Source: Pseudomonadota bacterium
GTDB lineage: Bacteria; Pseudomonadota; Gammaproteobacteria; Burkholderiales; Chitinibacteraceae
Direction: 5' to 3'
NCBI GenBank assembly: GCA_026399755.1
Contig: JAPLQI010000043.1
Location: 1 to 44,233, forward strand
DNA: 44,233 nucleotides
A program made the position numbers and the translations under genes. The notes under the pieces were generated by a model. The model was given only the letters and a program-made list of their open reading frames with translations, was not told the origin of the DNA and made no database searches. Of the stretch, positions 1-44,233 are shown one piece after another; the stretch's first letter is position 1; each line of letters starts with the position of its first letter.

Positions 1-120
1 CTAAAACTGGCACTGAATGAGCTATGCAAAGCAGTGATTTACTTCGACCCTCATGCAAAAAAAGATCGCCCCAAACACCCTAAGCCGCATGATTTTACAG
101 CCTATAAATCAGGGGTTTGA
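1..120 (+). CDS. 3' end of an unidentified gene (39 codons visible)
   Basis: An open frame runs from the first base of the window to a TGA at 118-120, giving a 39-residue C-terminus that ends HDFTAYKSGV. It is rich in Lys, His and Pro and has no domain I can name. The sequence upstream is outside the window, so start and length are unknown. A transposase C-terminus is possible, given the accessory look of the next 6 kb, but nothing in the sequence proves it. It could also be a chance open frame, since 39 codons is short. Confidence 0.4.
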   Translation, partial: LKLALNELCKAVIYFDPHAKKDRPKHPKPHDFTAYKSGV

Positions 121-415
121 GCTTAAGATGATAGGATTGGGGTTGAGGGGAGAGGGATTGAAGGGGCTTTGAAAAGGCAATTAATCTGCGAAATATTAGG
201 CTGATTAATATATACCTCATGCAGATTCACCCTAAGGCAAAAGCTAAGTGATTAGGATTGAGGTAAAACCCGCGAGTAATGCTGAATAAATACGTGAATT
301 TCACCCTAACTACGATATTTATAATGAGGCTGAACAAGTAGCATAATCAAGCCTAACTCTTCAACAATTCAATCCATATTTAAATCCAACAAACAACTGA
401 TTACACGAGCAAAAA
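121..415. other. Intergenic stretch with decayed repeats
   Basis: I see no gene here. A stretch at about 121-150 (GATAGGATTGGGGTTGAGGGG) is, in reverse complement, closely similar to 19424-19457. A decayed copy of repeat family A lies at about 253-309. No convincing promoter for the following acetyltransferase gene was seen. Confidence 0.5.
253..309. repeat. Decayed copy of palindromic repeat family A
   Basis: The string AAACCCGCGAGTAATGCTG followed by AATAAATACG and then TTTCACCCTAA matches the reverse orientation of the intact copy at 22117-22176, which reads AAACCCGCGAGCCATGCTC then AATAAATACG. Both arms have lost the perfect GGGCGGGTG sequence, so the copy would no longer form the long hairpin. 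Confidence 0.6.
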
Positions 416-835
416 ATGATTTTCAGACTTGCCACACTAGCCGATATCCCCGCTCTATCCAAAATACGCCTCGCCGTGAAAGAAAACACACTTTCTGACC
501 CCACGCTAATCAGCAGCGCGATGTATGAGCAGTATTTACTGCATGAGGGTAAGGGATGGCTTTGCGAAATAGAGGGGAAAACGACTGGCTTTGTCATTGC
601 TGCCTATCCAGATCATTCAATCTGGGCACTATTTGTGCTACCTGAATACGAGGGAAGAGGAATTGGAAAGCAGCTATTAAATCTAGCAATAGATCATTTA
701 TTTACCATGGGTGCTACAGAAATTAAATTAAGCACTACGCCTCATACCCGAGCAGATCGTTTTTATGCACAGCAGGGCTGGCAACGAGGCATTGAAAATA
801 AAGAGGTCGCGTATTTATTAAAGCGATCAATATAA
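416..835 (+). CDS. GNAT family N-acetyltransferase
   Basis: The 139-aa product has the GNAT acetyltransferase layout: an N-terminal beta strand starting MIFRLATLADIPAL, then motif A with the acetyl-CoA pyrophosphate-binding loop EGRGIGKQLL at about residues 78-87, and a C-terminal FYAQQGWQ segment typical of motif B. Such enzymes move an acetyl group from acetyl-CoA to an amine; the substrate here cannot be told. The length is normal for a single-domain GNAT. The ATG at 416 has only a weak upstream GAG. The gene stands alone, with a convergent gene 28 bp downstream on the minus strand. Confidence 0.85.
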   Translation: MIFRLATLADIPALSKIRLAVKENTLSDPTLISSAMYEQYLLHEGKGWLCEIEGKTTGFVIAAYPDHSIWALFVLPEYEGRGIGKQLLNLAIDHLFTMGATEIKLSTTPHTRADRFYAQQGWQRGIENKEVAYLLKRSI

Positions 836-863
836 ATACGTCTAAAGAAGTGGTGCAAGGCAT

Positions 864-1472
864 TTATGCTTTTTTACGCAGATTGCCTTGTGCTTTTTTA
901 CGAGCAATCGCATTCATTCTACATTCCCTTTGCGAATCAGCTCGCTCACGTTTGTTCGCGCGTGGCTCTTTATATCTAACACCAAGCATGGACAAACACA
1001 TCGCGCACCCCAGCAAAAAAATTAAAATACTAAATAACAGCAGCCCAATACTTTTAATGGCATGCAACCACCACGGATGCTGATCAAAACGTGTAAACAC
1101 CACCGATGGATTAAATGATTGATACGCAACGCTCAACGTATCGCCAACAGAATATGCGGCCCATTGTTCCTGTTGCTCAGACAATGTATCAGTACGACTG
1201 GACTGATACTCTCCGCTATAGGCTTGATGCGCTACAAAATAACGGTAGTTAACTTGAGCATGAAATAATGTTTTGCTCTTATGCTTGGATGAAACAAAGT
1301 CAATTTTTTCAATAACCGCCGTTGTCTGCGGCCAATACTGGCTTTGATAAGCCTGCCACTGAGAGTAGCCATAAATAAATGAAAAATAAATAGCAAAGCC
1401 CCCTACTACAAAAGTAGCAATTGAGACCATAGAAACATAAAGACCCAACACGCCTTGTCTATTATTCTTCAT
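864..1472 (-). CDS. DUF3592-type membrane protein
   Basis: The 202-aa protein has one membrane segment at about residues 12-32, a soluble beta-rich segment of about 100 residues, a second membrane segment at about 140-165, and a very basic tail. A segment beginning WPQTTAVIEKI after the first helix, then VNYRYFVAHQAYSGE and the Y-VGDTLSVAYQSFNPS stretch, is the pattern of the DUF3592 family, whose function is unknown. The basic tail (RKKAQGNLRKKA) is unusually long. The gene lies convergent to the acetyltransferase and 70 bp downstream of another small minus-strand membrane protein gene. The family call is from pattern recognition only. Confidence 0.7.
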   Translation of the reverse strand: MKNNRQGVLGLYVSMVSIATFVVGGFAIYFSFIYGYSQWQAYQSQYWPQTTAVIEKIDFVSSKHKSKTLFHAQVNYRYFVAHQAYSGEYQSSRTDTLSEQQEQWAAYSVGDTLSVAYQSFNPSVVFTRFDQHPWWLHAIKSIGLLLFSILIFLLGCAMCLSMLGVRYKEPRANKRERADSQRECRMNAIARKKAQGNLRKKA

Positions 1473-1542
1473 AAGGTATCAGCGTAAAAATCATTAATTA
1501 GCATAAATTAAAACACCACATTACTCTAAAAACAAATTGACA

Positions 1543-1848
1543 TTAAGGCTGGACAGATCGAGTCGATTTATACCGATTAAATAGAATTTTCCAACCTTTA
1601 ATTGCCCCATAAATACCCATAAAAAGAATTCCACCGCCCATCAAGAGAATACCAAAAATCATGCCCACAAACGAGCCAGAAAAGCCCTGAATAATTGCCA
1701 TGGGAATTTCCATAGGCAGCCAAAAAGGAGGCCAATCACTCACTATTAGCATATAAGCACAACCTAGCCACAGCAAAGAACTAAGTACAAACATGATTAA
1801 GCCAGAAAAAGGAAAGTCCAACACCGAATCAGGAATGGAATACTTCAC
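1543..1848 (-). CDS. Small hypothetical membrane protein
   Basis: The 101-aa protein has hydrophobic segments at about residues 15-37 and 45-82, the second Gly/Met-rich and probably two helices, with a short basic C-terminus. I do not recognise the family. The start is GTG at 1848, supported by AAGGA seven bases upstream. It may be cotranscribed with the DUF3592-type gene that follows. Both products are small membrane proteins, but no functional link can be read from the sequence. Confidence 0.6.
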   Translation of the reverse strand: MKYSIPDSVLDFPFSGLIMFVLSSLLWLGCAYMLIVSDWPPFWLPMEIPMAIIQGFSGSFVGMIFGILLMGGGILFMGIYGAIKGWKILFNRYKSTRSVQP

Positions 1849-2112
1849 GAAAAATCCTTAAATTTGCAATAAAAACATTAACAATCACCCTTCTCCTCTA
1901 AAAAAACAAACGAAAGAAGAATATGCCTTTTGTAATTCTAGTGAAATCCACGTTTTATTTAGATATATTACCTTATTACGAGTAAGTACCACCTATAGGC
2001 AAAAGCATCTACGCCCTATGCCTCCGTGATTCAAGATTTGGGTTTTAGTGTATCTCAGCAATTAAATTGTTAAAATTGGCATACCTCTTCAATCACCCCA
2101 AACAAAGCCTCC

Positions 2113-2709
2113 ATGCCCACCCTCTACCTCATCCACGGCTATGACGCCGCGCCTTCAAACCACTGGTTTCCTTGGCTGTAAGATCAACTCGCAAAGCTTG
2201 GCGTGGCTTGCCATATTCTGGCGCTGCCCAACTCCAGCCAACCAAACTTAAACGCTTGGCTGGATAAAATTGAGCAAAGCGTGGCGGTGCATGATGAGGA
2301 TGTTTATTTTGTGGGGCATAGCTTGGGCTGCATTACGGTGCTGCGCCATTTGGAGCAGATCAATCAAGCCATAGGCGGCGTGGTATTGGTGGCGGGATTT
2401 GCCGAGGATGTGCCGCTGTTGCCGCAGCTGGATGAGTTTACAGCGCTGCCATTAAATACCGCACATCTGCGCCAGCGCATTAAGCAGCGCTGCGTGATTG
2501 CTGCGGATAACGATGCCACTATCCCTTTTGCCATGACTGAATCGCTTAGCCAGCAGTTGGATGCGCGGTTTTTAATCGTAAAAAATGGCGGGCATTTCTT
2601 GCTGGGCGAGGGCTTTGATACCTTGCCGGTAGTGCTGGAAGAATTACGTTGGATGTTTCAAGCCAATGGGCTTAAGAGCCTAGGCCTGCCAATTCAAGGT
2701 TACAAATAG
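2113..2709 (+). pseudogene. Nonsense-mutated copy of the RBBP9/YdeN-like serine hydrolase gene
   Basis: From ATG 2113 this sequence is nearly identical to the intact hydrolase gene at 6354-6953 over about 550 bp, but codon 23, CAA in the intact copy (6420-6422), is TAA here (2179-2181). The frame stays open afterwards to a TAG at 2707-2709, keeping the nucleophile motif GHSLGC and the GGHFLLGEG histidine motif, so decay looks recent. Restart at GTG 2203 would lack the N-terminal HG oxyanion motif and has no ribosome binding site. The two copies diverge over the last 15 or so codons and in their upstream sequence. Readthrough or sequencing error cannot be excluded. Confidence 0.85.
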
Positions 2710-3208
2710 TCAGCAATCACACGCTTACCCCACACATCCGTAAGACTTTTAAATGATATTACCTCGACCCATCGCAAAAATAGTCGTCCAGCAATATAAA
2801 GCCCCCTTTACTCCAAACTAAGCCTTTTCGGACTGAATTTTTTGCGCCTTAAGCCGGATAAAAACCGCAGTTGCTTCCCTATTTTATATAAGTGAAGCAG
2901 TAATCAGGCCCTGAACAAATACCTCTACACCTCCATTTTATTTTTGCGCTTAGCCATCATGGCTTGCTACTACGGCCTCTTGCCAAGGTATTAACTGCAA
3001 GCTAAACCGCCGCTTATCTTGCTTCAAACATCCCCCCCCCCCAAAAAAGCTACCTCCTCCTTACCTCATACCCCCCAGCTCAAGAACAAGACTTATTTTT
3101 TTCACATTTATCCAATGCGCATCGTCTTCTTACTAAATCCTGTCTCAAGTCTTATTTCATAAAAATTAAATCGACAGGAAATCACCAACTCACGTAAAGA
3201 GACGCAAT
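2710..3208. other. Gene-poor stretch with an 11-C homopolymer
   Basis: No supported gene was found in these 499 bp. The stretch contains an uninterrupted run of 11 cytosines at 3032-3042, followed by AAAAAA, and several AT-rich segments that could hold the promoter of the sigma factor gene at 3209. No clear -35/-10 pair stands out. Confidence 0.5.
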
Positions 3209-3904
3209 ATGGGGAAAAAACTGAGCAATCAGCAGCAACGCTGGGGCAATGCTTCAGAGCAAGAGCTGCTTATAGCCCTTGCCAAGCACAATGAAGGTGC
3301 ATTTGAAGAGTTTATTGCTCGCTATCGCAGCTATCTGCAACATCTGTGCAATCGTTTTTGCTCAGGCAATAGCGAAAATAGCAAAGATTTATACAGCCTT
3401 GTCATTCTCCATATCTATACAGAATCTCCATTCAAATTATCGCAAATTCGCCACCTAGGGGGCTGGCTGCGTCAGCTTACCAAAAGTAAGTTCATTGACC
3501 AGCAGCGCTGGCTTAATGCAGAAAACCTTCGGCTTCAGCTACACCATAAAGAAACCGACCATCAACAAAACAGGCCCGTTTCACCTGAAAATGAGGCCCT
3601 CAGTGAAGAGTTGCTCAAACAAATACAAGAGGTATTTCAGGCTTTACCTGCAAATTTACATGAAGTTGCCTATTACCGTTTTGTTGAAGAAATGCCTTTC
3701 AAAGAAATAGCCCAGCTATTAAAAATCAGTGACGCACTGGCACGCAAACGTGCGCAGCTAGCCCGTGACCTACTGAAACCCGCTCTTTGGACTTACGTGA
3801 ATATTGCGATTCAGGGTGATCATATAAATAACACTGAAAAACCTGCCACCGAACAATATGAGTACGAGACATACACAGCCACATTTTTTGATCCACTTGC
3901 ATAA
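3209..3904 (+). CDS. ECF-like RNA polymerase sigma factor
   Basis: The 231-aa protein has a sigma-70 region 2-like part at about residues 18-100 (ALAKHNEGAFEEFIARYRSY, then GGWLRQLTKSKFIDQQRW). A region 4-like helix-turn-helix follows at about 143-190 (ALPANLHEVAYYRFVEEMPF, then KEIAQLLKISDALARKRAQL). This is the layout of extracytoplasmic-function sigma factors, which direct RNA polymerase to a small set of promoters. About 40 extra residues follow region 4. No recognisable anti-sigma gene lies next to it. The four genes downstream on the same strand are natural candidates for its targets. The ATG at 3209 has an AAAGAGA stretch upstream. The sigma call is fairly secure; the target set is inference. 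Confidence 0.75.
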   Translation: MGKKLSNQQQRWGNASEQELLIALAKHNEGAFEEFIARYRSYLQHLCNRFCSGNSENSKDLYSLVILHIYTESPFKLSQIRHLGGWLRQLTKSKFIDQQRWLNAENLRLQLHHKETDHQQNRPVSPENEALSEELLKQIQEVFQALPANLHEVAYYRFVEEMPFKEIAQLLKISDALARKRAQLARDLLKPALWTYVNIAIQGDHINNTEKPATEQYEYETYTATFFDPLA

Positions 3905-3991
3905 ATGGGTGCTACGCGCAATTCCGGCTCAATCATTATTTAATACCTTTAAAATTATACTGATAATACTTCCTAATAAAGAGGAGTAATA

Positions 3992-4141
3992 ATGCTTGAA
4001 TTACGGATTAATTATGCAGCCTTGAGCGAAGCTCTAATTGAGCTTAAACATTTAAAAGAAAAAGGGTGGACTTTATATTTCAGTGCTGATGGACTAGAGA
4101 TAATTGCCCGTAAACGTTTTTTATTTTTCGACCAGCCATAA
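3992..4141 (+). CDS. Small hypothetical protein, 49 aa
   Basis: ATG at 3992 follows a strong Shine-Dalgarno GAGGAG (3981-3986) with five bases of spacing, and a 49-codon frame runs to TAA at 4139-4141. The product starts MLELRINYAALSEALIELKH and ends ARKRFLFFDQP. It mixes an amphipathic helix (residues 8-24) with a predicted beta pair (WTLYFSADGLEIIARKR). It has no signal peptide or membrane segment. It lies 87 bp downstream of the sigma factor gene on the same strand, so a regulatory partner of that sigma factor is a possibility, but nothing in the sequence proves it. Confidence 0.6.
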   Translation: MLELRINYAALSEALIELKHLKEKGWTLYFSADGLEIIARKRFLFFDQP

Positions 4142-4323
4142 ATAGGAATTTTGGAATCCACGCCATGTATTTTACTTACACCACACAATGCCTTCCTCTC
4201 ACAAAAAACAAAAAACGTATTTATTATAAAAATGCGATGTAATATATCTAGATGTAGTCAAAAAAAAACATTCACAAAACCAAAGCCAGCAACGTCTTAT
4301 TAACAAGGGAACAATATATAAAT

Positions 4324-4803
4324 ATGAACACAATAAAAACAACAAAATTCGATAATTTCCTCACTGGGTTCAAATTGGTTTTCATATCTAAGAGTATTCA
4401 TTCAGACAAAAGAGTAGAAGAATTTGCAGAAGAAATAAGCAACAACGCCATGACATTTGGCAATGAATTTGCAAACAAGCTACACGAAACACATACAAAT
4501 ATTATATGCACTCCTGCTGGCAATCACATTGTCTTAAGCATACAGGAAACGAAACACAGAAAGTCAGCATACATAAGCGTAAATAAAGCAAACACCTATT
4601 CATCAGACAATAGAGGCTATTCAGGCACTTTTTCCACAAATCTACTAATAAGAACACATAATAATCTACCTATATATCAATTTATTCCTGCAATAAGCTG
4701 GACATGCAATGAATGCGCAATAAAGAGGAGACTGCGAGTAGTGAATACATCCCCCATACCTAAAGAAGGCCAGAATATGGAAATACCATTGGATAACTAC
4801 TAG
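4324..4803 (+). CDS. Hypothetical protein, 159 aa, AT-rich
   Basis: The frame opens at ATG 4324 after AAGGGA about a dozen bases upstream. The product is hydrophilic, rich in Asn, Thr, Ile and Lys, without signal peptide or membrane segment. A CNEC (CxxC) pair lies near residues 127-130, with another Cys near residue 61. I do not recognise the family. The base composition is clearly more AT-rich than the flanking hydrolase copies, consistent with transfer. It sits in line between the 49-aa gene and the RhiA-like gene. Confidence 0.55.
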   Translation: MNTIKTTKFDNFLTGFKLVFISKSIHSDKRVEEFAEEISNNAMTFGNEFANKLHETHTNIICTPAGNHIVLSIQETKHRKSAYISVNKANTYSSDNRGYSGTFSTNLLIRTHNNLPIYQFIPAISWTCNECAIKRRLRVVNTSPIPKEGQNMEIPLDNY

Positions 4804-4933
4804 CGGCCACTTAAATCAATAATAAATCATAAAAATTTTCATCTCACATTTTTAATACCAAGGAGAAACACAGAAACAGACACATCCTATTTATTAATCA
4901 ATTGTACTTTTCCAAACCCCTGAAGGACATACA

Positions 4934-5542
4934 ATGACTGCCTATACTCTTTCGTTTCAGAACAACTCCAGTAACGCCGCCACCGCTTGCGTTTACACCA
5001 CAGCGCCTGATATTGGCGTACCTAATGTAATGTCCCTGGCATGGCTGACTAAGCCATCCCACCCAACGACCCGATTAAATTTTGATTGGAATATTGATTA
5101 CAGCCTTGTTTGGTCAGAAAACGGGGATCTTAAACCAGGTGCCACTTTCGAAGCATCCCAAACATGGGCGGTTGATCCGCACGGGGAAAATGCCGTATTA
5201 CTGACTTATGACGAACACGGCTATACCTTTACCAATAAATCAAGCGCAGCTCCGGCCGGCTCACTTATCGTTAAACAAAGCTCGAGCGTGCCATTACGCA
5301 AAGCATCGGTTGGGGTAGGTATCTCTGGCCAGCCTGCTTTGGCTGTAGAGGCACAACCCAATATCCATCTCGTATTTACACCTCATCCTACGTACTGGAT
5401 CACCTTTGGCAGCTATGAAGTAGGTGAAGTGCTGGATCTGGAAGAAATTTCTGATTCATTTGAAATTGATTATCCAGCCAATGTTTATTCAGCTGTAGTT
5501 ACTCTGGATATTAACAACCAATGGAGCGTGGATTACAAATAA
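4934..5542 (+). CDS. RhiA-like protein
   Basis: The 202-aa product starts MTAYTLSFQNNSSNAATACV and is beta-rich throughout. Further on it has VMSLAWLTKPSHP, FDWNIDYSLVWSENG, VGVGISGQPALAVEAQPN and TPHPTYWITFG. From memory this resembles the rhizosphere-expressed RhiA protein of Rhizobium leguminosarum, an abundant quorum-sensing-controlled protein of unknown biochemical role. There is no signal peptide, so it is probably cytoplasmic or exported by a non-Sec route. The start is supported by AAGGA about eight bases upstream. A perfect 15-bp hairpin lies four bases after the stop. The family assignment needs a database search. Confidence 0.6.
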   Translation: MTAYTLSFQNNSSNAATACVYTTAPDIGVPNVMSLAWLTKPSHPTTRLNFDWNIDYSLVWSENGDLKPGATFEASQTWAVDPHGENAVLLTYDEHGYTFTNKSSAAPAGSLIVKQSSSVPLRKASVGVGISGQPALAVEAQPNIHLVFTPHPTYWITFGSYEVGEVLDLEEISDSFEIDYPANVYSAVVTLDINNQWSVDYK

Positions 5543-5545
5543 TCC

Positions 5546-5578
5546 GCGCAATAAATAATTTTTAATTATTTATTGCGC
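5546..5578 (+). terminator. Perfect 15-bp hairpin after the RhiA-like gene
   Basis: GCGCAATAAATAATT (5546-5560) is separated by TTT from its exact reverse complement (5564-5578). The stem is AT-rich apart from its GCGC base, and no T-run follows on the plus strand. It is therefore not a textbook terminator; it may be a partial terminator or an mRNA-stabilising 3' structure. Confidence 0.45.
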
Positions 5579-5676
5579 CAGGTGATAAAAGTCCGGTGAC
5601 ATTTGTTGCCGGACTACCAGCACCACTACCAAAGAACATTGGCATTTTAAAATTATTATTAAAAAAGGATTTAATC

Positions 5677-6105
5677 ATGGCTAGCCAAAAAAAATTATTA
5701 ATCACCTGCAAAAAAAACCCATCACTTGCCGATGAAACAGCGATGGAAATTAATAATGATCCAAACTTTGCAAAAAAAATGGCAAAAGCCATTAATGAAA
5801 ATACAAGCCTAAAACTCAGAGCAGAATATAGGGATGACAACAACAAATTACTGGTACTTTCATCAGCATTAAACTCAGAACCAAGATTAGTTACTACCTC
5901 ACAGGAAAGCCATGGGGAAACCGAAGCAGTTAATTCTGGAGGAACAGATTTCGTGATTCAGATCGTGGGCAGTGTTATTTCAACCCTAATTTCTGCAGCG
6001 ATTCTGTATGCATTCAATCAATGGGCCACAAATCAACAACAAGCTCAGCAAGCCGTCGTTGAGGAAAACGATATTGAAATGCCGCTGAGAGGCAATCAAC
6101 GCTAA
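5677..6105 (+). CDS. Hypothetical protein with a C-terminal membrane anchor, 142 aa
   Basis: I chose ATG 5677 because AAAAGGA sits about seven bases upstream; an in-frame GTG at 5596 would add 27 residues but has no ribosome binding site. The product is a hydrophilic, Lys/Asn-rich segment of about 100 residues. A single hydrophobic segment (FVIQIVGSVISTLISAAILY) follows at about residues 102-121, and then a short Gln/Glu-rich tail. This is the layout of a tail-anchored or single-pass inner membrane protein. I do not recognise the family. It closes the cassette that begins with the sigma factor, and a strong terminator follows. Confidence 0.55.
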   Translation: MASQKKLLITCKKNPSLADETAMEINNDPNFAKKMAKAINENTSLKLRAEYRDDNNKLLVLSSALNSEPRLVTTSQESHGETEAVNSGGTDFVIQIVGSVISTLISAAILYAFNQWATNQQQAQQAVVEENDIEMPLRGNQR

Positions 6106-6137
6106 CTTATTGATGTTCCATATAAAAATATATTAAA

Positions 6138-6180
6138 AATAAACCGCCTCGGCTATTCACATGGCTCAGGCGGTTTATTT
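6138..6180 (+). terminator. Rho-independent terminator
   Basis: AATAAACCGCCT (6138-6149) pairs with AGGCGGTTTATT (6168-6179), giving a 12-bp stem with an 18-nt loop, followed by a T-rich tract. It closes the sigma factor to 142-aa protein gene set. Confidence 0.75.
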
Positions 6181-6353
6181 ATTACAGGATTACAGAAAGA
6201 TGCTGGCCGTTTTTTTGCACTCCTTTTTGTGATCCGGCTGCATCGTTGTTTTTTTAATGAAACATAATCCCTGGCGCAGTTTGCTCCGGGGCACCTGTGG
6301 TTTAAGATCTTTACTGCGTAAAATCTGAAATTAAACAGACAGGATTGCCCACC

Positions 6354-6953
6354 ATGCCCACCCTCTACCTCATCCACGGCTTTGACGCCGCGCCTTCAAA
6401 CCACTGGTTTCCTTGGCTGCAAGATCAACTCGCAACGCTTGGCGTGGATTGCCATATCCTGGCGCTGCCCAACTCCAGCCAACCAAACTTAAACGCTTGG
6501 CTGGCTAAAATTGAGCAAAGCGTGGCGGTGCATGATGAGGATGTTTATTTTGTGGGGCATAGCTTGGGCTGCATTACGGTGCTGCGCCATTTGGAGCAGA
6601 TCAATCAAGCCATTGGCGGTGTGGTATTGGTGGCGGGATTTGCCGAGGATGTGCCGCTGTTGCCCCAGCTGGATGAGTTTACAGCGCTGCCATTAAATAC
6701 CGCACATCTGCGCCAGCGCATTAAGCAGCGCTGCGTGATTGCGGCGGATAACGATGCCACTATTCCTTTTTTCCTGACTGAATCGCTTAGCCAGCAATTG
6801 GATGCGCAGTTTTTAATCGTAAAAAATGGCGGGCATTTTTTGCTGGGCGAGGGCTTTGATACCCTGCCGGTAGTGCTAGAAGAGTTACGCCGGATGTTTG
6901 AGCGGGCCAACGCTGAAATATCCGGCAAGCCCTCATCTGTTAACCCACATTAA
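6354..6953 (+). CDS. RBBP9/YdeN-like alpha/beta serine hydrolase
   Basis: The 199-aa product has an alpha/beta hydrolase fold of the RBBP9/YdeN type. An early LIHGFDAAPSNHWFPWL motif carries the oxyanion-hole HG at residues 8-9. The nucleophile elbow GHSLG puts the serine at residue 70, the acid is D134 in ADNDATIPF, and the catalytic histidine is H161 in NGGHFLLGEG. All triad residues are present, so it should be an active esterase-like enzyme of unknown substrate. Length is normal for the family. ATG 6354 is preferred to TTG 6345 because AGGA (6341-6344) is well spaced only for the ATG. A disabled near-identical copy lies 4.2 kb upstream. Confidence 0.85.
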   Translation: MPTLYLIHGFDAAPSNHWFPWLQDQLATLGVDCHILALPNSSQPNLNAWLAKIEQSVAVHDEDVYFVGHSLGCITVLRHLEQINQAIGGVVLVAGFAEDVPLLPQLDEFTALPLNTAHLRQRIKQRCVIAADNDATIPFFLTESLSQQLDAQFLIVKNGGHFLLGEGFDTLPVVLEELRRMFERANAEISGKPSSVNPH

Positions 6954-7072
6954 TTGGTGCTCACATTATTTAAATGCACGATGGCTGGCCTCTCCATTAC
7001 GCCGAATGTTTCTCGAACGAGCCGAAACACTCGCCTCAAGCCCCAACTCTATCAACTTAAGCATCTGTAACG

Positions 7073-7135
7073 TAGGAGTGGCTTTAGCCGCGAATGTCTT
7101 TGTACGCAGCGCTTTCGCGGCTAAAGCCACTCCTA
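7073..7135. repeat. Palindromic intergenic repeat, family C
   Basis: The 22-base arm beginning TAGGAGTGGCTTTAGCCGCG (7073-7094) is exactly repeated in inverse at 7114-7135, around a 19-nt loop. The motif resembles the GTAGGAGCGGCTTTAGCCGCG repeats I know from Pseudomonas and relatives. Only one copy is in the window. It lies between the hydrolase gene and the convergent cytochrome gene, where it could also end transcripts from both sides. Confidence 0.8.
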
Positions 7136-7190
7136 GGAAAACGCCACATTTTCCAGCCTTGCTGAGTTGACAGTATTACTTCAACCCCGT

Positions 7191-8666
7191 TTAAGGCAAC
7201 TTCACCCGCATCAGTTTACTTTTACTCTTTTTAGATTGAGTCGCCGGATTGCTGGCCTCACTAAACAAGAATGAATAATCACTCGCCAAGGTTTGCTTTT
7301 GCCCTGCTACCGTCGCCCCTGTATGGCAGCTCAGACAGTTAATATCCTGATGGTAGGTTTCCAATACCGTATTCGCCACGGGCTGCTGGGCGACGGGGGG
7401 CTGGGCATTGCCATCGGGCAACGGTGAAGTCGCACCGGGGTAGATAGGGGTATTGCTATTGGGCCACAGCACATTCACCAGCTGGTAATTCAGAAATACC
7501 GAACTAGGATTAGCCGCTTTAATCGTGGCCCAGGTATTGGTATTCAGGGCGGCGATATTATTGGCGGTGGTATTGCTGATCGGCGTAGTACGCACTACTT
7601 GCACCGGCGCATCATAAGGATCTGTACCCACCACCGGCATTTTATTTTGCACACATTTGTAGTAATCCGTCGCCGGATTACAGTTTAGGTTGAAATAGGT
7701 ATACCAAGGTAAGGGCGGCGCGCTTAGCTCATTTTTGCTGGGCGCATTATAAACATGCTCAAAGGTGCTCCACATAAACTGCTGAGCATTGGGTGTTTTG
7801 CGAATAATATGCAAAGCCACTAAGCCCACAGTCACCTGCTTGGGCGTGGTACTGCCGCCGCCTGTAATCGGGTAACTCACCCATGCCTTGGATGTTTTAA
7901 ACATCGGCCATAGCGTGGGGTCATCCAGCTCTATCCATGCCGCCTTGATTTCAATTGCGCCCACCGTGCCATAAGTGGAAAACGTTGCAGAGCCATCGGG
8001 CAGATTCAGCCCCTGTGTGGTGGCAAACGCGGGCTGCTTGTTGGCGATATACAGCTGATTCTGATTGATATAGTTGTACTCATCCTGATTAAGCCGCTTT
8101 TCAAACAGGGTGACGTAATTATTCATTTTGGGCTGAGCCGTCAGCCACGCACCATTGGTACCCGCCTCGGCAATGTCTTTTAAAGGCGGCACAGGGGCGT
8201 CGGCAAATTTAGACGTCTGATACAAGCCCTTCACCCCCTGCGTCGAAGTGGCTTTAAGAGTTTTACTCTTCATAAAAGCGCGCATCGCCAGCGGTATATC
8301 CTGCTTGTTCGCCCATGGCAAAGGGGGGGCACCATTGGGGCGAAACACCTCGGATGATTCTTTGTAACTTTCCCAGACCACAGGACTAGTCGTGCCTGCA
8401 ACTCCAAAAGCGGAAGCAGGCACGCCAGTATTTGGCTGCCCCGGTAAATTGGGGTCTGCCGCCCAATTAAGCGTTATAAATTGTTGCCATGCCAGATTAT
8501 TGAAAGCGTTTTGATTGGTGCCGAGTGAATCGCAAGGGATAATCGGCTGCAAAACCGGCACGCCAGCCCACGATGGGCAAGCGGCCTGAGCCGAGCTGCA
8601 AGCTAACAAAACTCCCACTCCAACGCCGGTATAAGCGGACACCCGCCAACGATTCAATAAGCGCAT
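7191..8666 (-). CDS. Exported cytochrome c-type protein with one haem motif
   Basis: The 491-aa protein begins with a Sec signal peptide (basic MRLLNRWR, hydrophobic core to LLACSSAQAA). It then has a long domain without recognised motifs apart from NNLAWQQFITLNW and VVWESYKESSEVF, and a single haem c-binding site CLSCH at residues 444-448, about 45 residues from the end. Haem attachment implies a periplasmic location. Its start is well supported (AAAGGGG six bases upstream of ATG 8666). It follows the 702-aa gene by 25 bp on the same strand, so the two are probably cotranscribed and act together, perhaps with the cytochrome accepting or donating electrons. Their substrate is unknown. Confidence 0.7.
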   Translation of the reverse strand: MRLLNRWRVSAYTGVGVGVLLACSSAQAACPSWAGVPVLQPIIPCDSLGTNQNAFNNLAWQQFITLNWAADPNLPGQPNTGVPASAFGVAGTTSPVVWESYKESSEVFRPNGAPPLPWANKQDIPLAMRAFMKSKTLKATSTQGVKGLYQTSKFADAPVPPLKDIAEAGTNGAWLTAQPKMNNYVTLFEKRLNQDEYNYINQNQLYIANKQPAFATTQGLNLPDGSATFSTYGTVGAIEIKAAWIELDDPTLWPMFKTSKAWVSYPITGGGSTTPKQVTVGLVALHIIRKTPNAQQFMWSTFEHVYNAPSKNELSAPPLPWYTYFNLNCNPATDYYKCVQNKMPVVGTDPYDAPVQVVRTTPISNTTANNIAALNTNTWATIKAANPSSVFLNYQLVNVLWPNSNTPIYPGATSPLPDGNAQPPVAQQPVANTVLETYHQDINCLSCHTGATVAGQKQTLASDYSFLFSEASNPATQSKKSKSKLMRVKLP

Positions 8667-8691
8667 GGCAAACCCCTTTAATAAAAAATGA

Positions 8692-10800
8692 TCAGGCCGG
8701 AATAATATTCAGCAGCGCCGACATAGGTGCTTGCACCGGATCACCATAATTGGTCAACGTTAAGCCGCGTAAACCCAGCTCAGCATTTGCGCCCACACTG
8801 ACTTGTAAATTTAAGGAGGCGCATTGGGATGGATAAGAATTACCCGGCACGGCGTAATTCACGTTGTCGTTAAAGTTACTCACCACTACGGTAATATCCG
8901 GCCCAAAATCCACCGCGGGCAACTGCCCCTGTGGCCCCAGCTGCGCCGTGGTGCAGGTCAGCACCATAGAAATATTGCTTTGCCCAAGCCTTGCAATCGG
9001 TGCAATCAGGGTGGAATTGCTCGCCAGTGAAATCGGCGTATTCATTGGATTGCTGACTTGGGTATTAAAGTAAGCATTCCAAATGGCCGAGTGAAACAGC
9101 TGTAAAGGCTGGGCATAATCTGGCGGCACGGGGGTCGCTGGCGGTGTTACACCTGCGGGTGGGGGTAAAACGCAAGCTTCATTGGCAGGCGCAGCCGAAA
9201 CCTGTATCGGGCGCGCCCACAGGCCAACCGACATTTGCTGGGTAAGCTGGCCGCCCCACTGAATGGGTTCCCCCGCTGCATCGCTGATATCGCCTATCGT
9301 AAATGACACGCCCGCTGCCACCCAAGATTGCGGCAACTGAAACACCGCATGCAGCACAAAATTGCCGCCGTTTTGTGGCGACGCGCTCGTTGCGCCAAAC
9401 AACATACCGGTGACCGGATCGGTTAATTCTGCCGAGCCGCGCACAATCTGCCAGCAATCCTGAGCCGAAGCACCTGCTGGCAGTTTTGGATCTGCAGGCA
9501 AGGTAAAGCCACTTAAATCCGGCACTTGGATATACAAGCCGGTTGGGTTTGCTAATGCGGCCTTGCAGGGAAAGCCGGTTAACTGCCCACCAATTGCCTG
9601 ATTCACCGATTGCCCGATATGCGGATCGCTATTGCGATAGGCCTGCCCGTATTGCGCGCAGCAAATCAGCGTTTGCGGCACGCTATTGCCGCAATTACGC
9701 TGAATGGTGGCGCCGCCTGCCAAGGCCATTTCTGTTTGCAGGGTATTTGGCGTGCTGGTCAGGTGCATTGCACCGCCATAATTACTGCTGCCCCCACGCA
9801 CGGCAACGGGGCCACTATTCCATTTGTTCAGCGGGTTATACGCTGGGCGGCCTGTTGAAGGATCTGTCACCACGGCTTTTGTGACCGGATCAAGCAAATA
9901 CAAATCACCAACCGGCACGACCACCTGAGCTAAGGCTGGCGCGCCAAAACTAAGGGTGGATGAATACACATCGGCCACTTTTTGCGGATCGATCATCCAT
10001 AGCGTGTTCCAGTATTCTGGGTTTTCGCAGGTCATATCAATGCGGGTGATTTTATCGCTCTGCGGATCGCGCACTACGCTCCATTCGCAATACTCATCCT
10101 GCCAGCCACGCGGGCCATAAGGGCCGTACATATGCAGATCGCTATTCCAAGTAGCCTGCGGGCAAAGCTGGGTGGGGATATTTTGGAAAGCAGGGATAGG
10201 CACTTCGGTGCTGCCATATTGGTCAGCAATCGCAAATAGCTGCTTAGACGAATAGTTATAAGGATTTGCAGGGTAAGCACCCTTGCCCAGATATTGGCTG
10301 AGGCGGTTTGGAAAAGCCGTCCAATGAATTAAAGCCGCCGTTGCGGCACTGGGAATGGTGGTGAAATTAGTATCGAAATAAGACGTTTGATTGCTGGCAT
10401 ACAGCAAGTTCCACGGGTCGCCCATAATGGCTTGCGCGGTAAAACCACTGATATTGGTATTCCATTGCAGGCAAGTAGCATCGTTTTGTGCTGAATCGAC
10501 GGGGAAATCATTAATAAATGCGGGCGTATTAAAAACCACTTTCTGATAAGAATCGCATTGCGGTGCGCTGCCATACCAAGGCTGGCCGGAGAAAAACGCG
10601 GCGTCTCCTGGGCTAAAGCTGTGGCCATTGGTCAGCACCATATTCTGACGGCAATAAAAAAAGAAGCTGATTTCAGCATTTTGCGCAGCATAAACCTGAG
10701 CGGCCTCCACGCTACCGCAGGCTTTGGTCCCTATCCAATTAGCCCAGTTGGCTTCTTGGTATTGAGCGACATTATTCGTTTTAATCCAGGTGTTTTGCAT
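8692..10800 (-). CDS. Large cysteine-containing protein of unknown function
   Basis: From ATG 10800 the product is 702 aa; GGAG (10807-10810) is six bases upstream, so this start is better than TTG 10812 or ATG 10803. It is rich in Asn, Gln, Pro and aromatic residues and has many Cys, including a vicinal pair in LICCAQYG. Striking stretches are YGPYGPRGWQDEYCEWSV followed by RDPQSDKITRIDMTCENPEY near residues 228-266. No haem motif, signal peptide or membrane segment was found. It is probably the first gene of an operon with the exported cytochrome. If the partner is periplasmic, this protein would need an unconventional exit route or an annotation of a different start. I do not recognise the family. 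Confidence 0.6.
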   Translation of the reverse strand: MQNTWIKTNNVAQYQEANWANWIGTKACGSVEAAQVYAAQNAEISFFFYCRQNMVLTNGHSFSPGDAAFFSGQPWYGSAPQCDSYQKVVFNTPAFINDFPVDSAQNDATCLQWNTNISGFTAQAIMGDPWNLLYASNQTSYFDTNFTTIPSAATAALIHWTAFPNRLSQYLGKGAYPANPYNYSSKQLFAIADQYGSTEVPIPAFQNIPTQLCPQATWNSDLHMYGPYGPRGWQDEYCEWSVVRDPQSDKITRIDMTCENPEYWNTLWMIDPQKVADVYSSTLSFGAPALAQVVVPVGDLYLLDPVTKAVVTDPSTGRPAYNPLNKWNSGPVAVRGGSSNYGGAMHLTSTPNTLQTEMALAGGATIQRNCGNSVPQTLICCAQYGQAYRNSDPHIGQSVNQAIGGQLTGFPCKAALANPTGLYIQVPDLSGFTLPADPKLPAGASAQDCWQIVRGSAELTDPVTGMLFGATSASPQNGGNFVLHAVFQLPQSWVAAGVSFTIGDISDAAGEPIQWGGQLTQQMSVGLWARPIQVSAAPANEACVLPPPAGVTPPATPVPPDYAQPLQLFHSAIWNAYFNTQVSNPMNTPISLASNSTLIAPIARLGQSNISMVLTCTTAQLGPQGQLPAVDFGPDITVVVSNFNDNVNYAVPGNSYPSQCASLNLQVSVGANAELGLRGLTLTNYGDPVQAPMSALLNIIPA

Positions 10801-11111
10801 CATTTGCTCCAATTAAACAGGGCATACAAGGAATGCCACCCCTCTAAAAATGGAATAAAGGGGGGCGTGGTGGTGCAAGCACCGGAACCAATACCAACAA
10901 AAATCGCGAATAGCCCATCAAGAGCGCATGGCTGGATATGATGGCAAAGGGGCTCGCTAAATAAGTGGAATCAATATAGTTTGAGCACCTCAAGCCGCAA
11001 TGGAATATTTAATTATAAGACAGCCTAAAAAAATATATACGTAAGTATATTGACAAGTAAAGCAAGAATAACAATGAGATAAAAAATCCATCTTACAAAA
11101 AAATGGCCCAA
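10801..11111. other. Intergenic stretch without a supported gene
   Basis: It lies between the start of the 702-aa protein gene and the terminator of tpiA. It is AT-rich at 10990-11100 and should hold the leftward promoter of the 702-aa gene, but I could not pick out a convincing -35/-10 pair. Confidence 0.4.
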
Positions 11112-11149
11112 AAAAAATCCGCCAGAGCGATGCACGGCGGATTTTTTTT
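11112..11149 (-). terminator. Rho-independent terminator after tpiA
   Basis: AAAAAATCCGCC (11112-11123) pairs with GGCGGATTTTTT (11136-11147) around a 12-nt loop. There are T-runs on both strands, so it can work in either direction. It ends the leftward glpD-tpiA transcript. Confidence 0.8.
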
Positions 11150-11166
11150 GAGCAAAAAATGAGATA

Positions 11167-12045
11167 TTAAATATTGGCAGCCCTATAGATGGTGAGCAGA
11201 TCATCGACGTTTAACGAGGCCCCACCGACCAATCCACCATCAATATCGGGCATAGCAAAAAGTGATGCGGCGTTGTCGGCTTTTACGCTGCCGCCGTACA
11301 AAATAGTCACCGACTCGGCCCATGTGGGTGAAAACGTCGCTAATTGATGGCGTAAAAATGCATGCACGTCTTGCGCCATTTCTGGTGTGGCGGCAAGGCC
11401 TGTGCCAATGGCCCAGACCGGCTCGTAAGCAAGTACAAACATGGCGTTTTTTTCCATAAGCGGCAAAATAGCGTTCAGTTGCTCAGCCAATACCGCCTCT
11501 GTTTGGCCGGATTCTCTATCGCTCATCAGCTCACCCACGCAAACAATCGGGATCACGCCAGCGGCAATACACATGGCAGCTTTCACTGCGACGGTTTGAT
11601 TGCATTCGCGGTGGCGATCTCGGCGCTCGGAATGGCCAACAATGGCGTAGCGGCAGCCTAGCTCGGCCAGCATATCGGCCGACCATTCGCCCGTGCGTGC
11701 GCCGTGGGTGACGTCGGCGACATCTTGCGCACCATAGTGCACTCTGGATCGGCTCTCTAGCTCCTTTGCACCCAAGTGCACAGATTCACCCGCTACTTCA
11801 CCAGCACCATAATGCACGCCTGAGCGGCCGGCCAAGCGCCCTACTTCCCCCAGATAAGGCGCGGGAGGGCACACCACCAGCTCTACACTATCTATGACTG
11901 CAGCAGATAGGCGCGGTAGGCTTTCGCGGCACAAAGCCAAATTGCCAAACATTTTCCAATTGGCTACCACCATTTTGGCGCGCGGCGCGGCTAAATTAAC
12001 TGGGCAGCTGATGGTTGCATCCGGGCTATCTATTGTTATTTGCAT
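11167..12045 (-). CDS. tpiA: Triosephosphate isomerase with N-terminal extension and internal triplication
   Basis: The enzyme interconverts dihydroxyacetone phosphate and glyceraldehyde 3-phosphate. The 292-aa product has every catalytic element: N29 and K31 in VVANWKMFGN, H138 in VGHSERR, E208 in AYEPVWAIGTG with the flexible loop 6, and the phosphate-binding GGSV and GGAS motifs. Typical family length is about 250. The excess comes from some 24 extra N-terminal residues and from about 25 extra residues (77-101) formed by repeated VHYGA/VHLGA units before strand 3. ATG 12045 is chosen because AAAAGGA is seven bases upstream; GTG 12048 is the alternative. The ribosome binding site overlaps the glpD stop region, so it is translated with glpD. 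It is likely a second, glycerol-dedicated isomerase, which is inference. Confidence 0.93.
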   Translation of the reverse strand: MQITIDSPDATISCPVNLAAPRAKMVVANWKMFGNLALCRESLPRLSAAVIDSVELVVCPPAPYLGEVGRLAGRSGVHYGAGEVAGESVHLGAKELESRSRVHYGAQDVADVTHGARTGEWSADMLAELGCRYAIVGHSERRDRHRECNQTVAVKAAMCIAAGVIPIVCVGELMSDRESGQTEAVLAEQLNAILPLMEKNAMFVLAYEPVWAIGTGLAATPEMAQDVHAFLRHQLATFSPTWAESVTILYGGSVKADNAASLFAMPDIDGGLVGGASLNVDDLLTIYRAANI

Positions 12046-12057
12046 CACGGTGTCCTT

Positions 12058-13584
12058 TTATGAAACAAGCGCTGTATCTGCTGAACGCACGGCGGCTTTT
12101 GCCAGCCACTTCGCCAGTACTTCATCGGCATTAGCGGCCAGATGCAGCCTGAGCTTGGTTCTGCGCCACAAGATATCTTCAGCGCTTTTTGCCCATTCAA
12201 ATTGCATTAAATACTGCACTTCAGCGGCATAGAGCTTTGGCAGGATTTCCTCGCCCAAATCGGCTACACGCTTTGCGTCTTTAAGCAGCACACGCGTTCT
12301 CGACCCATAGGTGCGGGCGTAGCGCTGCAATAAATCTTGCGGCATCCAAGCATAATCTTTTGCCAGCTTTTGCATAAATTGCTCGAAACTGCCGTACAGA
12401 TCCCCACCCGGTAAAGGCTTGCTCGCGCTCCATGTTGCGTGATGATTACCCAAATGCGGCGCAAGTAAATCAACAGCTTGCTCGGCCAGCTTGCGGTAGG
12501 TGGTGATTTTCCCGCCAAACACTGACAATAAGCCTTCACTGGCATCAAACTCCAGTGAGTAATCACGGGTCACACTCGCGGCATTGCCAGAAGCATCGTC
12601 CAGCAGCGGGCGAACGCCTGAAAATGTTGCCACCACATCGCTTGGGCTGATCTGCTGCTCAAAGTAGCGATTACTCATCTGGCAGAGATAAGCAATTTCG
12701 TCTTTATCGATAGTTACTCTGGCCGGATCGGCGTTGTATTCCACATCGGTGGTGCCAATCAAGGTGAAATCATTTTCATAGGGAATCGCGAAAATAATGC
12801 GCTTATCCGGGTTTTGGAAAATATAGGCATCAGGGTGATCAAACAGCTTTTTCACCACAATATGGCTGCCTTTTACCAAGCGCAGCGCATGGGCGGATTT
12901 TTGCCCAACCACATTTTTAAGTACCGACTCGACCCAAGCACCCGCCGCATTCACCACCGTGCGTGCTTTTACTTGCTGCACACCGTTTACGCCTTGCAAA
13001 GTGCAATGCCAAATACCTTTTTCACGCTTAGCCGCAACACAAGCCGTTTGGGTATGCACCACCGCACCGTGCTCCTCCGCGTCCATTGCATTCAGTACCA
13101 CTAAACGAGCGTCTTGCACCCAGCCATCCGAATAGGCAAAGCCATGGCTATAGCCTGCTTTGAGTGGTTTTCCTGATGCATGTTGATCAAAGCGGACCGT
13201 TTCTGTACCGCGCAAGACTTTGCGGCTAGCCAAATGGTCATAAAGAAACAAACCGGTACGGATCAGCCATTTTGGGCGGCCAGTGGGATCATGCGGCATC
13301 ACAAAACGTAGCGGCCAGATAATATGAGGGGCTAAATCCAGCAGCACTTCACGCTCTTGCAAAGCTTTGCGAACCAAGCCAAATTCGTAATATTCCAGAT
13401 AGCGCAAGCCGCCGTGAATGAGTTTGGAGCTGGCCGATGAGGTGTGCTGCGCCAAATCATCTTTTTCACACAGGCAAACAGAAAGACCACGGCCAGCCGC
13501 GTCACGCGCGATCCCGACCCCGTTGATTCCACCGCCGACTACCAGTACATCGTAAATTTTCTCTTCCACGCTTTTCTGCCCCAT
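12058..13584 (-). CDS. glpD: Aerobic glycerol-3-phosphate dehydrogenase
   Basis: The 508-aa flavoprotein oxidises sn-glycerol 3-phosphate to dihydroxyacetone phosphate at the inner membrane and passes electrons to quinone. The N-terminus has the FAD Rossmann motif DVLVVGGGINGVGIARDAAG, and then the family signature SSASSKLIHGGLRYLEYYEF. Later come IIFAIPYENDFTLIGTTDVE and the FSGVRPLLDD and SVFGGKITTYRKLAEQA motifs, with a C-terminal helical domain. Length matches the family (about 500). The ribosome binding site is weak at ATG 13584; GTG at 13569 is a possible alternative. tpiA follows 12 bp downstream, and the divergent glpR gene is 200 bp upstream. Confidence 0.96.
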   Translation of the reverse strand: MGQKSVEEKIYDVLVVGGGINGVGIARDAAGRGLSVCLCEKDDLAQHTSSASSKLIHGGLRYLEYYEFGLVRKALQEREVLLDLAPHIIWPLRFVMPHDPTGRPKWLIRTGLFLYDHLASRKVLRGTETVRFDQHASGKPLKAGYSHGFAYSDGWVQDARLVVLNAMDAEEHGAVVHTQTACVAAKREKGIWHCTLQGVNGVQQVKARTVVNAAGAWVESVLKNVVGQKSAHALRLVKGSHIVVKKLFDHPDAYIFQNPDKRIIFAIPYENDFTLIGTTDVEYNADPARVTIDKDEIAYLCQMSNRYFEQQISPSDVVATFSGVRPLLDDASGNAASVTRDYSLEFDASEGLLSVFGGKITTYRKLAEQAVDLLAPHLGNHHATWSASKPLPGGDLYGSFEQFMQKLAKDYAWMPQDLLQRYARTYGSRTRVLLKDAKRVADLGEEILPKLYAAEVQYLMQFEWAKSAEDILWRRTKLRLHLAANADEVLAKWLAKAAVRSADTALVS

Positions 13585-13672
13585 ATTCGATGCAATAATT
13601 CGTTATTGATTGTATTTGTACACAAACAAATACAAAACAACAAAATACTAACATTATATTTTCGAATATGTT
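13582..13672. promoter_or_regulatory. Candidate GlpR operator region between glpD and glpR
   Basis: The divergent gap contains CATATTCGA at 13582-13590 on the plus strand and its inverse within TTTTCGAATATG at 13659-13670, so the same half-site faces both genes. The TTCG core resembles the GlpR half-sites I know from Escherichia coli. The right copy is part of a near-palindrome centred on TTCGAA. The assignment rests on pattern only. Confidence 0.4.
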
Positions 13673-13784
13673 TGCTATGGAAAACCCCTATACGATTTTT
13701 TGTATCTTGTAAGCTTCCCCCATCGCGTAGTCCACAATGGCTTGCTAAACTCTATACAACTCTTTTCCGCCAACGAGACCCCGC

Positions 13785-14555
13785 ATGATTTTGAATCTAC
13801 GCCAGCAGGAACTTTTAAAATGGGTGCAAAGAGAGGCTTATGTCAGCGTAGATAAGCTGGCCGAGCACTTTGATGTTACCCAGCAAACGATTCGCCGCGA
13901 TATTCATCAACTGGTTGAAAACAAGTTGGTGCAAAAGCTGCATGGTGGGGTAAGCACTTTATCCAGCGTAGAAAACGTGGCCTATGCCGCAAGGCAAGTG
14001 TTGCTGATCGAAGAAAAACAAAGAATTGCCGAGTTAGTAGCCGCGCATATTCCTAATAACGCATCTTTATTTATTAATTTGGGCACCACCACAGAAGAAG
14101 TCGCCAAGGCCCTGCGCCACCACCACGGCCTGCATGTAATTACCAACAATCTGAATGTGGCCGCGATGATGTGCACCTATCACGATTGCGAAGTGATTAT
14201 TGCGGGCGGCATGGTGCGTGGGCGCGACCGAGGCATTACGGGCGAGGCCACCATCGACTTTATTAATCAATTTAAAGTGGATTACGGCATCATCGGTATT
14301 TCCAGCATCGAAACCGACGGCACCTTGCGTGATTTTGATTTTAGAGAAGTACGCACCGCTGAAGCGATCATCAAACAATCACGGCACGTATTTTTAGTCG
14401 CCGACCACTCCAAATTCGGCCGCCCCGCCCTCGCCCGCCAAGGGCATTTATCGCAAATCACCGCGCTATTTACTGATCAGCCGGTAGATGCTGCGATGGA
14501 AGCGGTCATCAAAGAATCAAAAACCCAACTCTATATTGCAGAAACGCCTCAATAA
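13785..14555 (+). CDS. glpR: DeoR-family glycerol-3-phosphate regulon repressor
   Basis: The 256-aa product has an N-terminal DeoR winged helix with YVSVDKLAEHFDVTQQTIRR at about residues 19-38, followed by KLHGGVS. The C-terminal sugar-phosphate-binding domain has FINLGTTTEEVAKALRHH, VITNNLNVA, the IAGGMVRGRDRGITGEATID stretch and VADHSKFGR. It closely parallels E. coli GlpR along its length, which is released from DNA by glycerol 3-phosphate. Its place beside glpD and upstream of glpK supports the specific name. The ribosome binding site is weak. It probably represses glpD-tpiA and glpK, and perhaps itself. Confidence 0.92.
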   Translation: MILNLRQQELLKWVQREAYVSVDKLAEHFDVTQQTIRRDIHQLVENKLVQKLHGGVSTLSSVENVAYAARQVLLIEEKQRIAELVAAHIPNNASLFINLGTTTEEVAKALRHHHGLHVITNNLNVAAMMCTYHDCEVIIAGGMVRGRDRGITGEATIDFINQFKVDYGIIGISSIETDGTLRDFDFREVRTAEAIIKQSRHVFLVADHSKFGRPALARQGHLSQITALFTDQPVDAAMEAVIKESKTQLYIAETPQ

Positions 14556-14572
14556 GGGATTGATGCTGGGAT

Positions 14573-14862
14573 GGAGCCCCATGTGTGCTAAGCAAAGTCA
14601 AAAAGATCTTTTTATGCCTTCGGCACGTTGATTTAGGTGCGGGCGTCCCGCCGGACCTTCCTTTCTTGTGTGGCCAAGAAACGAAGCCAAAGAAGACCAC
14701 CCCACGAAACACGAAGGCCCCTGCGCTGCGGACAATCGAGTCGGCGGCGGGCGGGATTGGCTCGCTGCCTCGCTCCCTGGCCGAAACCCCGCCCCGCTTG
14801 TTCCTCACTCCGGCGTGTTTCAAGGGGAGATTTAAGCCCCGTGCTGAGAACGTAGCCATCCT
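14573..14862. repeat. GC-rich long intergenic repeat-like block
   Basis: This block is much more GC-rich than the AT-rich sequence following it and carries small inverted repeats, such as TTTCTTG (14662-14668) facing CAAGAAA (14675-14681). The run TTTCTTGTGTGGCCAAGAAA followed by GAAGCCAAAGAAGACCACCCC resembles long intergenic repeats seen in many gamma- and betaproteobacteria. These are often mis-called as short genes on both strands. Only one copy is in the window, so repetition must be tested against the whole genome. Confidence 0.5.
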
Positions 14863-15422
14863 CTTTTTTCTTTGTTTGCTACTAATGAACCCGCACTACA
14901 CGATATGGCATGATTTCAACAAGCTACCTATATACGCGAAAAAACCACCCACCCAGAGACTAGGGCTACCCCCTCAACAATCCCCAACTGGCCTCCCCAC
15001 TGAAACAAGAATTTTTGATTTCCAACGCCCCTCATGCAGAGAAAAACACACCTTTCAATCAAAAACGATAAACCGCCCGTACAAAAAAACAGAAAATTCT
15101 CCTTGAATTGAACTGTTTTTTTCTTATTTCGCATAAAAATGTAATAAATCTAAAGAAACATTTACCCCGCTGCACACCGCGTAAAACCTCATTATTTCGC
15201 TTTTGTAGTCGATTTTTTTCGATTACAAGTTGCGGTATCCCCTGATATAAATCAAGCATGCAACGATTAAAATCAGAAACGATCAGAAACGAACATTACA
15301 GCAAAACAAGCTTTTCCTGATCTCAATGGCTTGCCCTAGGCGTGCCATGAAGCCGACAATTCATAACTAAAAACACACGTTTAATAACACATCGCTTGCC
15401 GCCTAACGCAAAGGGGATAGAA
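14863..15422. other. AT-rich leader region upstream of glpK
   Basis: No supported gene is present. The region should carry the glpK promoter. It contains TCGATTTTTTTCGA (15209-15222) and, at 15261-15295, repeated AAACGA motifs described separately. It is otherwise featureless apart from A/T tracts. Confidence 0.4.
15261..15296 (+). promoter_or_regulatory. Candidate GlpR operator upstream of glpK
   Basis: AACGATTAAA is followed by two tandem ATCAGAAACG units (15272-15291) and then AACGAACATTA. The last element matches the right half of the E. coli GlpR consensus as I recall it. The cluster lies about 130 bp upstream of the glpK start. Operator function is inferred. Confidence 0.4.
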
Positions 15423-16928
15423 GTGGAAAACAAATACATATTGGCGCTTGACCAAGGCACAACCAGCTCACGCGCAATTTTGTTTAATCAGGCAGGCGAC
15501 ATCATTTCGATGGCGCAAAAAGAATTCAAGCAGATTTATCCTCAGCCGGGCTGGGTAGAGCACGACGCACTAGAAATCTGGGTTGGGCAATCCACCGTGG
15601 CGCACGAGGCCATTACCCGCGCCAATATTGATAGCACTCAAATCGCCGGCATCGGTATCACCAATCAGCGCGAAACCACCGTGGTGTGGAATCGTGAAAC
15701 CGGCCTGCCGGTATATAACGCCATCGTTTGGCAAGACCGCCGCACCGCGCATTATTGCGATGAAATCAAAGCTCAAGGCCTTGAAGCATCAATCCGCAGC
15801 AAGACTGGCCTGCCTGTTGATGCGTATTTTTCTGGCAGCAAAATCAAGTGGATTTTGGATAATGTAGAAGGCGCACGCGAGTTGGCTAATGCAGGCAAGC
15901 TGGCGTTTGGCACGATAGATAGCTGGCTGATCTGGAACTACACCCACGGCGAAGTGCATGTAACCGACGTATCGAATGCATCCCGCACCATGCTGTTTAA
16001 TATTCAAACACTGACTTGGGATAAAGACCTGCTGGAGCTGATGGATATTCCTGCCAGCATCCTGCCGGAAGTACGCTCATCTAGCGAAATCTACGGCTAC
16101 ACCCATGAATCGATGCTGGGTAGCCGTGTGCCTTTATCCGGTATTGCAGGCGATCAGCAAGCTGCGCTGTTTGGCCAACAATGTACTCGCCCCGGCATGG
16201 TGAAGAATACCTACGGCACGGGCTGCTTTATGATGATGAATACCGGCGTTACGCCGATCATCTCTAAAAACAATCTACTGACTACCATTGCTTGGCAAAT
16301 TGGCGACCGTGTTGAATACGCGCTGGAAGGCAGTATTTTTATCGGCGGCGCGGTGGTGCAATGGCTGCGTGATGGCCTAGGCATGATCAGCAAGTCTTCC
16401 GAAGTCAATGAATTAGCAGGCCAAGTAAAAGACAGCGATGGCGTGTATTTGGTGCCCGCCTTTGCTGGCCTTGGCGCACCACACTGGAATCAAGACGCAC
16501 GCGGCTCGCTATTTGGCGCAACGCTGGGCACAAAATCGGCGCATATCGCCCGTGCCGCACTCGATAGCATTGCTTACCAAACTGCCGATGTATTAAAGGC
16601 GATGGAAGCCGATGCAGGCATCAGTATCCCTGAGCTGCGTGTGGATGGCGGCGCAAGCGTCAACCCACTACTGATGCAATTTCAGGCCGACATTCTAGGC
16701 ACCGATGTGATCCGCCCAAAAATCACCGAAACCACCGCCCTAGGCGCAGCTTATTTAGCCGGCCTTGCCGTGGGTTACTGGAAGAGCATCGAAGACGTGC
16801 AAAGCCAATGGCAATTAGACACACGCTTTAGCAGCCAAATGAGTGCAGAAACCTCAGGCAAGCTACTGAAAGGCTGGCACCGTGCGGTAGAAGCCACCAA
16901 AACTTGGGCCAATCACGAAGCGGGTTGA
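15423..16928 (+). CDS. glpK: Glycerol kinase
   Basis: This cytoplasmic FGGY-family kinase phosphorylates glycerol with ATP to sn-glycerol 3-phosphate, trapping it in the cell. The 501-aa product has the N-terminal phosphate motif [14 protein letters not shown], then [34 protein letters not shown], the [13 protein letters not shown] stretch, KNTYGTGCF, and the C-terminal [20 protein letters not shown] signature. Length equals E. coli GlpK (about 502). I chose GTG 15423 because AAGGGG (15411-15416) is six bases upstream; the longer TTG start at 15396 has no such site. Two palindromic repeats separate it from glpF. Confidence 0.96.
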
Positions 16929-16943
16929 TGCGAAGCCATGCTG

Positions 16944-17001
16944 CAGGGCGGGTGAAACCCGCGTATTTTTCAGTATCGCTCGCGGGTTTCACCCGCCCTA
17001 C
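16944..17001. repeat. Palindromic repeat family A, copy between glpK and glpF
   Basis: The arm AGGGCGGGTGAAACCCGCG (16945-16963) and its exact inverse CGCGGGTTTCACCCGCCCT (16981-16999) flank a 17-nt spacer. It lies directly after the glpK stop, in a likely polycistronic region. Confidence 0.9.
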
Positions 17002-17023
17002 TGCACGCACTCATAGAGAAAAC

Positions 17024-17099
17024 TGTCATCCACGAATACTTTCATCGGGAATCCAGCTAAGCAGCTGGATTCCCGCCAAAGCCACGCGGGAATGACGAT
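17024..17099. repeat. Palindromic repeat family B, copy 1
   Basis: The core CGGGAATCCAGCT (17046-17058) faces AGCTGGATTCCCG (17063-17075). Outside it are a degenerate TGTCATCCACGAA on the left and CGCGGGAATGACGA on the right. A second copy is at 34551-34622. The GGGAATGAC edge is reminiscent of intergenic repeats in other Neisseriales. Confidence 0.85.
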
Positions 17100-17178
17100 A
17101 TTCCTAAGCAAAATATAGAAAAAACGCTAACAACAATCTCACCCCGAGAGCTGCTGCGCACTCTTTACTGGATAAAAA

Positions 17179-17883
17179 ATGACTCCATTATTTGCAGAGT
17201 TTATTGGCACCGCCTTAATGGTCCTTTTAGGTAATGGCGTCGTCGCCAATGTATTACTGAATAAAACCAAGGGCCAAAATAGCGGCCTGATTGTGATTGC
17301 TTTTGGCTGGGCCATGGCCGTGTTTGTGGGTGTCTTTAGCGTGGCCGCGATTAGTGGCGCTCACCTCAACCCAGCGGTAACCATTGCTTTGGCTGTGGCG
17401 GGTAAATTTGCTTGGAGCGATTTGGCTGGCTACATCGTGGCGCAAATGCTGGGCGGTATGGCGGGCGCTTTTGTGATGTGGCTGATTTATCACAAGCACT
17501 TTGAAAGCACCGAATGTGGAGACACCAAGCTGGCGGTATTTTGCACCGGCCCGGCGATTCGCCATGTAGCAGGTAATTTGGTTTCAGAAATCGTCGCTAC
17601 CTTTGTTTTAGTATTTGCGATTCTAAGCATGGTTTCTCCCAAGATGTCGCTGGGTGCCATTGACGCCCTGCCGGTAGCGCTTTTGGTACTGGGGATTGGT
17701 GTTTCTTTGGGCGGCACAACAGGCTACGCCATGAACCCTGCCCGCGATTTAGGCCCACGCCTGATGCACGCCATTTTGCCGATTTCTGGCAAACGCAATA
17801 GCGACTGGGGCTATGCCTGGATCCCTGTTGTGGGCTCTGTTGTAGGCGCAGCACTGGCAGCACTCGCACACGGCATTAATTAA
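17179..17883 (+). CDS. glpF: Glycerol uptake facilitator (aquaglyceroporin)
   Basis: The 234-aa inner membrane channel has six hydrophobic segments and both NPA half-helix motifs of the MIP family: GAHLNPAVTIALA at about residues 60-72 and GYAMNPARDLGPRL at about 181-194. The Asp after the second motif (NPARD) is typical of glycerol-conducting rather than water-only members. It carries glycerol passively into the cell, to be trapped by GlpK, which is encoded just upstream. It is slightly shorter than E. coli GlpF (281 aa). The start ATG 17179 has only a weak TGGA upstream. glpT follows after 78 bp. Confidence 0.94.
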   Translation: MTPLFAEFIGTALMVLLGNGVVANVLLNKTKGQNSGLIVIAFGWAMAVFVGVFSVAAISGAHLNPAVTIALAVAGKFAWSDLAGYIVAQMLGGMAGAFVMWLIYHKHFESTECGDTKLAVFCTGPAIRHVAGNLVSEIVATFVLVFAILSMVSPKMSLGAIDALPVALLVLGIGVSLGGTTGYAMNPARDLGPRLMHAILPISGKRNSDWGYAWIPVVGSVVGAALAALAHGIN

Positions 17884-17961
17884 TGAGCGCCAGCCAATAC
17901 GGCTGGCGTGTTTCTCTTGATCAAACATCTTCTTTACGGTGTTTTCATATAAAGATTTCCG

Positions 17962-19344
17962 ATGCTTAAATATCTACAACCGGCCGCCCATATCACACGT
18001 ATGGACGAACAAAAAATTGACAGCAGCTATAAGCGGCTTCGCTGGCAAATTTTCCTAGGGATTTTCCTTGGCTATGCGGGCTATTATTTAGTTCGTAAAA
18101 ATTTCTCACTCGCCATGCCCTATTTAGTGGAGCAAGGCTTCTCACGCGGCGATTTGGGTATTGCCATGTCGGGCGTGGCCATTGCCTACGGGATATCCAA
18201 ATTTTTAATGGGCGCGGTTTCTGATCGCTCTAATCCACGGGTATTTTTAAGCCTTGGACTGCTCCTATCAGCGGCTATTTTCCTGTTTATGGGTTTTGTG
18301 CCTTGGGCCACATCCAGCGTGACCATTATGTTTGTACTGCTGTTTTTAAACGGCTGGGTACAGGGTATGGGCTGGCCACCATGCGGTCGCACCATGGTGC
18401 ACTGGTGGAGCCAGAAAGAACGCGGTTCGGTGGTGTCCGTATGGAATTGCGCGCATAACGTCGGCGGCGGCATGATAGGCCCGCTGTTTATTTTAGGCAT
18501 GGGCTGGTTTAACGATTGGCGCTCGGCATTCTATGTGCCTGCTGCGGCCGCCATTGCCATTGCGGTACTGGTCTTTGTGGTCATGCGTGACACCCCTCAA
18601 TCTTGCGGTCTGCCGCCGGTTGAAGAATATAAAAACGATTACCCAAAAGATTACAACGCAGCGCATGAAGTGGAATTAAGCGCCACAGAAATCTTTAAAA
18701 AATACATCCTGCCTAATAAGCTGCTCTGGTGCATTGCCTTTGCCAATGTGTTTGTTTATTTGTTGCGCTATGGCGTGCTGGATTGGGCACCGACTTACTT
18801 AAAAGAAGTTAAACATTTCAACGTCGATAAGTCGTCATGGGCTTACTTCCTGTTTGAATGGGCAGGTATTCCAGGCACCCTGCTTTGCGGTTGGATGTCG
18901 GATAAAGTATTTAAAGGTAATCGCGGCGCAACAGGTTTGTTCTTTATGGGCTTAGTGACCATTGCCACCGTGGTTTATTGGCTAAACCCAGCAGGTAATC
19001 CAACCGTGGATATGCTAGCGCTGATTGCCATTGGCTTCTTTATTTACGGCCCAGTGATGTTGATTGGTTTACATGCCTTGGAGCTGGCTCCGAAAAAGGC
19101 AGCAGGTACAGCAGCAGGCTTTACCGGACTATTTGGCTACCTTGGCGGCTCGGTTGCGGCCAGTGCCGTGGTGGGCTATACCGTGGATCATTTTGGCTGG
19201 GATGGTGGCTTTATGCTGCTGATCGGCTCATGCGTCGCCGCCATGATTTTATTAGCGCTGACTATGTTTCATGACACACCCGCAAATAAAACCAAGCGTG
19301 ACGAACAAATGCTTACACCCACGCTGGTAAAAGCAAGCAGTTAA
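17962..19344 (+). CDS. glpT: Glycerol-3-phosphate transporter
   Basis: The 460-aa major facilitator protein has twelve hydrophobic segments and high similarity to E. coli GlpT, which exchanges external glycerol 3-phosphate for internal phosphate. The substrate-binding Arg45 is at the expected place ([13 protein letters not shown]), and the second binding Arg is seen in [17 protein letters not shown]. Other family stretches are [19 protein letters not shown] and [10 protein letters not shown]. Start ATG 17962 gives the family length although its ribosome binding site is weak. A strong terminator follows directly, closing the glpK-glpF-glpT direction. Confidence 0.95.
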
Positions 19345-19360
19345 ATCGTTTTTTTACACC

Positions 19361-19390
19361 ATGCCGCTCAAAGTTTTGAGCGGCATTTTT
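19361..19390 (+). terminator. Rho-independent terminator after glpT
   Basis: ATGCCGCTCAAA (19361-19372) pairs with TTTGAGCGGCAT (19375-19386) and is followed by a T-run. Confidence 0.85.
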
Positions 19391-20035
19391 ATTTAAAAAT
19401 ACATTAATTAAACCGCACTCTTATACCCCCCATCACCCCAATCCTATCCACTTAAGCGCAATGTTAGTCCTAGGGCGGGTGAAACCCGCGAGCAATACCG
19501 ATCAGAATGCCGCCCAACAATGATTAAATGCTGGTCATTGTGCGGCTACTCGCATCATGACGGCGGGCTATGTAGATAGAATTTCCCCCTCCCTATGACA
19601 CAGACACAGACAAACCCAAACCTAAAGCAAGAGACTCCCAAAGCACATTCGCTGCAGATAAAATAGAATTAAATAGGTAAGCAATCGCCAGTCAGATATT
19701 GCTATGAGCTAGATCACAGCATAAAAATAAAAACCATCGAAAACAGACAATACTCACTGTTGTTATTTTGTCCACCATAGTGCCAAGCTCACTTTACCCC
19801 TCATTTAAAACGCACAAAACCCACCACAAATGCTTACATTCAATTAGAATATGGTGGCTTATCACCCTACACTACTCGATCAAATTAGTAAGAAATAGAA
19901 TCAATACATTAAATCAATTACATGCACTTAATTAGCCAATACTTATATTTAAATTAATGACTCAAATTGAAAAACAATAATTAAACATAATATATACTTT
20001 GTTTAATTCAGCAAACAAACAAAGGCTATACACCC
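19391..20035. other. AT-rich intergenic stretch with half of repeat A
   Basis: No gene could be supported in 645 bp. At 19471-19490 there is a left arm of repeat A (TAGGGCGGGTGAAACCCGCG) followed by AGCAATACCGATCAGAATG, which is the interior of the repeat in reverse orientation; the second arm is lost. At 19424-19457 lies a stretch shared in inverse with 121-150. The last 150 bp are very AT-rich and probably hold the promoter of the PEP-CTERM gene. Confidence 0.5.
19471..19509. repeat. Truncated copy of palindromic repeat family A
   Basis: The first 20 bases match the family A arm exactly and the next 19 resemble the loop in reverse orientation, but no facing arm follows. It is a half-element that cannot form the hairpin. 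Confidence 0.75.
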
Positions 20036-20659
20036 ATGAAGTTTTATATTTCTATTGTTTTAAGTACTCTTATTATTGCTACCCCTGCACAAGCAGTGAG
20101 CGTTAAAATATTTACTGATAAAGACGCATGGGCAAAAGCACTTAAAAGCACAATCACAAGCGAAGATTTTGCAGATGGCTCTTTTATAAAAGGCCTCTCT
20201 ATCAAAGCAAACTCTACAGATCCTAAAGATTTATCCCATGTCTACTCAATATCTGGCGGAAAAATGCTAGATCGAGTCACCGCAAAACACAGCACCACGA
20301 TTGATTACAGCTCCAAGCTACTGGGATTTGGCGGCAATTTCGACCTATCCCTGAATGAGCCAGGTATGGGCATCAAGCTCGTATTAAGCGGCGACACTTT
20401 CAGTAATTTTTTAGTCCCCACAGAAATCAGCAAATACGCAACGGGTGGGTTTTTTGGCTTGGTCTCTGACACGGCATTCTCATCACTCAAATTAATGGCA
20501 GGCACGCAAGGCACTGCTTTAGTGAACGGGGAACAATACAGTCTAGATAATTTAACCCTTGCCACCGCTACAGCCCCTGTTCCAGAGCCTGAAACCTATG
20601 CATTAATGGGCATGGGCCTGATTGGATTACTGGCTGCTCGCCGTCGTAAAGTGCAATAA
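20036..20659 (+). CDS. PEP-CTERM sorting domain protein
   Basis: The 207-aa protein has a Sec signal peptide (MKFYISIVLSTLIIATPAQA) and a beta-rich middle without recognised motifs. A complete PEP-CTERM tail follows: VPEPETYALMGMGLIGLLAA, then RRRKVQ, with the PEP motif, a hydrophobic segment and a basic end. Proteins of this kind are exported and processed by an exosortase, and are often linked to exopolysaccharide or biofilm. No exosortase gene is in the window. AAAGG lies about ten bases before ATG 20036. The gene is monocistronic, with its own terminator. Confidence 0.85.
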   Translation: MKFYISIVLSTLIIATPAQAVSVKIFTDKDAWAKALKSTITSEDFADGSFIKGLSIKANSTDPKDLSHVYSISGGKMLDRVTAKHSTTIDYSSKLLGFGGNFDLSLNEPGMGIKLVLSGDTFSNFLVPTEISKYATGGFFGLVSDTAFSSLKLMAGTQGTALVNGEQYSLDNLTLATATAPVPEPETYALMGMGLIGLLAARRRKVQ

Positions 20660-20675
20660 ACAAGATCAAATCATC

Positions 20676-20710
20676 AAAAGGCCGAGCATCCATCATGCTC
20701 GGCCTTTTTT
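20676..20710 (+). terminator. Rho-independent terminator after the PEP-CTERM gene
   Basis: AAAAGGCCGAGCAT (20676-20689) pairs with ATGCTCGGCCTTTT (20695-20708), with a 5-nt loop and a T-run. Confidence 0.9.
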
Positions 20711-20824
20711 CTTCGCCTTAAATACAGTTAGCCATCCTTTATTTGCAAGAACTGCCACTGATCGCCCATCCCTCTGCGGTCTACAATCTAGCCATTAGAT
20801 CGTTTCCCCGCACACAGGATGACT

Positions 20825-22027
20825 ATGAATCACGCTTACCTTTCACACCTTAATGCCACCCTAGAACAAATCCACAGCGATGGTTTTTCCAAGCCAGAAC
20901 GAGTGATCGCCAGCAAGCAGCGCGCGGATATCACCCTGCAAAGCGGCCAAGAAGTGCTGAATTTTTGCGCGAATAATTATCTAGGCTTGGCGGACGATGC
21001 TCGCCTAATTGCAGCCGCCAAACAAGGCATGGACGATTACGGCTATGGCTGCGCATCGGTGCGCTTTATTTGCGGCACTCAGCAGGTGCATAAAGATTTA
21101 GAACAGGCGATTTCTGGCTTTCTGAAGACTGACGATACTATTTTGTACTCTAGCTGCTTTGACGCCAATGGCGGTGTGTTTGAAACGCTGCTTGGCGAAG
21201 AAGACGCGGTAATTTCTGACGAGCTGAATCACGCTTCGATTATCGATGGTGTGCGCCTGTGTAAAGCAAAACGCTTTCGCTATAAAAATAACGATATGCA
21301 AGACCTTGAAGCGCAACTCATTGCCGCCGATGCTGCAGGCGCGCGCTTTAAGCTGGTAGTCACCGATGGCGTGTTCTCTATGGATGGCATTATCGCCAAC
21401 CTGAAAGAGCTGTGCGATGTGGCCGAGCGCTATAACGCCATTGTGATGGTGGATGATTCGCACGCTGTGGGCTTTATCGGCGAAAACGGCGCGGGTACAC
21501 CTGAATTATGCGGAGTGCAAGACCGCATCGACCTTTACACCGGTACCTTGGGCAAAGCCTTGGGCGGCGCATCGGGTGGTTATGTTTCCGGCCGCAAGCC
21601 GATGATAGATCTGCTGCGCCAACGCTCACGCCCATATTTGTTCTCCAACACCCTCGCCCCCGCCATTGCCGCTGCCAGCTTAAAAGTATTAGAGATCTTA
21701 GCAAGCGCTGAGGGCAAAGCACTGCGCAGTAACCTAAAACGCAACGCCGAATACTTCCGTAGTGCCATGTCTGAGGCAGGCTTTACGCTAGTGCCGGGCG
21801 AGCATCCTATTGTTCCTGTGATGCTGGGCGATGCACGCCTTGCTGGCGAAGTATCCGCAGCGCTGCTTAAAGAAGGCGTGTACGTGGTTGGATTTTCCTT
21901 TCCTGTAGTACCCAAAGGCAAAGCCCGCATCCGCACGCAAATGTCGGCAGGCCACAGCTTAGAGCAAATCCAAAAAACAGTAGATGCCTTTATCAAAGTA
22001 GGCCGTGAATTGAAAGTGATTGCTTGA
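20825..22027 (+). CDS. kbl: Glycine C-acetyltransferase (2-amino-3-ketobutyrate CoA ligase)
   Basis: This PLP enzyme cleaves 2-amino-3-oxobutyrate with CoA into glycine and acetyl-CoA, the second step of threonine degradation. The 400-aa product shows [65 protein letters not shown], the [19 protein letters not shown] stretch, and the PLP-lysine motif [14 protein letters not shown]. It matches E. coli Kbl along its length. ATG 20825 is preferred over ATG 20819 because GGA (20817-20819) is then correctly spaced. tdh follows on the same strand, and a family A hairpin lies in the 266-bp gap. Confidence 0.95.
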
Positions 22028-22116
22028 AAATAAAAATTAAAAGTTCTGCAGGCACAGAGCTAATAAGAATACAGAGCACATAGAAAAATCCTTAGTTTGG
22101 CTGGTATGTGGCATTC

Positions 22117-22176
22117 GTAGGGCGGGTGAAACCCGCGTATTTATTGAGCATGGCTCGCGGGTTTCACCCGCCCTAC
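22117..22176. repeat. Palindromic repeat family A, copy between kbl and tdh
   Basis: A perfect 21-base arm starting GTAGGGCGGGTGAAACCCGC (22117-22137) faces its inverse (22156-22176) around an 18-nt loop. It is the best-preserved copy in the window. Confidence 0.92.
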
Positions 22177-22293
22177 GTACTTGAACGATATGGCATATGC
22201 CTTTCCTCCTTTCTCTGCTTTTAATCTCTGTGTTCTATGTATCTACAGACCTTAGGGTTTACGCGTTAAATAATTAAACAATGGAAATACCAG

Positions 22294-23319
22294 ATGAAAG
22301 CCTTATCAAAATTGATCGCAGCCCCTGGCCTGACGATGAATCAAGTCGAAAAGCCTGCCATCGGCCATAACGACCTGCTGATTAAAATTAAAAAAACCGC
22401 CATCTGTGGCACCGATATTCATATCTGGAAATGGGATGACTGGGCGCAAAAAACCATCCCTGTGCCCATGCATGTTGGCCATGAATATGTAGGCACCGTG
22501 GTAGAAATTGGCTCTGAAGTACAAGGCTTTAAAATTGGCGATCGCGTATCCGGCGAAGGCCATATCACCTGCGGCCATTGCCGTAACTGCCGCGCAGGCC
22601 GCCGCCATCTTTGCCGCAATACCGTGGGCGTAGGCGTGAATCGCCCCGGTGCTTTTGCTGAATACTTGGTACTACCTGCCTTTAATGCCTTCCCTATTCC
22701 TGACGATATTTCTGACGATTTAGCCGCCATTTTCGACCCCTTCGGCAATGCGGTGCATACCGCACTGTCATTCAATATGGTTGGCGAAGACGTGTTAATT
22801 ACTGGCGCAGGCCCGATCGGCATTATGGCGGTGGCAATTGCCAAACACGTAGGCGCACGCCATGTGGTGATCACCGACGTGAACGAATACCGCCTCGATC
22901 TGGCCCGCAAAATGGGCGCAACTCGCGCAGTCAATGTCTTGAATGAAGATTTAAAAGACGTGATGGCGGATCTAAAAATGACCGAAGGCTTTGACGTAGG
23001 TCTGGAAATGTCCGGCAACCCGCAGGCTTTTCGCACCATGCTAGAAACCATGCAGCACGGCGGCAAAGTCGCGCTACTGGGTATTCCACCAGCAGACACC
23101 GCCATCGACTGGAATCAGGTGATTTTTAAAGGACTGGAAATCAAAGGTATTTACGGCCGCGAAATGTTCGAGACCTGGTACAAAATGGTCGCCCTCATCC
23201 AATCCGGCCTCGATATCACCCCGATCATCACCCACCACTTCCATGTGGATGAATTTGAGCAAGGCTTTGAGGCCATGTTGTCGGGGCAAAGTGGGAAGGT
23301 TATTTTGAGCTGGGAATAG
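22294..23319 (+). CDS. tdh: L-threonine 3-dehydrogenase
   Basis: This zinc- and NAD-dependent medium-chain dehydrogenase oxidises L-threonine to 2-amino-3-oxobutyrate, the substrate of Kbl encoded upstream. In the 341-aa product the catalytic zinc ligand C38, with T40 and H43, is in [16 protein letters not shown]63-E64 is in HVGHEYVG, and the structural zinc cysteines C93, C96, C99 and C107 are in [15 protein letters not shown]. All are numbered as in E. coli Tdh. The Rossmann motif is [18 protein letters not shown] strong terminator follows 5 bp after the stop. Confidence 0.96.
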
Positions 23320-23324
23320 GCCAT

Positions 23325-23357
23325 AAAAAACCCACGACGTAGATCGTGGGTTTTTTT
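23325..23357. terminator. Bidirectional rho-independent terminator
   Basis: AAAAAACCCACGA (23325-23337) pairs with TCGTGGGTTTTTT (23344-23356) around a 6-nt loop, with T-runs on both strands. It serves tdh and the convergent reductase gene. Confidence 0.9.
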
Positions 23358-23384
23358 ACGCTTGATGACACTCGCCTCACTGAA

Positions 23385-24536
23385 TTACGCCAAAACAGCC
23401 GGCAATTGCCCCGTCAAAGCCTGTTTCTCTTTTGTCGCCGTTCCCAATAATGCAAAGCCAAGCAACTGACCTTGAGCATCGACAAAGCGGGCGTCGATGC
23501 CGCCCTCAATGGCCGATACCTGCCATTGCCCTTGCGCGCCGATGGCAGGTGGGGCTACGACGGTTGGGCAGGCGGGGGTTTTAACCATCACGGGCATGGC
23601 GGGGTATTTAACTGGAGTGGGCGTTCCGGCAAGAGTTGCTGCCAGTGCGCGGGCGCAGTGCATGATCGGCATCACGAAAGGTAAATTCAAGCCCATGACT
23701 TCGGCGCAATCGCCCAGTGCGTAGATATGCGGCTGTGAGGTTTGCAGGGTTTGATCGACCACGATGCCGCGATTCACTTTTATGCCCGCACTTGTCGCTA
23801 AATGAGTGCGTGGCCGCAAGCCGACAGCAGAGATCAGCATGCCCACTTCGATAATCGATCCATCGTTTAAGCCCAATAAATAACGGCCTTCCATATGGTC
23901 ATAATTTTTTGCCGAGAATCCAAAATGAAACTCTACGCCAGCGGTGGTCAGCTGCTCGGCTAAATAGCGGCCAGCGGCTTCGGGTAATAAGCGGGATAAT
24001 GGCCAGCCTGCCGGGTCTAATACAATCGGCTTAATGCCAAGCGCCAATAAATCATTGGCAAATTCGCAGCCAATTAAACCCGCGCCTAGAATACCCACCG
24101 TTTTTAATTCAGGCAGTTTTTCGGCAAATTCTGTGTAATCTTGCAGATTATTAACAGAAAGCACATCGTCCCCTGCATTGCCACCCAGAGGTAAATAAAT
24201 TTGATCTGCGCCTAGCGCCAGAATTAAATCCCGATAAACCAGCGCGTGCCCATCAATCAATAAAACCTGTTTATTTACAGTATCAATCCCCACTACTTCA
24301 GTAAATGGCAAAATGGCTGCGCTTAACTCTTCTGCCATTTTGCTGGCGGATTTGATAATTAAAGAAGCTGGCGTTTTTTTGCCCGCTAAAGCATTAGACA
24401 ACATGGGCTTAGAATAAAAATCAGCAGCATCTTCAGCGATAATCGTTAAAGGCGTGGTTTGATCTAACTTTCGGAATTCTCGTGCTAAGTTATAGGCGGC
24501 AAGGCCTGAACCAATAATGATAATAGGATGACTCAT
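23385..24536 (-). CDS. FAD-dependent NAD(P)H oxidoreductase, rubredoxin reductase-like
   Basis: The 383-aa flavoprotein has an N-terminal FAD motif PIIIIGSGLAAYNLAREF, a central NAD(P)H Rossmann motif VGILGAGLIGCEFANDL, and the second FAD motif with HIYALGDCAEV. This order and length fit rubredoxin/ferredoxin-type reductases of the pyridine nucleotide-disulphide reductase superfamily. No redox-active CxxC is present, so it is not a thioredoxin reductase. The start is ATG 24536, with AGGA seven to eight bases upstream; an upstream in-frame start lacks support. It follows oxyR by 86 bp, which suggests OxyR-linked redox function. Its partner protein is not encoded here. Confidence 0.8.
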   Translation of the reverse strand: MSHPIIIIGSGLAAYNLAREFRKLDQTTPLTIIAEDAADFYSKPMLSNALAGKKTPASLIIKSASKMAEELSAAILPFTEVVGIDTVNKQVLLIDGHALVYRDLILALGADQIYLPLGGNAGDDVLSVNNLQDYTEFAEKLPELKTVGILGAGLIGCEFANDLLALGIKPIVLDPAGWPLSRLLPEAAGRYLAEQLTTAGVEFHFGFSAKNYDHMEGRYLLGLNDGSIIEVGMLISAVGLRPRTHLATSAGIKVNRGIVVDQTLQTSQPHIYALGDCAEVMGLNLPFVMPIMHCARALAATLAGTPTPVKYPAMPVMVKTPACPTVVAPPAIGAQGQWQVSAIEGGIDARFVDAQGQLLGFALLGTATKEKQALTGQLPAVLA

Positions 24537-24586
24537 TGTCGTTTCCTGTGTGATGCACTTGTAGATCAAAAAAACCAACGCCTTAA

Positions 24587-24610
24587 GCAGGGCATCTATT
24601 GATGCCCTGC
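24587..24610 (-). terminator. Hairpin between oxyR and the reductase gene
   Basis: GCAGGGCATC (24587-24596) faces GATGCCCTGC (24601-24610) with a 4-nt loop. On the minus strand the T-run comes only about 12 bases after the stem, so it may be an attenuator rather than a full terminator. Confidence 0.55.
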
Positions 24611-24622
24611 CTCTAAAATCGC

Positions 24623-25558
24623 TTAATGCACCGGCTCATCTAGCAATATCTGTACGGATGGCAAATGGGTATTCAATACTGCCTGCCGCACCGCTTCTAC
24701 CGCCGCGGCGCGCGGAAAATTGCGCCTCCAAGCTAAAATCACTCTTCGACTAGGGATAGGCTCTTTAAAGGGGCGAATGGTTAATAAGGCATCATCGGCC
24801 GCACTGACTGAAGACGCAGGCAAGACTGTCACGCCAATTCCCCCTGCCACCATGTGCCGAATCGTGGTGAGCGAGCTGCCCTGTAAGGTGCGCTGCAAAC
24901 TTCCCACGGGCAGGCTTTCACGATTCAAATCTGGGCAGGCTTGTAAGACATGATCTCTAAAGCAATTACCTGAAGAGAGCAGTAAAACATTTTCATCTGC
25001 CAAAACAGATGAATCGATTTCCGTTTCGTTTTCCCAAGGATGGCCCTTAGGCGTGGCCACCACAAAGGGCTCGTCGTAAACGGCTTGCGTGGCAAGGCCA
25101 GCTTCAAAAAACGGCTCAGCCACAATCGCCACATCGATTTCGCCCTGCTTAAGCATCTCCACCAAACGCGCGGTGTAGTTTTCTTCTAACAAAATCTGCA
25201 TTTGCGGCGCAGCGATGCGGAGTTGCGGGATTAAATGCGGCAATAAATACGGGCTGATGGTGTAGATAATGCCGAGGCGCAGCGCACCCGCCAGCGGATC
25301 TTTGCCCTGCTCAGCCAGCTGCTTAATTAACTGCACTTCTTCTAATACCCGCTGCGCCTGCTCGACCACACGCCCGCCAATTGGTGTCAGCGTGACATCA
25401 CTGGCGGAGCGCTCAAACAGGGCTACGCCCAGCTCTTCTTCTAATTTTTTAACCGCCACCGAAAGCGTAGGCTGCGAAACAAAGCAGCTGGCTGCAGCGC
25501 GGCCAAAATGGCGCTCACGGGCTACGGCGACGATATATCTGAGTTCAGTGAGTGTCAT
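24623..25558 (-). CDS. oxyR: LysR-family peroxide sensor OxyR
   Basis: The 311-aa product has an N-terminal LysR winged helix (TELRYIVAVARERHFGRAAA, then SQPTLSVAVKKLEEELGV) and a periplasmic-binding-protein-like sensor domain. Cysteines in SGNCFRDHVLQAC fall at residues 199 and 208 from ATG 25558. These are exactly the numbers of the redox pair that forms the peroxide-sensing disulphide in E. coli OxyR. This fixes the identity better than overall similarity would. Its start codon overlaps the dsbB stop (ATGA), so the two are translationally coupled. It normally activates catalase, peroxiredoxin and related genes. Confidence 0.92.
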   Translation of the reverse strand: MTLTELRYIVAVARERHFGRAAASCFVSQPTLSVAVKKLEEELGVALFERSASDVTLTPIGGRVVEQAQRVLEEVQLIKQLAEQGKDPLAGALRLGIIYTISPYLLPHLIPQLRIAAPQMQILLEENYTARLVEMLKQGEIDVAIVAEPFFEAGLATQAVYDEPFVVATPKGHPWENETEIDSSVLADENVLLLSSGNCFRDHVLQACPDLNRESLPVGSLQRTLQGSSLTTIRHMVAGGIGVTVLPASSVSAADDALLTIRPFKEPIPSRRVILAWRRNFPRAAAVEAVRQAVLNTHLPSVQILLDEPVH

Positions 25559-26046
25559 GCTTTGGCCTGCCAAAAACGAATACCCCAAGTCCCTGCAATC
25601 AAGCCGCTAAAACCCAATAGCGCCAATACGGGTAAGGACATGCCAAATAGACTCCAATCGATCACACCGCACTCGCCATGGCCTGTCAGCACACCTTTGA
25701 AAACCTGCAGCCACGGCTGCGTTTCCATTAGGTAATTCAGCCCCGGCCCGCAGGAAGGTAATTGGCTAGGATCAATAAAATACTGAATCGCCACATGTCT
25801 TGCAGCAACGCCCGCCCCAGCCAAGCCCACAATGGTGAGAACAATGGGCCAGAAACGGCTTGCTTTAGGCAGGGGAATCGCAGCGGAGCATAAAGACAAC
25901 AAACCAAAGGTAATAAAAGCCACGCGCTGGAAAATACACAGCGGGCATGGGCTTAAAAATTGAGTTCTTTCTAGGTAAATTGCAAAAGCAATCGTACTTG
26001 CACAAAAGAGAGATAGGGCCAAATGGCCCAAACGCCAACGCAACAT
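25555..26046 (-). CDS. dsbB: Disulphide bond formation protein B
   Basis: This inner membrane quinone reductase reoxidises periplasmic DsbA. The 163-aa product has four hydrophobic segments. The first redox pair is C34/C37 in the CPLC motif, and the second pair is C99 (SCGPGLNYL) and C126 (GECGVIDWS) in the second periplasmic loop, as in the family. The start is ATG 26046, with GGAG five bases upstream. It is the first gene of a dsbB-oxyR-reductase series with a common thiol-redox theme. Confidence 0.93.
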   Translation of the reverse strand: MLRWRLGHLALSLFCASTIAFAIYLERTQFLSPCPLCIFQRVAFITFGLLSLCSAAIPLPKASRFWPIVLTIVGLAGAGVAARHVAIQYFIDPSQLPSCGPGLNYLMETQPWLQVFKGVLTGHGECGVIDWSLFGMSLPVLALLGFSGLIAGTWGIRFWQAKA

Positions 26047-26250
26047 ACACACTCCGACAGCCAGTCAATAGATACAGACTATTCTATCAGCCAACTCGAT
26101 CAAGAGGGAGTTGATGACAAGGCAAGCATTGCCTAGATCGCTCTGTGCTGACTGCAATATTGTGATTTCTTACGATTATTTAGCAGAAATTGCGCAGCAA
26201 AAGCCATTCTTGGTACACGGAGGCGAGAGAGAACACTCAGGGTATCTTTT

Positions 26251-26309
26251 GTAGGGCGGGTGAAACCCGCGTATTTTTCCGCATCGCTCGCGGATTTCAC
26301 CCGCCCTAC
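26251..26309. repeat. Palindromic repeat family A, copy after the patatin gene
   Basis: The arm starting GTAGGGCGGGTGAAACCCGC (26251-26271) faces 26289-26309 with a single mismatch (GGATT for GGGTT). The loop matches that of the 16.9 kb copy. The whole 26047-26353 gap otherwise holds no gene. Confidence 0.9.
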
Positions 26310-26353
26310 GATGATTTAATGTTGCACATGTGAGATATATATTCTCCAGCTCA

Positions 26354-27535
26354 TCAATCTGGATTTTGATCTCCACTATCAATTGATAAAAAGTCCCGCA
26401 GCTCCTGTTCTTTTTCCATCGCATCGCGGTAGCCCAGCTCGATGAGCTTGCGTGAATAGCCACTACAAAATAATAAGTAACTAGCGATCACCGAGCCTTG
26501 ATGTCGGAAAGCGCCCATCCCGCCAAGTAAAAAGCGCATTCCCACTGGAAACTCAAATTTAAAAGCAATGGCCAGACGCTCTAATGGCTGAGAAGGCGAA
26601 ATCGCTAATACTTTAATGGGCCGCAAGCCCAAGGGAAGCTGGCTCAACAATTCTGCGGGCATTGAGGCCAGCGTGTGATTAATACGTGTCAATCTTTCTA
26701 AATCTGTATCTAAGCTATCCAAAAAAATACTATTCATTAAGTGCCCCATGACTTGCGCCAACGTAGGATAGCGAGTGTGTTTTTCTCGGGCCGAAAGATC
26801 CGCCACCTGCGGCGCAACCCCAATCACTAAAATACGCTCAGCGCCTAAATGAATAGCGGGGCTAATTGGCGCAATTTGCCGCACCGTGCCATCACCAAAA
26901 AATTCTCGATGCAATCGCACTGCAGGAAATAATAGCGGAATCGCCGCAGAGGCCATCAGATGATCCACACTAATGCTGGCCTTCACCCCCACTCTGGAGG
27001 CGCGATGCCATGCCTCTAAATCTGCAGCGCCTTGAAAAAACGATACCGATTGCCCCGAGGTATAGCCCGAAGCCGAGATTGATAAAGCCCTTAAAGCCCC
27101 CGCTTCTATGCTCTGCTGAATACCTGAAAAATCTACTCTATCGACCAGCAGATCACGCAGCGGCGCATTATTTAAAAAAGCCCGTGGATTATATTTACCT
27201 AAGCCACCCAAAAATAAAGACAGCAACCAATGCCCCGCCGTGGCCAATAATTGCCCGAGCGAAGCGTGATAAATCATTTCGGGGCTTAATCCCTGCCAGA
27301 GCCTTGCCAATTCAAATACCGAGCGGCGAAAACGCGCAGCTCCTGCAGCAAGCGCAACCGCATTAATGCCACCAGCTGAAGTGCCGCAAATAATAGGAAA
27401 TGGGTTGGCTGCGCCCTTGGGCAATAATTTAGCAATTGCCAGCAAAACGCCCACTTGATAGGCCGCCCTCGCACCGCCACCAGACAAAATCAAGGCGGTG
27501 TTACTTAGATGAGTCTGCATCCGTTTGACCGACAT
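26354..27535 (-). CDS. Patatin-like phospholipase
   Basis: The 393-aa protein has the patatin Ser-Asp dyad: the oxyanion motif LSGGGARAAYQVGVL at about residues 18-32, the nucleophile Ser53 in GTSAGGIN, and the catalytic Asp215 in FFGDGTVRQ. Such enzymes hydrolyse acyl chains of lipids; the substrate is unknown. There is no signal peptide, so it is cytoplasmic or peripheral. The start is ATG 27535, with AAGGGG six bases upstream; the longer frame to 27583 lacks a ribosome binding site. The C-terminal 150 residues are outside the patatin core and I do not recognise them. Confidence 0.87.
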   Translation of the reverse strand: MSVKRMQTHLSNTALILSGGGARAAYQVGVLLAIAKLLPKGAANPFPIICGTSAGGINAVALAAGAARFRRSVFELARLWQGLSPEMIYHASLGQLLATAGHWLLSLFLGGLGKYNPRAFLNNAPLRDLLVDRVDFSGIQQSIEAGALRALSISASGYTSGQSVSFFQGAADLEAWHRASRVGVKASISVDHLMASAAIPLLFPAVRLHREFFGDGTVRQIAPISPAIHLGAERILVIGVAPQVADLSAREKHTRYPTLAQVMGHLMNSIFLDSLDTDLERLTRINHTLASMPAELLSQLPLGLRPIKVLAISPSQPLERLAIAFKFEFPVGMRFLLGGMGAFRHQGSVIASYLLFCSGYSRKLIELGYRDAMEKEQELRDFLSIDSGDQNPD

Positions 27536-27719
27536 CACTCGCCCCTTTATATCAATGGCATATACGTGCCATGCGCAAGACATTTTTATAAGTATTCTCT
27601 TACGCTAGCCCCCCACCCCTGTTGCCGCAAGGCGCATTAAATGCACAAGCAACAAAAGTAAGCATTAAAGGGAAATTTGTTACAAAACTGCCAATTATTA
27701 AGAAAAGACGAAATAGCAA

Positions 27720-27749
27720 TTAGTCTTCTTACGCGCTTTTCGGTATAAT
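27720..27749 (+). promoter_or_regulatory. Probable sigma-70 promoter of guaB
   Basis: A perfect TATAAT lies at 27744-27749, 30 bp upstream of the guaB start. The -35 is poor (TTAGTC at 27720-27725, 18-bp spacing). AAGGA (27765-27769) is the ribosome binding site, nine bases before ATG 27779. Confidence 0.6.
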
Positions 27750-27778
27750 GCCGTTTTGGCGACTAAGGATTCTGCACC

Positions 27779-29248
27779 ATGCGCGTGATTCAGAAGGCCC
27801 TCACCTTTGACGATGTACTTCTCGTCCCGGCCCACTCAAATATCCTCCCACGTGATGTCGATTTATCGACGCAATTCACTCGCAATATTCGCCTGAATCT
27901 TCCGCTGGTTTCTGCAGCGATGGATACAGTGACCGAGGCCCGCCTCGCCATTGCTCTTGCCCAAGAAGGCGGCATGGGGATTATTCATAAGAATATGACC
28001 CCTGTTATGCAAGCGAAAGAAGTATCCAAAGTTAAACGCTACGAATCAGGCATTGTAAAGGATCCGATTACAGTATCCCCAGACATGCTCGTTCGCGACG
28101 TTCACGAACTCACCCGTCAGCATAAAATCTCCGGCTTGCCTGTGATCGATAAATCCGGCCAATTGGTCGGCATCGTCACCAACCGCGATTTGCGTTTTGA
28201 AACGCGTCTTGACGAGGCAGTCAGCAGCATCATGACGCCTAAAGAGCGTTTAATTACGGTCAACGAAGGCGATTCAATTGAAACCGCCCGCGTGCTGATG
28301 CACGAGCACCGCCTTGAGCGCGTGTTAGTGATCGACGAAAACTTCAAGCTCAAAGGCTTGATTACCGTTAAAGATTTGATCAAGACGTCCGAGCACCCAT
28401 TCGCAGCTAAAGACGATCAAGGTCGTTTACGTTGCGGCGCTGCAGTTGGCGTTGGCGCTGGCACCGAAGAGCGCGTAAAGCTGCTTTCCGAGGCAGGCGT
28501 GGATGTCATCGTGGTGGATACTGCCCACGGCCACAGCCAAGGCGTGATCGATCGCGTACGCTGGGTTAAGCAAAACTTCCCACACATTCAAGTGATTGGC
28601 GGCAACATCGCCACCGCTGCAGCCGCTTTAGCCTTGGCTGAAGCCGGTGCCGATGCGGTTAAAGTAGGGATAGGCCCAGGCTCAATCTGCACCACACGTA
28701 TCGTGGCAGGCGTAGGCGTTCCGCAAATTACTGCGGTGGCCAATGTGGCTGAAGCGTTGGCTGGTACAGGCATTCCTTTGATTGCTGACGGCGGTATTCG
28801 CTACTCTGGCGATATCTCTAAAGCCATCGCAGCGGGCGCAAGCTCGGTGATGTTGGGCGGTTTATTTGGCGGCACAGACGAAGCGCCGGGTGAAGTTGAG
28901 CTATACCAAGGCCGCACTTACAAGAGCTACCGTGGTATGGGCTCTTTAGGCGCAATGGCCGGTAGCAATGGCTCGTCTGATCGCTACTTCCAAGACAATG
29001 TAAACAACGCCGACAAGCTGGTTCCAGAAGGCATTGAAGGCCGCGTTGCTTACAAAGGCCCAATTACCGCCATCATCCATCAATTGATGGGTGGCTTGCG
29101 TTCTTCTATGGGTTATTTGGGCTGCAAAAACATCACAGAAATCCACGAAAAAGCCGAATTTGTGCAAATCACCGCCGCCGGCATTCGTGAATCGCACGTG
29201 CATGATGTGCAAATCACCAAAGAAGCACCGAATTACCATACCGATTAA
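27779..29248 (+). CDS. guaB: Inosine-5'-monophosphate dehydrogenase
   Basis: The enzyme oxidises IMP to XMP with NAD, the committed step of GMP synthesis. The 489-aa product has the N-terminal barrel part ([20 protein letters not shown]) and two CBS domains at about residues 95-205 ([27 protein letters not shown]). The catalytic loop [11 protein letters not shown] follows, with the nucleophile Cys at residue 304, then the [11 protein letters not shown] phosphate site and the mobile flap [11 protein letters not shown]. Length and order fit the family. A terminator follows; guaA is not adjacent. Confidence 0.97.
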
Positions 29249-29268
29249 TCATCGATTACTCGCTATGC

Positions 29269-29300
29269 AAAAAGACCGGGATTTATTCCGGTCTTTTTTT
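29269..29300. terminator. Bidirectional rho-independent terminator
   Basis: AAAAAGACCGG (29269-29279) pairs with CCGGTCTTTTT (29288-29298), with T-runs on both strands. It ends guaB and also the convergent pilus operon. Confidence 0.88.
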
Positions 29301-29335
29301 ATTTAAACGCCCAAAGCCACTTGCCCTACTTCACA

Positions 29336-29782
29336 TCAAGGCGAAATAGTCAGCACCACGTAATCCTCATAATTACCCACATCCACCTGCTGCAAAGGGG
29401 GAATCACGCCACAAAAATAGATGGGCATCACGATACCAGCCGAAACTGAAGCACTTAAAGCATCCTTGCCCGTACCCAGCTCAGGCGCTTTGCATGTTGA
29501 TTTATAAAGGTGATAACGAAGCTGGCTACTGCCACCACTTATATTGCGCATTTTTCTTTCATTAATGGTGCCCGAAACCTGGCTAGGGCCAAACGAGATC
29601 GTCAGCTTGGCAGCTTGTGTGCAGCTGGCTGTAATGAGCTCTTGCCTAATTGTTTCGGTCCCTAAGCTTGGAGCGTATTGCCCAAAAGCCACTTCTTGTA
29701 CCGACCCAAAGGAGCACATCCCCGCCAAGGAATACGCGGGTAGTAAAACACCCACAATACCGATGATTTTTTTAACTAACAC
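29336..29782 (-). CDS. Spore coat U-domain protein, probable pilus tip subunit
   Basis: The 148-aa exported protein has a short signal peptide (to about SLAG) and a single SCPU domain. The C-terminal strand signature is VGNYEDYVVLTISP, and four Cys probably form disulphides. Being last in a pilin, pilin, chaperone, usher series, it matches the place of CsuE, the tip adhesin of archaic chaperone-usher pili. It is, however, about half the length of a two-domain CsuE, so a one-domain tip or cap is more likely. GTG 29782 is chosen because AGGGAG is seven bases upstream, inside the end of the usher gene. Confidence 0.75.
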   Translation of the reverse strand: MLVKKIIGIVGVLLPAYSLAGMCSFGSVQEVAFGQYAPSLGTETIRQELITASCTQAAKLTISFGPSQVSGTINERKMRNISGGSSQLRYHLYKSTCKAPELGTGKDALSASVSAGIVMPIYFCGVIPPLQQVDVGNYEDYVVLTISP

Positions 29783-29785
29783 TCG

Positions 29786-32044
29786 CTACTCCCTGCCACA
29801 GATTAAATCACCCAGATCCAGCACTTCACCCGCAGCATCAGGCACTTCAATCCACGCCGTGCAAGGCAAACCCTTGTTTTGTATTTCAAATGCGTATTTG
29901 CCCGGCACGATGTCTTCCTGATAGATTTTCCCATTGATATCGGTCATGACAAGCAACTCGCCATCGACCTGCTTTAAGCGCATCGGCGTATTGATATAGG
30001 GCTGCTGCTGGGCATCCAGAATACGCGCTTCAAAAGCACGGATTTTCTTGGCCGCAAAAGCTACTCGCCGCCCCATGTTTTGCCCTGGCATCACATCAAG
30101 ACGCAGCTGTGGCAAGGAGTATTCAATAGGAATATCATCCTGCACCAAGGCAATTTGCTGTTGCCCATAATTACTTAATTCTGGCACCCACAAATAGCCG
30201 TCTTCATCGGTATGGCCAATCAACTGGCTATTTTGCGTAACGCCCACCCCAGACAAGCCTTCACTTTGTACCAAAGCAAAGCTTTGGTTAATGGGCCGAC
30301 TTGCGCCCCACAAGCCATCCACATAAGCCACAGCGCCTTCGGCAGCCACTCTGTAACTACTACGGCCATCGTATTGCCTTGCGCTTGCGGTGAGTTGAGA
30401 TTGCGCAAATCGCCCTTGCACATAAGCATCCTGCGATGTTCCTACCCGATCATGCTCTGTATTAAAACGATAGGACCACCCCTCGCCTGCTGGGGTATTT
30501 TTGGCGTAATAGGCATTAATTCTTTGCTGATTCAATTCATCACGCTGCATACCCATGCCTGCCGATTGATTGCCATCGAATAGCCAAGTTAAATTAACAA
30601 AGCCCTGCGTGCCATTGTTCCGAAGTGAAAGCGATGCAGACACCGAGAAGTTCCGAGCCGGGCTTGCAGAAAAACTCAGCCTTAAAGCATTTGCTGTTTC
30701 TGCCGTTCCTCCTGTTTGGCGCATTAAATCTATGCCCCAGTTACCCAGATTTTCACTCCCAAAACCAAAGCCCACGCTGCCATTCCATGCAGATACAGGC
30801 AAATCAAACATTGCGGGCAAGTAATGAGTACTTTGCTGCTGCAACATAGCGCGCACATTAAAAGCCTGCTCTTCATAGCGATAGTTAAACAAGCTAGCCT
30901 GCCCCTGATCTTCGCCATTTTTGGCCCAAGACGCCGCAGCTCCCAGCACGCCGTAATCGCCCAAGCGGATATTTGCCAAAGCGCCTGCGCTTTGATGCCC
31001 CGAAGTGCGCTCTGCACGTAAACCCACGGTCAGATAATCATTTACCCCATAGCGGTGCAAGCCCGTAAAAGCCATTCCCTGATATTGATCAAAACCGTCT
31101 TTTCGCTCCACGCCCGCATTGTAATTAAACTCGTGCAAGCCGGATTTCAGCAGGGAGTCATCAAAATAATAGGGCAAGTTATAAACCTGACGATTGCCAT
31201 ACTGATCTCTCACCACCACCGATATATCTTGAAAACCAGAGAAATAGCTCAAGTCTTGAAACTGATACATCCCCGGCTGAAGATCAACATTTTTGACAAT
31301 CACGCCATTGATGTAAATTTCTGCCTTAGATGGGCTGGTGATCGGCGCGCCGCCATTTAAGCCCGGCTTTGTTTCAAAATAAGGCTGCATCGAAAACACA
31401 CGGCTTACGCCTATCCCCGCCATCGATACACCGCGCCCCAAAGCCCCTGCTGTGGATGAAATATCCCCTAGCGTGATGCGCATCATTTGATCGGGGCTAT
31501 CGTAGCTCAGCGTACTATCCAGCCGCAGCCAGCCTTGGTCTTGGCTTTGATAATCATGGCGGCTACGTAGATTCCAGCCCTGTGTGGCCATATTTAATGT
31601 AGGCGCAAAGCCAATCACCGCTTGCCCGCTTACATCCCTACCTGCCGACACTGCATAGTTTAAATAAGCCGATGTGCCGCCCTGCCAAGGCTGAATATGA
31701 TTTTGCTGGGAGAAACTCGATGTCTGTAGTGGTAATAAAGTAGGATCAGCCTGAAGATTGGCTTGCAACAAATCCAAATTAAGCTCGGCCTTTACGCCGG
31801 TGATTTGATCCAGCCGCACAAAACGGCGCCCAGCAAACAACTGGCTACTGCCCTTTACCTCACTCAAGCCCATGCCTTTTAAAGCATCCGCATCCAGCCA
31901 ATAAATATCGGCATCCATCCGAGCTTCAAGATCCCCTTTCGCCATGCCATTTAGCATGATATTAAGGATCAGCGGCTCGGCAGCAGCACTTGCAAAGCGG
32001 CTGCTACATAAAAGCACAAGCCATAAGGCGATCTTACGTGCCAT
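29786..32044 (-). CDS. Outer membrane usher of an archaic chaperone-usher pilus
   Basis: The 752-aa protein has a signal peptide (MARKIALWLVLLCSSRFASA) and the N-terminal chaperone-binding domain. A long beta-barrel with the plug follows, including VSRVFSMQPYFETKPGLNGG and AEIYINGVIVKNVDLQPGMY. The C-terminal domains include GVTQNSQLIGHTDEDGYLWV and PGKYAFEIQNKGLPCTAWIE. It makes the outer membrane pore through which pilins pass from the chaperone. It is typical in length for the CsuD-like group. Its ATG overlaps the chaperone stop (TGATG), showing translational coupling. Confidence 0.92.
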   Translation of the reverse strand: MARKIALWLVLLCSSRFASAAAEPLILNIMLNGMAKGDLEARMDADIYWLDADALKGMGLSEVKGSSQLFAGRRFVRLDQITGVKAELNLDLLQANLQADPTLLPLQTSSFSQQNHIQPWQGGTSAYLNYAVSAGRDVSGQAVIGFAPTLNMATQGWNLRSRHDYQSQDQGWLRLDSTLSYDSPDQMMRITLGDISSTAGALGRGVSMAGIGVSRVFSMQPYFETKPGLNGGAPITSPSKAEIYINGVIVKNVDLQPGMYQFQDLSYFSGFQDISVVVRDQYGNRQVYNLPYYFDDSLLKSGLHEFNYNAGVERKDGFDQYQGMAFTGLHRYGVNDYLTVGLRAERTSGHQSAGALANIRLGDYGVLGAAASWAKNGEDQGQASLFNYRYEEQAFNVRAMLQQQSTHYLPAMFDLPVSAWNGSVGFGFGSENLGNWGIDLMRQTGGTAETANALRLSFSASPARNFSVSASLSLRNNGTQGFVNLTWLFDGNQSAGMGMQRDELNQQRINAYYAKNTPAGEGWSYRFNTEHDRVGTSQDAYVQGRFAQSQLTASARQYDGRSSYRVAAEGAVAYVDGLWGASRPINQSFALVQSEGLSGVGVTQNSQLIGHTDEDGYLWVPELSNYGQQQIALVQDDIPIEYSLPQLRLDVMPGQNMGRRVAFAAKKIRAFEARILDAQQQPYINTPMRLKQVDGELLVMTDINGKIYQEDIVPGKYAFEIQNKGLPCTAWIEVPDAAGEVLDLGDLICGRE

Positions 32045-32763
32045 CACTTACAGGCCGTTGCAGCAATATCTAAAGGCACACTCAGGGTATGGAGATCAAA
32101 AGACACATCAATTTGATGATGGCCTGGCGAGCAATGCGCAAGTGGGAAGTGGTAATCGCGCTCTGTCCCCGCCAATAAATACCATGCGCTAAATTCTTGC
32201 TGATCCAGTTTTAGCGTTTCACTTTTTAACGAAGACAATCTTAAAGTAGCATTGCCGGTGTTTTTTAGCCTAAAGCTGAATTCACCTTTTTTAAGCTGCG
32301 TATTGTCCATGGCCGCAGCCAAGCTTAAAGAGGCTGGCTGAACAAAAATCGGCACACCAAAACTCAACACCATCGATAACTGAGAGCTACCCACCTCGCT
32401 TTTAAGCGGTGGCTGCTCATTCACATACAGACGATAAGCCAGCTCATTGGCGGCTCTTGGCACCCGCAAACCGATACGCACTACGCGCTGGCTATGCGGC
32501 GCGATTTCCGCCTGCTTTGGGAAAAACAGCAGATCGCTGGTGTCGCTATACAGATCTTCGCCAGCGGCATCTTGCGCCCAGCGCTTAGCGTCGAGCGCCA
32601 CACGCAAAGGGGTGTCTCCCACATTAGCAATCGTAATTGAAGAGGTTTTATCTTTAGCGGCAAAATCAAGGCGCACTGGCGACACAGAAAACTGCGCGGC
32701 AAAAGCACCGGCGCAAAACAAGCTGATCCATCCAGCCAATAAGCGAATCAAGACCTTTTGCAT
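32044..32763 (-). CDS. Periplasmic pilus chaperone (Csu-type)
   Basis: The 239-aa product has a signal peptide ending near GAFAA, then an N-terminal immunoglobulin-like PapD domain (QFSVSPVRLDFAAKDKTSSI; RVVRIGLRVPRAANELAYRL) and a second beta domain from about residue 150. It should bind SCPU pilins by donor-strand complementation and hand them to the usher encoded just downstream. Residues ELAYRLYVNEQPP fit the archaic (sigma-clade) family. A 378-bp gap separates it from the upstream pilin gene, so it may have its own promoter. Confidence 0.9.
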   Translation of the reverse strand: MQKVLIRLLAGWISLFCAGAFAAQFSVSPVRLDFAAKDKTSSITIANVGDTPLRVALDAKRWAQDAAGEDLYSDTSDLLFFPKQAEIAPHSQRVVRIGLRVPRAANELAYRLYVNEQPPLKSEVGSSQLSMVLSFGVPIFVQPASLSLAAAMDNTQLKKGEFSFRLKNTGNATLRLSSLKSETLKLDQQEFSAWYLLAGTERDYHFPLAHCSPGHHQIDVSFDLHTLSVPLDIAATACK

Positions 32764-33141
32764 AACAGGCTCTTTGAAGTAATTGAAGTCAGGTTAGATC
32801 ACGCCACCCACCTGCCCCGAATAGGGCTAGGCCAAGCTTGACGCAAGAATAGAAAGACACGGCCCGATAACCTTGCTGCTTTTGCAACAAAAAGGCACAC
32901 ATCTTTAGGGAAGCTCTGATTAAATCATCACACCAAAATGTTTTATCTGGACCCAGTGCAAATGTAGGATTCCTAGCTAAACCGAAAGAAACCGGGATGG
33001 CGAAATCGAAGATTGCAGGGTTCCCCTAGGGAGGCCACACCTTAATCATCACACCACATGCTTTTTTTTGAAACCCAGCGTGCACACTGGATTTTTGTCT
33101 AAGCAGGTGCAATGAAACGGAGTACCTCTTTAGCAGATTGC
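32764..33141. other. Intergenic stretch with an imperfect 50-bp direct repeat
   Basis: No gene was found. ATCATCACACCA occurs at 32924-32935 and again at 33045-33056. In each case similar sequence follows (ATG, T-run, CCCAG, TGCA, GGATT) over about 50 bp, so the unit is duplicated with 121-bp periodicity. The role is unknown. It lies inside the pilus operon between pilin and chaperone. Confidence 0.5.
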
Positions 33142-33600
33142 TTAAGGAGCGACAGTCAATACAACGGTATCGGCGTAATCACCTGCTTTAGCATTTTGAT
33201 ATGCATCGCCTGCTACGGTGGCCGTTAGTATGACTTTATTTTCTTTTAAACCGCCCTCGCCCACACCTTCTGTTTTATCTGCTTTCAGATTGTATTCAAT
33301 TAAATCACTGGCATCGCCGCTGGCAAGTTTAATATTCTTTTTACCTTCTGCACCATTCAAGCCATCATTCATCGCCACGGTGTAGCTGGTACCCTTAGAA
33401 CACCAGAAACTAATATCAGCTGTTATTTGTTTATCCGCCACAATACCGGGGGTCATATCAGGAATTGTCATAGTGACATCAGACGGACTTACAAAAGTGC
33501 AAACGGGCAATACCTTTCCTAATATATGGACATTTACATTAGCAGCAATGGCAGGAAAAGTAGCCGAGGCAAATAAAGTAGCCAAAATAATTTTTTTCAT
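33142..33600 (-). CDS. Spore coat U-domain pilin
   Basis: The 152-aa product has a signal peptide (MKKIILATLFASATFPAIAA) and one SCPU domain with the usual pattern. An early Cys occurs in LPVCTF, a second in SFWCSKGTSYTV, and a donor-strand-like end in AGDYADTVVLTVAP. It is of typical length for a structural subunit of Csu-type pili. GAGGG six bases before ATG 33600 supports the start. It probably assembles into the fibre through the chaperone and usher encoded downstream. Confidence 0.85.
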   Translation of the reverse strand: MKKIILATLFASATFPAIAANVNVHILGKVLPVCTFVSPSDVTMTIPDMTPGIVADKQITADISFWCSKGTSYTVAMNDGLNGAEGKKNIKLASGDASDLIEYNLKADKTEGVGEGGLKENKVILTATVAGDAYQNAKAGDYADTVVLTVAP

Positions 33601-33795
33601 TGAATCCCTCTTTTATTTAATAAAGCGAATTAAAAATAACGAGGGCAATTCTACAAGAAATTTCCTACAGCAATAAGCTAAATACTTTACAAAAAAAGGG
33701 TGATCTATATCATTAAAATGATTATTAAGGGGTACTTTTACATTGCATTAGAATTAACTTATATAGCGATAAAAAATTATCAGTATAAAAATAAA

Positions 33796-34260
33796 TTACG
33801 GATTTATCTTTAAAACAACTAAATCAGAATAATTCCCGACTTTAATTGCAAGGTAATCTGTACCGCGCACACTAGCACTTAGTTTCAGTGGAATAAGTAC
33901 AGCCTCCCCCGACCCCACACCACCACTCAGGCTACTTTGCAAGAAATAGGGCAGATAATCTCCACCCTTAGCATTAGCCATCTTTCTAGAGCGGCCCTGC
34001 CCTTGATTAAAGTAGAGGCCATTATCAAGCTCCACCTTATAGCGTGTGCCTTTAGAGCAGGAAAAACTCACCTCGCCTACCACGTTGCGATCTCCCTGCC
34101 CTGGCGTTAACCCACCAAAATCAAGCACCACATCATTCGGCCTTGCAAAGACACAGGTCCCCACCACTTCAGCACTCACACGCTGAGACTCTGCAAATGC
34201 TGAAAAAGAAAACAATACCAAGAACAAACAAGATGAAAATTGAAACATACGACTCATCAT
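33796..34260 (-). CDS. Spore coat U-domain pilin
   Basis: The 154-aa product has a signal peptide (to about SAFAES) and one SCPU domain with Cys in GTCVFARP and SFSCSKGTRYKV, and the end VGNYSDLVVLKINP. It is a paralogue of the next pilin downstream. ATG 34260 starts directly after the stop of the upstream short gene (TAAATG), with GGAG six bases ahead, so translation is coupled. ATG 34257 is an equally good start. Confidence 0.82.
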   Translation of the reverse strand: MMSRMFQFSSCLFLVLFSFSAFAESQRVSAEVVGTCVFARPNDVVLDFGGLTPGQGDRNVVGEVSFSCSKGTRYKVELDNGLYFNQGQGRSRKMANAKGGDYLPYFLQSSLSGGVGSGEAVLIPLKLSASVRGTDYLAIKVGNYSDLVVLKINP

Positions 34261-34494
34261 TTAAAACTCCATCACAATGCGCTCCACAGCCGATGCACCG
34301 CTATTCTCTATACGCTTAAATAAGCGCACAAAGTTTAAAGGCCGTGAGCAGATTGAAGTAGCTGCGCTTAGCGCAGATACTTTGTTAGAAATTGCGCAAC
34401 TGGGAAGCACCCTCGCTTGCACTTTTACATTAATCGCCCATGCTGATTGGGTAAATATGCAGCATAATACGCAGCCAAAAATGAATCGCATCAT
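34261..34494 (-). CDS. Short SCPU-like secreted protein, 77 aa
   Basis: The frame from ATG 34494 gives a signal peptide (MMRFIFGCVLCCIFTQSAWA). A mature part of only about 57 residues follows: INVKVQARVLPSCAIS, which mirrors the first strands of an SCPU domain, then a short middle and the ending GASAVERIVMEF, which mirrors its last strand. The central half of the domain is missing, with no frameshifted remnant nearby. It could be an internally deleted pilin or a minimal subunit. ATG 34491 and GTG 34512 are other possible starts. It is the first gene of the pilus operon and is coupled to the next. Confidence 0.55.
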   Translation of the reverse strand: MMRFIFGCVLCCIFTQSAWAINVKVQARVLPSCAISNKVSALSAATSICSRPLNFVRLFKRIENSGASAVERIVMEF

Positions 34495-34550
34495 ATTCTC
34501 AATAAAAACCACGTCGCAAGGTAATTAGTCTAAGAAAATGCTGATTCAAT

Positions 34551-34622
34551 TGTCATCCACGAATGTTTTTATCGGGAATCCAGCTCAAATACTGGATTCC
34601 CGGCTACACAGGAACAACGAAA
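34551..34622. repeat. Palindromic repeat family B, copy 2
   Basis: TGTCATCCACGAATG is followed by the core CGGGAATCCAG (34573-34583) facing CTGGATTCCCG (34592-34602). The right flank AGGAACAACGA is a degraded form of the first copy's CGGGAATGACGA. It lies between the pilus operon start and the dadA 3' end. Confidence 0.85.
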
Positions 34623-34680
34623 CTAAATAGATCAGCATTTCCCCAATAAGTAGACAAGCTATTTATTTAGACCGCTTCAA

Positions 34681-35928
34681 TTACTGAAAACAAAAATCAA
34701 CATCAGGCACTTTGCCAGAAATCAAATCGGCAATCGCCAATGCCGAACCACAGCACTCAGTCCAGCCTAAAGTGCCATGCCCTGTGTTGAGCCATAGGCT
34801 TGGATAGCGGGTACGGCCAATATAAGGCAGATTACCTGGCGTTGCTGGGCGTAATCCAGTCCAGAACTCAGCCGCCGCATAATCGCCTCCGTTGGGGAAA
34901 ATATCCCTTACACGATCAATAATCGCCTTACAACGCACAGCGTTTAAATCCAGATTATAGCCATCAAATTCTGCGGTCCCTGCCACGCGCAAATGGTCAC
35001 CCAACCTAGAAAAAACCAGTTTATGCCCATCATCGGTCAAGCTTACCGTCGGTGCGCAATGCTCTGCGCGCACAGGAATGGTGGCGGAATAACCTTTGGC
35101 GGGGTAAATATCTAAGTTAATCCCTAGTGGGCGCAAATGCAGCGGGCTATAGCTGCCTAAGCTCACCACAAAAGCATCTGCACTAAGCGACTCAGCGCCT
35201 TGGTCCCCCAGCACTCGCACTGCCTCCACATCCCCACCGGCACAATCAAAGCCGGCAATTTCGCAATCGTAGCGAAACTTCACCCCTGCCTGCTCGCACA
35301 AGAGGGCTAATTCATTGGTAAACAAGCGTGCGTCCCCGGATTCATCACTAGGCGTATAGGTGCCGCCCACGATAGGACGCATCGAATCGCGCAGTGCGGG
35401 CTCAATCAATAAACACTCTGCTGTCGATTTAACCTGCCTATCCAAGCCCAACTCACCCATGAGCTTAGCCGCAGGGATGGCTGATTCAAACTCGGCTTGC
35501 TCGGTGTAGTAATGCAAAATCCCTTCAGTGCGCTGATGATATTCAATACCGGTGGCCGCCCGTAAAGATTGCAAAGTATCTCGGCTATACAAACCTAAAC
35601 GCACTAAGTTTTGCAGGTTGTAGCGCGCCTTTTCCCGCGTGCACTGTTGTAAAAAGCGCAAACCCCAGCGCCATTGATTCCAATCGAGTTTAAAGCGAAA
35701 TAGCAGCGGCGCGTCTTCCTCACCCAGCCATTGCAAAGCCTTCCAAGGTGCTTTGGGGTTGGCCCACGGCTCGGCATGGCAAACCGATATTTGCCCGCCA
35801 TTGGCATAGCTAGTTTCCCTTGCGGCCTCGGGAGCACGCTCAATCACCGTTACCTCATGGCCTGCTTGGCTTAAAAACCAAGCTGAAGTAATCCCTATCA
35901 CGCCCGCCCCTAGCACAATCACTTTCAT
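34681..35928 (-). CDS. dadA: D-amino acid dehydrogenase, small subunit
   Basis: This FAD enzyme deaminates D-amino acids such as D-alanine to keto acids and feeds electrons to the respiratory chain. The 415-aa product has the FAD motif VIVLGAGVIGITSAWFLSQA, the family stretch ETSYANGGQISVCHAEPWAN, and the C-terminal FWTGLRPATPGNLPYIGRT and NTGHGTLGWTECCGS motifs. Length equals the family (about 416-432). ATG 35928 has AGGG seven bases ahead. The usual partner, alanine racemase, is not adjacent. Confidence 0.93.
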   Translation of the reverse strand: MKVIVLGAGVIGITSAWFLSQAGHEVTVIERAPEAARETSYANGGQISVCHAEPWANPKAPWKALQWLGEEDAPLLFRFKLDWNQWRWGLRFLQQCTREKARYNLQNLVRLGLYSRDTLQSLRAATGIEYHQRTEGILHYYTEQAEFESAIPAAKLMGELGLDRQVKSTAECLLIEPALRDSMRPIVGGTYTPSDESGDARLFTNELALLCEQAGVKFRYDCEIAGFDCAGGDVEAVRVLGDQGAESLSADAFVVSLGSYSPLHLRPLGINLDIYPAKGYSATIPVRAEHCAPTVSLTDDGHKLVFSRLGDHLRVAGTAEFDGYNLDLNAVRCKAIIDRVRDIFPNGGDYAAAEFWTGLRPATPGNLPYIGRTRYPSLWLNTGHGTLGWTECCGSALAIADLISGKVPDVDFCFQ

Positions 35929-36296
35929 ATTTTTCCCTTATGAATCAATTCCAAGTTCGAGCCACTTTCAAGCAAAATCTAAACACACCCAATACCGTGC
36001 ATCCATAAAACAATACGAATATGGAACAAGCTAACGATTAAGAATATTCAATACACGCAATCAACAAGGCTGGCAAAGCACTACATTAAATAAAAGTGTG
36101 AATCACGCAGAGGCTTTAAGTTTGGGATTGCTACAAGATACAAATGAATTATTTCTTACAAGATTATTCCATATAGCGATTCATAATACGTGATTAAGAA
36201 TCATGAAATGATGATACGTTTTACTAGAAAGGCGCTACTTGATCTAAACTAACATCTGAAACTCTCCACTTACAAAAAGCCAAGCCCCGCCACGCT
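35929..36296. other. Divergent intergenic region between dadA and the histidine kinase gene
   Basis: No gene was found in 368 bp. The region is AT-rich and must hold the promoters of both flanking genes. I could not define them, nor any operator. Confidence 0.4.
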
Positions 36297-38153
36297 ATGA
36301 ATCTGTCGCTTCGTACTGCTATTATTTTTGCTACCCTTTTAGGCTTATTACTGCCTTCTGGCGTGAATGGCTATATCAGCCTGACTCGCCAGCTCGACAA
36401 CGCCCAGCGCCAAATTAGCCTCGATCATCAGCGCATTGCAGATATTCTGGTTTTGGGCATGCAAGAGCCGCTGTGGAACCTCTCGCCTGATGCAGGCAAG
36501 CCTCTGCTTGATTCCGTGATTAGCGACGAGCGTATCGTGCGCATCACGGTCAACGACGCCACCCTTGGCCTCTTTATTGAAGCCAACAAACCCGAACGCC
36601 GCCGTGGCCGCCTGCACTCTCTCACCCGTGTGGTCAGCAAGCAAGGCAGCAATATCGGCACCATCACCATTGAATTAGACGATGGCGATGCCACCACGCG
36701 CATTCGCAGCGAGCAACGGCTTTATCTGGCTGCGGTGCTGCTGCAAATTGTGCTCAGCCTTGGCCTGATTTTATTACTGCTTGAATCACGGATTATCCGC
36801 CCGCTGGCCGAGCTATCAAGGCAAGCACTTAAACTGGCTCGCCGCGAGCTGGATGAAACCTTTATTTGGCGGCGCAATGACGAAATTGGCCAATTAGGCC
36901 AAAACCTAGAAACCACACGCGAATCACTCAACGATCTAATTTTGACGTTAGAGCAAAAAAATCTACAACTCGAAACCGACATCCTTGGCCGCAGGCAAAT
37001 CGAGCTGGCGCTGCGTGCCAGCCAAGATCGCTACCGCAGGCTGGTTGAATCGACACATATTATTCCTTGGGATGCCAACCCAGACGAGTGGCGGCTCACC
37101 TATGTCGGCCCACAAGCCGAAGCCCTGCTCGGCTACCCCTTGGCGCAGTGGTATCAAGAAGGCTTTCTTTCCAGCTATCTGCATCCAGACGATAGACACC
37201 ACGCTTATCGCCTATTTAGCGAAACCAGCAAGACGGGGATTTCTGAATTTGAATGCCGCTTCTTAAGCAGCTCAGGCGAGGAAAAATGGGTACTGCTCAC
37301 TGCCTCTGCCCAGTGCGATGCCAATAACAAACGCTCCTTACAAGGCTTTATTATTGATATTAGCGAACGCAAACAAGCGGAGCTAGATATGGAGCGCTAC
37401 CGCAATCACCTCGAAGAAGTCGTTGAAGCGCGCACCCGCGCGTTGGCCTCGGCCAATCACGAGCTAGAAGCGTTTTCCTACTCGGTATCACACGATCTGC
37501 GTATCCCACTACGCACCATCGAAGGCTTTAGCCAAGTACTACTGGAAGACTATATAGGCTCGCTGGATATCAATGCCCGCAACTATTTAGCACGCATCCG
37601 AAGTACCACTCACAATATGACCAGCTTGATCGATGATCTACTTAATCTATCCAAGCTCACACGTATTGAAGTGCGCTGCCAAACGATTGATCTCAGTGCC
37701 TTAAGCGCAGAAATTGTTGATGAATTCCGCAGCCTACAGCCACTACGACAAGTTGAAGTGGAGATTGCTGAAAACTTAAGCGCCAACGCCGATCCTAAAC
37801 TGATGCTGATTGCCCTGAGACACTTGCTCGATAATGCATGGAAATTTACAGAGCAAACGGAGCACGCCAAAATCAGCATTGGCTCTAATGAAATCAACGG
37901 CCAAACTGTTTTTTACATTCAAGACAACGGTATTGGCTTTGATATGGCCCACGCCAATAAAATATTTTCGCCCTTCCAAAGGCTGCACTCACAAAGCGAA
38001 CTCACCGGTAACGGCATCGGCTTAGCCATCGTTCAGCGTATCATTCATCGCCACGATGGGCGTATTTGGGCCAAATCACAGACCGATAGCCATACCGTCT
38101 TCTACTTTACGCTGCCCAACAAAACCCAGTCAGAATACCGTCTACCGCATTAA
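36297..38153 (+). CDS. Membrane sensor histidine kinase with HAMP and PAS domains
   Basis: The 618-aa protein has a membrane segment at about residues 7-28, a periplasmic region to about 140, a second membrane segment at about 143-163, and a HAMP linker (RIIRPLAELSRQALKLARRE). A coiled region, a PAS domain at about 245-358 ending FIIDISERKQAE, and a HisKA domain with the phosphoacceptor H399 in SVSHDLRIPLR follow. The HATPase domain has DNAWKF, DNGIGFD and NGIGLAIV. No response regulator gene is adjacent, so it is an orphan in this window. Its signal is unknown. The ribosome binding site at ATG 36297 is poor. Confidence 0.9.
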   Translation: MNLSLRTAIIFATLLGLLLPSGVNGYISLTRQLDNAQRQISLDHQRIADILVLGMQEPLWNLSPDAGKPLLDSVISDERIVRITVNDATLGLFIEANKPERRRGRLHSLTRVVSKQGSNIGTITIELDDGDATTRIRSEQRLYLAAVLLQIVLSLGLILLLLESRIIRPLAELSRQALKLARRELDETFIWRRNDEIGQLGQNLETTRESLNDLILTLEQKNLQLETDILGRRQIELALRASQDRYRRLVESTHIIPWDANPDEWRLTYVGPQAEALLGYPLAQWYQEGFLSSYLHPDDRHHAYRLFSETSKTGISEFECRFLSSSGEEKWVLLTASAQCDANNKRSLQGFIIDISERKQAELDMERYRNHLEEVVEARTRALASANHELEAFSYSVSHDLRIPLRTIEGFSQVLLEDYIGSLDINARNYLARIRSTTHNMTSLIDDLLNLSKLTRIEVRCQTIDLSALSAEIVDEFRSLQPLRQVEVEIAENLSANADPKLMLIALRHLLDNAWKFTEQTEHAKISIGSNEINGQTVFYIQDNGIGFDMAHANKIFSPFQRLHSQSELTGNGIGLAIVQRIIHRHDGRIWAKSQTDSHTVFYFTLPNKTQSEYRLPH

Positions 38154-38189
38154 TACCTGCGGCAAAATCCACAAAATAAGTAAATCCCT

Positions 38190-38218
38190 TTTCATTTACA
38201 GAACGATTGTTCTATAAT
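38190..38218 (+). promoter_or_regulatory. recA promoter with an AGAAC-N4-GTTCT palindrome
   Basis: TATAAT lies at 38213-38218 with a weak -35 (TTTCAT, 38190-38195) at 17-bp spacing. The palindrome AGAACGATTGTTCT (38200-38213) touches the -10. This is the expected place of a LexA operator, but it does not fit the CTGT-N8-ACAG consensus. Confidence 0.55.
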
Positions 38219-38252
38219 CACTCATCTAATAAACAGCGCTCGGGACACACAC

Positions 38253-39323
38253 ATGGACGACAACAAGAGCAAGGCACTCGCCGCGGCACTCGCGCAAATC
38301 GAACGTCAGTTCGGCAAAGGCGCCATCATGAAAATGGGCGAGCACCAAATGCAAAATGATCTACAAGTGGTCTCCACTGGATCATTAGGCTTGGATCTTG
38401 GCCTTGGCGTGGGTGGCTTGCCTCGTGGCCGTGTAGTAGAAATCTTTGGGCCAGAAGCCTCCGGCAAAACCACTCTCTGCTTACACGTTGTTGCACAAGT
38501 ACAAAAACTAGGTGGCGTGGCCGCTTATATCGACGCTGAAAACGCACTCGACCCTATCTACGCCAGCAAACTGGGCGTAAACGTATCTGAAATGCTGATC
38601 TCGCAGCCCGATACCGGCGAGCAAGGCCTAGAAATTGCCGATATGCTGGTTCGCTCGGGTGGCGTAGATATTATCGTGGTTGACTCGGTTGCCGCGCTTA
38701 CGCCCAAAGCTGAAATCGAAGGCGAAATGGGCGACGTACACGTTGGCCTGCAAGCTCGCTTAATGAGCCAAGCCCTACGTAAGCTCACCGGCAATATCAA
38801 ACGCACGAATACACTGGTGATCTTTATTAACCAGCTGCGGATGAAGATCGGCAATATGATGCCAGGCCAAAGCCCTGAAACCACCACCGGTGGTAATGCG
38901 CTGAAGTTCTACGCCTCTGTTCGCCTTGATATCCGCCGCATTGGCGCAGTTAAGAAAGGCGACGAGATTATTGGTAACCAAACCAAAGTCAAAATCGCCA
39001 AAAACAAAGTTGCACCGCCGTTCCGCATCGTCACCTTTGATATTCTTTACGGCGAAGGCATTAGCCATGAAGGCGAAATCATCGAATACGGCGTCACGCA
39101 TAAAATCGTTGAAAAAGCCGGTGCATGGTATAGCTACAACGGCAATAAGATTGGCCAAGGTATGGAAAACTCCCGCCAATACCTGAAAGACAACCCTGAA
39201 ATTGCCGAAGAAATCGAGAAAAAAATTCGTGCCAAACTGGGTGCAGGTGGCTTACTGCCCATAGACCCAGCTGCTTTGCTTGATGACAAAGAAGAAGCAG
39301 AAACGGAAGCAGAAGATAAGTAA
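38253..39323 (+). CDS. recA: Recombinase RecA
   Basis: The 356-aa protein forms filaments on single-stranded DNA for strand exchange and induces LexA autocleavage. The Walker A motif GPEASGKT lies at residues 66-73, Walker B is in [20 protein letters not shown], and the DNA-binding loops are in [20 protein letters not shown] and [20 protein letters not shown]. The acidic C-terminal tail ([13 protein letters not shown]) is typical. A promoter with a palindrome lies just upstream, and a GC hairpin separates it from recX. Confidence 0.98.
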
Positions 39324-39336
39324 GCAAGTTTGACTC

Positions 39337-39359
39337 AGCCCCTCCTTCACGGAGGGGCT
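39337..39359 (+). terminator. Hairpin between recA and recX
   Basis: AGCCCCTCC (39337-39345) pairs perfectly with GGAGGGGCT (39351-39359), with a 5-nt loop but no T-run after it. A leaky terminator or attenuator between recA and recX is known in E. coli, which fits a lower level of RecX. Confidence 0.6.
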
Positions 39360-39410
39360 AAGCATTGATACAGATACACCAATCGATGCAGTAACATTTA
39401 CGAGTAATGA

Positions 39411-39854
39411 ATGAGTTCCATCCTACGTAATAAAGCCCTGCAACACCTCGCCCGCCGAGATCATTCGCGCGGTGAGCTACGACTCAAACTCCTTCCTTTT
39501 TGCGACGACCCCAGCGAAGTAGATGCAGTACTCGATGATTTTATCGAGCGCGGCTGGCAATCGGATACCCGCTTTGCCGAACAATGGGTTTTCTACCGCT
39601 CCCAACGCTACGGCCCACAACGCTTACGTGCTGAATTACAGCAAAAAGGCGTATCCAGCGAGATTATTTCTGCAGTAATGGAAGAGCACGGCGACACCGA
39701 GCTAGAACAAGCACGCGCACTGTGGCGAAGGAAATTTGGCAGCCCCCCTCAAGACCCCAAAGAAAAAAACAAACAGCTACGCTACCTCATTAGCCGAGGA
39801 TTTTCCGTGTCTGTGATTTACAAGGTAGTAGGTGGAGAGGATGAGGATTATTAA
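39411..39854 (+). CDS. recX: Regulatory protein RecX
   Basis: The 147-aa protein has three repeated helical modules of the RecX family: ALQHLARRDHSRGELRLKL, VLDDFIERGWQSDTRFAEQW followed by RYGPQRLRAELQQKGV, and LRYLISRGFSVSVIYKVV. RecX binds and caps RecA filaments and inhibits its activity. Length is normal. It lies 87 bp downstream of recA on the same strand, the classic arrangement. Confidence 0.93.
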   Translation: MSSILRNKALQHLARRDHSRGELRLKLLPFCDDPSEVDAVLDDFIERGWQSDTRFAEQWVFYRSQRYGPQRLRAELQQKGVSSEIISAVMEEHGDTELEQARALWRRKFGSPPQDPKEKNKQLRYLISRGFSVSVIYKVVGGEDEDY

Positions 39855-39927
39855 TAATAGGGATTAGATAAAAGTGACAATATCAATGCAAGGAAGGCGC
39901 TGAAAGCACAAGCGCTGTACAACATGG

Positions 39928-40350
39928 CTATTTACCTTGCTGCATATTCTTGTACAGCACAGGCCATTGCCAGAGCAGCCAAACTCGCCACTGGCGCAAG
40001 CATTCACTAGGCGCACTATCGGGCCAGAGCAGTAGATTGATGCGTTGAGTATCAGCAAGAAGATGCAGGATAATCAGCCCGCCCAAAACTCGGCTTGAGG
40101 GCTGAAGGGTGGCGTCCAGCTCCTTGCCATCGGCAAAAGCAAGCCGAATCAATCCATCAGGCAGGGCCATCACGCTAGAGGGCATGAGAGGCCGGCGGTA
40201 AATACTGCGGTATAAAGAAAAGGCCACCACAAGCGTGATGGCCCAGAGCCAAGGCGAAAAAACACATGCGAGCGCCGCACAAGCATGGCTTAAATACAGC
40301 CATCGCCTCTCCCAACAAGAAGGGACAAGCACAAGCGGCGCGGGGCTCAT
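39928..40350 (-). CDS. YgfX-family membrane protein
   Basis: The 140-aa protein has a basic/aromatic N-terminus (SCWERRWLYLSHA) and two close hydrophobic segments at about residues 20-50. A short soluble part follows with DGLIRLAFADGKELDATLQP, then LGGLIILHL and LLLWPDSAPSECLRQWRVWL. This last pattern is typical of the YgfX (CptA) family, in which the E. coli member is paired with SdhE and has been described as a membrane toxin affecting division. No sdhE is adjacent here. Its ATG overlaps the stop of the SIMPL-domain gene by four bases (ATGA). Confidence 0.7.
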   Translation of the reverse strand: MSPAPLVLVPSCWERRWLYLSHACAALACVFSPWLWAITLVVAFSLYRSIYRRPLMPSSVMALPDGLIRLAFADGKELDATLQPSSRVLGGLIILHLLADTQRINLLLWPDSAPSECLRQWRVWLLWQWPVLYKNMQQGK

Positions 40351-41057
40351 TCGTTGACTTGAATACTGCCCGATACATTCACAGTTAAGCGACTTTCGCC
40401 TGATTCGATTGGGGCGTCAGCGGCATATTTTCCCATCTCTGGACTCGCACTTCTCATCATCATCACCGGCTGCGGACGATTGCCACCGGCGGTATTGACG
40501 TTCACATTGATCATCTTCCAGCTTTTGCCTGAAAAACCTTTCTGAATCAAGTTTGCGCGTTGCTTAAATGCTTGCAAACCTTCTTCAATCAACACCTCTT
40601 CAGCCTTGGCTTTTGCCGTATCAGAAACACCGTAGCTTACATTTGCAAGCTGCATCGGCAAGCCGCCGGACATAGGCTGCTGCAATTGTGCTAATAATTT
40701 GGAAAGAACAGCAAAATCACGCGAAGAGACGCGCAACTCACCACGGCTACGCCAGCCTTCTTGCTTATTAGTTTTGCCATAAAGAGGATAAGTTGCATAG
40801 CCCGTGCCGCCGCTTTGTACAGCAGACTGCTGCTTCACCAACTTGAGTGCATTGCCTAGTGTTTGATTGATTTTATCGCTGAGTCTTGCCGGATCTGTGT
40901 CGGTAAGCTCAACAAACAGCACTGCGCTGGCCAAATCATTCGCGACTTCACGCGTAGCGCTTGCGTCAATATTCACCACATTAAACATAGGGATATCACT
41001 CGCCGCCATAGTGGAAGTCATCGCGGTCACCATCACAGCAGAAAGAAAGTATTTCAT
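40347..41057 (-). CDS. SIMPL (DUF541) domain protein, exported
   Basis: The 236-aa product has a signal peptide (MKYFLSAVMVTAMTSTMAAS). A SIMPL domain follows: repression of motif detail aside, VVNIDASATREVANDLASAV, the DKINQTLGNALKLVKQ helix, YATYPLYGKTNKQEGWRSRG, and a KAEEVLIEEGLQAFKQRANL helix, ending in SRLTVNVSGSIQVNE. The family is periplasmic or outer membrane-associated, and its function is largely unknown. ATG 41057 is chosen over GTG 41060 because GAGGG is six bases upstream. It is translationally coupled to the YgfX-family gene. Confidence 0.85.
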   Translation of the reverse strand: MKYFLSAVMVTAMTSTMAASDIPMFNVVNIDASATREVANDLASAVLFVELTDTDPARLSDKINQTLGNALKLVKQQSAVQSGGTGYATYPLYGKTNKQEGWRSRGELRVSSRDFAVLSKLLAQLQQPMSGGLPMQLANVSYGVSDTAKAKAEEVLIEEGLQAFKQRANLIQKGFSGKSWKMINVNVNTAGGNRPQPVMMMRSASPEMGKYAADAPIESGESRLTVNVSGSIQVNE

Positions 41058-41374
41058 CACAAGCCCTCATTGGCACTTACAAAAATAATAACGAGACAAT
41101 ACTTTAATTAAAATATGCATGAAAGGTATAAGTAACAAACCACATGCTCACTATTGTAGTCATCACACAGACTAAATATAGATGCTTGTTGCCGCTCATT
41201 CTCTTCGCTATCTAAGGAATGGGTTTACGTCGTCTATAAAAAGCGCACATGGAAAACGCAGAACGCTCTACGCCTCAAAATTTAGCTCTACATCACATTT
41301 ACTAATCCACAAAAAAGTGGGAACCCTTACAAAAAAACGCACACCATTGTCATTTGTAAATAATTCTGCAAAAC
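41058..41374. other. Intergenic stretch without a supported gene
   Basis: The open frames here lack coding features and extend into the minus-strand gene at 41443-41802. It should hold the leftward promoter of the SIMPL gene, but I cannot place it. Confidence 0.4.
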
Positions 41375-41400
41375 AAAAGGGCGATAATTCGCCCTTTTTT
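41375..41400. terminator. Rho-independent terminator
   Basis: GGGCGA (41379-41384) and TCGCCC (41389-41394) form the stem with a 4-nt loop. AAAA lies on the left and TTTTTT on the right, so it may act on both strands. It ends the minus-strand gene at 41443-41802. Confidence 0.7.
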
Positions 41401-41442
41401 GCCATTCAATACGTTAAAGTACCTAATAAACCTAAGTTCAGA

Positions 41443-41802
41443 TTAGTGGTAGCCGTGGTCAGTGGGGGTGTTGTGAATGTCTTCAGCAACCGCATCCATC
41501 ACGCCCAGATGGATTTCAACATCAAACCATTCCCAGAATGTTTTGAGATTACGTTTCTCAGGCCAGTGTTGCTCTTCTGCCACCCAAGAAGATAACTCCA
41601 TTTCAAACAATTTTTCAGCGATTTCATCAATGAAAGCAATACCATCTTCAGTTTCATTCGCTTCTGGTATCAAAATAGAGGTACAGTCACAACGTACTTC
41701 TTCCAAAGTAAGCTGGATGTCATTTCCTGGCAATGCATTAAGCCAATCGAGAAAAGGTTGCCTTGGCTTAATGATAGCAACCGAACGATCGACGATAAAC
41801 AT
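41443..41802 (-). CDS. Conserved hypothetical acidic protein, 119 aa
   Basis: The product starts MFIVDRSVAIIKPRQPFLDW, is strongly acidic in its C-terminal half, and has no signal peptide or membrane segment. The pair CDCTSILIPE lies near residue 38. I recall similar short proteins in other proteobacteria but know no function. ATG 41802 has an excellent AAGGAG site, so the gene is probably well translated. It is monocistronic, with a terminator downstream. Confidence 0.7.
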   Translation of the reverse strand: MFIVDRSVAIIKPRQPFLDWLNALPGNDIQLTLEEVRCDCTSILIPEANETEDGIAFIDEIAEKLFEMELSSWVAEEQHWPEKRNLKTFWEWFDVEIHLGVMDAVAEDIHNTPTDHGYH

Positions 41803-41925
41803 GTAGAACTCCTTGGTTTTAAAATATATCTGTTACCGCAGTGCGGCATTTAGGCGCAAGACTAGCACGACGAGTGCTACGCTGTATTTTCAACGGCAAT
41901 TATTTGCCCACTTTTGATAAGCATC

Positions 41926-42267
41926 ATGAATCCATCAACTGATACTCGCACTCGTAAGAAAGTAAGCTGGCGTGCAGCAATTGTAACTACACCCAGTGTA
42001 AAACCCGTCTATGGCGTTGCAGTAGAAGTGGCGGAGCACAGCTTAATTATACTCGCTGACAAGGAAGTAAAAGTAGGCACTCAATGCCATATCTACCTTG
42101 ATATCCCTGGCGCACCCATCAATAAAAAAAATTACATTGACTTTACAGCTAGCGTTACCTGCACTACGCTCATCGGGCAGATCAGCATGTTTAGGCATAT
42201 CGTCCAAGTGAAGGAAATAAACGCTATTCAGCGTGAAAACCTCTTGAAAGCGCTTAAATCCAGCTAG
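41926..42267 (+). CDS. PilZ-like domain protein
   Basis: The 113-aa protein starts with a basic segment (RTRKKVSWRAAIV) and continues with beta strands (YGVAVEVAEHSLIILADKEV; GTQCHIYLDIPG; DFTASVTCTTLIG). This is the layout of a PilZ-like fold. The classical c-di-GMP motif RxxxR plus D/NxSxxG is not complete, so ligand binding is doubtful. ATG 41926 is preferred over TTG 41914, though its ribosome binding site is weak. Confidence 0.5.
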   Translation: MNPSTDTRTRKKVSWRAAIVTTPSVKPVYGVAVEVAEHSLIILADKEVKVGTQCHIYLDIPGAPINKKNYIDFTASVTCTTLIGQISMFRHIVQVKEINAIQRENLLKALKSS

Positions 42268-42355
42268 CCTCCACTCCCAGCCATCCACATACCAACACGC
42301 AATCAGGTAAACCTGCTTACTGCAGGTCTACCTTACAGCGTTTGCTTGCGCCCTT

Positions 42356-44233
42356 TTACTTTGGCTTTCGCTTGCTAAGGACGACGTCTACACCTGTAGG
42401 CGTCACGACCTTGACAACGGCAGCTGCTGGCCTAACTTTAGCTGCTCGAGGCTTTTTACCCGGCGCTACGGCAGCTCCTCCTTCCACTACAGGGGCAACT
42501 GGGGCTGGCCTTGGTTTTGCAGCCGTCCTTTTGACCACTGGCTTGGCCATAGCCGCTTGCGCTTGAGGCTTGCTACTTGGCGCGGCCACTTGCTTATCGG
42601 CTGCAAGTGGCTTTGCCACTCTCGGCCGAGTATTGGCCTTAGCGATGGGCTTTGCTGTGTCAGGCACTGTCGCCACCTTCGCGTTGGGCTTTGCAGCTGA
42701 GGTCTGCGGCTTTTTGGCAACCACAGCGCGTTTTCTAGCAACGACCGGTTTTTTAAGCTGAGCCACTACTGCCTCGACAAGTACATCTTCCACAACACGC
42801 GGCGATTTCGCTGGGCGTTTGTTCTGCCCACCTCGCGCAACGGGGCTACGTGGCGGTGCGTTGCGCCTACCACCAGCAACATCCGCCGCAGGCTTGTCGC
42901 CCCAAGTCGCTTTTTCTTCGACCAGCATAAAATCAATCTTGCTGGTTTCTAAAGAAACACGCGCAACTTTGATTTTTACACGTCCAGTAATGCGATAAAC
43001 CTGCCCTGTACGCTCGCCTTTCAGCTCCTTACGCACTTCATCGAAGTGGAAGTAATCTGTGCCTAGCTCAGAAATATGCACCAAGCCTTCTACAAACACA
43101 TTGTCGAGTAAGACAAAGATGCCAAAGCCAGTGACGGCAGAAATCACGCCTTCAAACTCTTCGCCAACCTTATCTTGCATGTAATAACACTTCAGCCAGT
43201 TTTGCACATCACGGCTGGCATCGTCCGCCCGGCGTTCAGTCATGGAGCACTGCGTCCCCAAGGCTTCCCATTTCATGGCTGGCATGTATTTTTTGCCCGC
43301 TAAAATCGCCTTAATCGCACGGTGTACCAGCAAATCAGGGTAGCGGCGAATCGGCGAGGTAAAGTGGGTATAGGCATCATATGACAAACCAAAATGCCCT
43401 TTATTATCAGGGCTATATACGGCTTGAGAGAGCGATCTAAGCAGCATAGTTTGCAGCAATGGCGCATCTTCGCGCAGCTTGATTTTTTCTAGCAGTACGG
43501 CGTAATCGCCTGCAGTTGGATCATCCTCACCATCCAGCGTCAAACCCACACTTTTTATATATGTGCGTAGGTTTTCTAGCTTCTCTGGTGTTGGGCCTTC
43601 ATGCACGCGATAAACGCATTCATGCTCTTTTTTCAGCAAGATATCTGCCGCGCACACATTGGCGGCCAACATGCATTCTTCGATCAATTTATGCGCGTCG
43701 TTGCGGGCCACCGGCACGATTTCACGAATTTTGCCTTGATCGTCAAAACGCATTTCTGTTTCAACCGTTTCAAAATCAATCGCACCACGCAAGGCGCGGG
43801 CGGCCGAAAAGGCTTTGAATAGCGCGTAAAGCGTGTCGATCTGTGGCAATACATGCTGATATTGCTGAGCCATTTCGCCATCAGGATGCTGAACCATATC
43901 CCACACCTTGGTATAGGTCAGGCGTGCTTTGGAATGCATTACGGCGGGGTAAAAACGATATTTCTTAATCGCGCCCTTGGCCGAAATCTGCATATCACAC
44001 ACCATGCACAGCCGCTCTACGTCGGGCATTAAAGAACAAATGCCATTCGATAAAGCCTCGGGCAGCATCGGAATCACTCGGCGCGGGAAATACACCGAAT
44101 TACCGCGCTCAATCGCGCCCACATCCAGCGCATCTCCTGGCAAGACATAGTGGCTGACATCGGCAATCGCTACGATTAAGCGCCAGCCCTTGCCTTTTTT
44201 CTCGGCATACACCGCATCATCGAAGTCTTTGGC
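42356..44233 (-). CDS. rnr: Ribonuclease R, 3' part of gene
   Basis: The open frame enters from the window edge (44233) and encodes 625 residues of the C-terminal part; the N-terminus is outside. It starts at the RNB catalytic centre (AKDFDDAVYAE, with metal-binding Asp). It continues with VAIADVSHYVLPGDALDVGA, NSVYFPRRVIPMLPEALSNG, TSPIRRYPDLLVHRAI and an S1 domain (GEEFEGVISAVTGFGIFVLL). It ends with about 180 residues rich in Lys, Ala, Pro and Val. RNase R degrades structured RNA 3' to 5'. The Lys-rich tail is much longer than that of E. coli RNase R. Confidence 0.95.
   Translation of the reverse strand, partial: AKDFDDAVYAEKKGKGWRLIVAIADVSHYVLPGDALDVGAIERGNSVYFPRRVIPMLPEALSNGICSLMPDVERLCMVCDMQISAKGAIKKYRFYPAVMHSKARLTYTKVWDMVQHPDGEMAQQYQHVLPQIDTLYALFKAFSAARALRGAIDFETVETEMRFDDQGKIREIVPVARNDAHKLIEECMLAANVCAADILLKKEHECVYRVHEGPTPEKLENLRTYIKSVGLTLDGEDDPTAGDYAVLLEKIKLREDAPLLQTMLLRSLSQAVYSPDNKGHFGLSYDAYTHFTSPIRRYPDLLVHRAIKAILAGKKYMPAMKWEALGTQCSMTERRADDASRDVQNWLKCYYMQDKVGEEFEGVISAVTGFGIFVLLDNVFVEGLVHISELGTDYFHFDEVRKELKGERTGQVYRITGRVKIKVARVSLETSKIDFMLVEEKATWGDKPAADVAGGRRNAPPRSPVARGGQNKRPAKSPRVVEDVLVEAVVAQLKKPVVARKRAVVAKKPQTSAAKPNAKVATVPDTAKPIAKANTRPRVAKPLAADKQVAAPSSKPQAQAAMAKPVVKRTAAKPRPAPVAPVVEGGAAVAPGKKPRAAKVRPAAAVVKVVTPTGVDVVLSKRKPK

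Follow-up and report, generated by a model that had tools for sequence, protein, structure and literature searches.

Between two copies of a hydrolase gene, the window (the whole stretch of 44,233 nucleotides that was analysed) carries what is probably a cassette, exchanged at a variable site of the Iodobacter chromosome and controlled by an ECF-type sigma factor that it encodes itself; we put the probability of this reading at roughly 0.7. The new element is a promoter-like pair of the form TTCACA-N16-CGTC in the cassettes, which recurs before relatives of the sigma factor in a genome of another order (G564) and, as TTCAC(A/G), in Azospirillum. Sequence is enough here to name the sigma factor gene along with its putative promoter and putative targets.

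An earlier sequence-only reading of this DNA had described five genes on one strand between the hydrolases, and the five ORFs (3209-3904, 3992-4141, 4324-4803, 4934-5542 and 5677-6105) were all found on the + strand. It had also proposed asking whether these genes co-occur: all five stand together in three of the eight other Iodobacter genomes (G029, G032 and G035), each time before a single hydrolase. G029 holds a second, partly decayed cassette without a hydrolase, in which the frames of the 49-aa and 159-aa genes are broken and the sigma factor and RhiA-like genes are open. The dN/dS of each of the five ORFs against relatives was 0.04-0.30, so they look like real genes, and the window ORFs are under purifying selection; for the 49-aa and membrane protein genes dS was 1.5-2.1, at which synonymous changes are near saturation.

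Sigma factor gene and its candidate promoters

The sigma factor gene (3209-3904, + strand) encodes a protein of 231 aa with sigma2 and sigma4 regions. The sigma-70 family model TIGR02937 matched it over positions 31-190 (E=1.5e-16) and Sigma70_r4_2 scored above its cut-off; Sigma70_r2 was weak and below its cut-off (E=0.016). As a short protein with sigma2 and sigma4 and without sigma1 or sigma3, it falls within the ECF (sigma-70 group 4) factors, as the earlier reading had supposed, and its C-terminal tail of ~40 aa carries no recognised domain. No anti-sigma family was detected among the cassette proteins scanned, which agrees with the earlier description of a sigma factor without an anti-sigma gene. 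The relative in G564 is 40% identical over 186 aa, and G564 is the only one of four genomes of its order to have one. Phage records gave two weak matches (24-29%) and plasmid records 14 weak matches, none covering 80%; PHROGs gave general sigma matches, and viral contigs contained no relatives of the sigma profile. A literature search on the Azospirillum sigma locus returned nothing related.

Two predicted sigma-dependent promoters, P1 (3101-3126) and P2 (4271-4296), both on the + strand, have the form TTCACA-N16-CGTC. The CGTC of P1 lies 82 nt from the sigma factor start codon and that of P2 lies 27 nt from the 159-aa gene. The element precedes both genes in all five cassettes, in each of which P1 would provide the bipartite promoter with a CGTC-like -10 that is expected before an ECF factor's own gene. 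Furthermore, the second G029 cassette retains the -35, spacer length and -10 that P2 has in the window, while the spacer DNA on either side aligns poorly.

Across nine genomes, the pattern TTCACA-N12-RCAHCGTC gave 12 matches, ten of which are the P1 and P2 of the five cassettes; the two off-cassette matches equal in number those of the reversed control (2). All seven matches to a stricter -10 pattern lay in cassettes (control 4), with none in the five genomes that have no close sigma relative, and a spacer of 17 in place of 16 gave one match in the nine genomes, off-cassette (control 2). Since the motif was first spotted by eye in the cassettes, and these also served to fit the patterns for the whole genus, the genus-wide count is partly circular; the independent tests of the motif are G564 and Azospirillum. 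At the G564 locus there were three exact sites against 0.048 expected, a number reached in 0 of 1000 shuffles, starting 233 nt ahead of the sigma ORF and 75 and 68 nt ahead of two further ORFs. In Azospirillum, TTCAC(A/G)-N16-CGTC stands at the equivalent place before the related sigma gene in seven of seven records, which were judged by their neighbours to be one locus. Five other sigma matches all lacked it. The window itself contains two exact sites against 0.053 expected (4/1000 shuffles reach two); with one mismatch tolerated, its three sites against 1.75 expected are no excess. These observations support an autoregulated sigma factor with a predicted regulon confined to its own cassette, and a promoter-like pair that is almost exclusive to the cassettes lends weight to the earlier suggestion of a small dedicated regulon.

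The predicted system resembles ECF41, for which PMC3426412 gives the promoter TGTCACA-n16-CGTC and local targets. The n16 spacer and the CGTC -10 are the same, whereas the -35 elements TTCACA and TGTCACA share only TCACA; the predicted targets are likewise confined to neighbours of the sigma factor gene, and no anti-sigma gene was seen. However, the ECF41 factors described there have a large SnoaL-type C-terminal extension in place of the short tail found here. The SnoaL domain was absent among the seven Pfam matches up to E=1, and none of the ECF41 targets (carboxymuconolactone decarboxylase, oxidoreductase, epimerase) was recognised among the cassette proteins. Thus, the cassette sigma factor probably works like ECF41 yet would be no member of it, having neither the SnoaL domain nor a typical target gene. 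Several groups of ECF factors without an anti-sigma partner are said, in PMC8999054, to be still unstudied.

Other genes and RNA elements of the cassette

The 49-aa protein (3992-4141, + strand) has no family match. Its dN/dS is 0.05-0.09 and GAGGAG stands ahead of the ORF, in keeping with the strong ribosome binding site previously ascribed to it. The 159-aa orphan (4324-4803, + strand) is AT-rich, as had been noted, with a G+C content of 35%. It gave the single weak match (E=0.014) when seven proteins were compared with anti-phage defence systems using PADLOC, a result that does not place it in such a system. Its structure prediction (mean pLDDT 37.2) was too poor for use, and an N-terminal domain in common with the membrane protein, which seemed alike by eye, was rejected on a profile comparison probability of 1.2. 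A conserved AAGGAGAA (4860-4867, + strand) has no start codon close behind it, and the RhiA-like gene lies 66 nt downstream.

The RhiA-like protein (4934-5542, + strand; 202 aa) shares 96-98% identity with its counterparts in the other three main-locus cassettes. Among the 20 records listed of 46 plasmid homologues, identity was 35.3-44.8% over 95-99% of the query, which places it in the RhiA family; several of these are annotated as protein rhiA, and the best among the matches listed is a Rhizobium sequence (44.8%), so the earlier naming of this gene holds. The RhiA of Rhizobium leguminosarum is likewise a protein of ~200 aa. In Rhizobium, the gene can be followed by rhiB and rhiC; a comparison of the window proteins and the GH18 proteins of the relatives with the CB782 locus, which has rhiB and rhiC, gave nothing at E 0.1. 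Five RhiA-like loci elsewhere (three from Rhizobium, with G376 and G196) have no other cassette genes nearby, the sigma factor gene included, and RhiA therefore appears to be independent of the sigma switch. The rhiR gene is of the LuxR type. PMC2275737 describes RhiA as a very abundant cytoplasmic protein of Rhizobium of unknown function, and a title that it cites has rhiR as required. Relatives of the RhiA-like protein were found neither in viral contigs by profile nor in phage records, a PDB sequence search with its profile gave 0 matches up to E=1, and a literature search returned nothing joining RhiA, chitinase and a sigma factor. Its structure prediction (mean pLDDT 36.4) was also too poor for use.

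Two hairpins (5546-5578 and ~5590-5615, + strand) lie between the RhiA-like and membrane protein genes. This spacer has a more stable fold than its shuffles in all four main-locus cassettes, the first hairpin being clear in three of them (window, G032 and G035) and the second also in three (window, G029 and G032). The 142-aa protein that follows (5677-6105, + strand) has its best hydrophobic stretch at residues 92-110; the ATG at 5677 was used as its start, and the listed ORF opens at GTG 5596. The membrane protein of G035 had one weak PHROGs match (E=0.0041), to a family of unknown function. At the cassette end, an inverted repeat (6137-6180, + strand) follows the GH18 gene in G029, G032 and G035. 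The strong closing terminator claimed earlier survives in part: the hairpin is real, but the terminator scan left it unscored on the + strand. Rfam at gathering scores found nothing in positions 1-12000.

In G029, G032 and G035 the cassette includes a GH18 chitinase gene, which the window lacks. The GH18 protein of these three relatives aligns over 504 residues with Chi1 of the Yersinia entomophaga toxin complex (4a5q, E=2e-133), the closest among PDB chains, a likeness by sequence alone. It has no evident signal peptide by eye, and its PHROGs matches are weak ones to tail proteins.

Proposed switch and alternative readings

The sigma factor is proposed to read both promoters: from P1 it would express its own gene together with the 49-aa gene, and from P2 the 159-aa, RhiA-like and membrane protein genes and, in the relatives, the GH18 chitinase gene. 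With positive autoregulation and no anti-sigma gene seen, the cassette would act as an on/off switch, which may be restrained by the 49-aa protein, by the sigma factor's own C-terminal tail or by a signal acting upstream. The hairpins after the RhiA-like gene could let the RhiA-like protein exceed the products of the genes behind it. This model predicts two starts per cassette, one of them at the sigma factor gene, and none or few elsewhere. If true, it would add a further case of an ECF factor working without an anti-sigma partner and, beyond the rhizobia, supply a regulator of a RhiA-type protein; with hardly any sites outside the cassettes, the small pair of sigma factor and promoter would also be a candidate for an orthogonal part in synthetic circuits.

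More tentatively, these factors may form an undescribed ECF branch that occurs in Iodobacter, in one or more other orders of its class and in the alphaproteobacterial genus Azospirillum, with TTCAC(A/G)-N16-CGTC ahead of each factor's own gene and control mainly over adjacent genes. In Iodobacter, such a factor might turn on an exchangeable cassette of effectors (the RhiA-like protein, the chitinase and the membrane protein) in all-or-none fashion, in part of the cells and without an anti-sigma factor, with the 49-aa protein as brake.

A more specific role, which we consider rather doubtful, is the release of a chitinase that lacks a signal peptide, by a programme made up of the RhiA-like, membrane and GH18 genes that the sigma factor turns on in a few cells. 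The closeness of the GH18 protein to Chi1 and the signal peptide missing by eye fit such a role, and an autoregulated sigma factor gene without an anti-sigma partner could be bimodal; bimodal regulators of comparable chitinase or toxin-complex release in Serratia marcescens and Yersinia entomophaga are described in PMC10847048. However, neither the window proteins nor three proteins of G035 (the 154-aa, membrane and GH18 ones) showed a recognisable holin, endolysin or spanin family, the window itself has no GH18 gene, and a 319-aa gene occupies the GH18 place in the second G029 cassette.

It is unlikely that the segment is an ordinary cargo region, with a decaying ECF regulator among unrelated hotspot neighbours and a motif that is inherited DNA and no working promoter. 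The variability of the site among genomes, the partly broken second G029 cassette and the absence of the relatives' GH18 gene from the window would suit this explanation, but it sits poorly with the purifying selection on the window ORFs, with the retention of P2 amid poorly aligning DNA, and with the recurrence of the element in G564 and Azospirillum.

Hydrolase copies and the variable site

Conserved cassette DNA starts left of the sigma factor gene, clearly at ~3085 and weakly at 2908. Within the left flank (2908-3085, + strand), positions 2908-2963 are weakly collinear with DNA upstream of the G029, G032 and G035 cassettes (69-74% over 54-58 nt, with single E-values of only 0.06, 0.73 and 9), and 2659-2907 had no convincing match in the ten loci compared.

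The two near-identical hydrolase genes described around the segment are present as a direct repeat (2108-2658 and 6349-6899) with 95.8% identity across 551 nt. The right copy (6354-6953, + strand) is open, encodes 199 aa from an ATG and is the resident anchor of the site. The Ser_hydrolase family PF06821, of the RBBP9/YdeN type, matched the right copy and the post-stop part of the left copy (2113-2709, + strand), a pseudogene. The left copy was said to have been killed by one nonsense codon: the in-frame TAA (2179-2181, codon 23) is there, but past 2658 the sequence departs abruptly from the right copy and the 3' end is a different one, so this copy is more than merely stopped.

The proposal that the cassette arose by the hydrolase duplication is not supported, nor is the duplication supported as its normal state, since in the relatives a cassette stands beside a single hydrolase and the second one of G029 has none. 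The hydrolase gene also occurs without the cassette, and the cassette-free site with a single hydrolase that had been anticipated exists in G031 and G033 (one intact copy each). DNA upstream of the left copy (2051-2112) matches G031. The bracketing of the cassette by two hydrolases is incidental; the duplication looks like a lineage-specific recombination that set two forms of the variable site side by side, and it would record the joining of a cassette-bearing and a cassette-free form. The hydrolase would be a resident neighbour outside the sigma system.

Recombination between the directly repeated copies, at 95.8% identity, could delete the cassette, but it is highly improbable that they mark the functional ends of a mobile unit: single hydrolases stand beside the G029, G032 and G035 cassettes and none beside the second G029 cassette, so these independent copies do not have the same repeats at both ends; cassette-free G031 also differs in other genes left of the hydrolase; and nine window proteins scanned included no integrase or transposase family. 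As for an integration site, no tRNA was found in the window.

On the other side of the hydrolase, a convergent 491-aa gene (7191-8666, - strand), present in eight of nine Iodobacter genomes, serves as a site marker. The dS of the sigma factor gene is 0.70-0.90, against 0.40-0.47 for the hydrolase and 491-aa genes, and this higher value fits a presumed exchange of the cassette between lineages.

The sigma factor cassette and its relatives

The window is contig C134 of the 4.9-Mb genome G000, which probably belongs to the genus Iodobacter. Five genes, encoding a sigma factor, a 49-aa protein, a 159-aa protein, a RhiA-like protein and a 142-aa membrane protein (5677-6105), lie on the forward strand and are enclosed by a direct repeat (window span 2108-6953). 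The ECF-like sigma factor gene claimed for this interval by the sequence-only reading was assigned to the ECF type by Pfam and NCBIfam (3209-3904, forward strand), and neither database gave a convincing family for the other four proteins. The RhiA-like identity proposed for the 202-aa product of 4934-5542 (forward strand) was upheld by tblastn, which matched 46 plasmid records (40 from Rhizobium), with identities below 60% throughout.

Sigma factor matches were found in 12 of 43 family genomes, with close matches (76-100% identity) only in the genome of the window (G000) and its relatives G029, G032 and G035; the remaining eight had 21-28% identity. The RhiA-like protein is present in the same four genomes (4/43). 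G029 holds two copies of both genes, bringing the total to five cassettes in four of nine Iodobacter genomes. The gene order in G032, G035 and the first G029 copy is sigma, 49-aa, 159-aa, RhiA-like, membrane protein, GH18, one hydrolase and a 491-aa gene, and the five genes therefore co-occur in relatives as anticipated. The 524-aa GH18 gene, located between the membrane-protein gene and the hydrolase in these three relatives, has its best PDB matches in Chi1 of Yersinia entomophaga (4a5q, 3oa5; E ~2e-133) and is absent from the window. Close to one end of contig C42 there is a GH18 remnant of ~50 residues with 82% identity, and we infer that the window lineage formerly had this gene, in this cassette or elsewhere in the genome.

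Each cassette gene tested had a dN/dS of 0.04-0.30. The dS from the window was 0.70-0.90 for the sigma gene and 0.40-0.47 for the hydrolase and 491-aa genes; compared with its surroundings, the cassette appears to be older or to have been exchanged more. The dS of main-locus RhiA-like genes was only 0.22-0.31, approximately one third of that of the adjoining sigma gene, which suggests that the RhiA-like gene was shared more recently by exchange of that gene alone. Codon constraint alone does not explain this low value, given that the second G029 RhiA-like gene has a dS of 0.89.

Putative promoters and a proposed confined regulon

The enduring finding is that a sigma factor, a pair of promoter-like sites and a putative confined regulon can be identified directly from sequence. 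Alignment of the five cassettes revealed two like blocks, TTCACA-N16-CGTC, upstream of the sigma gene (P1; 3101-3126, forward strand, ending 82 nt before the start codon) and the 159-aa gene (P2; 4271-4296, forward strand, ending 27 nt before the start codon). These are the sole exact matches in the 44 kb window; with one mismatch allowed there is no excess (3 sites, 1.75 expected). Across nine Iodobacter genomes, TTCACA-N16-CGTCNNMYTA gave seven matches, all in cassettes (reversed control, four), and zero in the five genomes lacking a close relative of the sigma factor. TTCACA-N12-RCAHCGTC gave 12 matches (reversed control, two), of which 10 were the P1 and P2 sites of the five cassettes and two lay within long ORFs of G035 and of G030, which has no cassette. 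Both patterns were drawn from the cassettes themselves, and independent tests in other bacteria thus weigh more.

Sampling 369 genomes of the class gave just one further sigma match at E<=1e-15, in G564, from another order (40% identical over 186 aa). Its 20-kb locus contains the exact element three times on a single strand, with starts 233 nt ahead of the sigma ORF and, for two further ORFs, 75 and 68 nt ahead, a count reached by 0/1000 dinucleotide shuffles. Behind the sigma gene of this locus (L098, 11339-19541) are ORFs of 1066, 236, 206 and 221 aa; the first two have no Pfam match, the 206-aa ORF matches a Tse2-type family below threshold (E=0.019), and the last two are each preceded by the same element. 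On Azospirillum plasmids, a scan allowing one mismatch and spacers of 15-17 found TTCAC[A/G]-N16-CGTC in 7/7 records (one exact, six with a single mismatch), which look like one orthologous sigma locus. The element lies 148 nt before one common position, the annotated start in five records; in the other two the annotated start lies 93 nt upstream and 156 nt downstream of it, respectively. The same scan found it in none of five other sigma matches (Phyllobacterium, Rhodococcus and three rhizobia, the rhizobial start being only estimated as there was no gene table). The next Azospirillum genes are patatin-like and alanine racemase genes, and the targets therefore differ from those of the Iodobacter cassette. 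The same element precedes sigma relatives in two distant groups.

P1 would drive the sigma and 49-aa genes, and P2 the 159-aa gene and everything behind it. Given that TTCACA-N12-RCAHCGTC has no further match in the cassettes, P2 would also have to serve the RhiA-like, membrane-protein and GH18 genes. In the four main-locus cassettes, the spacer between the RhiA-like and membrane-protein genes is more stably folded than all 200 of its shuffles (z -4.1 to -6.9); this does not hold for the spacer that follows the second G029 RhiA-like gene (z -1.6; 12/200 shuffles). The first spacer hairpin is clear in the window, G032 and G035, and the second in the window, G029 and G032. These hairpins might favour the RhiA-like product by protection or attenuation. 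RhiA of R. leguminosarum is described as abundant, cytoplasmic and of unknown function (PMC2275737).

The cassette sigma factor is proposed to work like ECF41, which has the promoter TGTCACA-n16-CGTC, detectable targets only among its neighbouring genes and a C-terminal extension with a regulatory role (PMC3426412). However, two ECF41-defining features, the SnoaL-type extension and the typical target gene, are missing. Sigma factors with extensions and without an anti-sigma factor are covered in a review (PMC8999054), and the cassette sigma may belong to a published ECF group. The chitinase release programme that operates in a few cells of Yersinia and Serratia (PMC10847048) is an attractive but speculative parallel.

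Hydrolase copies and the variable site

The direct repeat comprises 551 nt (2108-2658 and 6349-6899; 95.8% identity), bearing out the earlier description of a near-identical hydrolase pair: the left copy is interrupted in frame by TAA at 2179, the right is open, and Pfam assigned Ser_hydrolase to the right copy and the remainder of the left. A hydrolase match occurs in 9/9 Iodobacter genomes (two in G000), as a single full-length gene in G029, G031, G032, G033 and G035 and as remnants only in G028, G030 and G034. The predicted empty site with one intact hydrolase and no cassette was found in G031 and G033, although the G033 contig ends ~1.5 kb upstream of the hydrolase, leaving its left side out of view. 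Left of the G031 hydrolase are acetyltransferase-like and DUF3592 genes, which are also found left of the window's left copy, with a 188-aa gene in between. Window 2051-2112 matches G031 and 6137-6352 matches cassette-bearing genomes; therefore, the window looks like both site forms, cassette-free and cassette-bearing, set in a row. Window 2908-2963 is weakly collinear with cassette-bearing genomes, and 2659-2907 has no convincing match among the ten loci compared.

At nucleotide level the two copies are 96% identical to each other versus 75-88% to those of other genomes, and their informative differences point in both directions; this closeness may stem either from a closely related source or from gene conversion at a later stage. 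The bracketing hydrolases, once proposed as the route of cassette origin or loss, are a side story, given that G029, G032 and G035 carry the cassette beside one hydrolase.

The 491-aa gene was found in 8/9 Iodobacter genomes. It has a CxxCH haem motif by eye and adjoins a 706-aa gene (together 7191-10812, reverse strand) here and in all seven other site loci holding it; Pfam gave nothing for either up to E=1. An inverted repeat (7073-7135; REP-like by eye) with perfectly matching 22-nt arms, 19 nt apart, lies between the hydrolase and 491-aa genes. Window 11167-44212 contains ordinary genes, judged by eye from the starts of translations only, which we take to be tpiA, glpD, glpR, glpK, glpF and glpT (glycerol use), kbl/tdh, guaB, recA/recX and rnr, and presumably a chaperone-usher fimbrial cluster at ~29.3-34.3 kb.

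The second cassette of G029

The second G029 cassette (locus L026), near what is presumably a guaA-like gene, has open sigma and RhiA-like reading frames. Its 49-aa frame contains a stop and lacks an ATG where the start aligns, and the 159-aa gene is matched in pieces only. Behind the RhiA-like gene, a 319-aa gene (8979-9935, reverse strand), with no Pfam or PADLOC match, replaces the rest of the cassette; by eye it adjoins an apparent partial guaA repeat. An intergenic repeat of 54-89 nt (81-82% identity) occurs at window 262-350 and 22115-22168 and, near this second cassette, at 13561-13649 of L026.
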